Part shown: in pieces, positions 1-44,464 of the stretch
Numbering within the stretch: position 1 is the first letter of the stretch
Layout: each line of letters begins with the position of its first letter
Assembly (NCBI GenBank): GCA_003556605.1
Contig: PWQX01000246.1
Coordinates: 1-44,464 of the forward strand
DNA from: Spirochaetaceae bacterium
GTDB lineage: Bacteria > Spirochaetota > Spirochaetia > DSM-27196 > SLAA01
Reading direction: 5' to 3'
Length of the DNA stretch: 44,464 bases
The notes under the pieces: generated by a model
The model's database searches: none
Seen by the model: the letters and a program-made list of their open reading frames with translations, nothing else
Told to the model about the DNA's origin: nothing
Translations under genes and position numbers: made by a program

Positions 1-150
1 CCGGGGCCCGCGGCTTGTGCCGCGCTTCGGCGGAGGCGCGTACTGCGCAAGCCGCGCGAGAAACCCGTTGGGCCTGGTGCTGTAGACATATCTGCCTGCG
101 GAATACTTGCCGTTCAAGAAGCCGGCAGACCTCACGGAGGGCAGCATATC
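1..150. other. Left edge, possible partial coding sequence, unresolved
   Basis: GC-rich sequence before the first clear gene. On the minus strand a frame is open from an ATG at 147 to the left edge (49 codons), but it starts directly after a terminator stem and has no Shine-Dalgarno sequence. On the plus strand another frame is open from the left edge to a TAG near position 84 and could be the tail of a gene entering from the left. Both have GC-rich third positions, so composition does not decide. No recognised domain. Confidence 0.2.
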
Positions 151-179
151 AAAAAAAGCCCGCCTGAAACCAGGCGGGC
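151..179 (-). terminator. Rho-independent terminator of the outer-membrane barrel gene
   Basis: Read on the minus strand, a perfect 9-bp GC-rich stem (GCCCGCCTG / CAGGCGGGC, 4-nt loop) is followed at once by seven T residues (151-157). It lies about 117 nt downstream of the stop codon at 296. On the plus strand there is no T-run, so it acts on leftward transcription. Confidence 0.85.
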
Positions 180-295
180 AAGGTCAAGGCTCGCTGCGGT
201 CGGCGCCGTTTCGCCGGTCGCAGCGACGGGATGGCGCCGCTGTGAATAATCTCACGCGGCTCCGAAGTACCCCTTAGAGTACCATACTTCTGCGA

Positions 296-1441
296 TTAAA
301 ACGACAGATAGTTTCGAATCTGCAACGAAAAACTGTGCGTTGTAGACGCGTTGCGTCCGGCTATCGGCGCGTTGTATTTCAGGACGAATTCCGTGGGAAG
401 CGTCCACCCGCGCGCAAACAGGCGCAGCGTTGGCCCCACCGAAAGGGTGGAGAAAGGACCTGTCGTAGATTCGTCGTCTTCAAACGGTGCTTCCCCATTT
501 AACGCGTCGGACTCCCACTTGCTGAGCTTGTCGCCGTCGAGCTTGATTTCCGGCGCGTAATCGAGCTTGACCGGCAAACTGGCGCCCAGTTGGAGCCCCG
601 GGCCAAGCATTGTCTCAAAATGCGGCTCAATCTCGAGCTCTATGTCCCATCCCCTGTCGAACTCGTCCTCCACGCCTTCGAGCTCAGCAATTGCGTGTGC
701 AGCAACGCTCGGCGCGCGGCCATTCAGCAAGTAGAAAGCGCCCTCACCGAAGAAGTTGACCCACCAGTTCTCGGTGAAAATGTAGTCGTAATACAAACGC
801 AGACCAAGGCCGAGCTGGTTGGTATCCGGCGAGCTCGCGACGAACGGATCTTCGACGGTTGACTCTGTGTTTAGCTCTCCTGACCCTGCTAGCGAGGCCC
901 CAACGGCTTCGTTGGCCGTAATATCACCTCCGGCTAACGCACCTTGAACAAAAGGGTTGTTAATATTATCTTCAAAATCGTCACTATCATACTGTCCGTC
1001 CCAGTCGGGGTAACCCAACGGGAACTTCAGTCCGGGAGCGAACGCAAAGCGCATGTCACCGCGCCGTACCGGGGCGTTCTCGCCTATAATCTGAACTTTG
1101 GCACCGGCGAACATGTCGAAAAAGCGGTGCAGCTCGGCGTCTTCGTCGAAGGCTAAGTCAACGTCGGACCATATGGTCCAGCCCGGCGCCCATTGGACCG
1201 CTGCGGTGATCCAGTCGTTCACACCGTACTCGAGCGCGATGCCGGTGTTGAAGAACGCGACGTCGTCTGCGCTGCTCGTATCAAAGCCGAAATCACTCTT
1301 GAAGTTGTCTACGGCGAACACATAAGCCGGCACCACCGTGGTTCGCAGTATGCCCGCCGGTAGCACTTTTGCCCCGTTCACGTCGGCGAAGGCCGGCACG
1401 GCGAGGCTAAGCATCAACACAGCCACAAGAAATTTGCGCAT
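296..1441 (-). CDS. Outer-membrane beta-barrel protein, function unknown
   Basis: Predicted 381-residue exported protein. The ATG at 1441 is chosen over an in-frame start 17 codons upstream because it is preceded by AAAGGGG and begins a standard signal peptide (MRKF, hydrophobic core, cleavage near AFA-DVNG). The mature chain shows alternating polar/hydrophobic strands, many acidic loops, and a C-terminus ending in phenylalanine (RNYLSF), the usual assembly signal of Gram-negative barrels. Acidic surface loops would suit a saline habitat. It is monocistronic, with a strong promoter at 1495-1522 and a terminator at 151-179. It resembles porin-like or phenol-degradation MetA-like barrels only in general design; no substrate can be assigned. 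Confidence 0.75.
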   Translation of the reverse strand: MRKFLVAVLMLSLAVPAFADVNGAKVLPAGILRTTVVPAYVFAVDNFKSDFGFDTSSADDVAFFNTGIALEYGVNDWITAAVQWAPGWTIWSDVDLAFDEDAELHRFFDMFAGAKVQIIGENAPVRRGDMRFAFAPGLKFPLGYPDWDGQYDSDDFEDNINNPFVQGALAGGDITANEAVGASLAGSGELNTESTVEDPFVASSPDTNQLGLGLRLYYDYIFTENWWVNFFGEGAFYLLNGRAPSVAAHAIAELEGVEDEFDRGWDIELEIEPHFETMLGPGLQLGASLPVKLDYAPEIKLDGDKLSKWESDALNGEAPFEDDESTTGPFSTLSVGPTLRLFARGWTLPTEFVLKYNAPIAGRNASTTHSFSLQIRNYLSF

Positions 1442-1494
1442 GAGATACCCCTTTCGTTTAGTTATGTAACGCCCGGACTGCGGACGTAGCACCC

Positions 1495-1522
1495 AGTATA
1501 TCCTAGATTCTCACGATGACAA
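1495..1522 (-). promoter_or_regulatory. Sigma-70 promoter for the barrel gene
   Basis: On the minus strand TTGTCA (1522-1517), a 16-bp spacer, then TATACT (1500-1495). The predicted start of transcription lies about 45-50 nt before the ATG at 1441. Confidence 0.75.
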
Positions 1523-1527
1523 TCTAG
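1503..1527. promoter_or_regulatory. Candidate operator dyad over the -35 box
   Basis: CTAGATT (1503-1509) and AATCTAG (1521-1527) form a perfect inverted repeat with an 11-bp centre. The right arm covers the -35 hexamer and the left arm lies in the spacer, the placement expected of a repressor site. The regulator is not known. Confidence 0.4.
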
Positions 1528-1679
1528 AATTAATCGAAATTTCGGAATTGCGAGCGAGTATGTTGATTTCGCAGTTTCCGGACTAAATGGCAGGCCTTCG
1601 CTCCGCGTTAGGGATGCGGGTGCGGATACACCAGCACGCACGTGCGAGCGCGGAGCCGGTACGGGTGTTTAGGGCCGGC

Positions 1680-2393
1680 TCAGCGGCTTCTGATCAAAAC
1701 GCCGAGCGAGAGCCCGCCCGACCACGACCGCTCCAGGTCGGGGTTGTCGTACCGGCGCAGCGGCGCGCTCAAGCGAAACGCGAGGCGGCGGCGGTGGTCG
1801 GCGGCGAACTCCAGGTAGGGCTCCAGCCCGATAAAAGGCTGAAAGAACAGCAGCCGCGTGTAGCGGTACTGCGAGAAGCGGCCCCCCGCCTCCAGCGCAA
1901 CGCCGCCGGCGGTCTCACCGGCCTCGCCGGAATGGTACAGTAGGCGGTGGGCGGCCGCGCGCAGCCCGAGCTCGGCGCCCCAGAATGCCCGGTAGAGATA
2001 GCCGCCGCGGGTGTCGGACTCGCGCACATAGTGCGCCCCGGCAGTAAAACCAAGCTTCACGCGCCGTTCGAACAGGCGCATACCCAAGCCTAAGCTCAGC
2101 TCATCGCTCGGCTGCGCCTTGAGGTCAAAGTTTTCGGCTCGCGAAAGGTACAGCCCGCTGGTGTATCGCGTAGTGAACACAACCTGCCGCCCGGCGGGCG
2201 CGGGGTCGTCGCCGCCGGGGAGCGGCTCTTGGGCCCGGAGCGCCGCGGGGAGGGCTACGCTGAGCCCAACTGCAAGCAGCACTGCCGCTGTGATGCGAAA
2301 AAGGCGCGCACGAGCGGGGCTGCTGCGCGGCTCTGCCGCCGCGCGATCAATGCCGCGCCTCGCGGCCGGGGTTCGGGCGGAGCCGGTGCTCAT
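1680..2393 (-). CDS. Secreted barrel-like protein, last gene of the SSS/ligase operon
   Basis: Predicted exported protein of 237 residues. The ATG at 2393 overlaps the TGA of the upstream gene as ATGA, so translation is probably coupled. An N-terminal basic and proline/alanine-rich stretch precedes a hydrophobic core (LFRITAAVLLAVGL) and a likely cleavage site after ALRA-QE. The rest alternates aromatic and charged residues in strand-like blocks (for example LGLGMRLFERRVKLGFTAG), consistent with a small outer-membrane barrel, although the C-terminus ends in RSR rather than an aromatic residue. It has no recognised family. Its position suggests a role in the same uptake or modification process as the operon's symporter and enzymes. 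Confidence 0.6.
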   Translation of the reverse strand: MSTGSARTPAARRGIDRAAAEPRSSPARARLFRITAAVLLAVGLSVALPAALRAQEPLPGGDDPAPAGRQVVFTTRYTSGLYLSRAENFDLKAQPSDELSLGLGMRLFERRVKLGFTAGAHYVRESDTRGGYLYRAFWGAELGLRAAAHRLLYHSGEAGETAGGVALEAGGRFSQYRYTRLLFFQPFIGLEPYLEFAADHRRRLAFRLSAPLRRYDNPDLERSWSGGLSLGVLIRSR

Positions 2394-3301
2394 GTGCGGT
2401 AGGCCATGGAGCGGGTCTTCTCGTATCCAAACTTCTCGTCGCGCTTGAGCTCGCCGGGCTCGAAGCTCACGCCGAAGATCTCGCAAGCGTGCTTTTCGAC
2501 CGCCCGGCGGAACTCGTCGATAGCAGGCCTGCTGCCGGTGATAGTCCGGACCGAAGTCATGGGTTCCACGACCTTGTCTTTGATCTCGGGAGATACCCAG
2601 ATCACCTTGAAGAATTCGTCGAGGTTGTAGTCGTCGAGGAAGACCACCGCGTTGATGATCGCGAGGTTCTCTATCTCCGACACCACGATGGTGGCGAGTT
2701 TCTTGCCTTCGTGGCGCAGGCTCCCACGGTGCTTGTACCAGGCCTCGCTAACCCCGAACTCGCCGACCACACGCAGCAGCAAATCGCCCATGCGCTCAAA
2801 GGCCTGCTCAAGTTCGTCGAAGGCAGTCTTCTCTACTACCAGCTGCACGTTAGCGGTGCCTTCGGGCTCAAAGAACACCAAAGTGCGCTCGCCGGTGTAG
2901 ATAACGTGCTCAAGCGCGGGACAGTCGGTTCGGATCTCGTTGATCAGCGCCGCGTTGCTGCTCAAACTGATCAGTGCCCGCGCGCCGGAGTCGTTGAGAA
3001 TATGGGTGATCTCGCGGCCCTTGTACATAGTGTTGAACGGCACTGCGACCGCGCCGAGCTTCTGAATCCCGAAAAAGCTGAATACGAACTCCGGGATGTT
3101 CGGAAGCATGATTGCAACACGGTCGCCGCGCCTGATGCCGAGCCACTCCAGGCCCCCTGCAACCTTGTTGGCGTTCTCGTTGAGCTCGGCGTACGTGAAC
3201 TCGCGGCCCTCAAATAGGATCGCCTTCTTTTTCTTGAACTTCTTGGTGACCTCTTCCAACAGGGTCACCAAGCTGTCGCTTGTCATTGCATTGTTGTTCA
3301 T
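2390..3301 (-). CDS. Chimera: acyl-CoA synthetase N-half joined to lipoate-ligase-like C-half
   Basis: 303 residues. Residues 1-140 are the N-terminal part of an AMP-binding acyl-CoA synthetase (FTYAELNENANKVAGGL, RGDRVAIMLPN, LGAVAVPFN) and stop before the P-loop motif that family requires. From about residue 142 the chain matches the C-terminal two thirds of a lipoate/octanoate protein ligase (LplA-like): a VFFEPEG strand, a DLLLRV helix, EGKKLATI at the place of the catalytic-lysine G-x-K-x-S motif, then SVRTITG and a final helix. The missing halves of both enzymes are in the gene directly upstream. The ATG is preceded by GGGAG inside the end of that gene, with only 6 bp between stop and start. 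Alone it should have neither activity; it may work as a heterodimer with its neighbour, or be a rearrangement relic. Confidence 0.7.
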   Translation of the reverse strand: MNNNAMTSDSLVTLLEEVTKKFKKKKAILFEGREFTYAELNENANKVAGGLEWLGIRRGDRVAIMLPNIPEFVFSFFGIQKLGAVAVPFNTMYKGREITHILNDSGARALISLSSNAALINEIRTDCPALEHVIYTGERTLVFFEPEGTANVQLVVEKTAFDELEQAFERMGDLLLRVVGEFGVSEAWYKHRGSLRHEGKKLATIVVSEIENLAIINAVVFLDDYNLDEFFKVIWVSPEIKDKVVEPMTSVRTITGSRPAIDEFRRAVEKHACEIFGVSFEPGELKRDEKFGYEKTRSMAYRT

Positions 3302-3307
3302 GACCCG

Positions 3308-4717
3308 TTAGCTCCCTTTTTCGATCAAGCGCTCGTCCTTATAGCCTTCCACGAGCTCCTTCTTCAAGACCTTGCCGGTTGCGCTCTTGGGGACGCTTGC
3401 GCACAACTCAACGATCTTTGGAACTTTGTAAGACGACAGGTTTTGCCCGCAGAACTCCAGCACTTCGCGCTCGGTGAGCTCCGCATCGTCCTCGGGCACC
3501 ACAAACGCTTTCACGGCCTCACGCTCACGCTTGTCGGCAACGGCCAGAACCGCGGCGTCTTTGATTTTAGGATGCGTGTACAACAGTTCCTCGATCTCAC
3601 GGGGCGAGATGTTGAATCCGCCGCGAACAATGAGGTCTTTCTTTCGGTCGGTGATGAAGAAGTAGCCGTCCTCGTCTTGGTAGCCGAGGTCGCCGGTGTG
3701 GAGCCAGCCGCCTTGCAGCAACTCCTCGGTTTCATCGGGCAGATTCCAGTATCCCGGGGTCACCACACCGGCGCGGATCACGATCTCACCGATTTCGCCG
3801 CGCGGCAGCTCGTTGCCGTCGTCGTCGAACACTTTCATCTCAACCTGGCTTGCGGGGCGTCCAATGGACCCCGGCTTGTAGCCTTCACCCGACAAATTTA
3901 CGCAGACCGAAGAGGTGGTTTCGGTGAGACCGTAGCCCTCACTGATCTGCGTGTCGAAGGTTTCTTCGAACTCCTTCATGGTGTTGTGCGGCAGCGGTGC
4001 GCCGCCGGAGACCGAGTAGCGCAGTGTTTTGGGGATCAACGACTTGCGCATGCGCACCAGCTGTACCACGTGCATGTACATTGTGGGGATCGCTATCAAG
4101 ATCGTGGCCTTGACCTTGCTGATGTTCTCCAGCAAAGCTTGTGGACTGTACTGCGGGATGAGCGAGAACGCGCAACCGAAGTATATCGACGAGATCAGTC
4201 CGTTCGCGAGCCCGTATACATGGAACAACGGCAGCACGCCGATGAGCGTGTCCTTGTCGGTGAGAGCAAGCAGCTCGCGCACGTTGTCGCGACACTGTAC
4301 GATGAAGTTGCGGTGCGTGATGATCACGCCCTTGGGCTTTCCGGTAGTACCTGAGGTATACAGCAGGACCGCGGGCTCGTCGGGGTCTTGGTCCACCGCC
4401 TTGTACTTGCGCGAGCCTTTCGCCATGAGCTGCGACAGGGTCATTGAGCCGTAGGGCTGCGGAGAGCCGCGACCCCCGCGCGCGGCGACCGCCACGTCGA
4501 TATTGTTTTTGTGCGCCGCCTGTTTGTCTATCTTGACGTCGGCGCCGGCGAGTATACCGCGGCGCTTGACCGCCTGCACCACCATTGAGTTCGGCAATTG
4601 CTCGCCCGAAAGCAAGTACTTCCCGGAGATGCGCCCCTCGACCAGGGCCGAGGGGTAAGCCAGAATGTCGGCGATATCGCCTTGAGGGTTGTAGATTATT
4701 CTCCACATATCAGCCAT
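3308..4717 (-). CDS. Chimera: lipoate-ligase-like N-part joined to acyl-CoA synthetase catalytic part
   Basis: 469 residues. Residues 1-84 (MWRIIYNPQGDIAD, then NSMVVQAVKRR and NNIDVAVAARGGRG) resemble the N-terminal part of LplA-like ligases up to the glycine-rich R-x-GGG strand. From about residue 90 the chain is a complete catalytic section of an acyl-CoA synthetase: A3 motif YTSGTTGKPKG (120-130), SEGYGLTETT, WLHTGDLG, DRKKDLIVRGGFNISPREIE and the terminal PKSATGKVLKK lysine. The first 140 residues of such an enzyme are absent here but are encoded by the next gene. The ATG touches the TAA of the upstream symporter (TAAATG). Together the pair contains about 525 residues of synthetase and about 245 of ligase, the normal size of each. 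Confidence 0.75.
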   Translation of the reverse strand: MADMWRIIYNPQGDIADILAYPSALVEGRISGKYLLSGEQLPNSMVVQAVKRRGILAGADVKIDKQAAHKNNIDVAVAARGGRGSPQPYGSMTLSQLMAKGSRKYKAVDQDPDEPAVLLYTSGTTGKPKGVIITHRNFIVQCRDNVRELLALTDKDTLIGVLPLFHVYGLANGLISSIYFGCAFSLIPQYSPQALLENISKVKATILIAIPTMYMHVVQLVRMRKSLIPKTLRYSVSGGAPLPHNTMKEFEETFDTQISEGYGLTETTSSVCVNLSGEGYKPGSIGRPASQVEMKVFDDDGNELPRGEIGEIVIRAGVVTPGYWNLPDETEELLQGGWLHTGDLGYQDEDGYFFITDRKKDLIVRGGFNISPREIEELLYTHPKIKDAAVLAVADKREREAVKAFVVPEDDAELTEREVLEFCGQNLSSYKVPKIVELCASVPKSATGKVLKKELVEGYKDERLIEKGS

Positions 4718-6253
4718 TTAACTCTCCGAACGCAGAAACTCATCGACTTCGTCAAAGAACTGGGTCTGAATCTCTTCACTGGGTCTTGGAGTCAAGAAGC
4801 TCACCACAATGTATACCACCACGTTGACGGCCAAGGTCGGCACAACCGGGTGCAGATCAAACAGCAATACGCGGCTGCCGCCTGGGGTGATGAGCAGACC
4901 CAACGCTAAGTAAACCACACCAACCGAGGTCGCGACTATCGCAGCCTCGCGGGTGCCGCGCTTCCACAGCAGGCCGCCAACCAACGCCGGTGCCCACTGG
5001 GCGAAGCCGGGTATCGACACATCGGTGAGATACAGCGCCATCAGCCCGGTGTCGAGGATGGACACCGTGAGACTAAGCACCACCACCGCGATCACCGCCC
5101 AGCGTGCCCAGGCGGTGATTTGCCGATCGGAAGCGTCGGGCTTGAAGATGCCCTGCACTACGTCGCGCGCTACGATGATACTTGAGGTCATCAGTTGCAC
5201 CGCTGCGGTAGAAACCGCCGCCGCGATAACACCCATCAGCACGAACACCCCGAACCACCCCGGAAGGGTGCGCGTGATAATAGTCTGCACCACGCGGTCG
5301 GCCTCGATCTCCAGCGTGCTGCCGGCGGCCGCGGCCTGCTGAGCCAATTCAGCGGGCGGAAGGACCGCCGGCGCCACCAGCGAGCCCCATACGAAGGGAA
5401 TAACGTAGAAAAACAGGCCGCCGAACACGAACACCAGCAGCGGGAACCACTTGAACAAGTGCTTGTCGCGCGCGGTCATCGCGCCGATTACGACATGCGG
5501 CCAGCTGAAGGCTAGAAGGCCCACCACGAAAGTCCCGGCAACCAAGACCGGGGCGAACTCACCGTAAGGCCCGGGGGCGCTGAGAAGCGCCGGCTCACTC
5601 TCCATCAGGCGCTGCGCCGCTTCCGATAGGCCGCCGGGCAGCGTGGCTTGCACAATCCAGATGAGCGAACCTAACAGTGCGGTGACATACACCACGCCCA
5701 AGAAGATGTTCACCCAGGCGACGATCCGCATTCCGCCGAGCAGTACCAGCACAACCAGCAACACCACCGTGTAGCCGGCTCCCCACATAGTGGGCAGGCC
5801 GGTAAGCGCCTGGAAGCCGGCGCCGACACCCAAGGGCTGAATACCCACATACGGAACGATGAAGGCCAGAATGCTGATTGCGAGCACCATGCGCAGGCCT
5901 TTAGACTCGTAGCGCTCGGCAAGCGCTTCAACCGGTGAAAGAAAGCGGTTGATCTTGGCGAGCGCCCACAGGCGGGGGCCCAGAAACATATACAGCCCCG
6001 CGAAACCTGCGACCGAGCCCCAGATAAAAAAGACGTAGCCGGGGCCGTGCAGGTACAGCATCCCGGGGAAGCCGTAGAACGTCCAGCTTGAGGAGATCGC
6101 GAATAAGACAAAGAAAAACATCACGACCACGCCGATGGTGCGGCCGGCGAGCATGTAATCCTCGGCGGTTTTGGCCGAGACCTTGTACCCGTACGCGGCA
6201 AGGGCAATAATGATTAAGCCGAAGGCGGTAAGCGCAGTAATCTCAAAAACCAT
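4718..6253 (-). CDS. SSS-family sodium/solute symporter
   Basis: 511-residue integral membrane protein with about 13 hydrophobic helices; TC 2.A.21 type (EDYMLAGRTIGVVVMFF near the N-terminus, WTFYGFPGMLY, SPVEALAERYESKGLR, and a MTSSIIVARDVVQG segment). Members import monocarboxylates, amino acids, pantothenate or other small solutes with sodium. It lies between a small two-helix membrane protein and the chimeric synthetase/ligase genes, so the imported compound is probably an acid that the downstream synthetase activates. The substrate cannot be read from the sequence. Confidence 0.85.
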   Translation of the reverse strand: MVFEITALTAFGLIIIALAAYGYKVSAKTAEDYMLAGRTIGVVVMFFFVLFAISSSWTFYGFPGMLYLHGPGYVFFIWGSVAGFAGLYMFLGPRLWALAKINRFLSPVEALAERYESKGLRMVLAISILAFIVPYVGIQPLGVGAGFQALTGLPTMWGAGYTVVLLVVLVLLGGMRIVAWVNIFLGVVYVTALLGSLIWIVQATLPGGLSEAAQRLMESEPALLSAPGPYGEFAPVLVAGTFVVGLLAFSWPHVVIGAMTARDKHLFKWFPLLVFVFGGLFFYVIPFVWGSLVAPAVLPPAELAQQAAAAGSTLEIEADRVVQTIITRTLPGWFGVFVLMGVIAAAVSTAAVQLMTSSIIVARDVVQGIFKPDASDRQITAWARWAVIAVVVLSLTVSILDTGLMALYLTDVSIPGFAQWAPALVGGLLWKRGTREAAIVATSVGVVYLALGLLITPGGSRVLLFDLHPVVPTLAVNVVVYIVVSFLTPRPSEEIQTQFFDEVDEFLRSES

Positions 6254-6274
6254 TGGATCCTCCGTTTAGTGCCG

Positions 6275-6508
6275 TCAGCGGTACGGCCAGAAGAAGAAGA
6301 AATACGCAAGATAGGCGATCAGCCACACCACCACGAACAGTGCGCCAACCACTAACGACATCGTCATCCAACCGAACAGCAGAAACGGTTCTTCTCCCGC
6401 TGCGGTCTCAAGCCCACCGGTGACAATAAATGCCATCAGCGCAATAACCGAGAGGAAGAGCACTGCCAAATAGACCCTTCCGGCTGCGTGTCCCATGATT
6501 TCCCGCAT
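6275..6508 (-). CDS. Small two-helix membrane protein, likely symporter partner
   Basis: 77 residues with two hydrophobic helices (about 13-31 and 44-70) and an aromatic C-terminal end (YFFFFWPYR). GAGGAG lies 9 nt before the ATG. It is the first gene of the operon, 21 bp before the SSS symporter. Small proteins of this design (DUF485, DUF4212 and DUF3311-like groups) often accompany SSS permeases and are thought to act with them in the inner membrane; which group this one belongs to is not decided. Confidence 0.65.
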   Translation of the reverse strand: MREIMGHAAGRVYLAVLFLSVIALMAFIVTGGLETAAGEEPFLLFGWMTMSLVVGALFVVVWLIAYLAYFFFFWPYR

Positions 6509-6549
6509 GGATGTTCACTCCTCTATTAGACATTTTGGCAGAAAGCATG

Positions 6550-6578
6550 ATGCTACAGGCTAGACGTGAATGTAGCAT
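6550..6578. promoter_or_regulatory. 8-bp perfect dyad in the leader of the symporter operon
   Basis: ATGCTACA (6550-6557) and TGTAGCAT (6571-6578) are perfect inverted repeats with a 13-bp centre. The dyad lies downstream of the predicted transcription start and upstream of the first ribosome binding site, so it could be a repressor site or an RNA stem. Confidence 0.4.
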
Positions 6579-6606
6579 TCCAAAGCATTGTTCGCGACAA
6601 GTTTCA

Positions 6607-6635
6607 GTTATACCACCCGGCCTCTAGGGCGTCAA
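6607..6635 (-). promoter_or_regulatory. Sigma-70 promoter of the symporter/ligase operon
   Basis: On the minus strand TTGACG (6635-6630), a 17-bp spacer and TATAAC (6612-6607). It gives a leader of about 90 nt before the ATG at 6508. No other comparable promoter is seen before the five nearly overlapping genes. Confidence 0.8.
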
Positions 6636-6740
6636 GAACTGTGTGTGCGTGAGTGTTTGGGGGAGGCACAAGCCGCCAGCGCAGGCTGTGTGCCGCCGGC
6701 GGGCTGATCGTGCGCAGACCGGCGGGGCGCCGGCGAGTGC

Positions 6741-7892
6741 TCACGGCGGTGTTCTCGGTGCGTGCTTTAGCCCCGGGCCGTTGCGGACCAGCTCTATCAG
6801 TTCCGGCTGTGGCGTATGGTAGCGAATGCCGGCAGTGTGCGCGAGCCCACCGAAGACACTCGTCCACACCACCTGGGCCGAGACCGTAATCGTGTTATCG
6901 CTTTGCACCTCGCGGATCTCGAGCGTCACGTGCCGGCCGATGGGCAGGGGCCGATCAAGTGCGAGCATCGCCCCATACAGCGACACGTTGTGCATCGCGC
7001 CCTGGATGACATCTTCAGTGATGGTGGCGGTGACAAGACAAGACGCGCGGTAGCGTGGCGAGCGTCGCTGGTCTTCGGCGCGGGCAATTGCCTGGTCTTT
7101 GCCGGCGAGCTTGGCCGCATACAGATGTTTATCGGCCTGCTCAATTACCGCTGCTGCGGATGTGCCGTCAATCGGGTATTCGGCGATGCCGACCGAGGCG
7201 GTGATTGATACGCCGCCGGGATACGCCTCGTTACGGCAGGCGCTCAAGATACGCTCGGCGACGTGTAGCGCTCCCTCACTGGTGGTGGCCGGCAGTACCG
7301 CTACAAACTCCTCGCCGCCATAGCGAGCCGCGACGTCCTCCTCGCGCAGGTGCATCTGTAGAGTGCTCGCAAAGGACATCAGTACCTCATCCCCGAGTTG
7401 ATGCCCGTGCTTGTCGTTTACGAGCTTGAAATCGTCGATATCAAGGAACAGTATGGAGTACGAGTGACCGTAGCGCCGCGCCCGGCTGGTTTCGCGGTGG
7501 AGGATTTCGTGCAGGAAACGACGGTTATAAACGCCGGTCAGCGGGTCAATAGTGCTGCGTAGGGCGTATTCCCGGAAACGGTCGAGCTCAATTACGCGTG
7601 GATTCTGGAGACGCTGGTCGTGCACCATGAAATAATCGAGCGCGGCCACTCGAAAATCCACTTCACGATCGAGCTTCTGCCCCAGGCGGCGCCTGTGCTC
7701 TTGGATTTCGCGAATCTTCTGTTGCGCAAGGTCGGCAGGCAACGGAACGTCGCACAGCTGCTCTAACAGCTCTACAGCGATCTGCTGCGCCGCCGGGTCA
7801 TCGCCAATGGCGCGATTTACTGTTGCGCCAAGATCCTCCGTGAACGCCTGAGAGTCCTCCAGCACGCCATCACGGTGATCACTCGCTTCCAC
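6741..7892 (-). CDS. Diguanylate cyclase with C-terminal PilZ domain
   Basis: 383 residues, soluble. The N-terminal 110 residues are helical and unassigned. A GGDEF domain follows (DPLTGVYNRRFL at 116, active loop GGEEF at 192-196). The RxxD inhibition site is present as REED (183-186), exactly five residues before the active loop, so product feedback is expected. A PilZ domain occupies about 276-375, with the c-di-GMP motifs RRSPR and NVSLYGAML. The protein therefore probably makes c-di-GMP from two GTP and also senses it. A GTG start at 7892 with GGAG upstream is used. A promoter TTGACG-N16-TATACC lies at 7967-7994. Confidence 0.9.
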   Translation of the reverse strand: MEASDHRDGVLEDSQAFTEDLGATVNRAIGDDPAAQQIAVELLEQLCDVPLPADLAQQKIREIQEHRRRLGQKLDREVDFRVAALDYFMVHDQRLQNPRVIELDRFREYALRSTIDPLTGVYNRRFLHEILHRETSRARRYGHSYSILFLDIDDFKLVNDKHGHQLGDEVLMSFASTLQMHLREEDVAARYGGEEFVAVLPATTSEGALHVAERILSACRNEAYPGGVSITASVGIAEYPIDGTSAAAVIEQADKHLYAAKLAGKDQAIARAEDQRRSPRYRASCLVTATITEDVIQGAMHNVSLYGAMLALDRPLPIGRHVTLEIREVQSDNTITVSAQVVWTSVFGGLAHTAGIRYHTPQPELIELVRNGPGLKHAPRTPP

Positions 7893-7960
7893 CGGCTATC
7901 TCCAAACTTTTTGAGATCGGCGGATTCGGCAAAAGACCCTAAACTTTTACCGAATCGTAC

Positions 7961-7966
7961 TATAAT
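7961..7966 (+). promoter_or_regulatory. Perfect -10 hexamer upstream of pncA
   Basis: TATAAT on the plus strand, in the 197-bp divergent region between the cyclase gene and pncA. No good -35 hexamer is found 16-18 bp upstream, so the promoter may be activator dependent or weak. Confidence 0.35.
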
Positions 7967-7994
7967 GGTATAAGCATTCCTACACCTGCGTCAA
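7967..7994 (-). promoter_or_regulatory. Sigma-70 promoter for the diguanylate cyclase
   Basis: On the minus strand TTGACG (7994-7989), a 16-bp spacer and TATACC (7972-7967). It is back to back with the TATAAT of the pncA side. Confidence 0.55.
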
Positions 7995-8089
7995 GAGCAG
8001 CTGTCTATCTTTACGCCTTTCCTACCGCAGCCGGTTACATACACGGAAAACTCCGCTATCATGGGAGGAAAAGGACAGGAAGGAGTAAT

Positions 8090-8725
8090 ATGTCGTTACG
8101 GAGCGGTGATTCGACCAAAGCACTCATTATTGTGGATCTGCAGAACGACTTCTGTCCCGGAGGAAGTTTGGCAGTGGAGGAAGGCGACCGGATTGCGCAG
8201 GTGATCAACCCCGTGGCGCCGGATTTCGCGGTAGTGGTTGCGACAAAGGACTGGCATCCGGCCGGTCATATCTCGTTCGCCTCCAGCCACCCGGGCAAAA
8301 AGCCGTTTGAGACCGTCGCGGTCTCCTACGGCGAGCAGTTGCTGTGGCCCGTCCATTGCGTGCAGGGAAGCGCGGGTGCGGAGCTGCATCCCAGTCTAGA
8401 TGCGAACCCCATACACCTCATACTGCACAAGGGCACACGGATTGACCTGGACTCGTACTCGGCCTTTTTCGAGAACGACCAGTCTACACCTACCGGGCTC
8501 GACGGGTATCTGCGAGGTCTGGGAGTTTCGCGACTGTACGTCTGCGGGATTGCTACCGACGTATGCGTCTACTCCACGGTGACCGATTCGCTGCGCCTTG
8601 GATACGAGGTCACGGTAATCGAGGATGCGGTGCGCGGCGTCGACCAGCCCGCCGGAAGCGTGCTAAAGGCGCTGGACACGATGCGGACGCACGGTGCGGC
8701 GATGACTCCGTCGTCGGAGCTGTAA
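8090..8725 (+). CDS. pncA: Nicotinamidase
   Basis: 211 residues; hydrolyses nicotinamide to nicotinate and ammonia in NAD salvage. The catalytic triad of the family is visible: Asp16 in IIVDLQNDF, Lys114 in LHKG and Cys159 in GIATDVCV. Metal-binding candidates are Asp54 and His56 in KDWHPAGH and His89 in WPVHC. AAGGAG lies 5 nt before the ATG. One base separates its TAA from the ATG of pncB, so the two genes form a Preiss-Handler salvage operon. Confidence 0.93.
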   Translation: MSLRSGDSTKALIIVDLQNDFCPGGSLAVEEGDRIAQVINPVAPDFAVVVATKDWHPAGHISFASSHPGKKPFETVAVSYGEQLLWPVHCVQGSAGAELHPSLDANPIHLILHKGTRIDLDSYSAFFENDQSTPTGLDGYLRGLGVSRLYVCGIATDVCVYSTVTDSLRLGYEVTVIEDAVRGVDQPAGSVLKALDTMRTHGAAMTPSSEL

Positions 8726-8726
8726 A

Positions 8727-10208
8727 ATGGCCGTATCGCCTCGAGGGCGCGCCCGCGAGCGGCGCTCAGCGTTGTTTACCGACTTGTACGAGCTCACGAT
8801 GGCGCAGGGATACTTCCTGCACGGCATAGATCAGCAGGCAGTGTTCGACATGTTTTTTCGCCGCGAGCCGTTTCGAGGCAGTCTCGCGGTGTTCGCCGGG
8901 CTCGGTGATCTGATAGACCAGCTTGAAGGCTTACGCTTTGAGCCCGAAGACATCGCGTACCTTGAGAGTCTCGGGTATTTCCAGCCGCCGTTCCTGGAGT
9001 ACCTCCGTGAGTTCACCTTCAGCGGCGAGCTGTACGCGATGGACGAGGGCAGCGTGGTGTTCCCGCAAGAACCGCTGCTGCGGGTACATACCAACATGAT
9101 CGAGGCACAGATTATCGAAGGAATGGTGCTTAACACCATCAATTTTCAGACCCTGATCGCGACCAAGGCGGCGCGAGTGAAGACGGCAGCCGGCGACGGT
9201 ACGGTAGTGGAGTTTGGGCTTCGGCGGGCGCAAGGGTGGGACGGAGCGCTGGCGGCGAGCCGGGCCGCCTACATCGGCGGTGCTGCCGCCACTTCAAACA
9301 CCCTCGCAGGCCGCATGTTCGGCATCCCGGTGAGCGGCACAATGGCTCACTCCTGGGTAATGGCGTTTGACAGCGAGCTCGAGGCGTTTGAGAAGTATGC
9401 CGATCTGTATCCGGAGCGCAGCGTGCTGTTGATCGACACCTATGATACGTTGGACAGCGGGTTGCCGAACGCGATTACCGTCGGCAAGCGCCTGCAGGCG
9501 GCCGGACATAGCTTCGGCATCCGCCTTGATAGCGGAGATATCGAGTACCTCAGCTGCAGAGTACGCGAGGGTTTGGATGCCGCGGGGCTGCACGAGGCGA
9601 AGATCGCGGTATCTAACGAGCTGACCGAGGAAATCATCGAACAACTCGTATCGCGCCGGGTTCCGGTCGATCTATGGGGGGTGGGAACCAACTTGGTTAC
9701 GGGGGGAGAAGACGCCTCGCTCACCGGGGTGTACAAACTCGCCGCCAAGCAATACAACAGCGAGCTTCAGCCTACCATGAAGCTGTCGGACAACCCGGCG
9801 AAGACTAGCAATCCCGGTGTGAAGCAAGTCTACCGGTTCTTCGACAGACAAGGTGAACCGATCGCCGACCTGATTGCGTTTGACCACGAACAGATTCCCG
9901 AAAGCGGGTACATGGTGTTCTACCACCCACAAATAGATTCGCGCTGGTTCACGCTGAAATTGCCCCAGTCGTACCGCGCGCAGCTGAGCTGCAAAATGCA
10001 AGCGGGACGCCGTGTGGCGCCTGAGCCGAGCTTACCGGAGATACAGCGGTATGCGGCCGAAGAGCTCGGGCGATTCGACGACACCTACAAGCGCATCATT
10101 AATCCGCATCTATACAAGGTGTCGCTGTCGCAGCGCATGAGAGACACCAAACAGCAGATGATCAGCGGGTTTCTTGAGCGCTATGAGCGGCGCTATACGG
10201 AATCGTGA
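8727..10208 (+). CDS. pncB: Nicotinate phosphoribosyltransferase
   Basis: 493 residues, cytoplasmic; converts nicotinate and PRPP to nicotinate mononucleotide. Family landmarks are the N-terminal FTDLYELTMAQGYF, EFGLRRAQGWDGALAASRAAYIGG (split here as EFGLRRAQ and GWDGALAASRAAYIGG), the SGTMAHSWVMAF segment with its conserved histidine, and IRLDSGDI. It directly follows pncA, and its product enters NAD synthesis. Its last 47 bp overlap the end of the convergent histidine kinase gene. Confidence 0.93.
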   Translation: MAVSPRGRARERRSALFTDLYELTMAQGYFLHGIDQQAVFDMFFRREPFRGSLAVFAGLGDLIDQLEGLRFEPEDIAYLESLGYFQPPFLEYLREFTFSGELYAMDEGSVVFPQEPLLRVHTNMIEAQIIEGMVLNTINFQTLIATKAARVKTAAGDGTVVEFGLRRAQGWDGALAASRAAYIGGAAATSNTLAGRMFGIPVSGTMAHSWVMAFDSELEAFEKYADLYPERSVLLIDTYDTLDSGLPNAITVGKRLQAAGHSFGIRLDSGDIEYLSCRVREGLDAAGLHEAKIAVSNELTEEIIEQLVSRRVPVDLWGVGTNLVTGGEDASLTGVYKLAAKQYNSELQPTMKLSDNPAKTSNPGVKQVYRFFDRQGEPIADLIAFDHEQIPESGYMVFYHPQIDSRWFTLKLPQSYRAQLSCKMQAGRRVAPEPSLPEIQRYAAEELGRFDDTYKRIINPHLYKVSLSQRMRDTKQQMISGFLERYERRYTES

Positions 10209-11433
10209 CCGAACGGCCGAAGGCAAGACGCACGGTAGTGCCGACCGCCGGCGTGCTGGTGATGTCTATCTTTCCGTCGTACTTCGCGATAGTCTCGATC
10301 ACGTAGACCATTCCGTATCCGTTACCGCCGCACTTGCTCGTGCGGCCGATTCGGAACGCGTCGATTGAGGTGTTCTCCATTCCGACGCCGTTGTCGCTGA
10401 TGGTCGCGAGGACCGCACCGTCTTGAATCTCGGTCCTAACCGAGATACGCCCCAGTTGGCCGCGATGCGTCAAGACGTGTTCGTGCGCTTTGATTGCTTC
10501 GTAGGCGTTCTTCACCAGGTTCTCAAACATCTGACTGAGGTCCGACGGCATTGCACGAATGTATACGTTTCCGTTGAACTGGTAGTTCACTTTGACCGTT
10601 CGTCGGAAGTCACGATCTGCCTGGAACCCTTCAATCACCGAGCCCAGCAGATGATCAAGGTCGACGTGCTGAAGCTCTCGAATCTCGCTGCACTTACCAG
10701 CGTACATAATGCGGTCTACACGGCCGGAGAGACGCTCAAGCTTCGACTCGATCTCATCGAGGTGGCTGGTATCCTCGGCAGTGAGGCGGGCGACCTGCAG
10801 ACTGGCATAAACGAGACCCAGATCATTTCGCAGGTTGTGCACCAGCCCACCGGTGTTCTGCGCGATCTTCATCGCTTGTTCAGATCTCTGCAGCTCTTCC
10901 ATCAGCTGGGCGTTGGAGCTATTCAGGCGGCGCAGTTGTTCGTCGAAGCCGATGCCGATCACGCCTACGAAAATCAGAAGAAACCCTACCGAGTTCATGG
11001 CGCCGAGCACGGTCGCCGGGGTGAGTGCTCCGGAGGTCACCACCGCGGCGACGAATGCAACGACGGCCAACCCGGCAAGCTTCATTCGCAGGTAGCGCTC
11101 TAGAAAGCCGTACTTGTATGCGAGGATCACCGCAAGCAGCAGGATACCGACGCCGAAGAACGCGTGCCCGCCGAACGCCAGGTCGCTGCTGATACCCAGC
11201 AAAACCAAGATAGCAACCTGTACCGCGCGGGTCACCGGGCCGCATACGAGCCCGGTGACAAAGAAACCGGCCGTAGTGCCGAGCAACCGCAGTATACGGG
11301 GATGGCTGATGATCGTAACAAACGTGTCGTCTTCAGCGACACCGGCGACCAGCGCGCCGTTCACGACAACAAATACGATTCCCGAGGCAGCGATAAGGAG
11401 TCCAATGCGTCGTTGTACACTATCTGTGTTCAC
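10162..11433 (-). CDS. Membrane sensor histidine kinase, orphan
   Basis: 423 residues. About six hydrophobic helices (between residues 10 and 163) form a membrane sensor without an obvious periplasmic domain. A coiled linker leads to the phospho-acceptor His199 in GGLVHNLRNDLG. The ATPase part has the N box ENLVKNAYEAI, the G1 box ISDNGVGM and the G2 box GGNGYGM. No response regulator is adjacent. The GTG start at 11433 is preceded by GAGG. The 3' end overlaps pncB tail to tail by 47 bp. Its promoter is at 11490-11518. Confidence 0.85.
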   Translation of the reverse strand: MNTDSVQRRIGLLIAASGIVFVVVNGALVAGVAEDDTFVTIISHPRILRLLGTTAGFFVTGLVCGPVTRAVQVAILVLLGISSDLAFGGHAFFGVGILLLAVILAYKYGFLERYLRMKLAGLAVVAFVAAVVTSGALTPATVLGAMNSVGFLLIFVGVIGIGFDEQLRRLNSSNAQLMEELQRSEQAMKIAQNTGGLVHNLRNDLGLVYASLQVARLTAEDTSHLDEIESKLERLSGRVDRIMYAGKCSEIRELQHVDLDHLLGSVIEGFQADRDFRRTVKVNYQFNGNVYIRAMPSDLSQMFENLVKNAYEAIKAHEHVLTHRGQLGRISVRTEIQDGAVLATISDNGVGMENTSIDAFRIGRTSKCGGNGYGMVYVIETIAKYDGKIDITSTPAVGTTVRLAFGRSVTIPYSAAHSAQETR

Positions 11434-11489
11434 GTCATCCTCAGCCTGGATTCCCGGTCAAACAGCCAACTGTCTCTTATTGTGAGACT

Positions 11490-11518
11490 ACTATAAGCCT
11501 TATTCCGCTCGGACGCAA
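11490..11518 (-). promoter_or_regulatory. Sigma-70 promoter for the histidine kinase
   Basis: On the minus strand TTGCGT (11518-11513), 17-bp spacer, TATAGT (11495-11490). Just downstream a short GTCTC / GAGAC repeat (11472-11488) brackets the predicted transcription start. Confidence 0.65.
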
Positions 11519-11581
11519 GCGAAACGGCGGAATCCCCTCCGTTCGGCGAGAGTGTGGAACCTTAGGTGCAGGATGGTGCAC

Positions 11582-13450
11582 CTACAGCGGTGCGGTCTGT
11601 TCGGCGAGCCAGGTGCGCGCACCGGCTTCAAGGTGCGGTTCGAGCTGATCGAACACCAAGCGATGATATCGATTCACCCACTCGCGCTCGTGCTCTGTCA
11701 GCATTTCCCGGTCTATGAGGCGCCGCTCGAGCGGGCAGAGGGTGAGTGTTTCCAAGCACAGGAAACGCCCGAACGCGTTTTCGCGATCGGCGCGTACGCA
11801 CACCAGATTCTCGATACGGATTCCGTGTGAGCCCTCGAGGTAGAGCCCCGGTTCATTTGAGACCACCATACCGGGTTCCAGGGGCACGGCGTTCCACTTG
11901 GGTGAAAGCCGTTGCGGGCCCTCGTGTACGTTCAGGAAGAAGCCGACGCCGTGGCCGGTGCCGTGACCAAAGTTCCGGTGCCGGCGCCACAGCACTGCGC
12001 GCGTGATCGCATCAAGCTGGGTGCCCGTGGTGCCGTAGGGGAAGGTGATGGTAGCGAGCGCGATGTGCGCCTGCAGAACCGCGGTGTACTCGGTGCGTAC
12101 GCGGTCACTCGGTTCGCCGGTCGCAACGGTGCGGGTGATGTCGGTGGTACCGTCGAGATACTGGCCTCCGGAGTCAATGAGGTAAAGCTCCTCACCCTCA
12201 AGCAGGCGGTCAGACGCGTCGGTTGCGCAGTAGTGCACAATGGCCGCATGGTCGCCGGCGGCGGAAATCGGCGGGAAGCTTTCGTCCACGAACTCAGGCT
12301 GCGCGGCGCGCAGCTCGCGCAGGTACAGCGCCGCCGAGCGCTCGGTGATGCGGGTATGCTCGCGGCTGCCGGCAAGCCAATACAGAAACGTCACCATCAC
12401 CGCCCCGTCTTTGTGCATGCAGGCGCGCAGTTGCGTGAGCTCTCGGGCGTTCTTAACCGCCTTCATACGTGCCACCGGCGATGAGTGTTCCACGGTGGAA
12501 ACCGCGCTCGGCAGGACGTTGAGGAGCTGCATGCTGATACCGGCAGGGTCACACATCAGCGCCGTGCCGGCCGGAAGCTCCCCGAGCACCGCCTCGACCG
12601 CGCTGTACTCGCTGCAGATCACGCCGTCGGCGGCCAGATGTGCGGCGAACTCGGAACTCAGCTTGCGCGAGTCGAGAAACAGCCGTGCGCGCTCCTGCTC
12701 AACGAGCAGATAGCCGAGAGTGACAGGGTTGTATGGGATGTCCGAGCCGCGCAGGTTGAGCGTCCAGGCAAGCTCGTCAAGCGCGGTAATCAGGAGCGCG
12801 TCCGCGCGGTGCCGGCACAGCTCGGCGCGCACACGCGCGAGCTTCTCGCTGCGTTCGGCGCCGGCGCGTTCGGCCGAAAGCTCGTATACCGCTGTGCTTG
12901 GAAGCGGCGGGCGATCGGTGCGAATCGCCGCCGCCAGATCGCTCCCAGGCTCGACTATTATGCCGCGCGGGGTGAGCTCACCGTTCAAGGCGCGGAACTC
13001 GTTCAGCGACAAGGTTGCGGCGGCGGCTCCCACGCGTGCACCGCTCGGTAGGTTTTCAGCTAAGTACTCGGCGACCCCAAGGCTGTCGGGTTCATCAGCA
13101 CGGTGCAGGCGGAACGGCGTGCCGGCGAGCGCCTGTTCGGCTTCAAGGTAATAGCGCGAATCGGTCCACAGGCCGGCCTCATCCAGCGTTACCACGGCCG
13201 TTCCGGCCGAACCGTGGAAGCCGGTGATCCAGTGGCGGTGGCGCCAGTGCTCGGGGACGTACTCGCTTTGATGGGGGTCGGTACCGTACACAATATAGGC
13301 ATCAAGCGCTTCTCGGCGCATGCGATCGCGTAATCGCGCAACCCGCTCTTCTGTCCTCATCGCCGCCACTATAGCACGCGGATCACCGTGCGTCAGCCGC
13401 AAAACCGCGCGGGCTCGATCTGTGTCAAAAAGATTCATTCCGGAATGCAC
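11582..13450 (-). CDS. Xaa-Pro aminopeptidase, M24 family
   Basis: Up to 622 residues; removes N-terminal residues that precede proline. Two creatinase-like N-terminal domains (DAYIVYGTDPHQSEYVPEHW and WITGFHGSAGTAVV) lead to the pita-bread M24 domain with the metal ligands in DSGGQYLDGTTDITRTV, GTGHGVGFFLNVHEGP, NEPGLYLEG and IRIENLV. The length matches the long aminopeptidase P form. The start is uncertain: GTG at 13450 has no ribosome binding site, ATG at 13438 is possible, and homology begins near the ATG at 13360, which would give 592 residues. Probably cytoplasmic, since no signal peptide is seen. Confidence 0.88.
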   Translation of the reverse strand: MHSGMNLFDTDRARAVLRLTHGDPRAIVAAMRTEERVARLRDRMRREALDAYIVYGTDPHQSEYVPEHWRHRHWITGFHGSAGTAVVTLDEAGLWTDSRYYLEAEQALAGTPFRLHRADEPDSLGVAEYLAENLPSGARVGAAAATLSLNEFRALNGELTPRGIIVEPGSDLAAAIRTDRPPLPSTAVYELSAERAGAERSEKLARVRAELCRHRADALLITALDELAWTLNLRGSDIPYNPVTLGYLLVEQERARLFLDSRKLSSEFAAHLAADGVICSEYSAVEAVLGELPAGTALMCDPAGISMQLLNVLPSAVSTVEHSSPVARMKAVKNARELTQLRACMHKDGAVMVTFLYWLAGSREHTRITERSAALYLRELRAAQPEFVDESFPPISAAGDHAAIVHYCATDASDRLLEGEELYLIDSGGQYLDGTTDITRTVATGEPSDRVRTEYTAVLQAHIALATITFPYGTTGTQLDAITRAVLWRRHRNFGHGTGHGVGFFLNVHEGPQRLSPKWNAVPLEPGMVVSNEPGLYLEGSHGIRIENLVCVRADRENAFGRFLCLETLTLCPLERRLIDREMLTEHEREWVNRYHRLVFDQLEPHLEAGARTWLAEQTAPL

Positions 13451-13495
13451 GGAAAGCAGGTGAGGCTTTTTGACTCATTTCAGCTTGTATGACTG

Positions 13496-13525
13496 TTGAG
13501 TGCATCACCGAGCAGGTGTTATAAA
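13496..13525 (+). promoter_or_regulatory. Sigma-70-like promoter upstream of hsp20
   Basis: TTGAGT (13496-13501), 18-bp spacer, TATAAA (13520-13525). It lies about 110 nt before the first hsp20 gene and 40 nt before the sigma-54 candidate. Confidence 0.5.
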
Positions 13526-13562
13526 TCCATGTCATTCAAGCAATTAATCGTGTTAGTCCCGT

Positions 13563-13579
13563 TTGGCACTAATATTGCT
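13563..13579 (+). promoter_or_regulatory. Near-consensus sigma-54 (-24/-12) promoter for the heat-shock cluster
   Basis: TTGGCAC-N5-TTGCT with GG at 13565-13566 and GC at 13577-13578, exactly ten bases between them as the sigma-54 consensus requires (TGGCACG-N4-TTGCW). Only one core base differs. Transcription would start near 13590, about 45 nt before the hsp20 ATG. It also overlaps an imperfect 8-bp dyad (13553-13560 / 13565-13572). A CIRCE element is not present. Confidence 0.6.
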
Positions 13580-13633
13580 ATTTTTATGGTGTAGAGACAA
13601 CATGAACCAGTAGCAGGTAAGGAGGAGAATATC

Positions 13634-14104
13634 ATGAGGCTAATGAGAATGCCGAACGGTGTGCCGAGCAGCACAGGATCTTACTTCGACCGGTTGGAAG
13701 ATGAAATCAATCGGTTGTTCGATCCGGAAGCAACTGAGTTGGGTCCGGGTCTGCTTGATCGTCCGGCCGCGCCCCGTGTGGACATCCTTGAGTTCGACGA
13801 TCGGTTTGAGCTGCTGTGCGATCTGCCCGGTGTGACTGACAAGGATATAGAGCTGACGATTGCAGCGAACGTGCTGACATTGAAGGGCGAGAAGAAAGCT
13901 CCGTTTGCCGGAGATGAGCAGAAGGGCGACCGCAAGCTGTATCGTGATGAGATCTGGTACGGAAGCTTCCAGCGGACGATTTCGTTGCCGCAGGGGGTGG
14001 ACAGTGACCGGGTATCGGCCGGTAGTAAAGACGGTGTGCTGACGGTCAGGGTACCGAAGCGCGATGAAGCGAAGCAGCGCACGATTCAAATTGAGAGCCG
14101 CTAG
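13634..14104 (+). CDS. Small heat-shock protein, Hsp20 family (first copy)
   Basis: 156 residues; ATP-independent holdase that binds unfolding proteins. The alpha-crystallin domain spans about residues 48-150 (PRVDILEFDDRFELLCDLPG, then DGVLTVRVPK) with the A-x-x-x-G-V-L-T signature and a short IQIESR tail. AAGGAGGAG lies 7 nt before the ATG. It is the first gene of the hsp20-hsp20-dnaK cluster, 12 bp from the second copy. The two copies differ strongly in sequence, so they are an old pair rather than a recent duplication. Confidence 0.92.
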   Translation: MRLMRMPNGVPSSTGSYFDRLEDEINRLFDPEATELGPGLLDRPAAPRVDILEFDDRFELLCDLPGVTDKDIELTIAANVLTLKGEKKAPFAGDEQKGDRKLYRDEIWYGSFQRTISLPQGVDSDRVSAGSKDGVLTVRVPKRDEAKQRTIQIESR

Positions 14105-14116
14105 GAGGATGAGGTT

Positions 14117-14470
14117 ATGGCAGCGAAGGAACTGGAAAAGGCCGCTACCGTTCGTCCGGTAGGCACAATCTGGGAAGAGAACGGCGTCGTGCATCTGCGC
14201 CTCGAGATGCCCGGTGTCGAGAAAAAGGACCTCGACGTTCGCGTGGAGGATGATCAGTTAGTGATCCACGGCCGGCGCACGGAACTGCCCGAGGGAGCGC
14301 GGCACGTGGTCCGCGAGCGCCGTCGCGGTGACTACTACCAAGTGTATACGGTAGACGACAGTGTTGATCGTGACAAGATTGCGGCGAACTTAGACAACGG
14401 CGTGCTGTACGTTACGCTGCATCTGAAAGAGGCGGTCAAACCGCGCCGTATTGAAATCAAGACCGGCTGA
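14117..14470 (+). CDS. Small heat-shock protein, Hsp20 family (second copy)
   Basis: 117 residues, almost only an alpha-crystallin domain (VVHLRLEMPGVEKKDLDV, LDNGVLYVTLHLKEA). The N-terminal arm is very short, so oligomers may be smaller than those of the first copy, with which it may co-assemble. AGGAGG precedes the ATG. It is co-transcribed with its neighbour upstream and probably with dnaK downstream. Confidence 0.92.
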   Translation: MAAKELEKAATVRPVGTIWEENGVVHLRLEMPGVEKKDLDVRVEDDQLVIHGRRTELPEGARHVVRERRRGDYYQVYTVDDSVDRDKIAANLDNGVLYVTLHLKEAVKPRRIEIKTG

Positions 14471-14530
14471 TGAGGCGACTGCCGGCCGGACTGAGGCTGA
14501 TAACATAGATAGGATAGAGAACTCACGCGT

Positions 14531-14555
14531 CCCGGGGGCATTCGCAGCCCCCGGG
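14531..14555 (+). other. Strong hairpin just before the dnaK ribosome binding site
   Basis: CCCGGGGGC (14531-14539) and GCCCCCGGG (14547-14555) form a perfect 9-bp stem with a 7-nt loop. It ends about five bases before the GGAGGAGGG of dnaK and has no T-run. It may protect or stall the transcript, or influence dnaK translation; it does not itself include the ribosome binding site. Confidence 0.5.
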
Positions 14556-14574
14556 GTTGCGGAGGAGGGAGATC

Positions 14575-16527
14575 ATGGCTAAAGGAACGAAAACAATAGG
14601 AATTGATCTGGGGACAACCAACTCCTGCGTTGCAGTCATGGAGCACGGTGACCCGGTAGTGATTCAAAATGCGGAAGGCAGCCGCACGACCCCGTCTGTG
14701 GTGGCCTTCACGAATAAGGGCGAGCGTTTGCTCGGACAGCCGGCACGGAACCAGATGGTTACCAACCCGGAGAACACCATTACCTCGATTAAGCGTTTCA
14801 TGGGCCGCCGCTACAACGAGGCAGAGAGCGAAATCTCGATGGTGCCGTATCATGTGGGCAAGAGTGACAACGGCGAGGTGCGCATTAAGGTCGGTGATAA
14901 GCAGTACTCGCCGCCGGAGATCTCGGCTGCAGTTCTGCAGAAGATGAAACAGACGGCCGAGGACTATCTGGGTGAAGAGGTTCATGAGGCGGTCATAACG
15001 GTTCCGGCTTACTTCAACGACTCGCAGCGCCAAGCGACGAAGGACGCCGGGAGGATTGCGGGTCTTGAAGTGAAGCGCATCGTGAATGAGCCCACCGCTG
15101 CTGCTTTGGCGTACGGTTTCGACAAGAAAGCCGGCGAGCAGACCATTGCGGTCTACGACTTGGGTGGCGGTACGTTTGATATCTCGATCCTCGAGCTCGG
15201 CGACAATGTCTTCGAGGTCAAGTCAACCAACGGCGATACTCACTTGGGCGGTGACGACTTTGACCAGCGCATTATCGATTGGCTGGTGCAGAGCTTCAAG
15301 AACGATTACGGCGTAGATCTCGCGAGCGACCGCATGGCGTTGCAGCGGCTGAAGGAAGCGGCCGAGAACGCCAAGAAGGAACTGTCGAGCGCGCAGAGCA
15401 CCGAGATCAATTTGCCGTTCATCACCGCCGACGCGCAGGGGCCGAAGCACCTGCAGTATACGCTCACGCGCGCGAAGTTCGAGCAACTGGTGGATGACCT
15501 GGTGCAGCGCACCGTGCAACCGTGCAGGAACGCGCTGAGCGACGCGGGGCTCAAGCCCGAGGACATTGACGAGATAGTTCTCGTGGGGGGCTCTACCCGC
15601 ATACCGGCGGTTCAACGGGTGGTTACAGAGCTGTTCAAGCGTGACGCGCACAAGGGGGTGAACCCCGACGAGGTTGTTGCGATAGGCGCGGCAATACAAG
15701 CGGGCGTACTGCAGGGTGATGTGAACGACGTATTGCTGCTGGATGTGACACCGCTTTCGCTGGGTATTGAGACGCTCGGCGGCGTGTTCACGAAATTGAT
15801 TGAGCGCAACACCACGATCCCGACACGCAAGAGCCAGATTTTCTCGACCGCTGAGGATAATCAGAGTGCGGTTACGGTGCATGTGCTGCAAGGCGAGCGC
15901 GAAATGGCATCGCAGAACCGTACCTTAGGGCGATTTGAGTTGTCGGGTATTCCGCCGGCGCCGCGCGGTGTGCCGCAGATCGAGGTCAGTTTCGACATCG
16001 ACTCAAACGGCATTGTGCATGTATCGGCCAAGGACCTTGGTACCGGCAAAGAACAGCGTATTCGCATTGAGTCCTCGTCGGGCCTGAATGAGGAAGAGAT
16101 TCAACGCATGGTCCACGAGGCGGAAGATCACGCGGCAGAGGACCAGGAGGCGCGTAAGCGCGCCGAGACCATGAACGAGGCGGACTCGCTGGCGTATAGC
16201 ACCGAGAGGACGCTGCAGGAGCATGGTGATAAGCTTTCGGCCGCTGACCGTGGCGAGATTGAAGGCGCGGTGTCCGAATTGAAAGCCGCAGTTGAGCGCG
16301 GCAATGTTGATGAGGTTGAACGCGCGAGCGAGAAAGTAAAGCGGCACTCGCACAAGCTTGCCGAGCACCTGTACCAGGGCGCGTCCGGCGGCACGGATAG
16401 CGGAAGCGCTGCCGGCGCCGGGGCAGACGGAGGCGGTTACGCCGGTCACAGCGCCCACAGCGGCGGCTCCACTGATTCAGCCGACAGTGTGGAAGACGCT
16501 GAGTACGAGGTGGTCAACGACGACTAA
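14575..16527 (+). CDS. dnaK: Chaperone DnaK (Hsp70)
   Basis: 650 residues; ATP-driven Hsp70 chaperone of the cytoplasm. The ATG at 14575 ([18 protein letters not shown]) is preferred to one six codons upstream because GGAGGAGGG lies just before it. ATPase motifs [26 protein letters not shown]-type phosphate loop and [13 protein letters not shown] are intact. The substrate domain has [16 protein letters not shown], and the tail is Gly/Ala/Ser rich, ending in acidic EYEVVNDD. grpE and dnaJ are not in the window. Pairing with two hsp20 genes makes a holdase-foldase cluster. Two hairpins follow the stop. Confidence 0.95.
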
Positions 16528-16540
16528 CGCCATTGCCTTC

Positions 16541-16607
16541 GGCCGGCGTCGCCCGCCGGCCGATGAGCAGTGAGGCTGCCGGGCGCCTCGCGCTCATCGC
16601 GAGGCGC
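16541..16607. terminator. Two strong hairpins between convergent dnaK and galM
   Basis: Stem 1: GGCCGGCG (16541-16548) with CGCCGGCC (16554-16561), 5-nt loop. Stem 2: GCGCCTCGCG (16583-16592) with CGCGAGGCGC (16598-16607), 5-nt loop; it contains the galM stop codon. Neither has a T-run, so they may act as U-less or Rho-assisted ends or as 3' protecting structures for both transcripts. Confidence 0.45.
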
Positions 16608-17640
16608 TGAACCGGTAGATTGTGTGGTGCCGATAGGCTCGGCTCGGCTCGAGAAACGGCGACGGGAAGTGCGGTTCGTTTACCGCGTTTGGAAAGTGCT
16701 GCGTTTCAAGGCACAGCGCGGAGCGGGCCGGCAGCTTGCTGCGGTGCCGGTCTTTCTTTCCTTTCAGCTTATTCCCGGTGTACAACTGCATCCCCGGTTT
16801 TGTGGTGAGGACCTCCATGCGGCGACCGCTATCGGGGTCGTAAACGTGCGCGACCGAGGTCAGTTCGCGCAGCGACTCATGCGGCGAAAACACAAAACAG
16901 TGATCGTACCCGCCTGGAACCGCGCCGATCTCGGCGCTGATTGCCTTCGAGCGTGTGAAGTCGAAAGGGGTGCCGGCAACCTCTCGCAGCTCACCGGTGG
17001 GTATAGATGCTTCGCTGACCGGCAGATAATGCGCGGCGTGTATCTCAACGCGGTGGTTTGAAATGCTGCGCGACTTGGGTCCTGCCAGATTGAAGTACGT
17101 GTGATTAGTGAGGTTCACCGGTGTGGTCTTGGTTGCTTGAGCCGAGTACAGTAAGCTCAACGCGCCGTCAGCGCTGAACGTGACTTCAACTTCAACCCAG
17201 AGCTTGCCCGGGTAGCGCTCTTCCTTATCGGGGCTGACACGCGAGAAGCGCACCCCGGCGCAGTCGGTATGACCGATAACCTCCGCAGACCACAAATGAG
17301 CGTCGAAGCCTTGGTGCCCGCCGTGGAGATGATTCTCACCCTCGTTACAGTGCAGCCGCACCGTCTTGCGGCCGATGCGAAACGTCCCGCCGGCTACGCG
17401 GTTCGCAACCCGTCCTACCGTCGCGCCGTAATACGGGTTGGGCTGCAGGTACGGCGCGAGCTCGTTGAACCCCAGCGTAATCTCTTCGCTCTTGCCGTGG
17501 CGGTCAGGCGTCTGCAGCGAGACCACTCGCGCACCGTAGTTGGTCAGCGCAAGCCGGTAGCCGGTCTCGGTGTCTATGCGAAAAAGCTCTACCGCGGAAC
17601 CGTCCGCGGTAGAGCCGTATTCATGTTTCTCGATTGTCAC
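16594..17640 (-). CDS. galM: Aldose 1-epimerase (galactose mutarotase)
   Basis: 348 residues; interconverts alpha and beta anomers of aldohexoses. Motifs are NYGARVVSLQTPDR, NPYYGATVGRVANRVAGG, the catalytic histidine regions (GENHLHGGHQGFD and NLTNHTYFNL), and the terminal PGMQLYTGN and CLETQHFPNAVN segments with the catalytic glutamate. The long open frame starts 66 codons upstream inside the previous gene in another frame, but homology begins at a GTG at 17640, seven bases after that gene's stop; this start is adopted. It forms an operon with the dihydroorotate-dehydrogenase-like gene. Confidence 0.9.
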   Translation of the reverse strand: MTIEKHEYGSTADGSAVELFRIDTETGYRLALTNYGARVVSLQTPDRHGKSEEITLGFNELAPYLQPNPYYGATVGRVANRVAGGTFRIGRKTVRLHCNEGENHLHGGHQGFDAHLWSAEVIGHTDCAGVRFSRVSPDKEERYPGKLWVEVEVTFSADGALSLLYSAQATKTTPVNLTNHTYFNLAGPKSRSISNHRVEIHAAHYLPVSEASIPTGELREVAGTPFDFTRSKAISAEIGAVPGGYDHCFVFSPHESLRELTSVAHVYDPDSGRRMEVLTTKPGMQLYTGNKLKGKKDRHRSKLPARSALCLETQHFPNAVNEPHFPSPFLEPSRAYRHHTIYRFSASR

Positions 17641-17647
17641 GATGGTG

Positions 17648-18661
17648 TTACACCAGCTTCGGCCGTTTGATGTACTCGTCGCTGCGCAGCAGCATGCGGA
17701 CATACTGGGCGCGGCGGTAGGTCCAACGGTCGGGGGTGTTCTCAACGCTGAGCTTGCCGCGGAAGTCATCGAGCGATGAGTAGCCTTTACGCTCCATCCA
17801 CTCTTCGATCTCGCGGAGGATGGTATGCATATGGTCAAGCGAGTTCTGATAGAGGCTGCTTACGGTCTGGAACACGTCGGCCCCGGCCAACAGTACGTCA
17901 ACCGCGTCCTTGCCGGAGTGAATCCCGTTGGACGCGCACAGCGCCGCCTTTACGTTGTCGGCGAGCAGCCCCACGAAGCGCAGCGCCAAACGGTGGTCGC
18001 TGGAGTGCGAGAGATTGAACGGGAAGTTCGCGGTCTCTTTGTCGATATCGAAGCTGGGGTGGAACATGCGGTTGAACAGCACCAAACCGTTTATACCGGT
18101 AGCGTCGAGCTTCTTGATGAACGCTAAGGGGCTGGTGTAAAACGGGCTCAGCTTGACTGCAACGGGAATATCTACTTTTTCCCGCACGGCACGCAGCGCC
18201 TCTACCTGAGCGTCTTCTATCTCTTGCGCGGTTTGATCAAAGTGTACCGGCAGCGCGTAGAAGTTCAACTCTAGTGCGTCGGCGCCGGTTTGAACGAGTT
18301 TCTCAGCCCATTCCACCCAGGTTTGGTGATTGACTGCGTTCAGGCTGGCGATCACCGGGATTGCGACCGATTCCTTCGCCTTGCGAACCCACATCAGATG
18401 CTCTTCCGGCCCGGAATGCTCTTTCTCGGGGAAAATGTTGGTCATTTCAGCGTGCCAGTCGTCGTACATCACCATATCTTCGTCGTGGCGATAGCGCTCG
18501 AGCTGAATCTGCTCTTCGAACAACGACTGAATCACCAGCGCGCCGGCGCCGTGTTCCTCGATCTTCTTTATGGCATCCATATGAGCGGTAAGGCTGCATG
18601 CCCCCACCACTAACGGGTTAGACAGAGGGATTCCCATGTAGTTGGTCTGTAGGTTCGGCAT
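17648..18661 (-). CDS. Dihydroorotate-dehydrogenase-like FMN flavoprotein
   Basis: 337 residues, TIM-barrel FMN enzyme of the PyrD/PreA type (GIPLSNPLVVGACSLT at the N-terminus, PVIASLNAVNHQTWVEWA, DALELNFYALP, IPVAVKLSPFYTSP, CASNGIHSGKDAVDVLLAGAD phosphate-binding end). These proteins are common next to other redox genes and are often not the true pyrimidine enzyme; the substrate here is unknown. AGGAGAG precedes the ATG. It is transcribed from the promoter at 18754-18782 and is followed by galM. Confidence 0.8.
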   Translation of the reverse strand: MPNLQTNYMGIPLSNPLVVGACSLTAHMDAIKKIEEHGAGALVIQSLFEEQIQLERYRHDEDMVMYDDWHAEMTNIFPEKEHSGPEEHLMWVRKAKESVAIPVIASLNAVNHQTWVEWAEKLVQTGADALELNFYALPVHFDQTAQEIEDAQVEALRAVREKVDIPVAVKLSPFYTSPLAFIKKLDATGINGLVLFNRMFHPSFDIDKETANFPFNLSHSSDHRLALRFVGLLADNVKAALCASNGIHSGKDAVDVLLAGADVFQTVSSLYQNSLDHMHTILREIEEWMERKGYSSLDDFRGKLSVENTPDRWTYRRAQYVRMLLRSDEYIKRPKLV

Positions 18662-18753
18662 CTAGGTCTCTCCTTTCCAAACGATCCTTAATTAGTAAGA
18701 AACGTCGTAATGTATTGCCTTGCGCGGGATCAGGCCAAATCAGTTACTTTTTT

Positions 18754-18782
18754 ATCATAGAATTGCTCAGCGTTTACGTCAA
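18754..18782 (-). promoter_or_regulatory. Sigma-70 promoter of the DHOD-like/galM operon
   Basis: On the minus strand TTGACG (18782-18777), 17-bp spacer, TATGAT (18759-18754). The leader before the ATG at 18661 would be about 85 nt. The remaining 160 bp of this divergent region show no gene. Confidence 0.75.
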
Positions 18783-18945
18783 TCTGAAATACCTGCCAAT
18801 ATTCGGAATCTACCGCGCATCTGGGCTTGTATTGCAATTTCAGGCGGTTTGGCATAGGGTCTTTGTGCGAGATTTGGGGATAGGCGAGCGCAGACCCCTG
18901 GTGCTGCGGGGCGGAGTATCTCACGCGTGGTGAAGGAATGAAACG

Positions 18946-20115
18946 ATGAGTGAAAGCTTTGCGCAGATTCTAAAACGGCTGCCGGAATACACCAAGACCA
19001 TCCGCCGGCTGGAGGACATCCTCCTTACGAATCTCGTAATGGTGGCCGAGATTCCCTCGCCGACCTTTGGCGAGCAGCGGCGGGTGCAGTGGGCGCTGGA
19101 CCGATTTACCGAATACCGCCTGGAACACTGCTCTATCGATGAGGCGGGCAACGCGCTCGCTATCCTTCCGGGCCGTTGCGCTGATCGCAATCTCTTAGTG
19201 GTCGCCCACCTCGATACTCCGGTGGATGAGAACCTCGACCACACCGTGACGGTGCAGCCCGGGCTGGTCTCCGGGGTAGGGCTTGCCGACAACAGTCTCG
19301 GCGTGGCGGCGTTGGTAACGCTTCCATTGGTGCTCAGCGGTCTCGGCCTCGAGCTGGAAAGCAATCTTATTCTCATGGGCAGCACGCGAGCGCTGGGTCG
19401 CGGTGATCTCGGCGGCACGCGCTTCTTCCTGAATAACACCGAGCTTGCGATAAACGCCGGATTATGCTTGGAGGGCGTTCGGCTCGGACGGCTGAGCTAC
19501 GCTACTATCGGGATGCTGCGCGGTGTAATCCGTTATCGCTTACCGGATGAGTACGACTGGACGCGTTTCGGCGCCGGCGGTGCGATTGTGAGTATGAACG
19601 ACATCATCACGCGAATCCTCGAGATTCCGCTTCCGCGCAGACCGCGCAGCGCGGTGGTGATGAGCTCAATCGAGGGCGGCGGTCCCGGAAGCAAGGTGCC
19701 GACCCATGCTGAGCTGCAGTTGGAAGTGCGCAGTGACTCAGGAGAGATCGTCGCCGACCTGCATCGCAAGATCGCTAATATCGCCTCGGAGGTTGCTTCG
19801 CTCGGGGGTGGTGAGGCGAGTCTCGAGGTTATCGCGCGGCGCCGACCCGGGGGATTGGAGTTCTCGCATCCGTTGCCCGAACGCGCGCGCGACATCCTCA
19901 ACGCGCTGGGATTGCCGCCGCGCATCTCGCCGAGCACCGCGGAACTGTCGGCGTTTGTTGATCGAGAGATTCCGGCGCTCAGGGTTGGACTTACTAGCGG
20001 GGAGGACCTCGATGAGGAGCGCGAGCAGCTTGAGGTTGCGCCCATCGCGAGTGGGATGGCCCAGGTTATCGCGCTGCTGCAGGCAATAGACCAGGGGTAC
20101 TGTGACCGTGGCTGA
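18946..20115 (+). CDS. M20-like metallopeptidase homologue lacking the catalytic Glu pair
   Basis: 389 residues with the two-domain M20/M42 design: metal ligands His88 and Asp90 in VVAHLDTPVD, Asp115 in GVGLADNSLG, and Glu176 in LCLEGVRLG, plus a lid/dimer domain at about 185-300. The place where these enzymes carry a Glu-Glu pair for metal binding and general base reads GSTRALGRGD (145-154), without any Glu. It may therefore be inactive, or hydrolyse with another residue. AAGGA precedes the ATG. It overlaps the glycosyltransferase gene by 14 bp, suggesting a shared function. Confidence 0.75.
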   Translation: MSESFAQILKRLPEYTKTIRRLEDILLTNLVMVAEIPSPTFGEQRRVQWALDRFTEYRLEHCSIDEAGNALAILPGRCADRNLLVVAHLDTPVDENLDHTVTVQPGLVSGVGLADNSLGVAALVTLPLVLSGLGLELESNLILMGSTRALGRGDLGGTRFFLNNTELAINAGLCLEGVRLGRLSYATIGMLRGVIRYRLPDEYDWTRFGAGGAIVSMNDIITRILEIPLPRRPRSAVVMSSIEGGGPGSKVPTHAELQLEVRSDSGEIVADLHRKIANIASEVASLGGGEASLEVIARRRPGGLEFSHPLPERARDILNALGLPPRISPSTAELSAFVDREIPALRVGLTSGEDLDEEREQLEVAPIASGMAQVIALLQAIDQGYCDRG

Positions 20116-21097
20116 GAACTGGCTAAAGACGAACACTTTCCATCATTCTGATTTTCGGGACCTGCAGCGGTTGGTGGACGAAAAGGAACGCTTAGGGCTC
20201 ACGATCTCGTTGTGTATCCCCACGCTCAATGAGCAAGCAACTATCGCGAAAGAAATCGTCGTTTTTCGAAGCGAGCTGCAGCAGCGCTACCCCCTTCTCG
20301 ATGAGATCGCGGTTATCGATTCCGGCTCAACCGATCAAACCCTTGAGGTTGCCGCCACCTTCGGCGCCGACACGTACTTGGCGTCCGACATTCTTCCCCA
20401 GATGGGGCCGAAGTGCGGCAAAGGCGAGAATCTCTGGAAGGCGATCTACCAGTTGCACGGTGACATCATCGTGTACATTGATGCCGATATCAAGAACATC
20501 CACCCGCGCTTCGTCTACGGTTTGGTCGCGCCGCTGGTGTACCAGCCCGCAATTCAATACGTCAAGGCGTTTTACGACCGCCCCTTAGCCTCGAGTGGGG
20601 GAGTGCGCCCCACCGGCGGCGGGCGAGTGACCGAGATCCTGATTCGTCCGTTGTTTTCGCTGTTCTTTCCGGAGTTGTCGCTGATCATTCAGCCGCTGTC
20701 CGGCGAGTACGCCGTGCGCCGCGAAGTCTTGGAGGCGATTCCATTCCCGATCGGCTACGGAGTTGAGACATCTCATCTGCTCGACGTCTACACTCGCTGG
20801 GGCATGGGGGCGTTCGCACAGACCGATCTTGATCAGCGCGTGCACTTCAATCAGCCGACGATGAATCTTGGACGAATGGCGTTCACGATCCTGCAGACCT
20901 TTCTTGCGCGTGCTGAGTCTCTCGGCGTCGTTAGCGGGCTCCCGGAGCTGAACCACGTGCTGAGACAGTTTCAAGCGTACGACGAGGAGTATGAGGCGGT
21001 TGAGTATGAGTTTGTCGAAGAGGAACGGCCGCCGATGGTCACAGTCCCGGAATATCGCACCATGAGGAGCTCAAGCCATGTCAAACAGCCCGGTTGA
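20102..21097 (+). CDS. gpgS: Glucosyl-3-phosphoglycerate synthase-like glycosyltransferase
   Basis: 331 residues, GT-A fold, family GT81/GT2 type. The N-terminus has LCIPTLNEQATIAKEI, then VIDSGSTDQT, the metal-binding DAD (127-129) in YIDADIKN, and the diagnostic GpgS block GGGRVTEILIRPLFSLFFPE with QPLSGEYAVRREVLE. GpgS moves glucose from NDP-glucose to 3-phosphoglycerate on the way to glucosylglycerate, a compatible solute. The phosphatase GpgP is not nearby. A GTG start at 20102 (or 20108) lies within the end of the peptidase gene; the 3' end overlaps the ABC ATPase gene by 20 bp. Confidence 0.82.
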   Translation: MTVAENWLKTNTFHHSDFRDLQRLVDEKERLGLTISLCIPTLNEQATIAKEIVVFRSELQQRYPLLDEIAVIDSGSTDQTLEVAATFGADTYLASDILPQMGPKCGKGENLWKAIYQLHGDIIVYIDADIKNIHPRFVYGLVAPLVYQPAIQYVKAFYDRPLASSGGVRPTGGGRVTEILIRPLFSLFFPELSLIIQPLSGEYAVRREVLEAIPFPIGYGVETSHLLDVYTRWGMGAFAQTDLDQRVHFNQPTMNLGRMAFTILQTFLARAESLGVVSGLPELNHVLRQFQAYDEEYEAVEYEFVEEERPPMVTVPEYRTMRSSSHVKQPG

Positions 21098-21938
21098 GTT
21101 CGCTAACGTCGATTTCTTTTACACCGGCAACGATCCCGAGCTCGGTGCTCAGCCGGAAGGCGGTCTTAAGGCGGCCGAAGACGTCACTCAAGTCTTCTCC
21201 GAGCTAAGTCTCGAGCTACCGGACGGTGTTATGTCGTTGGTTGGGCAGAACGGCAGCGGCAAATCGACGTTGTTGCTGCTTGCAGGTGCCAGGCTGTTTC
21301 CGGCCCGGGGCACGGTCACGCTGCTCGGCTCCGACACGCGTATGTTTGTCGGGGCTGTTGAGGATCCTGAGCTCGAACAGCGTCGTAACGAACTGGTATC
21401 GTTCGTGTATCAGAATATGGAGTTCGAGACGCACGACTCAATCGGTGATCTGATGGAGTTTGTATATGAAAACGGATTCCATGGCGACAGAAGCCCGTCG
21501 TTTCTAGGCGAGCTGCAGCGGACGCTTGAGTTGGATGGGGTGCTTGAGAAACGCACGCAACAACTGAGCAAAGGGCAACTGCAGCGCGCGATCATCGCGT
21601 TCAGTATGCTATACGGCTCGCGCATCATCATGATGGATGAGCCTGTTTTCGCGCTCGAGGAGTATCAGAAGCACCGGGCGTTTGAGCTCTTGACCGATTT
21701 CGCCGCGCGTACCGGTACCAGTGTGTACTACTCGGTACACGAGCTCGAGCTGACGCGCAAGTACTCGCAGTATATGGCGCTGTTCTATAGCTCCGACACC
21801 GTATGCATAGGGCCGACCGAGGAGTTGTATTCCAGAGAGAATATCGAAGAAGCCTACCAGGTGCCGATGGATATGCTGCATCGGAAGGAAGGTCTGTATC
21901 GCGAAGCGCTCCTGAAGCTCAGCAAACAGAAGCCGTAA
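21078..21938 (+). CDS. ABC transporter ATP-binding protein without a permease
   Basis: 286 residues. Walker A GQNGSGKST (56-64), signature LSKGQ (163-167), Walker B RIIMMDEP (182-189) and switch His221 are intact, so ATP hydrolysis is likely. An extra segment follows Walker A (about 84-105), and the Q-loop region reads VYQNMEFE. No membrane subunit is encoded nearby; it may pair with a permease elsewhere or act as a soluble ATPase. AGGAG precedes the ATG, which lies inside gpgS, so expression is linked to glycosyltransferase synthesis. Confidence 0.82.
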   Translation: MSNSPVEFANVDFFYTGNDPELGAQPEGGLKAAEDVTQVFSELSLELPDGVMSLVGQNGSGKSTLLLLAGARLFPARGTVTLLGSDTRMFVGAVEDPELEQRRNELVSFVYQNMEFETHDSIGDLMEFVYENGFHGDRSPSFLGELQRTLELDGVLEKRTQQLSKGQLQRAIIAFSMLYGSRIIMMDEPVFALEEYQKHRAFELLTDFAARTGTSVYYSVHELELTRKYSQYMALFYSSDTVCIGPTEELYSRENIEEAYQVPMDMLHRKEGLYREALLKLSKQKP

Positions 21939-22016
21939 CGCGCGCTGAGCCGGCTGCCGCCTGCGGAGGCGAATCCTTGATGGAGCCATTATAACGTGAC
22001 GATGAGGCTTTAGCCG

Positions 22017-24290
22017 CTACCACTTGCGCCGGCGCAGGCGCGAGAACAGACCGCGCCGAGCCGGGGCGCTGCAGTGCAGCCTCACGAGCAGCGCAGCAAT
22101 CAACAGCTTCAATCGATCGAACCCAATCAGCGTATCGTCCTCGAGGATGGTCGCAACGAGCTGAGCCGCATGAGATCGCGGCTTCTTTTCCTGCGTAGCG
22201 GTAAACTCCTCGAACAACGCACGGGCTCGTGAAGCGAACGTTTCGGTGGTTTCGGCAAGGGCTCCCAGCATGGCGTTCAAGGCCGGTGCCTGCCCGCTGC
22301 ACTTGGAGTACCGCCGTTCCTCTTCAAGAAAGCGCTCGAGCTCATCGATGCCCTCGGAGCGGTCCTCCAAGAAGCGCGAATAGATTGGGTAGAACCAGTC
22401 GACGAGTCCTAAAATCCCCATAATCGCGAGCACCAGCTCATCGCGTACATAGGGCGCTCGGGCTTCTTGGTGCACGCGATCGAGTAATACCGGCAGTGAA
22501 CCGGTGTCGCCGAACAGCTTGAGCGCCATCGCGGCGTGGATGGTCACCATGGGGTGGCTACTGATACGCATGATGGTTTGAATCTCAGAGATAATCCGAC
22601 GGTCGTTGATCTGGGCCAGCGCCACCATACTGCGAGCAGCCAGCAGGTGGTCGTCGGAGTACATGGTTTTTCGCAGCGCCGGTTTGGCGCGTTCAAGCTT
22701 GCGAGTGCCGATAACGCGTGCAGCGAAAAACGCGGTGGTGAACTCCTGGGTGGTCAAATGCGCGATGAGTGCCTCCTCGGCGGCGCGGTCCAGCGGGAGA
22801 TGCTCGAGAGCCGCGAGCGCCTCGGTCCGTACTTCGTAACTCGGCGAGCTGAGCTTCTGCACAACCTGCTGCAGCGGCATTCCCGAGTGTGATTCGCCCA
22901 GCTCGTGAAGCAATCGGCGCTCGTCGGTGATTGAGTGTGGCTGGTCGAGCTGGTGCAGCAGGTTGATCGCGCGCAGGTCGCGGATCGAAAAGATGACACC
23001 GAACGCATCTCGAAACGAGCGCGCACCGCGGCGCTCCAGCCGGCTATTCAGTAAGAACGCCGCGGCGAGCAGAACGATCATCAAGCTGAAGAACACACGG
23101 AACCCGGCCGCCGGGCCTTCTATCCCAATCACCGGCATGAGGTCAAGCAGAACACCGCCGAACAAGGCGCCCAGACTTCCACCCACACCCAAGGTGAGAA
23201 AATACAGAATGCCGAGATTGAGCTGGTCCCGTGGATCAACCAGACCGAAGAAATACACCTGGGCCGAGTTCTCACCGCCGGTGAGTCCCATAGTGGCGAA
23301 GAAAAACACGGCCGAGAGAAACAGTACAAGCGTTGTGTCGGTGAGCGCGGGAGCGAATGCGGCGGGAATCAGGCTCGCTGCGTACAGCGCGGTGAACAAG
23401 AGGTAGATCGGCTTAGCACCCAGGCGGTCGATCAGCAAGCGCGCGAGGTATCCCATGCAAACCGCCCCAAGACTGCCGACCACGGTGAAAAAGATCGCCA
23501 CGCTATCCGGCTGGGCGTAGACTTGTTTGGCGTACACGATGAGGAAGCTGCGGCCCATGCCCGCGAGCACGCCGAAAAACGCAAAGCCCGCGATGAAGCG
23601 CGCGAAGTTGGGTTGCGCGAGCGAGCGGGAAACGGTCTCGATGAGCGACTGGCCGGCCCCCAAACGCGTTTCGGCCAGCTCAGGCAGCTTGTAAACCAGC
23701 GCCGTGGAGAAGAACCCGGCTGCGATTCCGGCTCCTATGAACAACGCGTAGCGCGACAACGGTGCGCGCGCGCCCAACAGGGCGGCGATCGCGAGGCCCG
23801 CCGCAATGGAGACTGTGGCAACGATCATATGAAAGCGCGAGACGTAATCGCCGCGATCGCGCCCCGCCGAAAGCGCCGCCAAGGTTGGGCTTTCACCAAT
23901 CATGCCCACCCCGCGCGCGGCGTGGAAACCCAACGTACACATAAGCAATAGCACGAGTGCCGCCCCCGTGCCGGCGTGTACCGCTACCAGCGGAATACTG
24001 AGAGCCGGCAGCATCAGCAGATAGCGTGTCAGCCACGCGTGTCCGAACAGCTTGACGACTCCAAGGCGCGAGACCAAGCGCTTGCCCAGAACCATGAAAA
24101 AGAACGCCACATACGGAAACGACGCAAGCACGCCGATCAGCGCAGCACTTGCGCCAAGCCGTAAGGCAAGCAATGTGATCATGTTTCCCGAAAGCAGGAG
24201 GAATGAGAATGTATTAACGACCGCGAACGCGTTGAATACCCTTCGCCCGCGCCGTTTTTCCGCGCCGGACAAACCGGCCCCGCGCTGCAT
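22017..24290 (-). CDS. MFS transporter fused to C-terminal HEAT-like repeats
   Basis: 757 residues. Residues 1-430 form twelve hydrophobic helices of a major facilitator protein (FNAFAVVNTFSFLLLSGNM, LGVVKLFGHAWLTRYLL, GVGMIGESPT, GLTGGENSAQVYFFGLV). After a short linker, residues about 460-690 are soluble pairs of helices of HEAT type (SSPSYEVRTEALAALEHL, SSHPMVTIHAAMALKLFGD), and the tail is basic (RRGLFSRLRRRKW). The repeats should lie in the cytoplasm and may bind a partner or regulate transport. It is convergent with the ABC gene. Substrate unknown. AAGGA lies about 12 nt before the ATG. Confidence 0.85.
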   Translation of the reverse strand: MQRGAGLSGAEKRRGRRVFNAFAVVNTFSFLLLSGNMITLLALRLGASAALIGVLASFPYVAFFFMVLGKRLVSRLGVVKLFGHAWLTRYLLMLPALSIPLVAVHAGTGAALVLLLMCTLGFHAARGVGMIGESPTLAALSAGRDRGDYVSRFHMIVATVSIAAGLAIAALLGARAPLSRYALFIGAGIAAGFFSTALVYKLPELAETRLGAGQSLIETVSRSLAQPNFARFIAGFAFFGVLAGMGRSFLIVYAKQVYAQPDSVAIFFTVVGSLGAVCMGYLARLLIDRLGAKPIYLLFTALYAASLIPAAFAPALTDTTLVLFLSAVFFFATMGLTGGENSAQVYFFGLVDPRDQLNLGILYFLTLGVGGSLGALFGGVLLDLMPVIGIEGPAAGFRVFFSLMIVLLAAAFLLNSRLERRGARSFRDAFGVIFSIRDLRAINLLHQLDQPHSITDERRLLHELGESHSGMPLQQVVQKLSSPSYEVRTEALAALEHLPLDRAAEEALIAHLTTQEFTTAFFAARVIGTRKLERAKPALRKTMYSDDHLLAARSMVALAQINDRRIISEIQTIMRISSHPMVTIHAAMALKLFGDTGSLPVLLDRVHQEARAPYVRDELVLAIMGILGLVDWFYPIYSRFLEDRSEGIDELERFLEEERRYSKCSGQAPALNAMLGALAETTETFASRARALFEEFTATQEKKPRSHAAQLVATILEDDTLIGFDRLKLLIAALLVRLHCSAPARRGLFSRLRRRKW

Positions 24291-24394
24291 CTCTTGTGGT
24301 TCCTTGCGCCTTGTTGTGTGCTACCGCCGCACGGAAGTCATTTGCCGTAAGCCCCGCGCCGTACGGCTATAGTATAGCTCACCGTGTCGCTACA

Positions 24395-24424
24395 TTGACA
24401 CCGATTGCTGCGTTGTGGTAGCGT
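24395..24424 (+). promoter_or_regulatory. Promoter of the tRNA-Pro gene
   Basis: Consensus -35 TTGACA (24395-24400), 18-bp spacer, weaker -10 TAGCGT (24419-24424), with the predicted start about 12 nt before the tRNA. Confidence 0.5.
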
Positions 24425-24442
24425 TTCAAGAGTTACGAACAA

Positions 24443-24516
24443 CGGGCTGTAGCGCAGTGGTTTAGCGTACCGGTCTGGGGGACCGGGGGTCGGCGGTTCA
24501 AATCCGCCCAGCCCGA
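24443..24516 (+). tRNA. tRNA-Pro (anticodon GGG)
   Basis: 74-nt cloverleaf: acceptor stem CGGGCTG / CAGCCCG with discriminator A, D-arm with AGCGCAGTGG-TTAGCG, anticodon stem CCGGT / ACCGG around loop CTGGGGG (anticodon GGG, reading CCC), and T-arm CGGCG-GTTCAAATC-CGCC. The CCA end is not encoded. A promoter lies upstream and a hairpin downstream. Confidence 0.95.
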
Positions 24517-24521
24517 TATTA

Positions 24522-24541
24522 GGGCCCGCATACGCGGGCCC
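24522..24541 (+). terminator. Hairpin after the tRNA-Pro gene
   Basis: GGGCCCGC (24522-24529) with GCGGGCCC (24534-24541), 4-nt loop, five bases after the tRNA. There is no T-run; the following bases belong to the IS110 remnant, which may have removed the original tail. Confidence 0.55.
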
Positions 24542-24545
24542 CCAT

Positions 24546-24692
24546 GACAACTGCGTCCTCCGGACCTAACTCGGCGAGATACGCCTCCATCTGACATGAA
24601 AGCAGAAACCGAATCTCTCGGCCCTCTCGATCAAGGACCGATACCGTCGAGTACTACTTGTGCCGATCGATACCATGAAATCGTGTAATCAT
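24546..24692 (-). pseudogene. IS110-family transposase remnant, N-terminal piece with an in-frame stop
   Basis: Read on the minus strand from an ATG at 24692 (GAGGAGGAG just upstream), the frame gives MITRFHGIDRHK, a TAG, then YSTVSVLDREGREIRF and LAELGPEDAVVM. This is the N-terminal RuvC-like (DEDD) part of IS110 transposases, whose first catalytic Asp lies in HGIDRHK. It carries a nonsense codon after 12 residues and is cut off after about 49, exactly where the hairpin of tRNA-Pro begins. The rest of the element is gone. Confidence 0.7.
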
Positions 24693-24840
24693 CGTCTCCT
24701 CCTCTTTCTCCTGAAAGCAAGAGAGCAGAGTACCGATTCCCCGTGGTCGCAACCCGTGTCAGCGGGGCGCCACAGAAAAGCTACAGGCCATCCACTGTCC
24801 TGATCTTTTCGCTTCCGGATTGCTTGTGATCAGGAGCAGT
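24693..24840 (-). other. Possible non-coding left end of the IS110 remnant
   Basis: The stretch upstream of the transposase start has no reading frame but contains a perfect 8-bp inverted repeat, TCCTGATC (24798-24805) and GATCAGGA (24828-24835). In IS110 elements this place holds the left end and the bridge RNA that guides recombination. A remnant of that RNA is therefore possible here, but no loop or target sequence can be assigned. Confidence 0.25.
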
Positions 24841-24877
24841 TTAACACCACCGACCGCGTAATGCGCCTAACCGACGC

Positions 24878-25023
24878 TTTACACGAAAACATAACAACCT
24901 ATAATTGGCTCGGTGCGCGGCGGGCGGTTTCTCGGCCTGGTGATGGATGACGATAACCAGGCCAATCTCACCGAGAAATGTCTTAGCGCCTGGGTCCGGG
25001 ATCTCCGCAAACGGTTCGCGTGA
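24878..25023 (+). other. Promoter-like sequence followed by a 36-codon orphan ORF
   Basis: TTTACA (24878-24883), 16-bp spacer and TATAAT (24900-24905) look like a good sigma-70 promoter. A GTG at 24913 opens a frame ending in TGA at 25023 (contains VMDDDNQANLTEK and VRDLRKRFA). There is no ribosome binding site and the sequence is not recognised; it may be the tail of a gene lost beside the IS110 insertion. The rest of the interval 24841-25055 shows no other feature. Confidence 0.3.
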
Positions 25024-25055
25024 GGTTCAGTCGGCCAAGCCGGCCGGGCCCTAGG

Positions 25056-26066
25056 TCATCCGACGAACTCGTTGCCGACTTTCCGTGCGCGGCGCGGCTG
25101 GTCGAGATCTACCGAAAGCCTGAGGCCAAGCTCAACGAGTAAATTCCAGCCGGCGGCAAGCAGCAGGTAGGGCTGCAGCTCTCCGGCGCCGGCGATCCGA
25201 AAGGTAGGAAACGTTGTTTCGCGCGTGCTGATCGCTACCACCGGAATCCCGACGCCGTCCTGTAACACGTTTCGAAACTTCTGCTCCTCCGCTTCGAACG
25301 GGTCGACGACTACGACCGCTTCGATCGGATCCATAACCTCCTCGATACCGTGAACGGCGTAGGTGCCTTCCAGAAAGTCGGCTTTTTTGCGCGTAATCTC
25401 ATTGGTCTTCAGCGTCAACTCCTCGGCTACGCCGTCATTACGCCCCGCGAAATAGATGAGCGACGCATCGGCGAGCGGCCTGAGCACTGCCTCGGGTACT
25501 GTGGCGGCAAGCGTGTCCTGAAACGCATCGGCGAGGGCGGGGAGATCTATGGGAGCCTTACCGTTGCGTGATCGCAAAAGGATGTCGTAGAACAGCGCTT
25601 GTTCCACGACAGTCTTGGTTGCCGCTACCGCCTCCTCCTTTCCGCAGGTCAGGATGTAGACCGAGTCGCATTCCAATGCCACAGGGGAGTCGGGGTTCGT
25701 CGTCAGGCCGATCGTCTGCCGTTCGGGCAGGTCTTTGAGCCGGCGGATGAGCCGCACGCACTCGGCGGTACGGCCGGAGTTGGATGCCACGAACAGCGTC
25801 TCATCCGAATGGGCGAACTCGAGGCTGTTCGCAGCCGTTTGGGTGAATACGTGGTCTCGGTATCCCAAGCGGTACGAAGCGCTGACCGTATGCTTGCCGG
25901 GGAATATGCGCGACGAGCCTTCGCCGGTCAGCAGGAGTTTCGAGTGTTGCACCGGAATATGCTCAATTTGTTCACGGTTCAGCCCGCGAATGAGTCCCCT
26001 GGTTTCGGCCATTTCTTGAACCAGTTTGAAGCGGCGGTAATCTTCAGATTGCAGATTCATTCTCAT
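25056..26066 (-). CDS. SIS-domain phosphosugar isomerase/deaminase
   Basis: 336 residues with two SIS domains arranged as in the isomerase half of GlmS, AgaS and FrlB. The first has GEGSSR (48-53) and the Ser-rich SNSGRT loop (95-100) that binds sugar phosphate; the second has YFAGRNDGVAEELTLKTNE, KKADFLEGTYAVHGIEE and a terminal GNEFVG. It probably removes or isomerises an amino group on a hexose 6-phosphate, giving a ketose phosphate. It follows the phosphofructokinase gene by 39 bp in one operon, so its product could be phosphorylated to fructose 1,6-bisphosphate or a relative. Confidence 0.82.
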   Translation of the reverse strand: MRMNLQSEDYRRFKLVQEMAETRGLIRGLNREQIEHIPVQHSKLLLTGEGSSRIFPGKHTVSASYRLGYRDHVFTQTAANSLEFAHSDETLFVASNSGRTAECVRLIRRLKDLPERQTIGLTTNPDSPVALECDSVYILTCGKEEAVAATKTVVEQALFYDILLRSRNGKAPIDLPALADAFQDTLAATVPEAVLRPLADASLIYFAGRNDGVAEELTLKTNEITRKKADFLEGTYAVHGIEEVMDPIEAVVVVDPFEAEEQKFRNVLQDGVGIPVVAISTRETTFPTFRIAGAGELQPYLLLAAGWNLLVELGLRLSVDLDQPRRARKVGNEFVG

Positions 26067-26105
26067 ACTCCTATCGATGATATAAGCGGACCCCGCTCGC
26101 GATCA

Positions 26106-27296
26106 TCAAAGATCGTGGAGCGACTCGTGCTCCGGTAGCTCGCCGATGAGCGGACGAACATACGCGAGAAACTCCGGTGAGACGTCGCGCCTGTGATCGG
26201 CGAGATACTCATTCGGCATCGGCTTTGTCCTGCGGGCCACCTCCTGCAACGGTACGGTGGTGTATTCGACCGCGTAAGCGCCCGGCCGCCGAGCCATCCC
26301 GACCATAAGGCCGGACGCTCCGGCAAGCGCGAGCCGCACCGCTTCGCGACCGCACGCCGCCGCCTCTTTGCGATCGAGCTCGCTGACTCGATCGGCGGCA
26401 CACATCGGCAGGGACTCCGGAATCTGAAATTCGCCGCGAAAACCGGTGTACTCGGCGAGGAGCCGATGCAGGTGCAGCGCCGCGCCGGTGCCGGCCATCG
26501 CCCCGTACTCGATGTTGGAGAAGCGGTCGGAAGTCGAGCTGGCTGAGACCGGTGTGCCGTCGTCCCAGATGACGCCTTCTCCGCACACAATTGATACCCA
26601 ACCATTGCGATCGATGCAATTGGTGGCTTCCTGCAGAAACGTGTCGCGATGCATCGGAGCTTCCGGGACGTAGATCAGATGCGGGGCATCGCCTTCGCGT
26701 TTGCGCGCCGCCGCGGCAGCCGCAGGCAGCCAGCCGGCATCGCGGCCCACGGTCTGGAGGATCAGATATTGATCGACGCGCTGCATGTCACAGGCGAGGC
26801 GCCCGCCCTGTAGCGCCGATAACGCGACGTATCTGGCGGCCGACGGGTAGCCGGGGGTGTGATCGGTGCCGAACAGGTCGTTATCGACCGTCTTGGGAAT
26901 CCCGATCCCGTGAATCGGGAAATGCTCCTCGGCACAGTGCTGCTCGACGCGGTGGATCGTCTCCATTGTGTCGTTCCCCCCGATCATAAAGAGGTACGCT
27001 ACATTCCAACGGCGCAACTGTTCGAGGACTTGCGGGAGCTCGTCGTCGCTCAATTTGTGCCGGGACGACCCGAGAGCCGACGAGGGGGTCCGCGCCAGCC
27101 GGGTAAGGCGCTCGGGGGGCAGCTCTGTGAGGTCGACCAGGTGACCCTTCAAAAGCCCTTCAACACCGAAGCGCATGCCGTAGACGCGATCAACCTTCTT
27201 TGAGCGCCTCGCTTGCTTGACGACGGCCGCAAGACTAGCGTTGATTACTGCGGTCGGTCCCCCTGACTGTCCGATTAGCACGTTGCGTCGTTGCAT
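26106..27296 (-). CDS. 6-phosphofructokinase family protein, PPi-type motifs
   Basis: 396 residues of the PfkA superfamily (GQSGGPTAVINASL, GVEGLL, IPKTVDND, YGAMAGTGAALHL). The nucleotide-site motif reads GGND (106-109) where ATP enzymes have GGDG and PPi enzymes GGDD. Lys in PKTVDND (135) is the residue linked to pyrophosphate use. PPi dependence is likely, but the Asn in GGND is unusual. AAAGGAG precedes the ATG. It is the first gene of the operon with the SIS protein; the promoter is at 27347-27375. Confidence 0.85.
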   Translation of the reverse strand: MQRRNVLIGQSGGPTAVINASLAAVVKQARRSKKVDRVYGMRFGVEGLLKGHLVDLTELPPERLTRLARTPSSALGSSRHKLSDDELPQVLEQLRRWNVAYLFMIGGNDTMETIHRVEQHCAEEHFPIHGIGIPKTVDNDLFGTDHTPGYPSAARYVALSALQGGRLACDMQRVDQYLILQTVGRDAGWLPAAAAAARKREGDAPHLIYVPEAPMHRDTFLQEATNCIDRNGWVSIVCGEGVIWDDGTPVSASSTSDRFSNIEYGAMAGTGAALHLHRLLAEYTGFRGEFQIPESLPMCAADRVSELDRKEAAACGREAVRLALAGASGLMVGMARRPGAYAVEYTTVPLQEVARRTKPMPNEYLADHRRDVSPEFLAYVRPLIGELPEHESLHDL

Positions 27297-27346
27297 TCGT
27301 TCTCCTTTCTCGTAAGATCAAAATTGCGCAGTAACAGAAGCGATCT

Positions 27347-27375
27347 TGTATACGGGGACAGGTTGACACATCCAA
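27347..27375 (-). promoter_or_regulatory. Sigma-70 promoter for the PFK/SIS operon with flanking dyad
   Basis: On the minus strand TTGGAT (27375-27370), 17-bp spacer, TATACA (27352-27347). A 6-bp inverted repeat AAGATC (27314-27319) / GATCTT (27342-27347) runs from the -10 box into the leader and may be a repressor site, perhaps for the nearby ROK protein. Confidence 0.6.
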
Positions 27376-27448
27376 GCTGGTATTGAAGATTACATTCACA
27401 TAATAATTAACGCAATATCTAGTTTGTATATGAGTGGAGGTCTACGGA

Positions 27449-27930
27449 ATGGCACGGTTCGTTGCCGGCAGCGCCCGACGCGATATCAGCCCGAGCGCGC
27501 CGTTCTCGTGAACTACGCGTGTCACGCGGTTGTGCTCGGGCCCAACTCAGAAATCTCCGCCGATTACCCGGGGGCAATGCAGCGCTTTGTTGAGCAGGCT
27601 CTCGGTTCCGAGGCTACCGTTCTGTTTACCAATGGGGCGGAAGGGGATAGCAATCCAATTATCCATCCCGGATCACGTGATGATGTGGACCTTCTCGGTC
27701 AGCGCTTAGGGGCTGAAGTGCTCAAGGCCGTGGATAATCTGGAACTCCGCGATGTCCGAGTGCTGCGGATGAGTCGTGCTCGGGTTTCGCTGCCGCTGCG
27801 CCGGCGGCTCCTTCCGGCGTTACCATCGTGCTTGTCGGGCTCGCTAACGGCCACATCGGGTATCTCCCCGCCGCTGAAGCTTATGAGGAGGGCGGGTTCG
27901 AAGTAGAGGCCACCGCGCTCGCGCAATTAC
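27449..27930 (+). pseudogene. Neutral ceramidase-like gene, twice deleted and frameshifted
   Basis: From an ATG at 27449 with GGAGG upstream, the frame reads MARFVAGSARRDISPSAPFS and stops. In a second frame the conserved RAVLVNYACHAVVLGP, ISADYPGAM and VLFTNGAEGDSNP of neutral/alkaline ceramidases follow at once, so the roughly 190 residues normally between are missing. A third frame then gives VLVGLANGHIGYLPAAEAYEEGG, the conserved C-terminal part, after another deletion. The end is lost at the junction with the ROK gene. The intact enzyme would hydrolyse N-acyl sphingosine or similar amides. No functional product is expected. Confidence 0.75.
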
Positions 27931-28941
27931 GCGCGTTGCCTCCTGAACCGGGCCGGGAAGCTCCAGCTGTGAGCTCGTCCCAGGGTTCACGCTCTCGGTT
28001 CCGTCGGGTTCGGTGCCTCCGAACCCGACGGAACCCCCGTCCGAAAGCGCCGCTTTGATTCGGTTCCAGGAAACGAGGTCCTCTAGGGTTTCGTTTTCGG
28101 AGATGAACATCCGCCCGATGTCTCCGGCGTCCTCCCGCGACCCTCGATAGAGCTCACCGTCGGTGGACAGCGCACCGCCGACGCCCTCTCCCAGAAACAT
28201 ATAAAAGATGTTCTTGTCACGATACCCGGAAACGTAGCGGATCTCGGCGTGGGCGGCGAGAAATACGTCGTGATCTATCGTCACCGGCTGACCAAAATAC
28301 TCCTTGAGCAACCGGTTCAGCCCTATCTGATGAAGCTCCGGATACGGCGCGTTTTCGATACTGTCGGAAGAATAGCGATACGAGCCTGGTACCGAGACGC
28401 CGATGCCGATAATGTCCTCGTCGCTAATCCCAAGATCTTCCACGTGCCGGCGTATCTCACCGAACATCGCCCGCACGTTCGTTTCCAACGATTGGTCGGG
28501 TAGGAATCGATGTTTTGCCCCAACACCCTCCTGCAGGTCGATCGGAAAAACCTCGTAGCGCGAGTTTCGCGACGACAGATCGATCGCGATTATGCGCTTG
28601 CCGCCGTCTACGAGGCGCACGAGATGTGGTTTGCGTCCGACCGTCGAGCGTTGGTCCAGTGTCTCTTGAACCACACCCTGCGAGGCGAGCTCCTTGAGAA
28701 TGGTCACGAGTGTGCCGAGACTCAGATTACAGCGCCGTGCGAGTTCCGTGCGCGTGGTCTCACCGGCGTTGAGCAGTTCCCGAAACACGGTCAGGCGGTT
28801 CTGTATTTTTACGGTGTTTACGTTAATCGATTTTCGCATCCTCTTGTCAGCGCTGCGCCGAACTGGTGCCGGAATGCCGGAGTCGCTGGTGCGGCCCCGG
28901 CGGTAAGGGGGATCGCGGTCGATCCTCGGTGGCTTCGCCAT
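27844..28941 (-). CDS. ROK-family transcriptional repressor, C-terminally truncated
   Basis: Open frame of 365 residues. A winged-helix DNA-binding part (about 45-100; LTVFRELLNAGETTRTELAR, LGTLVTILKELASQGV) leads to the ROK sugar-kinase-like domain (IGIGVSVPGSYRYSS, VTIDHDVFLAAHAEI, YMFLGEGVGGAL, DAGDIGRMF). Homology ends near residue 301; the last 60 residues are translated from a hairpin and from ceramidase debris on the other strand. About 80-100 residues of the normal domain are missing. The start is uncertain: the ATG at 28941 sits where transcription would begin, and the ATG at 28839 is the likelier start by homology. It may still bind DNA, but sugar response is doubtful. Confidence 0.7.
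   Translation of the reverse strand: MAKPPRIDRDPPYRRGRTSDSGIPAPVRRSADKRMRKSINVNTVKIQNRLTVFRELLNAGETTRTELARRCNLSLGTLVTILKELASQGVVQETLDQRSTVGRKPHLVRLVDGGKRIIAIDLSSRNSRYEVFPIDLQEGVGAKHRFLPDQSLETNVRAMFGEIRRHVEDLGISDEDIIGIGVSVPGSYRYSSDSIENAPYPELHQIGLNRLLKEYFGQPVTIDHDVFLAAHAEIRYVSGYRDKNIFYMFLGEGVGGALSTDGELYRGSREDAGDIGRMFISENETLEDLVSWNRIKAALSDGGSVGFGGTEPDGTESVNPGTSSQLELPGPVQEATRVIARARWPLLRTRPPHKLQRRGDTRCGR
27998..28034. repeat. Perfect 16-bp inverted repeat at the ROK/ceramidase junction
   Basis: GTTCCGTCGGGTTCGG (27998-28013) and CCGAACCCGACGGAAC (28019-28034) pair perfectly with a 5-nt loop. It lies exactly where homology to both convergent genes ends. There is no T-run on either side. It may be a terminator, a REP-like mobile hairpin or a deletion-prone palindrome. 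Confidence 0.8.
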
Positions 28942-28947
28942 GATTGA

Positions 28948-28976
28948 AGTGTAAGTTATTCTAACGATTCAAGCAA
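28948..28976 (-). promoter_or_regulatory. Promoter for the ROK gene
   Basis: On the minus strand TTGCTT (28976-28971), 17-bp spacer, TACACT (28953-28948). The predicted start is at or next to the ATG at 28941. Confidence 0.5.
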
Positions 28977-28984
28977 TGTATAAT
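28956..28984 (+). promoter_or_regulatory. Promoter for the PIG-L deacetylase gene
   Basis: Perfect TATAAT (28979-28984) with a weak -35 TTATTC (28956-28961), 17-bp spacer. It overlaps the divergent ROK promoter, so the ROK protein could control both. Confidence 0.45.
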
Positions 28985-29107
28985 AATACGAGCTGTTGCC
29001 TTAGCCGCGGAAATAAAGGCGCCTTGCATGGTCGTCCCCGGCGAGTATACGATGCGGGGGACTATTATGCTCACAGAGCACGTGAACAACCGGCTTAGGG
29101 GAGAGTA

Positions 29108-29962
29108 ATGACCGCGAATAGCCATACAGCGCACTCAGGTGTGCGGAACCGTCTCAGGATTTTGGGTATTGGAGCTCACCCGGATGATTGTGAGTTGAGT
29201 TGCGGGGGGACAGCCGCGTTATGGAGCCGTCAAGGCCACGAGGTTACCTTTTTGAGTGTCACGAATGGTCAATCGGGGCACCACGGAGCCAGTGGAGCGC
29301 AACTGATTGCCAGGCGCGCCGAAGAAGCGCGGCGCGCAGCGAGCGTCATTGGCGCCGAGAGTCAGATTCTGCCGCTCGCCGACGGGTATCTGGTTCCCTC
29401 AATCGAGAACAGGCTTATGCTGATCCGGGCAATTCGTGTTGTGGCACCGGACGTCATTGTAACGAATCGGCTGCACGACTATCACCCTGACCACCGTCAC
29501 GCCGCGCAGTTGGTGCTGGATGCGGCCTATTCACTGATGGTGCCCAACATAGCCCCGGACGTTCCGGCTCTATCGTTTAACCCCATCATTCTCCACTGGT
29601 GGGATCCGTTTAAGCTTCCCGTACCGTTTGACCCCGTAACTGTGGTTTCGGTTGATCAGGTCTTCGAAGAGAAGCTCGAAATGTTGCACCAGCATGAGAG
29701 CCAGATGTATGAATGGTTGCCCTGGATCGAAGGGTACGCCGGCGAGGTGCCGGCAGCCTCCGACGAACGCAGGGACTGGCTCCGCGGTCGCTACAAGTTG
29801 CGCGTTTCGCCTACGCTGGCCGAACGGTATCGCGAACAGTTACGCGCTCGCTATGGGTCAAAAGGGGATGCGGTGATGGAAGCGGAGGCCGTTGAGCTGT
29901 GCGAATACGGCGCACAACCTAGCCCCGAGGAGTTGGCGCGTCTCTTTGATTTTTCGGCTTGA
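29108..29962 (+). CDS. PIG-L family N-acetylglucosamine deacetylase
   Basis: 284 residues of the LmbE/PIG-L zinc amidohydrolase family. The zinc motif AHPDD (23-27) and the downstream HPDH (126-129) are intact; NGQSGHHG lies between them. Members remove acetyl from GlcNAc in conjugates such as GlcNAc-inositol, bacillithiol precursors or chitin-type sugars. GGGGAGAG precedes the ATG. No signal peptide is seen. The gene is divergent from the ROK repressor and close to the SIS and PFK genes, so it may deacetylate an amino-sugar compound in the same pathway. Confidence 0.85.
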   Translation: MTANSHTAHSGVRNRLRILGIGAHPDDCELSCGGTAALWSRQGHEVTFLSVTNGQSGHHGASGAQLIARRAEEARRAASVIGAESQILPLADGYLVPSIENRLMLIRAIRVVAPDVIVTNRLHDYHPDHRHAAQLVLDAAYSLMVPNIAPDVPALSFNPIILHWWDPFKLPVPFDPVTVVSVDQVFEEKLEMLHQHESQMYEWLPWIEGYAGEVPAASDERRDWLRGRYKLRVSPTLAERYREQLRARYGSKGDAVMEAEAVELCEYGAQPSPEELARLFDFSA

Positions 29963-29999
29963 GGTTCGCGAAATACAGCCCGGTCATCGGGAGGTGTAT

Positions 30000-32132
30000 T
30001 CATACCTGCAATGTCTGCGGGCAAACCTTAGCAGCCAGTTCCTCGAACTCCTGCGCCATGTGCTCAGCATGCCGGATGAACGCATTTGTCTCGAGTGAGC
30101 CGATGACCTTTTCCATCTCATTCGGTGAGTCGTAGGTAATGGAACGGAACTCCTCCGTGTAATCCTTGGCTCGGCTTTCGCGAACGCGGTCTAGGAGTTG
30201 CCGGTTGATCCGAAGCGCCTCCCGCAGGTGCCGGAGAAGCTCAGTTTCGGTTAACTGATCAGCCGAACTGGAATGCAGTGAACAAAGACAAGCGAACGCG
30301 TGAGTCGCTCGATCTTTCGGATATTGCTGGGCGAGCTCCTCGTAGCGGCGGTGGACGGTAGCCCAGGTGGGCAGCCGCCCCGACTTGATATCCTCGAGCG
30401 TCTCGCTCAGCCTTGAGTTCGGAATCAGCTGTCCACCGAGGTTCGTCCAGCTTTCACGCCGGGCGTCACGGAACTCCGCAGGCAGGTCCCGCAGGGTTTT
30501 GTCGTGCTGCCCCGCCCAGCTTACGAGCGACTTCAGCGCGTACAGGTGTATCATCTCTCGATAGGTTTCGTAGCCGCTCCTCGCTTTCAGGAGCAGGGGC
30601 GAGCGCCGGGACTTCTCGAACATCCCGTGCGGTAGTGCAAACGGTTCGTTGCCCTCAGGCGAAGCGAGAAGCTCCTTTCCCACATGCTTCTCAAGAAAGT
30701 CTAAAGCCGAAAGCATCTCTTCGGCGGTATCCGGTGCGAGATAATCAGTCTCCAGGAGCAACTTCCTGACCGAGCGTTTGTCGCGGGCCTTGAACTTCCA
30801 CGAATTGCGTGCAAGCGCGTACATATTGTGAAGGAACCAGTAAGCCGGCATTATCACAAGTCGGTTCTCGGTTTCGTCGCGTGATACGAGCGCAAACGGA
30901 AGAGGGATCCGCATTTCAGCCGGGTAATCGGCCTTCGTAAGGAGTGCAAAAGACGCAAATCTGCAGTTGTGTTTTATGCTGACGCACAACGCCGGCCAGA
31001 AGCCCCGCCCGGCGACAACCTCGCCATCGTTGCTCCGCGAATTGTGATTGGACCCCAGCGTTGCTCCCGCGGCAAGGTTTGATTGTCCGAGAAGCGCAGC
31101 GGCGCACAGGAAGGAGTTGTTGTGATGCTGTTCATGTGACGGGAGAATCAAGGAGTTGAGCACCTCGCAGCATGAAATGGTCGAGTTTTCGCCCAAGTAC
31201 GAATTGAGTAGCCGCGCGCCGTATTTCAGAGAAGCGTGCGCGGCGAGGTAAAACCGGACCGCCTTCACGCCGTAAAACACCCTGCAGCCCGGTTCAATGA
31301 TCCCGTTAACCATTTCTACGCCTTCCCCGATCTGGCTCGGCTCTTCAGCGCTGCTGTTTATGGTCAGGTTCTTCAGTTTATTGGCGCCCTTGATATAGGC
31401 GCTGTCACCGATCAGCACGTCCTTGATAATCCGGCAGCTTTTGATCACCGCTCCGCTACCGATAACTCCGTAGTATCCTCTGCGCGAGTCAACCAGCTGC
31501 TCGGTCATGGCTTTGAAGCGCTCCATCAGGCGCTCGTCCTGGCGATGCTTATACCACAAATAGGCGTCCGCGGAGGTCATGCCGTCGAAAGGCAGTACCT
31601 TGCGGCCGCCGTTCTCATTCCCGAGCTCGATCCAGATCCTAACGTCCTCCGGCTCCCCTTCCTTCACAATACCGTTGCCGAACTTGCTGTGGTTGGTGCA
31701 GGCGATCTCGTCAACTTGGGAGATGATCGTCTGATCGCGGACAATGTAATGTGACAGATAGCCTACCTTCATGATTGAAGTATTGGTACCGATGTCTGAG
31801 GAGATGATCGTGCTGTCGTAGATGCCTACCGGAACCCTAAGGTCGTGATAGGTCAGGTAATACGGCTCCAGTCGACGAATGCGAACAAGACCGTAGAATC
31901 GGCTCCCTTGCACGAGATCGGGGTCAAAACCGTCCTCAACTTGCACATCATGCCAGTTGACTGCGCGGTTGCCGTTGGCCTCGAGCCGTGCTATCTCCTC
32001 ATCAGTGAGCCTCCGGTAGGGACCGCCGCGCGACTGCTCATTCCTCAGATAGTACTCGTCCTCTCCGTGCGGAACATGTGTGCCCGAAATGAACCCGTAT
32101 CCGAGTTGGTCGAGTGGTTCTTTTGTCGTCAT
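30000..32132 (-). CDS. DUF4954 family protein with left-handed beta-helix
   Basis: 710 residues. The ATG at 32132 (MTTKEPLDQLGYGF) with GGAG six bases upstream is preferred over one 27 codons earlier. The middle has hexapeptide-like turns (VIGSGAVIKSCRIIKDVLIGDSAYIKG, split over two strands; AARLLNSYLGENSTISCC-type repeats) typical of a left-handed beta-helix found in nucleotidyl- and acyltransferases. The C-terminal 250 residues are helical. DUF4954 proteins are known mainly from Bacteroidetes and Spirochaetes and have no established activity. It is convergent with the PIG-L gene and may belong to the same sugar module. Confidence 0.8.
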   Translation of the reverse strand: MTTKEPLDQLGYGFISGTHVPHGEDEYYLRNEQSRGGPYRRLTDEEIARLEANGNRAVNWHDVQVEDGFDPDLVQGSRFYGLVRIRRLEPYYLTYHDLRVPVGIYDSTIISSDIGTNTSIMKVGYLSHYIVRDQTIISQVDEIACTNHSKFGNGIVKEGEPEDVRIWIELGNENGGRKVLPFDGMTSADAYLWYKHRQDERLMERFKAMTEQLVDSRRGYYGVIGSGAVIKSCRIIKDVLIGDSAYIKGANKLKNLTINSSAEEPSQIGEGVEMVNGIIEPGCRVFYGVKAVRFYLAAHASLKYGARLLNSYLGENSTISCCEVLNSLILPSHEQHHNNSFLCAAALLGQSNLAAGATLGSNHNSRSNDGEVVAGRGFWPALCVSIKHNCRFASFALLTKADYPAEMRIPLPFALVSRDETENRLVIMPAYWFLHNMYALARNSWKFKARDKRSVRKLLLETDYLAPDTAEEMLSALDFLEKHVGKELLASPEGNEPFALPHGMFEKSRRSPLLLKARSGYETYREMIHLYALKSLVSWAGQHDKTLRDLPAEFRDARRESWTNLGGQLIPNSRLSETLEDIKSGRLPTWATVHRRYEELAQQYPKDRATHAFACLCSLHSSSADQLTETELLRHLREALRINRQLLDRVRESRAKDYTEEFRSITYDSPNEMEKVIGSLETNAFIRHAEHMAQEFEELAAKVCPQTLQV

Positions 32133-32339
32133 ATCGCTCCGTATAGCTGGTGCGTCAAAACAGTATAGGATGATAATGTCACGCCGGCCGTCAAAACACA
32201 ACCGCTTGCCCAAAACTACCCCTAAGCTTTAGGACGGGCATTTGAAGGGGAAAGACAGGGTTGACCTCGGGACACAATCGAGGCAGAAGCGCGGGCGGCC
32301 CTGCGGGGACGCCCACAAAGCCGGTTCGGGGGTACGTAC

Positions 32340-32633
32340 GTGCTAAGGAGAGCCGATACCGGCAATTGGGGCACGTCGGTTTTTGTTCAGATTATCAACC
32401 CGAGATCATTCGGCAGGTCCGATCGGCTGATACGTGAAATGCGCTGGTTGACCAACACGTGCAGAAAGTGTAAGCCGAGACCAGGTCAAAAGGAGGTCAG
32501 AGTTCCTGGAGATCGTGCTCTTGCGTTGAAGGCAGAGCAACTTCGCGGTGGGGTCTTGGTCTCTGACGAAATAATGAAGCCAATTCAAGATTACTGCCGG
32601 GCTGCAGATATCGTGTTCCCGGCTGGGACATAA
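32340..32633 (+). pseudogene. Remnant of a malate/L-lactate dehydrogenase (Ldh2 family) C-terminus
   Basis: A 97-codon frame in which VFVQIINPRSFGRSD and later EVRVPGDRALALKAEQLRGG correspond to the last 90 residues of NAD-dependent malate/lactate dehydrogenases of the YlbC/Ldh2 family. The catalytic body is missing upstream, and no ribosome binding site is found. The flanking 32133-32339 shows no gene. Confidence 0.5.
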
Positions 32634-32683
32634 GCACGATGCCCTCATGGCAGAAAAGACAACTGAAGCGTGCCTGAGCTGGC

Positions 32684-33049
32684 TTGAGGCCTGGGAAGTG
32701 GTTAAAACACACATCGATCATAGCATTCGTTCGATTGGTGACCTGCGAGGAATACAAGCATTTCCCCGACGATGGTGTGCGTCACGAGATCATCCACGGA
32801 GTGCACTACGCGTCACCGTCCCCCAGTACGAGCCACCAAAATACCTCGCGTCACATTCAGTGCGCGCTGTACGAGAGCCGCGGCGTTCCTGAGTACTGGG
32901 TGGTGGATATCGAGAAGCAATGCGTGTATCAGTACCTACTCGAGGGGGTTGCGTACCGCGAACCGATCATCTGTCGGGAGCAGATTACGTCTCGGAGCAG
33001 TGCCGCAGAGGCGGTGGTAGAGTTGGCCGATGTTCGGCAGAAGGTGTGA
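32684..33049 (+). pseudogene. Uma2 (DUF820) endonuclease-like gene with the centre deleted
   Basis: 122-codon frame. The N-terminal LVTCEEYKHFPDDGVRHEIIHG and the C-terminal RGVPEYWVVDIEKQCVYQY belong to Uma2 nucleases, normally about 190 residues. The joint ASPSPSTSHQ merges two similar SPSP/SPST motifs that are normally about 60-70 residues apart, so the catalytic Asp and Glu of the PD-(D/E)XK-like core are gone. A deletion between the short repeats explains this. Inactive as a nuclease. Confidence 0.65.
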
Positions 33050-33159
33050 AGCTGGTAGAGTGCGGGTAGTCCGTGCAAGCCGGCACCGCTTCAGCCGCCC
33101 GCCGTACCCCGGCGCGCAGTCCTCGCCGGCCCTGCTGTGAAGTCCGCGTAACATAACCT

Positions 33160-33957
33160 ATGTCGAACCATCGCCTGTTTCAGGAACTTGACTACCGCAA
33201 CACGCCGATTGGTGAGCTAAGCCTGCGCCGGCGCCGCGTGCAGCCTGCCGGCGTTGATGTTTACGAGATTAAACTCGGCGACGAGTACCTGATGTCCAGT
33301 CTGTTCACCGCCTCCGAGGTTGCGCTCGGACGGCTCGGGGTCGCCGAGGCGCTGCAACCAGCGACCGGCGGCGACAAACTCCCGGTCGCCGGTTCGGAAA
33401 CCGGGAGCCTCGAAATGGCCGTCGGCGGGTTGGGTCTCGGGTACACCGCGCAGGCGGTGCTCGAGCACGCCGCGGTGGGGGCCGTGCTGGTGGTTGAAGC
33501 GCTGGAGGCCGTGATTGAGTGGCATGCCACCGGTCTTCTGCCGCTCGGCCCGGCGCTGAGCTGCGACCCGCGCTGCCGCTTCGTACACGGCGATTTCTTC
33601 CGGCGTGCCGCCTCGCAGGATGGGTTCGACCCCGAAGCCCCCGGCCGACGATTCGATGCCGTTCTCGTTGACATAGACCATTCGCCCGAGATGGTGCTCG
33701 ATAACCGCAACCAGGGCTTCTACCGGGTTGCGGGCTTGAGACAGGTCTCGGCGCACCTGAAACCCGGGGGAATTTTCGGGCTCTGGTCGAACGATCGCCC
33801 CGACCCGGAGTTCACCGCGCGCCTTCAAGCCGTTTTTGGGGCGGCACGGGCCGAGCCGGTGACGTTCCACAACCCGCTGCAGCAGCGTGAATATACCCAG
33901 ACCGTGTATCTCGCCCGCCAGGAAGCAGACGGCGAAAGAGAAGGAACGCCTGCTTGA
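33160..33957 (+). CDS. Spermidine-synthase-like aminopropyltransferase/methyltransferase
   Basis: 265 residues with the Rossmann fold of polyamine synthases: ELDYRNTPIGELSLRRR at the N-terminus, the nucleotide-binding VGGLGLGYTAQAVLEH, VVEALEAVIEW (acidic residue for the ribose), CRFVHGDFF and DAVLVDIDHSPE with the catalytic-type Asp. Proteins of this group annotated as spermidine synthase often act on unknown substrates. No clear ribosome binding site is seen before the ATG. It looks intact although both neighbours are broken. Its 3' end overlaps the PAS fragment in another frame by about 20 bp. Confidence 0.75.
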   Translation: MSNHRLFQELDYRNTPIGELSLRRRRVQPAGVDVYEIKLGDEYLMSSLFTASEVALGRLGVAEALQPATGGDKLPVAGSETGSLEMAVGGLGLGYTAQAVLEHAAVGAVLVVEALEAVIEWHATGLLPLGPALSCDPRCRFVHGDFFRRAASQDGFDPEAPGRRFDAVLVDIDHSPEMVLDNRNQGFYRVAGLRQVSAHLKPGGIFGLWSNDRPDPEFTARLQAVFGAARAEPVTFHNPLQQREYTQTVYLARQEADGEREGTPA

Positions 33958-34190
33958 ACGCTACTTCGACTCCAGCCTCGACGTGCTCTGTATCACCACC
34001 ACCGATGGTGAGCTCCTGCGGCTGAACCCCGAATGGGGAAAGGTGCTTGGATACCCGATCGCCGAGCGGCATTCTGATAACCGAGCTAATTACTAACTCA
34101 ATCAAGCACGCGTTTCCCGAAACCGGTAACGGACGGATAACGGTCAAAGCCGCCGAGCACGCCGATAGGCTACAAAATACGTTATCGATT
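33935..34190 (+). pseudogene. PAS/histidine kinase scraps joined by deletion
   Basis: One frame gives KERLLERYFDSSLDVLCITT and NPEWGKVLGYPIAE, a PAS domain start. In another frame ILITELITNSIKHAFPETG follows, the N box of HWE/HisKA_2-type kinase ATPase domains. The dimerisation domain and most of the ATPase are missing. Non-functional. Confidence 0.65.
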
Positions 34191-34420
34191 TCCCCCGGTG
34201 GGCGGGATGATGCGCCGGAGGGCTTGCGGGCGCGCTGAGAAGCCGTCCGGCCATGTGAGTTCTCGTACCACCGCCGGTGCTGCGTGGGTGACTCCCGACA
34301 GCATTACATGTAGCAGTCACTCGGGCCCAAGCGCCGGCGGCTTCATCGATCAGCCCGTCGACGCTCACGCGCGGCTGTGCCGGGATCAGCGGACCCGCTG
34401 TTCGCGAAACAGGAGTTCCG
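34191..34420. other. Non-coding decayed stretch
   Basis: Frames here have no recognisable domain and no ribosome binding site. Nothing else is seen. Confidence 0.5.
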
Positions 34421-34500
34421 TTTTCTGTGTAGTGTCAGGATCGCCGCAAGTTCCGCCAGGGCTTTCTCCGTGCGATCGAGTTCTCTCTCGCGCGGCGGCG
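34421..34500 (-). pseudogene. Possible IS3-type OrfA transposase scrap
   Basis: On the minus strand a short frame reads RERELDRTEKALAELAAIL followed by TLHRK. This resembles the coiled-coil end of OrfA proteins of IS3-like transposases. Only about 27 codons remain; no ends or OrfB are visible. The sequence from 34501 to 34612 shows nothing. Confidence 0.3.
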
Positions 34501-34612
34501 GTAATGTTATGAGCTACGAGCACGTACTTAACACACCGGCGTTCTTTCGCGCTCTGCAGTTGCCCCCGTCCGGGTTCGACTCCCACACGCATTCGCCTTC
34601 ACCGGCCCACGG

Positions 34613-35341
34613 TCACTCGTTTATCACTTCTCCTTCGTTTCTCAGATCACGTAAGTAGCTGTACACCGTAAACCGGGAGACACCAAGCTCGGCACTTACC
34701 ATATCCACGGCGCGCTTGATATCGAAGATTCCTTGGCGATACAGCTCCCCGACGATGGCACGGTTTTTCGCCTGCGGGGACACGCCGCGCTTGGCCGTTG
34801 CCTTCCGGATCGCCAGGTCAAGGGAGCGCTTCACCAGCTCCTCAGCGCTCATCATGTAGTATTCGGGAGAATCCGCCCGGTCCGACTCGGTATCGGCCAC
34901 GGGGGCAAGTGTGCGGAGAACGTGGTGCAATGGCACGGACAGATCAAAGCTGATGCAGAGCATGGCTATCGGCCTGTTGTCGTTTCTGACCACCATCGTC
35001 ACACACCGCAAAGGACGCCCGTCCGCGGTCTTGCTGGAATACACCCGGAAGTCGGGCTCACGATCTCCCACCTGATCCGCTACATGCTGTTCGGCTTTCC
35101 GAAGAATCTGCAGCGTGAGATCTGTAACCGGAGATCCCACGGACCGACCCGTGACGTAACCGTTCTCGATCTGTACCACGGACTGGGCGAGATCCTCGAG
35201 AGAGTGCAGAAGCACCTCGCAGCGATCTCCCCAAAACGCGGCTAAACCGCGCACAACCGGGCGCAGGGCCAGGAGAATACTCCGGTCCTCCTTGGTAAAT
35301 CTCTTCGGATTGTTCTTCTTGCGTTCCGCTGCCGTTTTCAC
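34613..35341 (-). CDS. YheO/DauR-type PAS-HTH transcriptional regulator
   Basis: 242 residues. A YheO-like PAS domain spans about 25-140 (LRPVVRGLAAFWGDRCEVLL, CVTMVVRNDNRPIAMLCISFD) and a C-terminal HTH_22 domain about 185-240 (QGIFDIKRAVDMVSAELGVS, then RFTVYSYLRDL). DauR, a member of this family, represses D-arginine use; these regulators usually sense an amino-acid-like ligand. It is 17 bp downstream of the PatB-like gene, in one operon, and probably acts on the divergent promoter region at 36592-36761. Confidence 0.82.
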   Translation of the reverse strand: MKTAAERKKNNPKRFTKEDRSILLALRPVVRGLAAFWGDRCEVLLHSLEDLAQSVVQIENGYVTGRSVGSPVTDLTLQILRKAEQHVADQVGDREPDFRVYSSKTADGRPLRCVTMVVRNDNRPIAMLCISFDLSVPLHHVLRTLAPVADTESDRADSPEYYMMSAEELVKRSLDLAIRKATAKRGVSPQAKNRAIVGELYRQGIFDIKRAVDMVSAELGVSRFTVYSYLRDLRNEGEVINE

Positions 35342-35358
35342 GTCGCCCCCTCTGCAAG

Positions 35359-36543
35359 TTATCGCGAAAAAGCTTCCGCGATCCTCTTCAAGCCGGATCG
35401 GAGGGTTTTCGAAGGGCAGCCAAAATTCAACCGGAAGAACCCTTCCCCGTTAACGCCGAAACGGCGCCCATCGTTGAGAAGCACCCGAGCCTCTCTTTGG
35501 AGCTTCTCGGAAACCTCATCGTGGGTCAAACCGGTAGACGAAAAGTCGAGCCAAAGCAGAAACGTCGCCTCCGGCGGAGTTACCCGCACCCCCGGGAGGT
35601 TTGTACGGATAAAATCCACCGCGTAATTTCGGTTGGCCGCAAGGTATTCGAGAACACTGTCCAGCCACTGTGCTCCGTGCTGATACGCCGCCTGCATACC
35701 CACCACCGCAAACGTATTTGCATCGTATAGACCAAACGTCTTCCTCTGCGCGGCGTCAAACGCGTGCTGCAACCGGGCGTTGGGGGTGATGATGACCGAA
35801 GCCTTGAGGCCGGCTATATTGAACGTCTTGCTCGGTGCGATTCCCGTGATTGTGCGTTGCGCGATCTTCTCGTCCAGGGAAGAAAAAGGGCAGTGCGTAC
35901 GGCCGTCAAGCAGCAAGTCTGCATGAATTTCGTCGGAAAACACCAGCAGATTTCGCTCAATGCACAGATCCGCGAGGTTCTCCAACTCCCGGCGCGACCA
36001 GCAGCGGCCTACAGGATTGTGGGGACTACACAGTACCAGCATCCGCGTATCCGCATCGATCTGGGCGGCGAGGTCCACAAGATCCATCCGGTATACACCA
36101 TCGTCGTCCCTGACAAGGTTGTTATACACGAGGTTTCGACCGTTTTCGAAGACCGAGCTGTGGAATGGCGGGTATACCGGGGGCTGTATCACGATCTTCT
36201 CTCCGGGACGCGTAAACGTCTGCACCGCGATGTTGAGCCCGGTGATCACACCAGCGGTGTATGAGAACCACTCCGTGGGTACGTACCAGCCATACCTCGT
36301 TCTCGTCCAGGCGCTCACCGCACGCCACGCTTCATCCGGTATCCCGGCATACCCGAATACGCCGTGCTCTACCGCGGCCTGCATCGCGCTGAGTATAGGC
36401 TCGGCGACACGAAAGTCCATATCGGCTACCCACATTGGCAGTATCGGAAGCCCTTCTTCGGGACAAGTAATGCGATCCCACTTTATGCTGTTGGTGTTTC
36501 GGCGGTCCACAATTTCGTCAAGAAAACTGCTGTCGAATCCCAT
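35359..36543 (-). CDS. PatB/MalY-type aminotransferase-fold C-S lyase
   Basis: 394 residues, PLP-dependent fold type I. The ATG at 36543 (MGFDSSFLDEIVDRRNTNS) with GAGGG upstream fits the family start; an ATG 16 codons earlier is less likely. Landmarks are LPMWVADMDFRVAEPI, QPPVYPPFHSS, CSPHNPVGRCW, FSDEIHADLLL and the PLP lysine in APSKTFNIAGL. The family splits cystathionine and other beta-substituted amino acids into pyruvate, ammonia and a thiol. With the TRAP transporter opposite, it probably degrades an imported sulfur or nitrogen compound. Confidence 0.85.
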   Translation of the reverse strand: MGFDSSFLDEIVDRRNTNSIKWDRITCPEEGLPILPMWVADMDFRVAEPILSAMQAAVEHGVFGYAGIPDEAWRAVSAWTRTRYGWYVPTEWFSYTAGVITGLNIAVQTFTRPGEKIVIQPPVYPPFHSSVFENGRNLVYNNLVRDDDGVYRMDLVDLAAQIDADTRMLVLCSPHNPVGRCWSRRELENLADLCIERNLLVFSDEIHADLLLDGRTHCPFSSLDEKIAQRTITGIAPSKTFNIAGLKASVIITPNARLQHAFDAAQRKTFGLYDANTFAVVGMQAAYQHGAQWLDSVLEYLAANRNYAVDFIRTNLPGVRVTPPEATFLLWLDFSSTGLTHDEVSEKLQREARVLLNDGRRFGVNGEGFFRLNFGCPSKTLRSGLKRIAEAFSR

Positions 36544-36604
36544 CAGTCCAGAACCCTCGTAATCCTGTGATTCATTGAAGATTAACTGCATAAAATCAAA
36601 ACAG

Positions 36605-36680
36605 TCAACAGTAGTTCAAAGAAATTGCAAAAACTCAATAAAATTTTGTTGACAAGATATGTAAGCGTGAATACTGTTGA
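36605..36680. promoter_or_regulatory. Widely spaced 9-bp inverted repeat in the divergent promoter region
   Basis: TCAACAGTA (36605-36613) and TACTGTTGA (36672-36680) are perfect inverted repeats, one facing each of the divergent operons. The right copy overlaps the -10 box of the TRAP promoter. They are candidate operators for the YheO-type regulator. Confidence 0.45.
36649..36677 (+). promoter_or_regulatory. Sigma-70 promoter of the TRAP operon
   Basis: TTGACA (36649-36654), 17-bp spacer, TACTGT (36672-36677). The leader before the ATG at 36762 is about 78 nt. Confidence 0.75.
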
Positions 36681-36761
36681 AAAGCTCATGTATTCGACGC
36701 GTGCGACAACGCGTCAGTGATTCAAGAGTGCCGGAGCTTCCGGTACCTGAAGGAGGATTCT

Positions 36762-37787
36762 ATGAAGACGGCAAATGCGCTAGTCACGCTTGTATTCCTG
36801 TTGGTGTTTCTCGTTTGTTCGACGGGTGTCGCCTTCGCCGGCGGCGCTGCCGAAGATGAGCAGGAAACGTTCCAGTTGCGCCTCGCTACGGTTGTCAGCC
36901 CTCCGCACCCCTGGATTGATATGGCGGAGTTCTTTGCAGAAGAAGTAGAAGCGCAGACCGACGGCAACGTGACAGTCCGGATCCATCACAGCGGGGCCCT
37001 GGGCGACGATGAGACCACCCTGGACGAGTTGAGGATCGGGAGTATCGATTTTGTGATCGGCGGTGTTTCAAACGCGGTGGCTTTTCTTCCGGAGTACGCC
37101 ATCACCGGCTTCTCCTATCTATTCGAGGATCTGGATCACTTCCGCCGTGTGAGTGCCGGCGACAGCCCGTTCTTCGAGTACCTGGCAGAGAAGCATGAAG
37201 AGCGCAATCTGCCGTTCCAGCTGCTTGCCCTCGCCGGTGGCGGCACGCGGGTTACATCTACAAACCTGGGTCCGATCGAGCACCCGGACGATCTTGACGG
37301 CGTGAACATGCGCCTCCCTGGTAATCCCCTGGAGCTGCGGATTTGGGAAGCTTTCGGTGCGATCCCTACATCCCTTCCGTGGGGCGAGATCTATACCGCG
37401 GTTCAGACCGGTGTGGTGAACGCGTTTGAGAGCACGATCAGTGGGTTTTATGGTAGTCGCCTTTTTGAGGTAGCACCGTACCAGTCGCTGACCAACCACC
37501 AGATCATGATCTCCCACTTCACCGCGAGCGACCGCATGATGGACAGCCTCCCGGCGGAATATCGCGCAATCGTGGAAGCGGTGGCTCTTGAAGCGGGCCG
37601 GTTGGGTACGGACCGCGGTGCGGTCTACGACCAGGAGCTGCTCGTTGAGATGGAAGAGGAGTTCGGTCTCACCGTGGTAACTCCCGATATCGATGCGTTT
37701 GTCAGCGTCGTAAAACCGCTGCACGACGAGCTCGCCGCAGACGCCGGCCTGACCGACCTGCTGCAGATGGTACGCGACATGCAGTAG
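36762..37787 (+). CDS. TRAP transporter solute-binding protein (DctP)
   Basis: 341 residues. The ATG at 36762 has AAGGAGG six bases upstream and starts a signal peptide (MKTANALVTLVFLLVFLVC, cleavage near AFA-GG; the Cys in LVFLVCSTG could also suggest a lipoprotein). The mature part is a periplasmic DctP receptor (FQLRLATVVSPPHPWIDMAE, GTRVTSTNLGPIEHPDDLDG, PTSLPWGEIYTAVQTGVVNAFE with the carboxylate-binding region). It binds an organic acid or related solute and delivers it to DctQM. A hairpin separates it from dctQ. Confidence 0.9.
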   Translation: MKTANALVTLVFLLVFLVCSTGVAFAGGAAEDEQETFQLRLATVVSPPHPWIDMAEFFAEEVEAQTDGNVTVRIHHSGALGDDETTLDELRIGSIDFVIGGVSNAVAFLPEYAITGFSYLFEDLDHFRRVSAGDSPFFEYLAEKHEERNLPFQLLALAGGGTRVTSTNLGPIEHPDDLDGVNMRLPGNPLELRIWEAFGAIPTSLPWGEIYTAVQTGVVNAFESTISGFYGSRLFEVAPYQSLTNHQIMISHFTASDRMMDSLPAEYRAIVEAVALEAGRLGTDRGAVYDQELLVEMEEEFGLTVVTPDIDAFVSVVKPLHDELAADAGLTDLLQMVRDMQ

Positions 37788-37799
37788 CGTCTGCACTCA

Positions 37800-37831
37800 C
37801 TGTCGCGTTCCGCAACAGCGCAGCGCGACAG
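37800..37831 (+). terminator. Hairpin between dctP and dctQ
   Basis: CTGTCGCG (37800-37807) with CGCGACAG (37824-37831), 16-nt loop, 12 bp after the dctP stop. No T-run. It probably protects the dctP message or attenuates read-through so that more binding protein than permease is made. The remaining 150 bp up to dctQ hold no gene. Confidence 0.4.
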
Positions 37832-37984
37832 GCTCGGCAGGTACGGTTTACCGGTGCTTCCCAATGGCGCTGCTTCCCGTTTGCAGCGGGCGAAAACGGC
37901 CGTGGTGCGATCGGGCCGGCACGGTGCGTGCCGGATGAGCCGGGCGCACCGGTCGGCAGCGTCGTATCGAGGAAAGGGTGTGGT

Positions 37985-38455
37985 ATGCTAAAACGCTTTA
38001 ACGATGGACTCGAAAGAGTTCTGACTACCGCGGGCATCGGGTTTTTCGTCATTTTCATCAGCGTTGTTTTTCTTCAGGTCCTGACCCGCAACTACTTCAA
38101 GATATCCCTGATGTGGATCCAGGAAGTTGCCCTCTTTTGCTTTCTCTGGTCCGTATTCATCGGTGGATCGATAGCGGTACGCCGCAAGCGGCACTACCTG
38201 GTGGAGCTCTTTCCGGAAAAGTACGTACGGATCAACTGGGTCCTGGACATCATCGGTGATCTCAGCGTATTTGCAATGGTCTACGTGTTTCTCCCCTACG
38301 GATACCAGTACATGATGCTGGGTTTGAACAGGTACTCCCGGGTACTTTCACTCCCGCAGGCGTACTTCTTTGCGGTGTTCCCCTTTGCAGCGCTGTGCAT
38401 GTTGCTGTTTGGTATTGAGATTCTGTGGAGAGATCTGCGCCGGTTTCCCCGGTAG
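37985..38455 (+). CDS. TRAP transporter small membrane subunit (DctQ)
   Basis: 156 residues. The ATG at 37985 is preceded by GAGGAAAGG; an upstream in-frame ATG has no such site and no homology. Four hydrophobic helices, with the DctQ pattern ISVVFLQVLTRNYFK and MWIQEVALFCFLWSVFIGG followed by AVRRKRHYLVELFP, where the conserved R-H lies. It stabilises and couples the DctM permease to the binding protein in the inner membrane. Confidence 0.88.
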   Translation: MLKRFNDGLERVLTTAGIGFFVIFISVVFLQVLTRNYFKISLMWIQEVALFCFLWSVFIGGSIAVRRKRHYLVELFPEKYVRINWVLDIIGDLSVFAMVYVFLPYGYQYMMLGLNRYSRVLSLPQAYFFAVFPFAALCMLLFGIEILWRDLRRFPR

Positions 38456-38490
38456 ATCGCTCACAATACCTGTCGTTTGGGAGTCTGTCT

Positions 38491-39780
38491 ATGAATCCGC
38501 TTATCCTCCTGATGGGTTCTTTCTTCATTCTGCTTCTCCTAAAGGTGCCGATCGTTTTCACGTTCATCATCTCCTCGGCGATCACGTTGGTGCGTCTCAA
38601 CATGAACCTCATGAGCGTGGTGAACCACGTGTACGCCAGCATCGACTCTTTCTCGCTCCTGGCGGTACCGTTCTTCCTGCTTCTGGGGCAGCTGATGAAC
38701 TACGGCGGGATAACGGAACGCCTGGTAAAACTCTCCAACAAGCTGGTGGGACATATCCGCGGGGGTCTCGGCCACGTGAATGTCCTGGTGAGCATGCTCT
38801 TTGCGGGGCTGTCCGGCTCCTCCGTGGCGGATACCGCCGGTATTGGCGCGATGCTTATCCCGGCGATGAAAAAAGCCGGCTACAGCGTGCCCTTTAGCGC
38901 GGCGATCACCGCGAGCTCCTCGGTGCTCGGAGGAATAATACCGCCGAGCATCATCATGGTGATCTACGCCTCCCTGGCACGGATCTCTATCGGGGCGCTT
39001 TTCCTCGCGGGTGTGATCCCGGGTGTACTGATTGCGTTTTCCCAGATGGCGTATACCTACTACGTAGCGATAAGAAACGACTATCAGCCGATCGCGGCGT
39101 TTTCCCTGAAGGAAGCGGTTGGCGCTATCGGCCCAGCGATACCGCCGCTCATGATGCCGCTGATTATCATCGGAGGTATCTCCGCTGGTGTCTTTACCGC
39201 TACCGAAGCAGCGGCGGTCGCGGTTGTATACGGATTGCTTCTGATACTCGTGGTGTACCGCTCGATCTCGGTGCGGGAGCTGCCCGGTATTCTGGGTAAG
39301 GCTCTTGTGGACTACTCCCTGCCGATGATGGCGGTGGCCGCCTCAGGTATAATGGGATGGCTCATCGCATACCTCGACGCCCCGGAGCTGATTCTCTCCT
39401 TTATCATGGATATAACCGAGGCACCCTTCGGGATAGCGATGCTCATCGTGCTGTTTCTCCTCGTCCTGGGGACGTTCCTCAGCCCGATCATCGTGGTGGT
39501 AGTCTTCCTCCCGATCCTGCAGGCGATGGGCGCGGCGGCCAATATGGAACCTGTTCACCTTGGCATTATCGTGGTGCTGACGTTGTCCCTCGGGAGAATC
39601 ACCCCCCCTTACGGGATCTGCATGCTCGTAGCGGCGCAAATCGCGGAGATGCCCAGTCACCGCGTCTTCATCGCTTCCATCCCGATGATCGTGCTCGCGC
39701 TTGGCATTATCGTTATAGGGATTGTCTTTCCCGGATTGTTTCTCGCATTTCCCAGGCTCCTGATGCCTGAGTTCTTATAG
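38491..39780 (+). CDS. TRAP transporter large permease subunit (DctM)
   Basis: 429 residues, about twelve helices. The ATG at 38491 has GGGAG upstream and begins MNPLILLMGSFF; an ATG 22 codons earlier lies in the end of dctQ. Family blocks are PFFLLLGQLMNYGGITERLV, MLFAGLSGSSVADTAGIGA, ASSSVLGGIIPPSIIMVIY and FTATEAAAVAVVYGL. It moves the solute with sodium. It is 35 bp after dctQ and 11 bp before the URO-D-fold gene. Confidence 0.92.
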   Translation: MNPLILLMGSFFILLLLKVPIVFTFIISSAITLVRLNMNLMSVVNHVYASIDSFSLLAVPFFLLLGQLMNYGGITERLVKLSNKLVGHIRGGLGHVNVLVSMLFAGLSGSSVADTAGIGAMLIPAMKKAGYSVPFSAAITASSSVLGGIIPPSIIMVIYASLARISIGALFLAGVIPGVLIAFSQMAYTYYVAIRNDYQPIAAFSLKEAVGAIGPAIPPLMMPLIIIGGISAGVFTATEAAAVAVVYGLLLILVVYRSISVRELPGILGKALVDYSLPMMAVAASGIMGWLIAYLDAPELILSFIMDITEAPFGIAMLIVLFLLVLGTFLSPIIVVVVFLPILQAMGAAANMEPVHLGIIVVLTLSLGRITPPYGICMLVAAQIAEMPSHRVFIASIPMIVLALGIIVIGIVFPGLFLAFPRLLMPEFL

Positions 39781-39791
39781 GAGGCTCTGCT

Positions 39792-40766
39792 ATGCACAGT
39801 GCGATGGATCGGCTGAGAGAGCTCGCCGACGGCGGGACCGTTGAGCCTGTGGGGATCAGCATGTGGAAGCACTTCCCCGACACCGACAGAAAGGCGGACA
39901 AGTTCTTTGATCGGACCGTGGATTTTCAGCTCCGCGGCGGGTGGGACTTTCTAAAAATAGCGTATCATGGACTTTATTCCGTGGAAGACTGGCCGGTGGA
40001 GATCGCCTGGCCAACAGACGAGAGTACCGTAGGCGTGGTGGCGCGCTTTGCTATCGACAGCCCGGAAAAGTGGAAACAGCTTGAGGTAACCGCCGTCAGC
40101 GAGGGTGCTCTAGCGCGCGAGCTGGCAATTACCGCGCGTTTCGTCGAGCGTTTTCGCGGCGAGGTTCCGGTAATTGCTACCGTGTTCAGTCCGCTCACCA
40201 CCGCGATCAAAATGTGCGGCGATCGCCTGTTTGCACACATGAGGGAGGAACCCCAGGCGCTGCACCGAGGGTTGGAGGTGATCACCGAGACTACCCGGAG
40301 GTTTGTGGATGAGTTAGTGCGAATCGGCGTGGACGGCATCTTCTTCGCGACCCAACTCGGCACCTGGGATCGGATGGACTGGGAAGGCTACCAGGAGTTC
40401 GGAAAACAGTACGACCTGGAGGTCCTGCAACGCGTCTCCTGCCTGTGGTTCAACATCTTTCACATACACGGCGCCAGACCGATGTTCGAACAGCTCTGCA
40501 CCTACCCGGTCACCGCGCTCAACTGGCACGACCGCACCACCGATATGTCGATTGCTACCGCGCGCACGCTCACGGACAAGGTGCTTATCGGTGGCGTGGA
40601 CGAGCATCACACGCTGCTGACCGGCAGCGACGATGCGGTACGCTCCGAGCTGGCCGACGCGGTTGCGCAGGATCCCGAGAAGCGCGTGATCCTCGGTCCG
40701 GGCTGCGTTGTACCTCTGACGGTCCCGGAGGAGCGGCTCTTCCAGCTACCGAAGATGCGGCCATGA
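39792..40766 (+). CDS. URO-D-fold protein, catabolic type, function unknown
   Basis: 324 residues of the uroporphyrinogen decarboxylase/cobamide methyltransferase superfamily (ISMWKHFPDTDR, WDFLKIAYHG, IATVFSPLTTAIKMCG, GVDGIFFATQLG, NIFHIHGARPMFEQL, YPVTALNWHDR, VLIGGVDEHHTL). It lacks the N-terminal signature of heme-pathway HemE, and the place of the zinc-binding His-x-Cys of methyltransferases reads HIHG. It is therefore probably a catabolic member acting on the solute imported by the TRAP system. GGAGG precedes the ATG. It is the last intact gene of the operon. Confidence 0.75.
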   Translation: MHSAMDRLRELADGGTVEPVGISMWKHFPDTDRKADKFFDRTVDFQLRGGWDFLKIAYHGLYSVEDWPVEIAWPTDESTVGVVARFAIDSPEKWKQLEVTAVSEGALARELAITARFVERFRGEVPVIATVFSPLTTAIKMCGDRLFAHMREEPQALHRGLEVITETTRRFVDELVRIGVDGIFFATQLGTWDRMDWEGYQEFGKQYDLEVLQRVSCLWFNIFHIHGARPMFEQLCTYPVTALNWHDRTTDMSIATARTLTDKVLIGGVDEHHTLLTGSDDAVRSELADAVAQDPEKRVILGPGCVVPLTVPEERLFQLPKMRP

Positions 40767-40770
40767 ACCC

Positions 40771-41349
40771 GATGAGGGCCGACAACCCCGCAACACCCAT
40801 GAAGAACCCGACACCGGAGTCACCGGAGGGGGCGCCGCAGAGGGCGTTCTTGCCCGGGTCCGACCGATTTTCGGTGCCTTCTGTGCGCGCGTGTACGTTG
40901 CCGGAGGCGTCGGCGCGGGCAAGGCAATGAAGATGATGAATCAGCTCATGGTAGCAGGCAACACCTATGTAGCGTGTGAGGCGCTCACCCTTGCACGCCG
41001 GTGGGGTCTGGATTTGCAAACGCTCAAGGAGGTAACCCCTCAAAGCTCAGACACTTCCTGGGCATTTGAAAACGCGATTACACCATCAGTTCTCAACCCG
41101 GCTGACTAGCAGGAGAACGCCGTTTCTCCCAACACCAGTTACCGTCGTGGCACCTACTCAGGCGGGTTTCCTTTGCGCTTCATGAAGAAGAATCTCGCGA
41201 TCGCTGCACAAGCAGCTGAAGAACTGCGATTGGATTTGAACATCACCGATGTCGTGCTGCACGTGTTGGAAGTCATTGCCGTGGCGGAACGTATAGACCA
41301 GGACTTCCCTGTTCTCTTTGAGTGGATTCAGGAGCGAAACGGTGAATGA
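40771..41349 (+). pseudogene. 3-hydroxyisobutyrate-dehydrogenase-like gene, N-terminus lost, in-frame TAG
   Basis: One plus-strand frame reads DTGVTGGGAAEGVLARVRPI, then VYVAGGVGAGKAMKMMNQLM and ALTLARRWGLDL, the second domain of beta-hydroxyacid dehydrogenases with the catalytic-type Lys in GAGKAMKMMN. A TAG at 41107-41109 interrupts it, but the same frame goes on with TYSGGFPLRFMKKNLAIAAQ and FEWIQERNGE to a TGA at 41349, the normal C-terminus. The NAD-binding domain is missing. It directly follows the URO-D gene and may once have been part of that operon. Confidence 0.7.
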
Positions 41350-41449
41350 ACTACATACGGGATCACGAGACGATCGAGGTCTTTCGCGCGATCGCCTGGA
41401 GGAGCTCATGATGAATAGTGAGAAGAAATAACCCGGCCGGGACACGATT

Positions 41450-41819
41450 GAACGGACCGCGTTGCGCCTGGGGGCTGTGAAAAACCTGGTGATGGCTCTC
41501 GCGGCATGGTTCACCTACTACGCCTCCAACTCAGAGGCGATTCTCCTGGCCGGCACCTACTCCTTGAGTCCCTTTACGGGTTCATCAAAGGTCTCATGAT
41601 GATCGGTGTGATCATAATGGCGGTGGTGACCAGCGTGGTGCGAATCGTCTTCTACGTGGCCAGAGCATTATTCTTTCCACTGATACGCCGCCGGCCTTCC
41701 TGGACGGAATGCTCTCTCTCGGTATCGCCGTAGGGAGGGATCAGTCCCGGTCGGGGAGGTGGGGGCAGATGCGCCGTCGCCTGCGCGAACAGCTGGATTC
41801 GTGTTCTGCGGAACAGTAA
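41450..41819 (+). pseudogene. Cation-efflux (CDF) family transporter remnant
   Basis: A frame with ERTALRLGAVKNLVMALAAW and SNSEAILLAGTYS, the first helices of CDF metal exporters, ends early. A second frame continues YGFIKGLMMIGVIIMAVVTS, and a third gives FLDGMLSLGIAVGRDQS up to a TAA. Several deletions separate the pieces. Not functional. Confidence 0.5.
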
Positions 41820-41829
41820 GGAGACAGAC

Positions 41830-42078
41830 ATGGCAGACCTGAAAATCAGAGTGTACAAAGGTGGCGAGTCCGACCCGGAGACAACCGTCACGGTTCCCGG
41901 TGGTATTCTCAGGATCGCGTCCAAAATCATCCCAAAACAGGCGACGGATGCCCTTCAGGAGAAGGGCATTGAGCTCGACGAAATTATCACGCTTTCTGAA
42001 AACCCGGACGCGCGCGGCACCCTCGTAGAGGTCGAAGAACACAAGAAGAACGAAAGGATTGTCATCGCTCTTGAATAG
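41830..42078 (+). CDS. Small conserved-looking protein of unknown function
   Basis: 82 residues: two charged strands (LKIRVYKGGESDPETTVTVP), a helix (GGILRIASKIIPKQATDALQ), and a strand-helix end (TLVEVEEHKKNERIVIALE). There is no signal peptide or membrane segment. AAGGAG lies 7 nt before the ATG. It is intact and well formed although it stands between broken genes, so it is probably selected. I do not recognise the family; the ending with a basic EEHKKNER followed by a hydrophobic strand suggests a small alpha/beta domain. Confidence 0.7.
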   Translation: MADLKIRVYKGGESDPETTVTVPGGILRIASKIIPKQATDALQEKGIELDEIITLSENPDARGTLVEVEEHKKNERIVIALE

Positions 42079-42222
42079 CAGACGGCAGGATTGTCGAACA
42101 CGCAAATGTGCAGTCTATAGCACAATGTACACGTGAGATCCGTCGTCATCGCCGCGTGATTCCGGTATGTGCGCTGCGTTGTTCGCTTGCGTCCTTACGT
42201 GAGCAACGCTAACATTGCAGGA

Positions 42223-42660
42223 ATGAGTACGAGCGGCATCAATGCCGATAATCTCGACGGCCGCATTCGGCGGATGGTCGACGCCCTGACTGAGAAGAAG
42301 ACTATTCACCACGCGATCTTGGCGATCGAGAGTGGCGACCGATCGTACCAGCGGGTTTTCGTATCGGGTTACGCGCATGCCGACGGCACGCTGATGCGGC
42401 CGCAGACGCCGTTCTTCACCGCGAGCATCACCAAGCTGTTTATCGCAGCCGCGCTGTTGAAACTTGTCGAACGGGTTGGAGTCTGCCTGACCGCACCGAT
42501 GGGAGACTATCTGCCGCGGACGGTGACCGATGGTCTGCACCGGCTGAACGGCACCGATTACACCGGGCAAATTACGGTCTCGCACCTGCTGTGCCATATG
42601 TCGGGACTTCCCGACTGCTCGAGGATCGCGCGAGGGGAGGGCTGCCGCTGATCGGCCTGC
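42223..42660 (+). pseudogene. Beta-lactamase/esterase (class C-like) fragment, frameshifted
   Basis: From an ATG at 42223 the frame has IHHAILAIESGDRSYQRVF, the catalytic Ser-x-x-Lys in FTASITKLF, and SHLLCHMSGLPD, the first third of a serine beta-lactamase-like hydrolase. A frameshift follows: the next frame gives LLEDRARGGLPLI, the normal continuation. The rest, with the Tyr and HxG motifs, is missing. Non-functional. Confidence 0.65.
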
Positions 42661-42819
42661 TTTCTGCGTGGCTGTTCGAACGTCCGCCGGGGGATACGCC
42701 GATCGCGCCCTCGTGTTCGGGTTCCTGTTCGAGAATCCGCAGACCGCCGCCCTCGATTCCAAACGTCTATCAGCATCTCGTCTGAGAGGGAAACTCGCGG
42801 TGACCGTTTCAGATGGAAT

Positions 42820-43240
42820 AGCGTTGTCTCCCCCGACGCGGCGGCTGCGCAAAACGCTCCACGTGGGTACACTGGTTGCCGCTGTCGTGACGATCGCCGG
42901 AGTGCCGCCGTTTAACGGTTACATAAGCAAGCGCGGGCTCGAGCTTTCGCTTCACTCCGAGGTGACCGTATGGCTCCTTACTATTGCCGGAATCGGCACG
43001 GCGGCGTCTTTCTCGAAGTTCATGTGGCACTGTCTTCTCAGACCGGCATCGGTGACAGAGGTGACCCTCAAGCAGCCGACATCGCGCGGTTTGGCGAAGG
43101 CGGGGGGCACGCCCGCCTTCAGCGGCAGAGAAGCAATCATGATGATTCTCTCCGGACAGTGCCTTTTCGCAGGCCTGGCAGCACACATACTCTTCCCCGC
43201 GCTTCCGGTATCTCGGCTGTATTCTTTTCGGCCTTGTGGT
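42820..43240 (+). pseudogene. NuoM/MrpD-like proton-translocating subunit fragment
   Basis: Inside an open frame, RKTLHVGTLVAAVVTIAGVP with PPFNGYISKRGLEL and IGTAASFSKFMWHCLLRP match the conserved helix 12 region of NuoL/NuoM/MrpD-type membrane subunits. The first ten helices and the end are lost, and the upstream part of the frame is unrelated. Non-functional. Confidence 0.55.
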
Positions 43241-43539
43241 ACTCTGGTCGGCGGCGATTCTGTAGACAGGCAACGACCCATAGCAGAGCCCAACGGATGT
43301 ATGGCAAGCACCAGATCGCGAAAGCGCAGACCAGCCCGAAGCACCTCGCGGAGACAGTTATCGCTGCGCCGCCGCTCTCCCTCGCGCCGCTGGGTCGTCA
43401 TATGTTCGATTACCGGGTGGGCGCGGCCTGCCATGATCGTCTCTGGTAATGGGCTCATCCGGCGAGCTCATGGTGCACCCGATAAAGATCATCGCCGGGA
43501 CGACGGTCAGTACTTCCGCTATCGGAAACAACTTGACCC

Positions 43540-43650
43540 GTGTCATAGCACACATCCTGATGCACTTCCGTGTAGTTATTCCCGTCGGACGGGGCACGTC
43601 CACCGGTGTTTTCATTGCCGTCGTACGTCACGGTATAGGTTGTATCAGGG
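43540..43650 (-). pseudogene. Listeria-Bacteroides repeat (InlB B-repeat-like) scrap
   Basis: On the minus strand YTVTYDGNENTGGRAPSDG and NNYTE match the surface-protein Flg_new/InlB B-repeat. Only about one repeat remains, without signal peptide or anchor. The surrounding stretch 43241-43838 shows no other gene. Confidence 0.5.
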
Positions 43651-43838
43651 CCTGTTGTGTTGGGGCAGCTTGTAAACCGGAGCACAGGTAGCTCCGCGGT
43701 CGGCGTATTCTTGATACGATATGTCGCTGCACCTATGCTGGTGTCTGGAAATACGCGTTGTGACGAGCACCGCGCGTTATCACCGCTTGTTATTCGATGC
43801 CTATTACCGGAGGAGCCCGGAAGTAAGGAGCAAACACA

Positions 43839-44464
43839 ATGACCGACAGGAAGACAGAGACCGACAGGAAGACAGGCGGCGGAACACGTGAGTACGATCT
43901 ACTGGTGATCGGGATAACCGGGATCGCCGGCAGAGCTGTCGCTGAGCACCTTGTTGCCTCGAGTTCAGGGTTTGCCGCGCGGGTGGGGCGGCCTCTTGCG
44001 CAGGCTTTTGCAGGACGGAGCGTCGAGCGGATGCAGTCGGTGCGTGAGCGCTGTATGCGGCAGAGTCCGGATGCGCACGCGCCGGAGCTCATTGAGCTTG
44101 ATCTCGACGATGAGAGCTCAGTGGCGGAGGCGGTGCGCCGAGCGGCCGTGGTGATCAGCACGGTGGGGCCGTATTCCCGCTACGGCTCGACAGTTGTTGC
44201 AGAGTGTGCGGCCGCGGGTACGCACTATCTTGATCTCACCGGCGAGCTTCCTTGGGTCCGCTGCATGATCCGGGAGCATCAGGGGCAAGCCGAACGGTCC
44301 GGCGCGTGTTTGGTGCCGTGCTGCGGATTCGACTCGGTTCCGAGCGATCTCGGTGTTATGCTCGCCCGCGACGAGTTTCAAAGGCGCTACGCAGGCGTCC
44401 CGGCGGTGATGAGGTTTGTGATGGGCGCTGCCGACGGCGGATTCAGTGGGGGTACGGTCGCGAG
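43839..44464 (+). CDS. Saccharopine-dehydrogenase-like NADP-binding protein, cut by the window edge
   Basis: 208 codons are visible, with no stop before the right edge. An ATG at 43839 follows AAGGAG by 9 nt. After a repeated basic start (TDRKTE TDRKTG), the Rossmann motif DLLVIGITGIAGRAVAEHLV appears, then VVISTVGPYSRYG, GTHYLDLTGELPWV and ACLVPCCGFDSVPSDLG, the conserved blocks of the saccharopine dehydrogenase/trans-acting enoyl reductase family. The true lysine-pathway role is not implied; many members act in lipid metabolism. The second part of the protein lies outside the window. Confidence 0.85.
   Translation, partial: MTDRKTETDRKTGGGTREYDLLVIGITGIAGRAVAEHLVASSSGFAARVGRPLAQAFAGRSVERMQSVRERCMRQSPDAHAPELIELDLDDESSVAEAVRRAAVVISTVGPYSRYGSTVVAECAAAGTHYLDLTGELPWVRCMIREHQGQAERSGACLVPCCGFDSVPSDLGVMLARDEFQRRYAGVPAVMRFVMGAADGGFSGGTVA
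43841..43876 (+). repeat. Tandem 18-bp repeat at the start of the saccharopine-dehydrogenase-like gene
   Basis: GACCGACAGGAAGACAGA (43841-43858) is followed by a copy with one changed base (43859-43876). It repeats six residues (TDRKTE/G) before the Rossmann fold and is likely a recent slippage duplication. Confidence 0.85.

Follow-up and report, generated by a model that had tools for sequence, protein, structure and literature searches.

The genes considered here lie on the minus strand of the window, that is, the whole 44,464-nucleotide stretch of Spirochaetaceae DNA that was analysed, where the ORF calls place four genes in a row, in the same operon, from 6508 to 2390. Two of them, called chimera A and chimera B in the following, each join a part of an ANL acyl-CoA synthetase (SynN or SynC) to a part of a catalytic domain of the LplA fold (LigN or LigC). 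The features are:

6275–6508, minus strand: small two-helix membrane protein of 77 aa, operon gene 1 (ORF; homologues found upstream of the symporter)
4718–6253, minus strand: sodium:solute symporter (SSS) of 511 aa (PF00474, 88 bits)
3308–4717, minus strand: chimera A (LigN-SynC), 469 aa (ORF, Pfam, NCBIfam, homologue alignment)
4454–4717, minus strand: LigN, the N-terminal part of the LplA-fold catalytic domain, residues 1 to ca 88 (rejoined match, strand order, Foldseek)
3311–4447, minus strand: SynC, the C-terminal part of the synthetase including AMP-binding_C, residues ca 91–469 (PF00501 positions 151–384, PF13193 positions 1–76)
4328–4360, minus strand: P-loop YTSGTTGKPKG, chimera A residues 120–130 (invariant or nearly so in 42 homologues)
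3371–3373, minus strand: K449 in PKSATGK, the expected acyl-adenylation lysine of the ANL C-domain (at least 90% conserved in 42 homologues)
2390–3301, minus strand: chimera B (SynN-LigC), 303 aa (ORF, Pfam, homologue alignment)
2894–3301, minus strand: SynN, the N-terminal part of the synthetase, residues 1 to ca 136 (PF00501 positions 2–127)
2393–2893, minus strand: LigC, the C-terminal part of the LplA-fold catalytic domain, residues ca 137–303 (PF21948 positions 72–198, 30–32 bits, cut-off 27)
2699–2701, minus strand: K201 in GKKLA, aligned with the LplA catalytic lysine (GKKVSG / DRKVSG; invariant in 42 homologues; alignment to 6jom)

The TAA of the symporter gene directly abuts the ATG of chimera A, and the TAA of chimera A is followed by a 6-base spacer and then the start of chimera B, both genes being in the same frame. 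In many relatives the two chimeras overlap by a few bases, which suggests that their translation may be coupled. The first-pass annotation of this DNA had described the two chimeric ORFs, which are indeed found at its coordinates with 469 and 303 aa. It missed the symporter and the small membrane protein, which belong to the same operon as the pair.

According to Pfam, chimera A carries positions 151–384 of PF00501 plus PF13193 on its residues 88–449, while chimera B carries positions 2–127 of PF00501 on residues 16–133 and positions 72–198 of PF21948 (LplA-B_cat) on residues 147–271, the latter above its cut-off. When SynN and SynC are rejoined in silico, PF00501 is matched without interruption over positions 2–384 of 384 (327.5 bits) and PF13193 over positions 1–76 of 76, a complete coverage reached only over both chains together and by neither chain alone. 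Rejoining LigN and LigC raises the PF21948 score from 30.0 to 35.0 bits and extends the profile span from 72–198 to 46–198; for the homologues, the rejoined ligase matches PF21948 in 12 cases out of 12, and PF03099 also in four. Each chain splits between two families rather than falling into a single known one. The LigN-SynC / SynN-LigC composition proposed earlier thus holds, both in the placement per chain and in the rejoined matches, and the breakpoints suggested near 4465 and 2880 shift by a few bases, to ca 4454/4447 (ligase/synthetase, gene A) and ca 2894/2893 (gene B). The pair is a true reciprocal swap of synthetase and ligase-fold halves.

It had further been claimed that the pieces add up to one normal synthetase and one normal ligase with nothing missing. 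This is correct for the synthetase, given its full PF00501 and PF13193 coverage, but doubtful for the ligase, which has an altered motif and lacks the LplB domain, as discussed below. In the synthetase, the motifs YTSGTTGKPKG, EGYGLTE, TGD, ITDRKKD and PKSATGK are invariant or well conserved among 42 homologues. The best NCBIfam model for SynC is the PRK06187-type long-chain-fatty-acid--CoA ligase NF004837 (388 bits), which is also among the best models for SynN; the score stays below the curated cut-off of 476, as neither chain covers more than a part of the model. By its motifs and family the rejoined synthetase is an AMP-forming ANL acyl-CoA synthetase, with acyl-CoA formation as the predicted reaction. 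Its pocket has YGLTE in place of the tryptophan of acetyl-CoA synthetase, which makes acetate itself unlikely as the substrate.

We now turn to the ligase half. Taken alone, LigN (the first ca 88 residues) has no Pfam match, and hhalign gives no useful match to 29 spirochaete LplA/LipB sequences. Its predicted order of strands and helices, b-a-b-b-a-b, is as in LplA, and the best hit of a Foldseek search against 350,542 PDB chains is the lipoate ligase LipL1 of P. falciparum, with a non-significant E-value of 0.92. LipB of M. tuberculosis is also among the matches listed, and these two have a TM-score of 0.45, compared to 0.29 or less for the other matches listed. On the basis of the rejoined match, the homologue matches, the strand order and the Foldseek result, we are highly confident that LigN is the N-terminal part of the ligase. 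Conserved residues are R6, D17, G58, G82 and R83 in LigN, with G82-R83 nearly invariant, while in LigC K201, G193 and R196 show no variation across phyla and H191 almost none (42 homologues). K201 aligns to GKKVSG of the lipoate ligase 6jom; a PDB sequence search with the rejoined ligase returns only this entry, with E 0.26, and an unrelated TetR protein.

It is important to point out that the ligase consists of the ca 255-aa catalytic domain only. The standard RRxxGGGxxxH lipoate-binding motif is absent from the homologue alignment, the consensus being PRxGRxGA with no histidine, and the ligase cut falls exactly at this altered Gly-rich lipoate-binding loop. With its loop changed in this way, the ligase half may lack catalytic activity. 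The LigC catalytic domain is followed by just 32 residues, compared to ca 167 in the host's own LplA, and it is from this length that the LplB-type C-terminal domain is taken to be absent, as Pfam reports none in the host LplA either. LplA-type ligases need the C-terminal domain for lipoyl-AMP synthesis, and LIPT1, which does not have the lipoyl-AMP-making activity, is a 'half-ligase' that uses lipoyl-AMP (PMC7253636). With no room for this domain, the ligase half would not be expected to activate its own substrate, and an outside activator would be needed. The import-activate-transfer model put forward below draws mainly on this expected lack of self-activation, taken together with the fused activating enzyme.

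The two chimeras were found adjacent, in the same order and on the same strand, in about 50 loci, which is the outcome of the check for the same chimeras side by side that the first-pass annotation had proposed. Wherever the sequence allows a statement, chimera A immediately precedes B in the same orientation. Of the genomes of the host's order, 32 out of 46 contain chimera B in full or nearly full length, and none of the 15 genomes of the class that belong to other orders does; dozens of public contigs also carry it. The carriers belong to Spirochaetota, Deltaproteobacteria/Thermodesulfobacteriota and Fibrobacterota/Chitinivibrionales, and include a WOR-3 bin, a Kuenenia bin and bins labelled Latescibacterota and Clostridiales. 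A plasmid search found only ordinary synthetases. Searching 247 genomes of one deltaproteobacterial phylum with the B profile gave eight full-length chimeras with E<1e-138, whereas the other matches listed cover the synthetase N-part only, at E 5e-42 or weaker; by these matches, the chimeras are a discrete family.

The window is a single contig out of the 296 that make up a draft genome, and in a few bins (L078, L083 and L084) there are gaps or frameshifts inside the pair, so one could ask whether it is an assembly artefact or a recent pseudogene pair. However, the junctions are the same, at 43–68% identity, in many independent assemblies, including two carriers that are single-contig genomes, one of them of 3,782,798 bases, and the broken pairs are explained by N runs or single draft contigs. 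Misassembly at the breakpoints, which the first-pass annotation had itself considered, is ruled out by this conservation and by the single-contig genomes, and we give an artefact or pseudogene origin practically no chance. Three irregular loci were also inspected and dismissed. An apparent fusion of the symporter to chimera A (L067) is only a scaffold gap, that is, a run of X; an apparent loss of the partner (L071) is accounted for by a chimera A elsewhere in the same bin (L159), truncated by an N run; and an apparent natural fusion in a single ORF (L078) has internal deletions and lies on a short draft contig.

The pairwise carrier distances on the four pieces correlate with r of 0.72–0.85, which indicates that the pieces have travelled together; LigC is the most divergent of them, with a mean identity of 51%. 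In the tree of the pair, taken as unrooted, two deltaproteobacterial rows (L068 and L070) nest inside the spirochaetes while the other deltaproteobacteria form a separate clade, a topology consistent with one origin plus some transfer.

To obtain a model of the pair, AlphaFold2 was given the in-frame A-B read-through of 775 residues, with the stop read as Q and an alignment of 75 rows, seven of which are read-through pairs. The mean pLDDT is 86.9 and the pTM 0.82, values that refer to an artificial fused proxy and not to a scored complex, and apart from the linker and a few loops no region has low confidence. The earlier suggestion that the two proteins come together is thus matched by a confident joint fold of the read-through chain, which supports a defined joint arrangement of A and B. 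A Foldseek search with the full read-through lists 50 matches, all ANL enzymes; the alignment is sequential and hence uninformative on LigN. From the conservation and the model we consider it quite likely that A and B form an interlocked heterodimer, and neither enzyme would be likely to exist unless the two proteins interlock.

In such a heterodimer, SynN of chain B would pack on SynC of chain A to give one complete AMP-forming acyl-CoA synthetase, and LigN of chain A on LigC of chain B to give an acyltransferase domain of the LplA/LipB fold with its lysine kept. This domain would, in the manner of LIPT1 of vertebrates, be a half-ligase, unable to activate its substrate by itself. A carboxylic acid would enter through the SSS symporter, aided by the small membrane protein, the synthetase would convert it to acyl-AMP, and perhaps to acyl-CoA, and the attached half-ligase would take over the activated acyl group and pass it on, in all likelihood to an acceptor protein that is modified on a lysine. 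The order of import, activation and transfer is inferred, and the acyl-transfer step itself could go either way. That the interlocked enzymes channel the imported acid from adenylation straight into the acyltransferase and so modify a protein is, in our view, slightly short of an even bet. The whole, an obligate heterodimer with carboxylate import, activation and acyl transfer by a half-ligase, is the best explanation we can offer, and we hold it to have an even chance of being right.

In 40 loci the symporter gene immediately precedes the pair, and where it is lacking, the locus mostly runs into a contig end or a scaffold gap; in L075 no symporter precedes the pair, and in L068 its place is taken by a different SSS protein, of the MctC/ActP monocarboxylate kind. 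The symporter is in turn directly preceded by a homologue of the small membrane protein, which has no Pfam family, in 35 loci, among them those of the WOR-3, Fibrobacterota and Kuenenia bins. With a small membrane protein and an SSS symporter ahead of a synthetase, the operon is laid out much like acs-yjcH-actP (PMC6498577). Together with the ActP/MctC-like symporter swapped in at L068, the degraded Gly-loop and the strong divergence of LigC, this layout would also fit a system for carboxylate uptake and activation only, in which the split synthetase makes acyl-CoA and LigN/LigC serve as a non-catalytic clamp or regulatory sensor. The near or complete invariance of the four LigC residues across phyla would be unusual for a clamp, and the YGLTE pocket speaks against an acetate version, so that we regard uptake and activation without transfer as possible but rather unlikely.

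Another option, in line with the link to lipoate metabolism drawn in the first-pass annotation, is lipoate or octanoate salvage, with the mammalian route of SMVT, lipoate-activating acyl-CoA synthetase and LIPT1 collapsed into one operon. SMVT (SLC5A6) is an SSS-type carrier. It carries lipoate (PMC6856110), LIPT1 works from lipoyl-AMP (PMC7253636), and all three kinds of activity are, by family, present in the operon. Moreover, no other LplA/LipB-type gene was found in three deltaproteobacterial bins (G152, G210 and G306), which contain GcvH-like proteins; these bins are, however, drafts and possibly incomplete. Ordinary LplA and LipB, as well as GcvH and BirA, are already present in most carriers, which makes the pair an addition and not the housekeeping lipoylation route. 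The lipoate-binding loop is altered, and the best NCBIfam models of the symporter are PutP/PanF, all under their cut-offs, with no vitamin-transporter model above its cut-off. Salvage along this route is therefore improbable, and we likewise doubt that lipoate is the substrate. Against the import-activate-transfer model, too, stand the altered loop, the ordinary LplA, LipB and BirA of most carriers, the lack of a symporter at L075 and the fact that the operon holds no acceptor protein. The small EAMKM carrier proteins of the deltaproteobacterial hosts, considered as candidates, are biotin carriers in anaerobic aromatic/acyl-CoA clusters and give no evidence on the system.

As to the origin of the pair, in the order LigN-SynC, SynN-LigC each of the two enzymes retains its native N-terminus and its native C-terminus. 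This fits the route suggested earlier, in which a circularised synthetase gene entered a ligase gene, and it also fits recombination in a Lig-Syn tandem, with a LigC-SynN circle, which carries the second fusion, excised and re-inserted downstream. Among the sequences searched, no intermediate deciding between the two was found.

Enzymes that are split, circularly permuted or carry inserted domains are known, but no conserved natural pair of unrelated enzymes is known to us that has traded halves such that both need co-assembly to exist, and a non-exhaustive search of the open-access literature gave nothing on a reciprocal synthetase/ligase swap. The novelty lies in the architecture and not in the chemistry, the families of which are known. 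If the interpretation is true, the architecture of the pair is of a kind new to enzymes, and the pathway of protein acylation may be new as well. The pair also makes testable how a double break of this kind could be tolerated all at once and whether a multi-enzyme complex becomes fixed through mutual dependence, and it points to a predicted four-gene uptake-and-activation system in several phyla.

Finally, the pair can be compared with known systems. Like the archaeal LplA-LplB ligase and the permuted Lpl(BA) (PMC10332631), it has two chains, an LplA-fold catalytic domain and, as predicted here, a heterodimeric assembly. The archaeal enzyme, however, is split between whole domains, whereas here the catalytic domain is cut in the lipoate-binding loop, LplB is missing, and each half is joined to a half of another enzyme. 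Vertebrate lipoate-activating acyl-CoA synthetase, LIPT1 (PMC7253636) and SMVT (PMC6856110) have the same three activities as the operon, by family, but are separate, unswapped proteins, and the kinship of the operon is one of family that need not extend to lipoate specificity. The acs-yjcH-actP operon of E. coli (PMC6498577) shares the small membrane protein, the SSS symporter and the AMP-forming acyl-CoA synthetase, but Acs is a single chain with no ligase domain, while the pair has a pocket motif of the fatty/aryl acyl type. Compared to the PRK06187-type ligases (NF004837) that provide the best model for SynC, the synthetase of the pair is circularly permuted over two chains.

Besides the pair, that is, chimera A (ligase N-part, synthetase C-part) and chimera B (synthetase N-part, ligase C-part), the window contains the following features:

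8090-10208, genes resembling those for nicotinamidase and nicotinate phosphoribosyltransferase, close to the operon
1680-2486 (-), outer-membrane-like ORF with the same orientation as chimera B, whose 3' end it overlaps
27424-28941, ORF (+) similar to part of a ceramidase-like protein, extending over the end of a ROK-type regulator ORF (-)

Since a nicotinate phosphoribosyltransferase-like gene likewise lies close to the pair in locus L041, the synteny is partly retained. The real start of the outer-membrane-like ORF is probably downstream of 2390. The C-terminus of the ROK-type regulator appears out of frame, and a frameshift or pseudogene is possible.

The spirochaete-type pair is also present in two deltaproteobacterial bins, L068 (2426-4360) and L070, the latter sequence ending just upstream of it. 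In L068, the upstream symporter belongs to another SSS subfamily, MctC/ActP-like. This is a natural transporter swap, which may be a clue to the substrate class.

Loci L159 and L071 belong to one 'chromosome' bin, G063, which is mis-scaffolded: chimera A is cut by an N stretch at 0.89 Mb (L159), while its final 118 residues adjoin chimera B at 0.16 Mb.

Tandem GcvH-like proteins were observed in deltaproteobacterial gene clusters, alongside cytochromes and ferredoxins:

L154, 6220-8258
L155, 1096-3068
L157, 6236-8217
L158, 5658-6593 and 15542-16264

The larger protein (ca 310 residues) has a Cys-rich N-part and the smaller one (ca 240 residues) an N-terminal membrane helix, and the lipoyl position is still lysine (DSKT). 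They could possibly be membrane-anchored lipoyl carriers.
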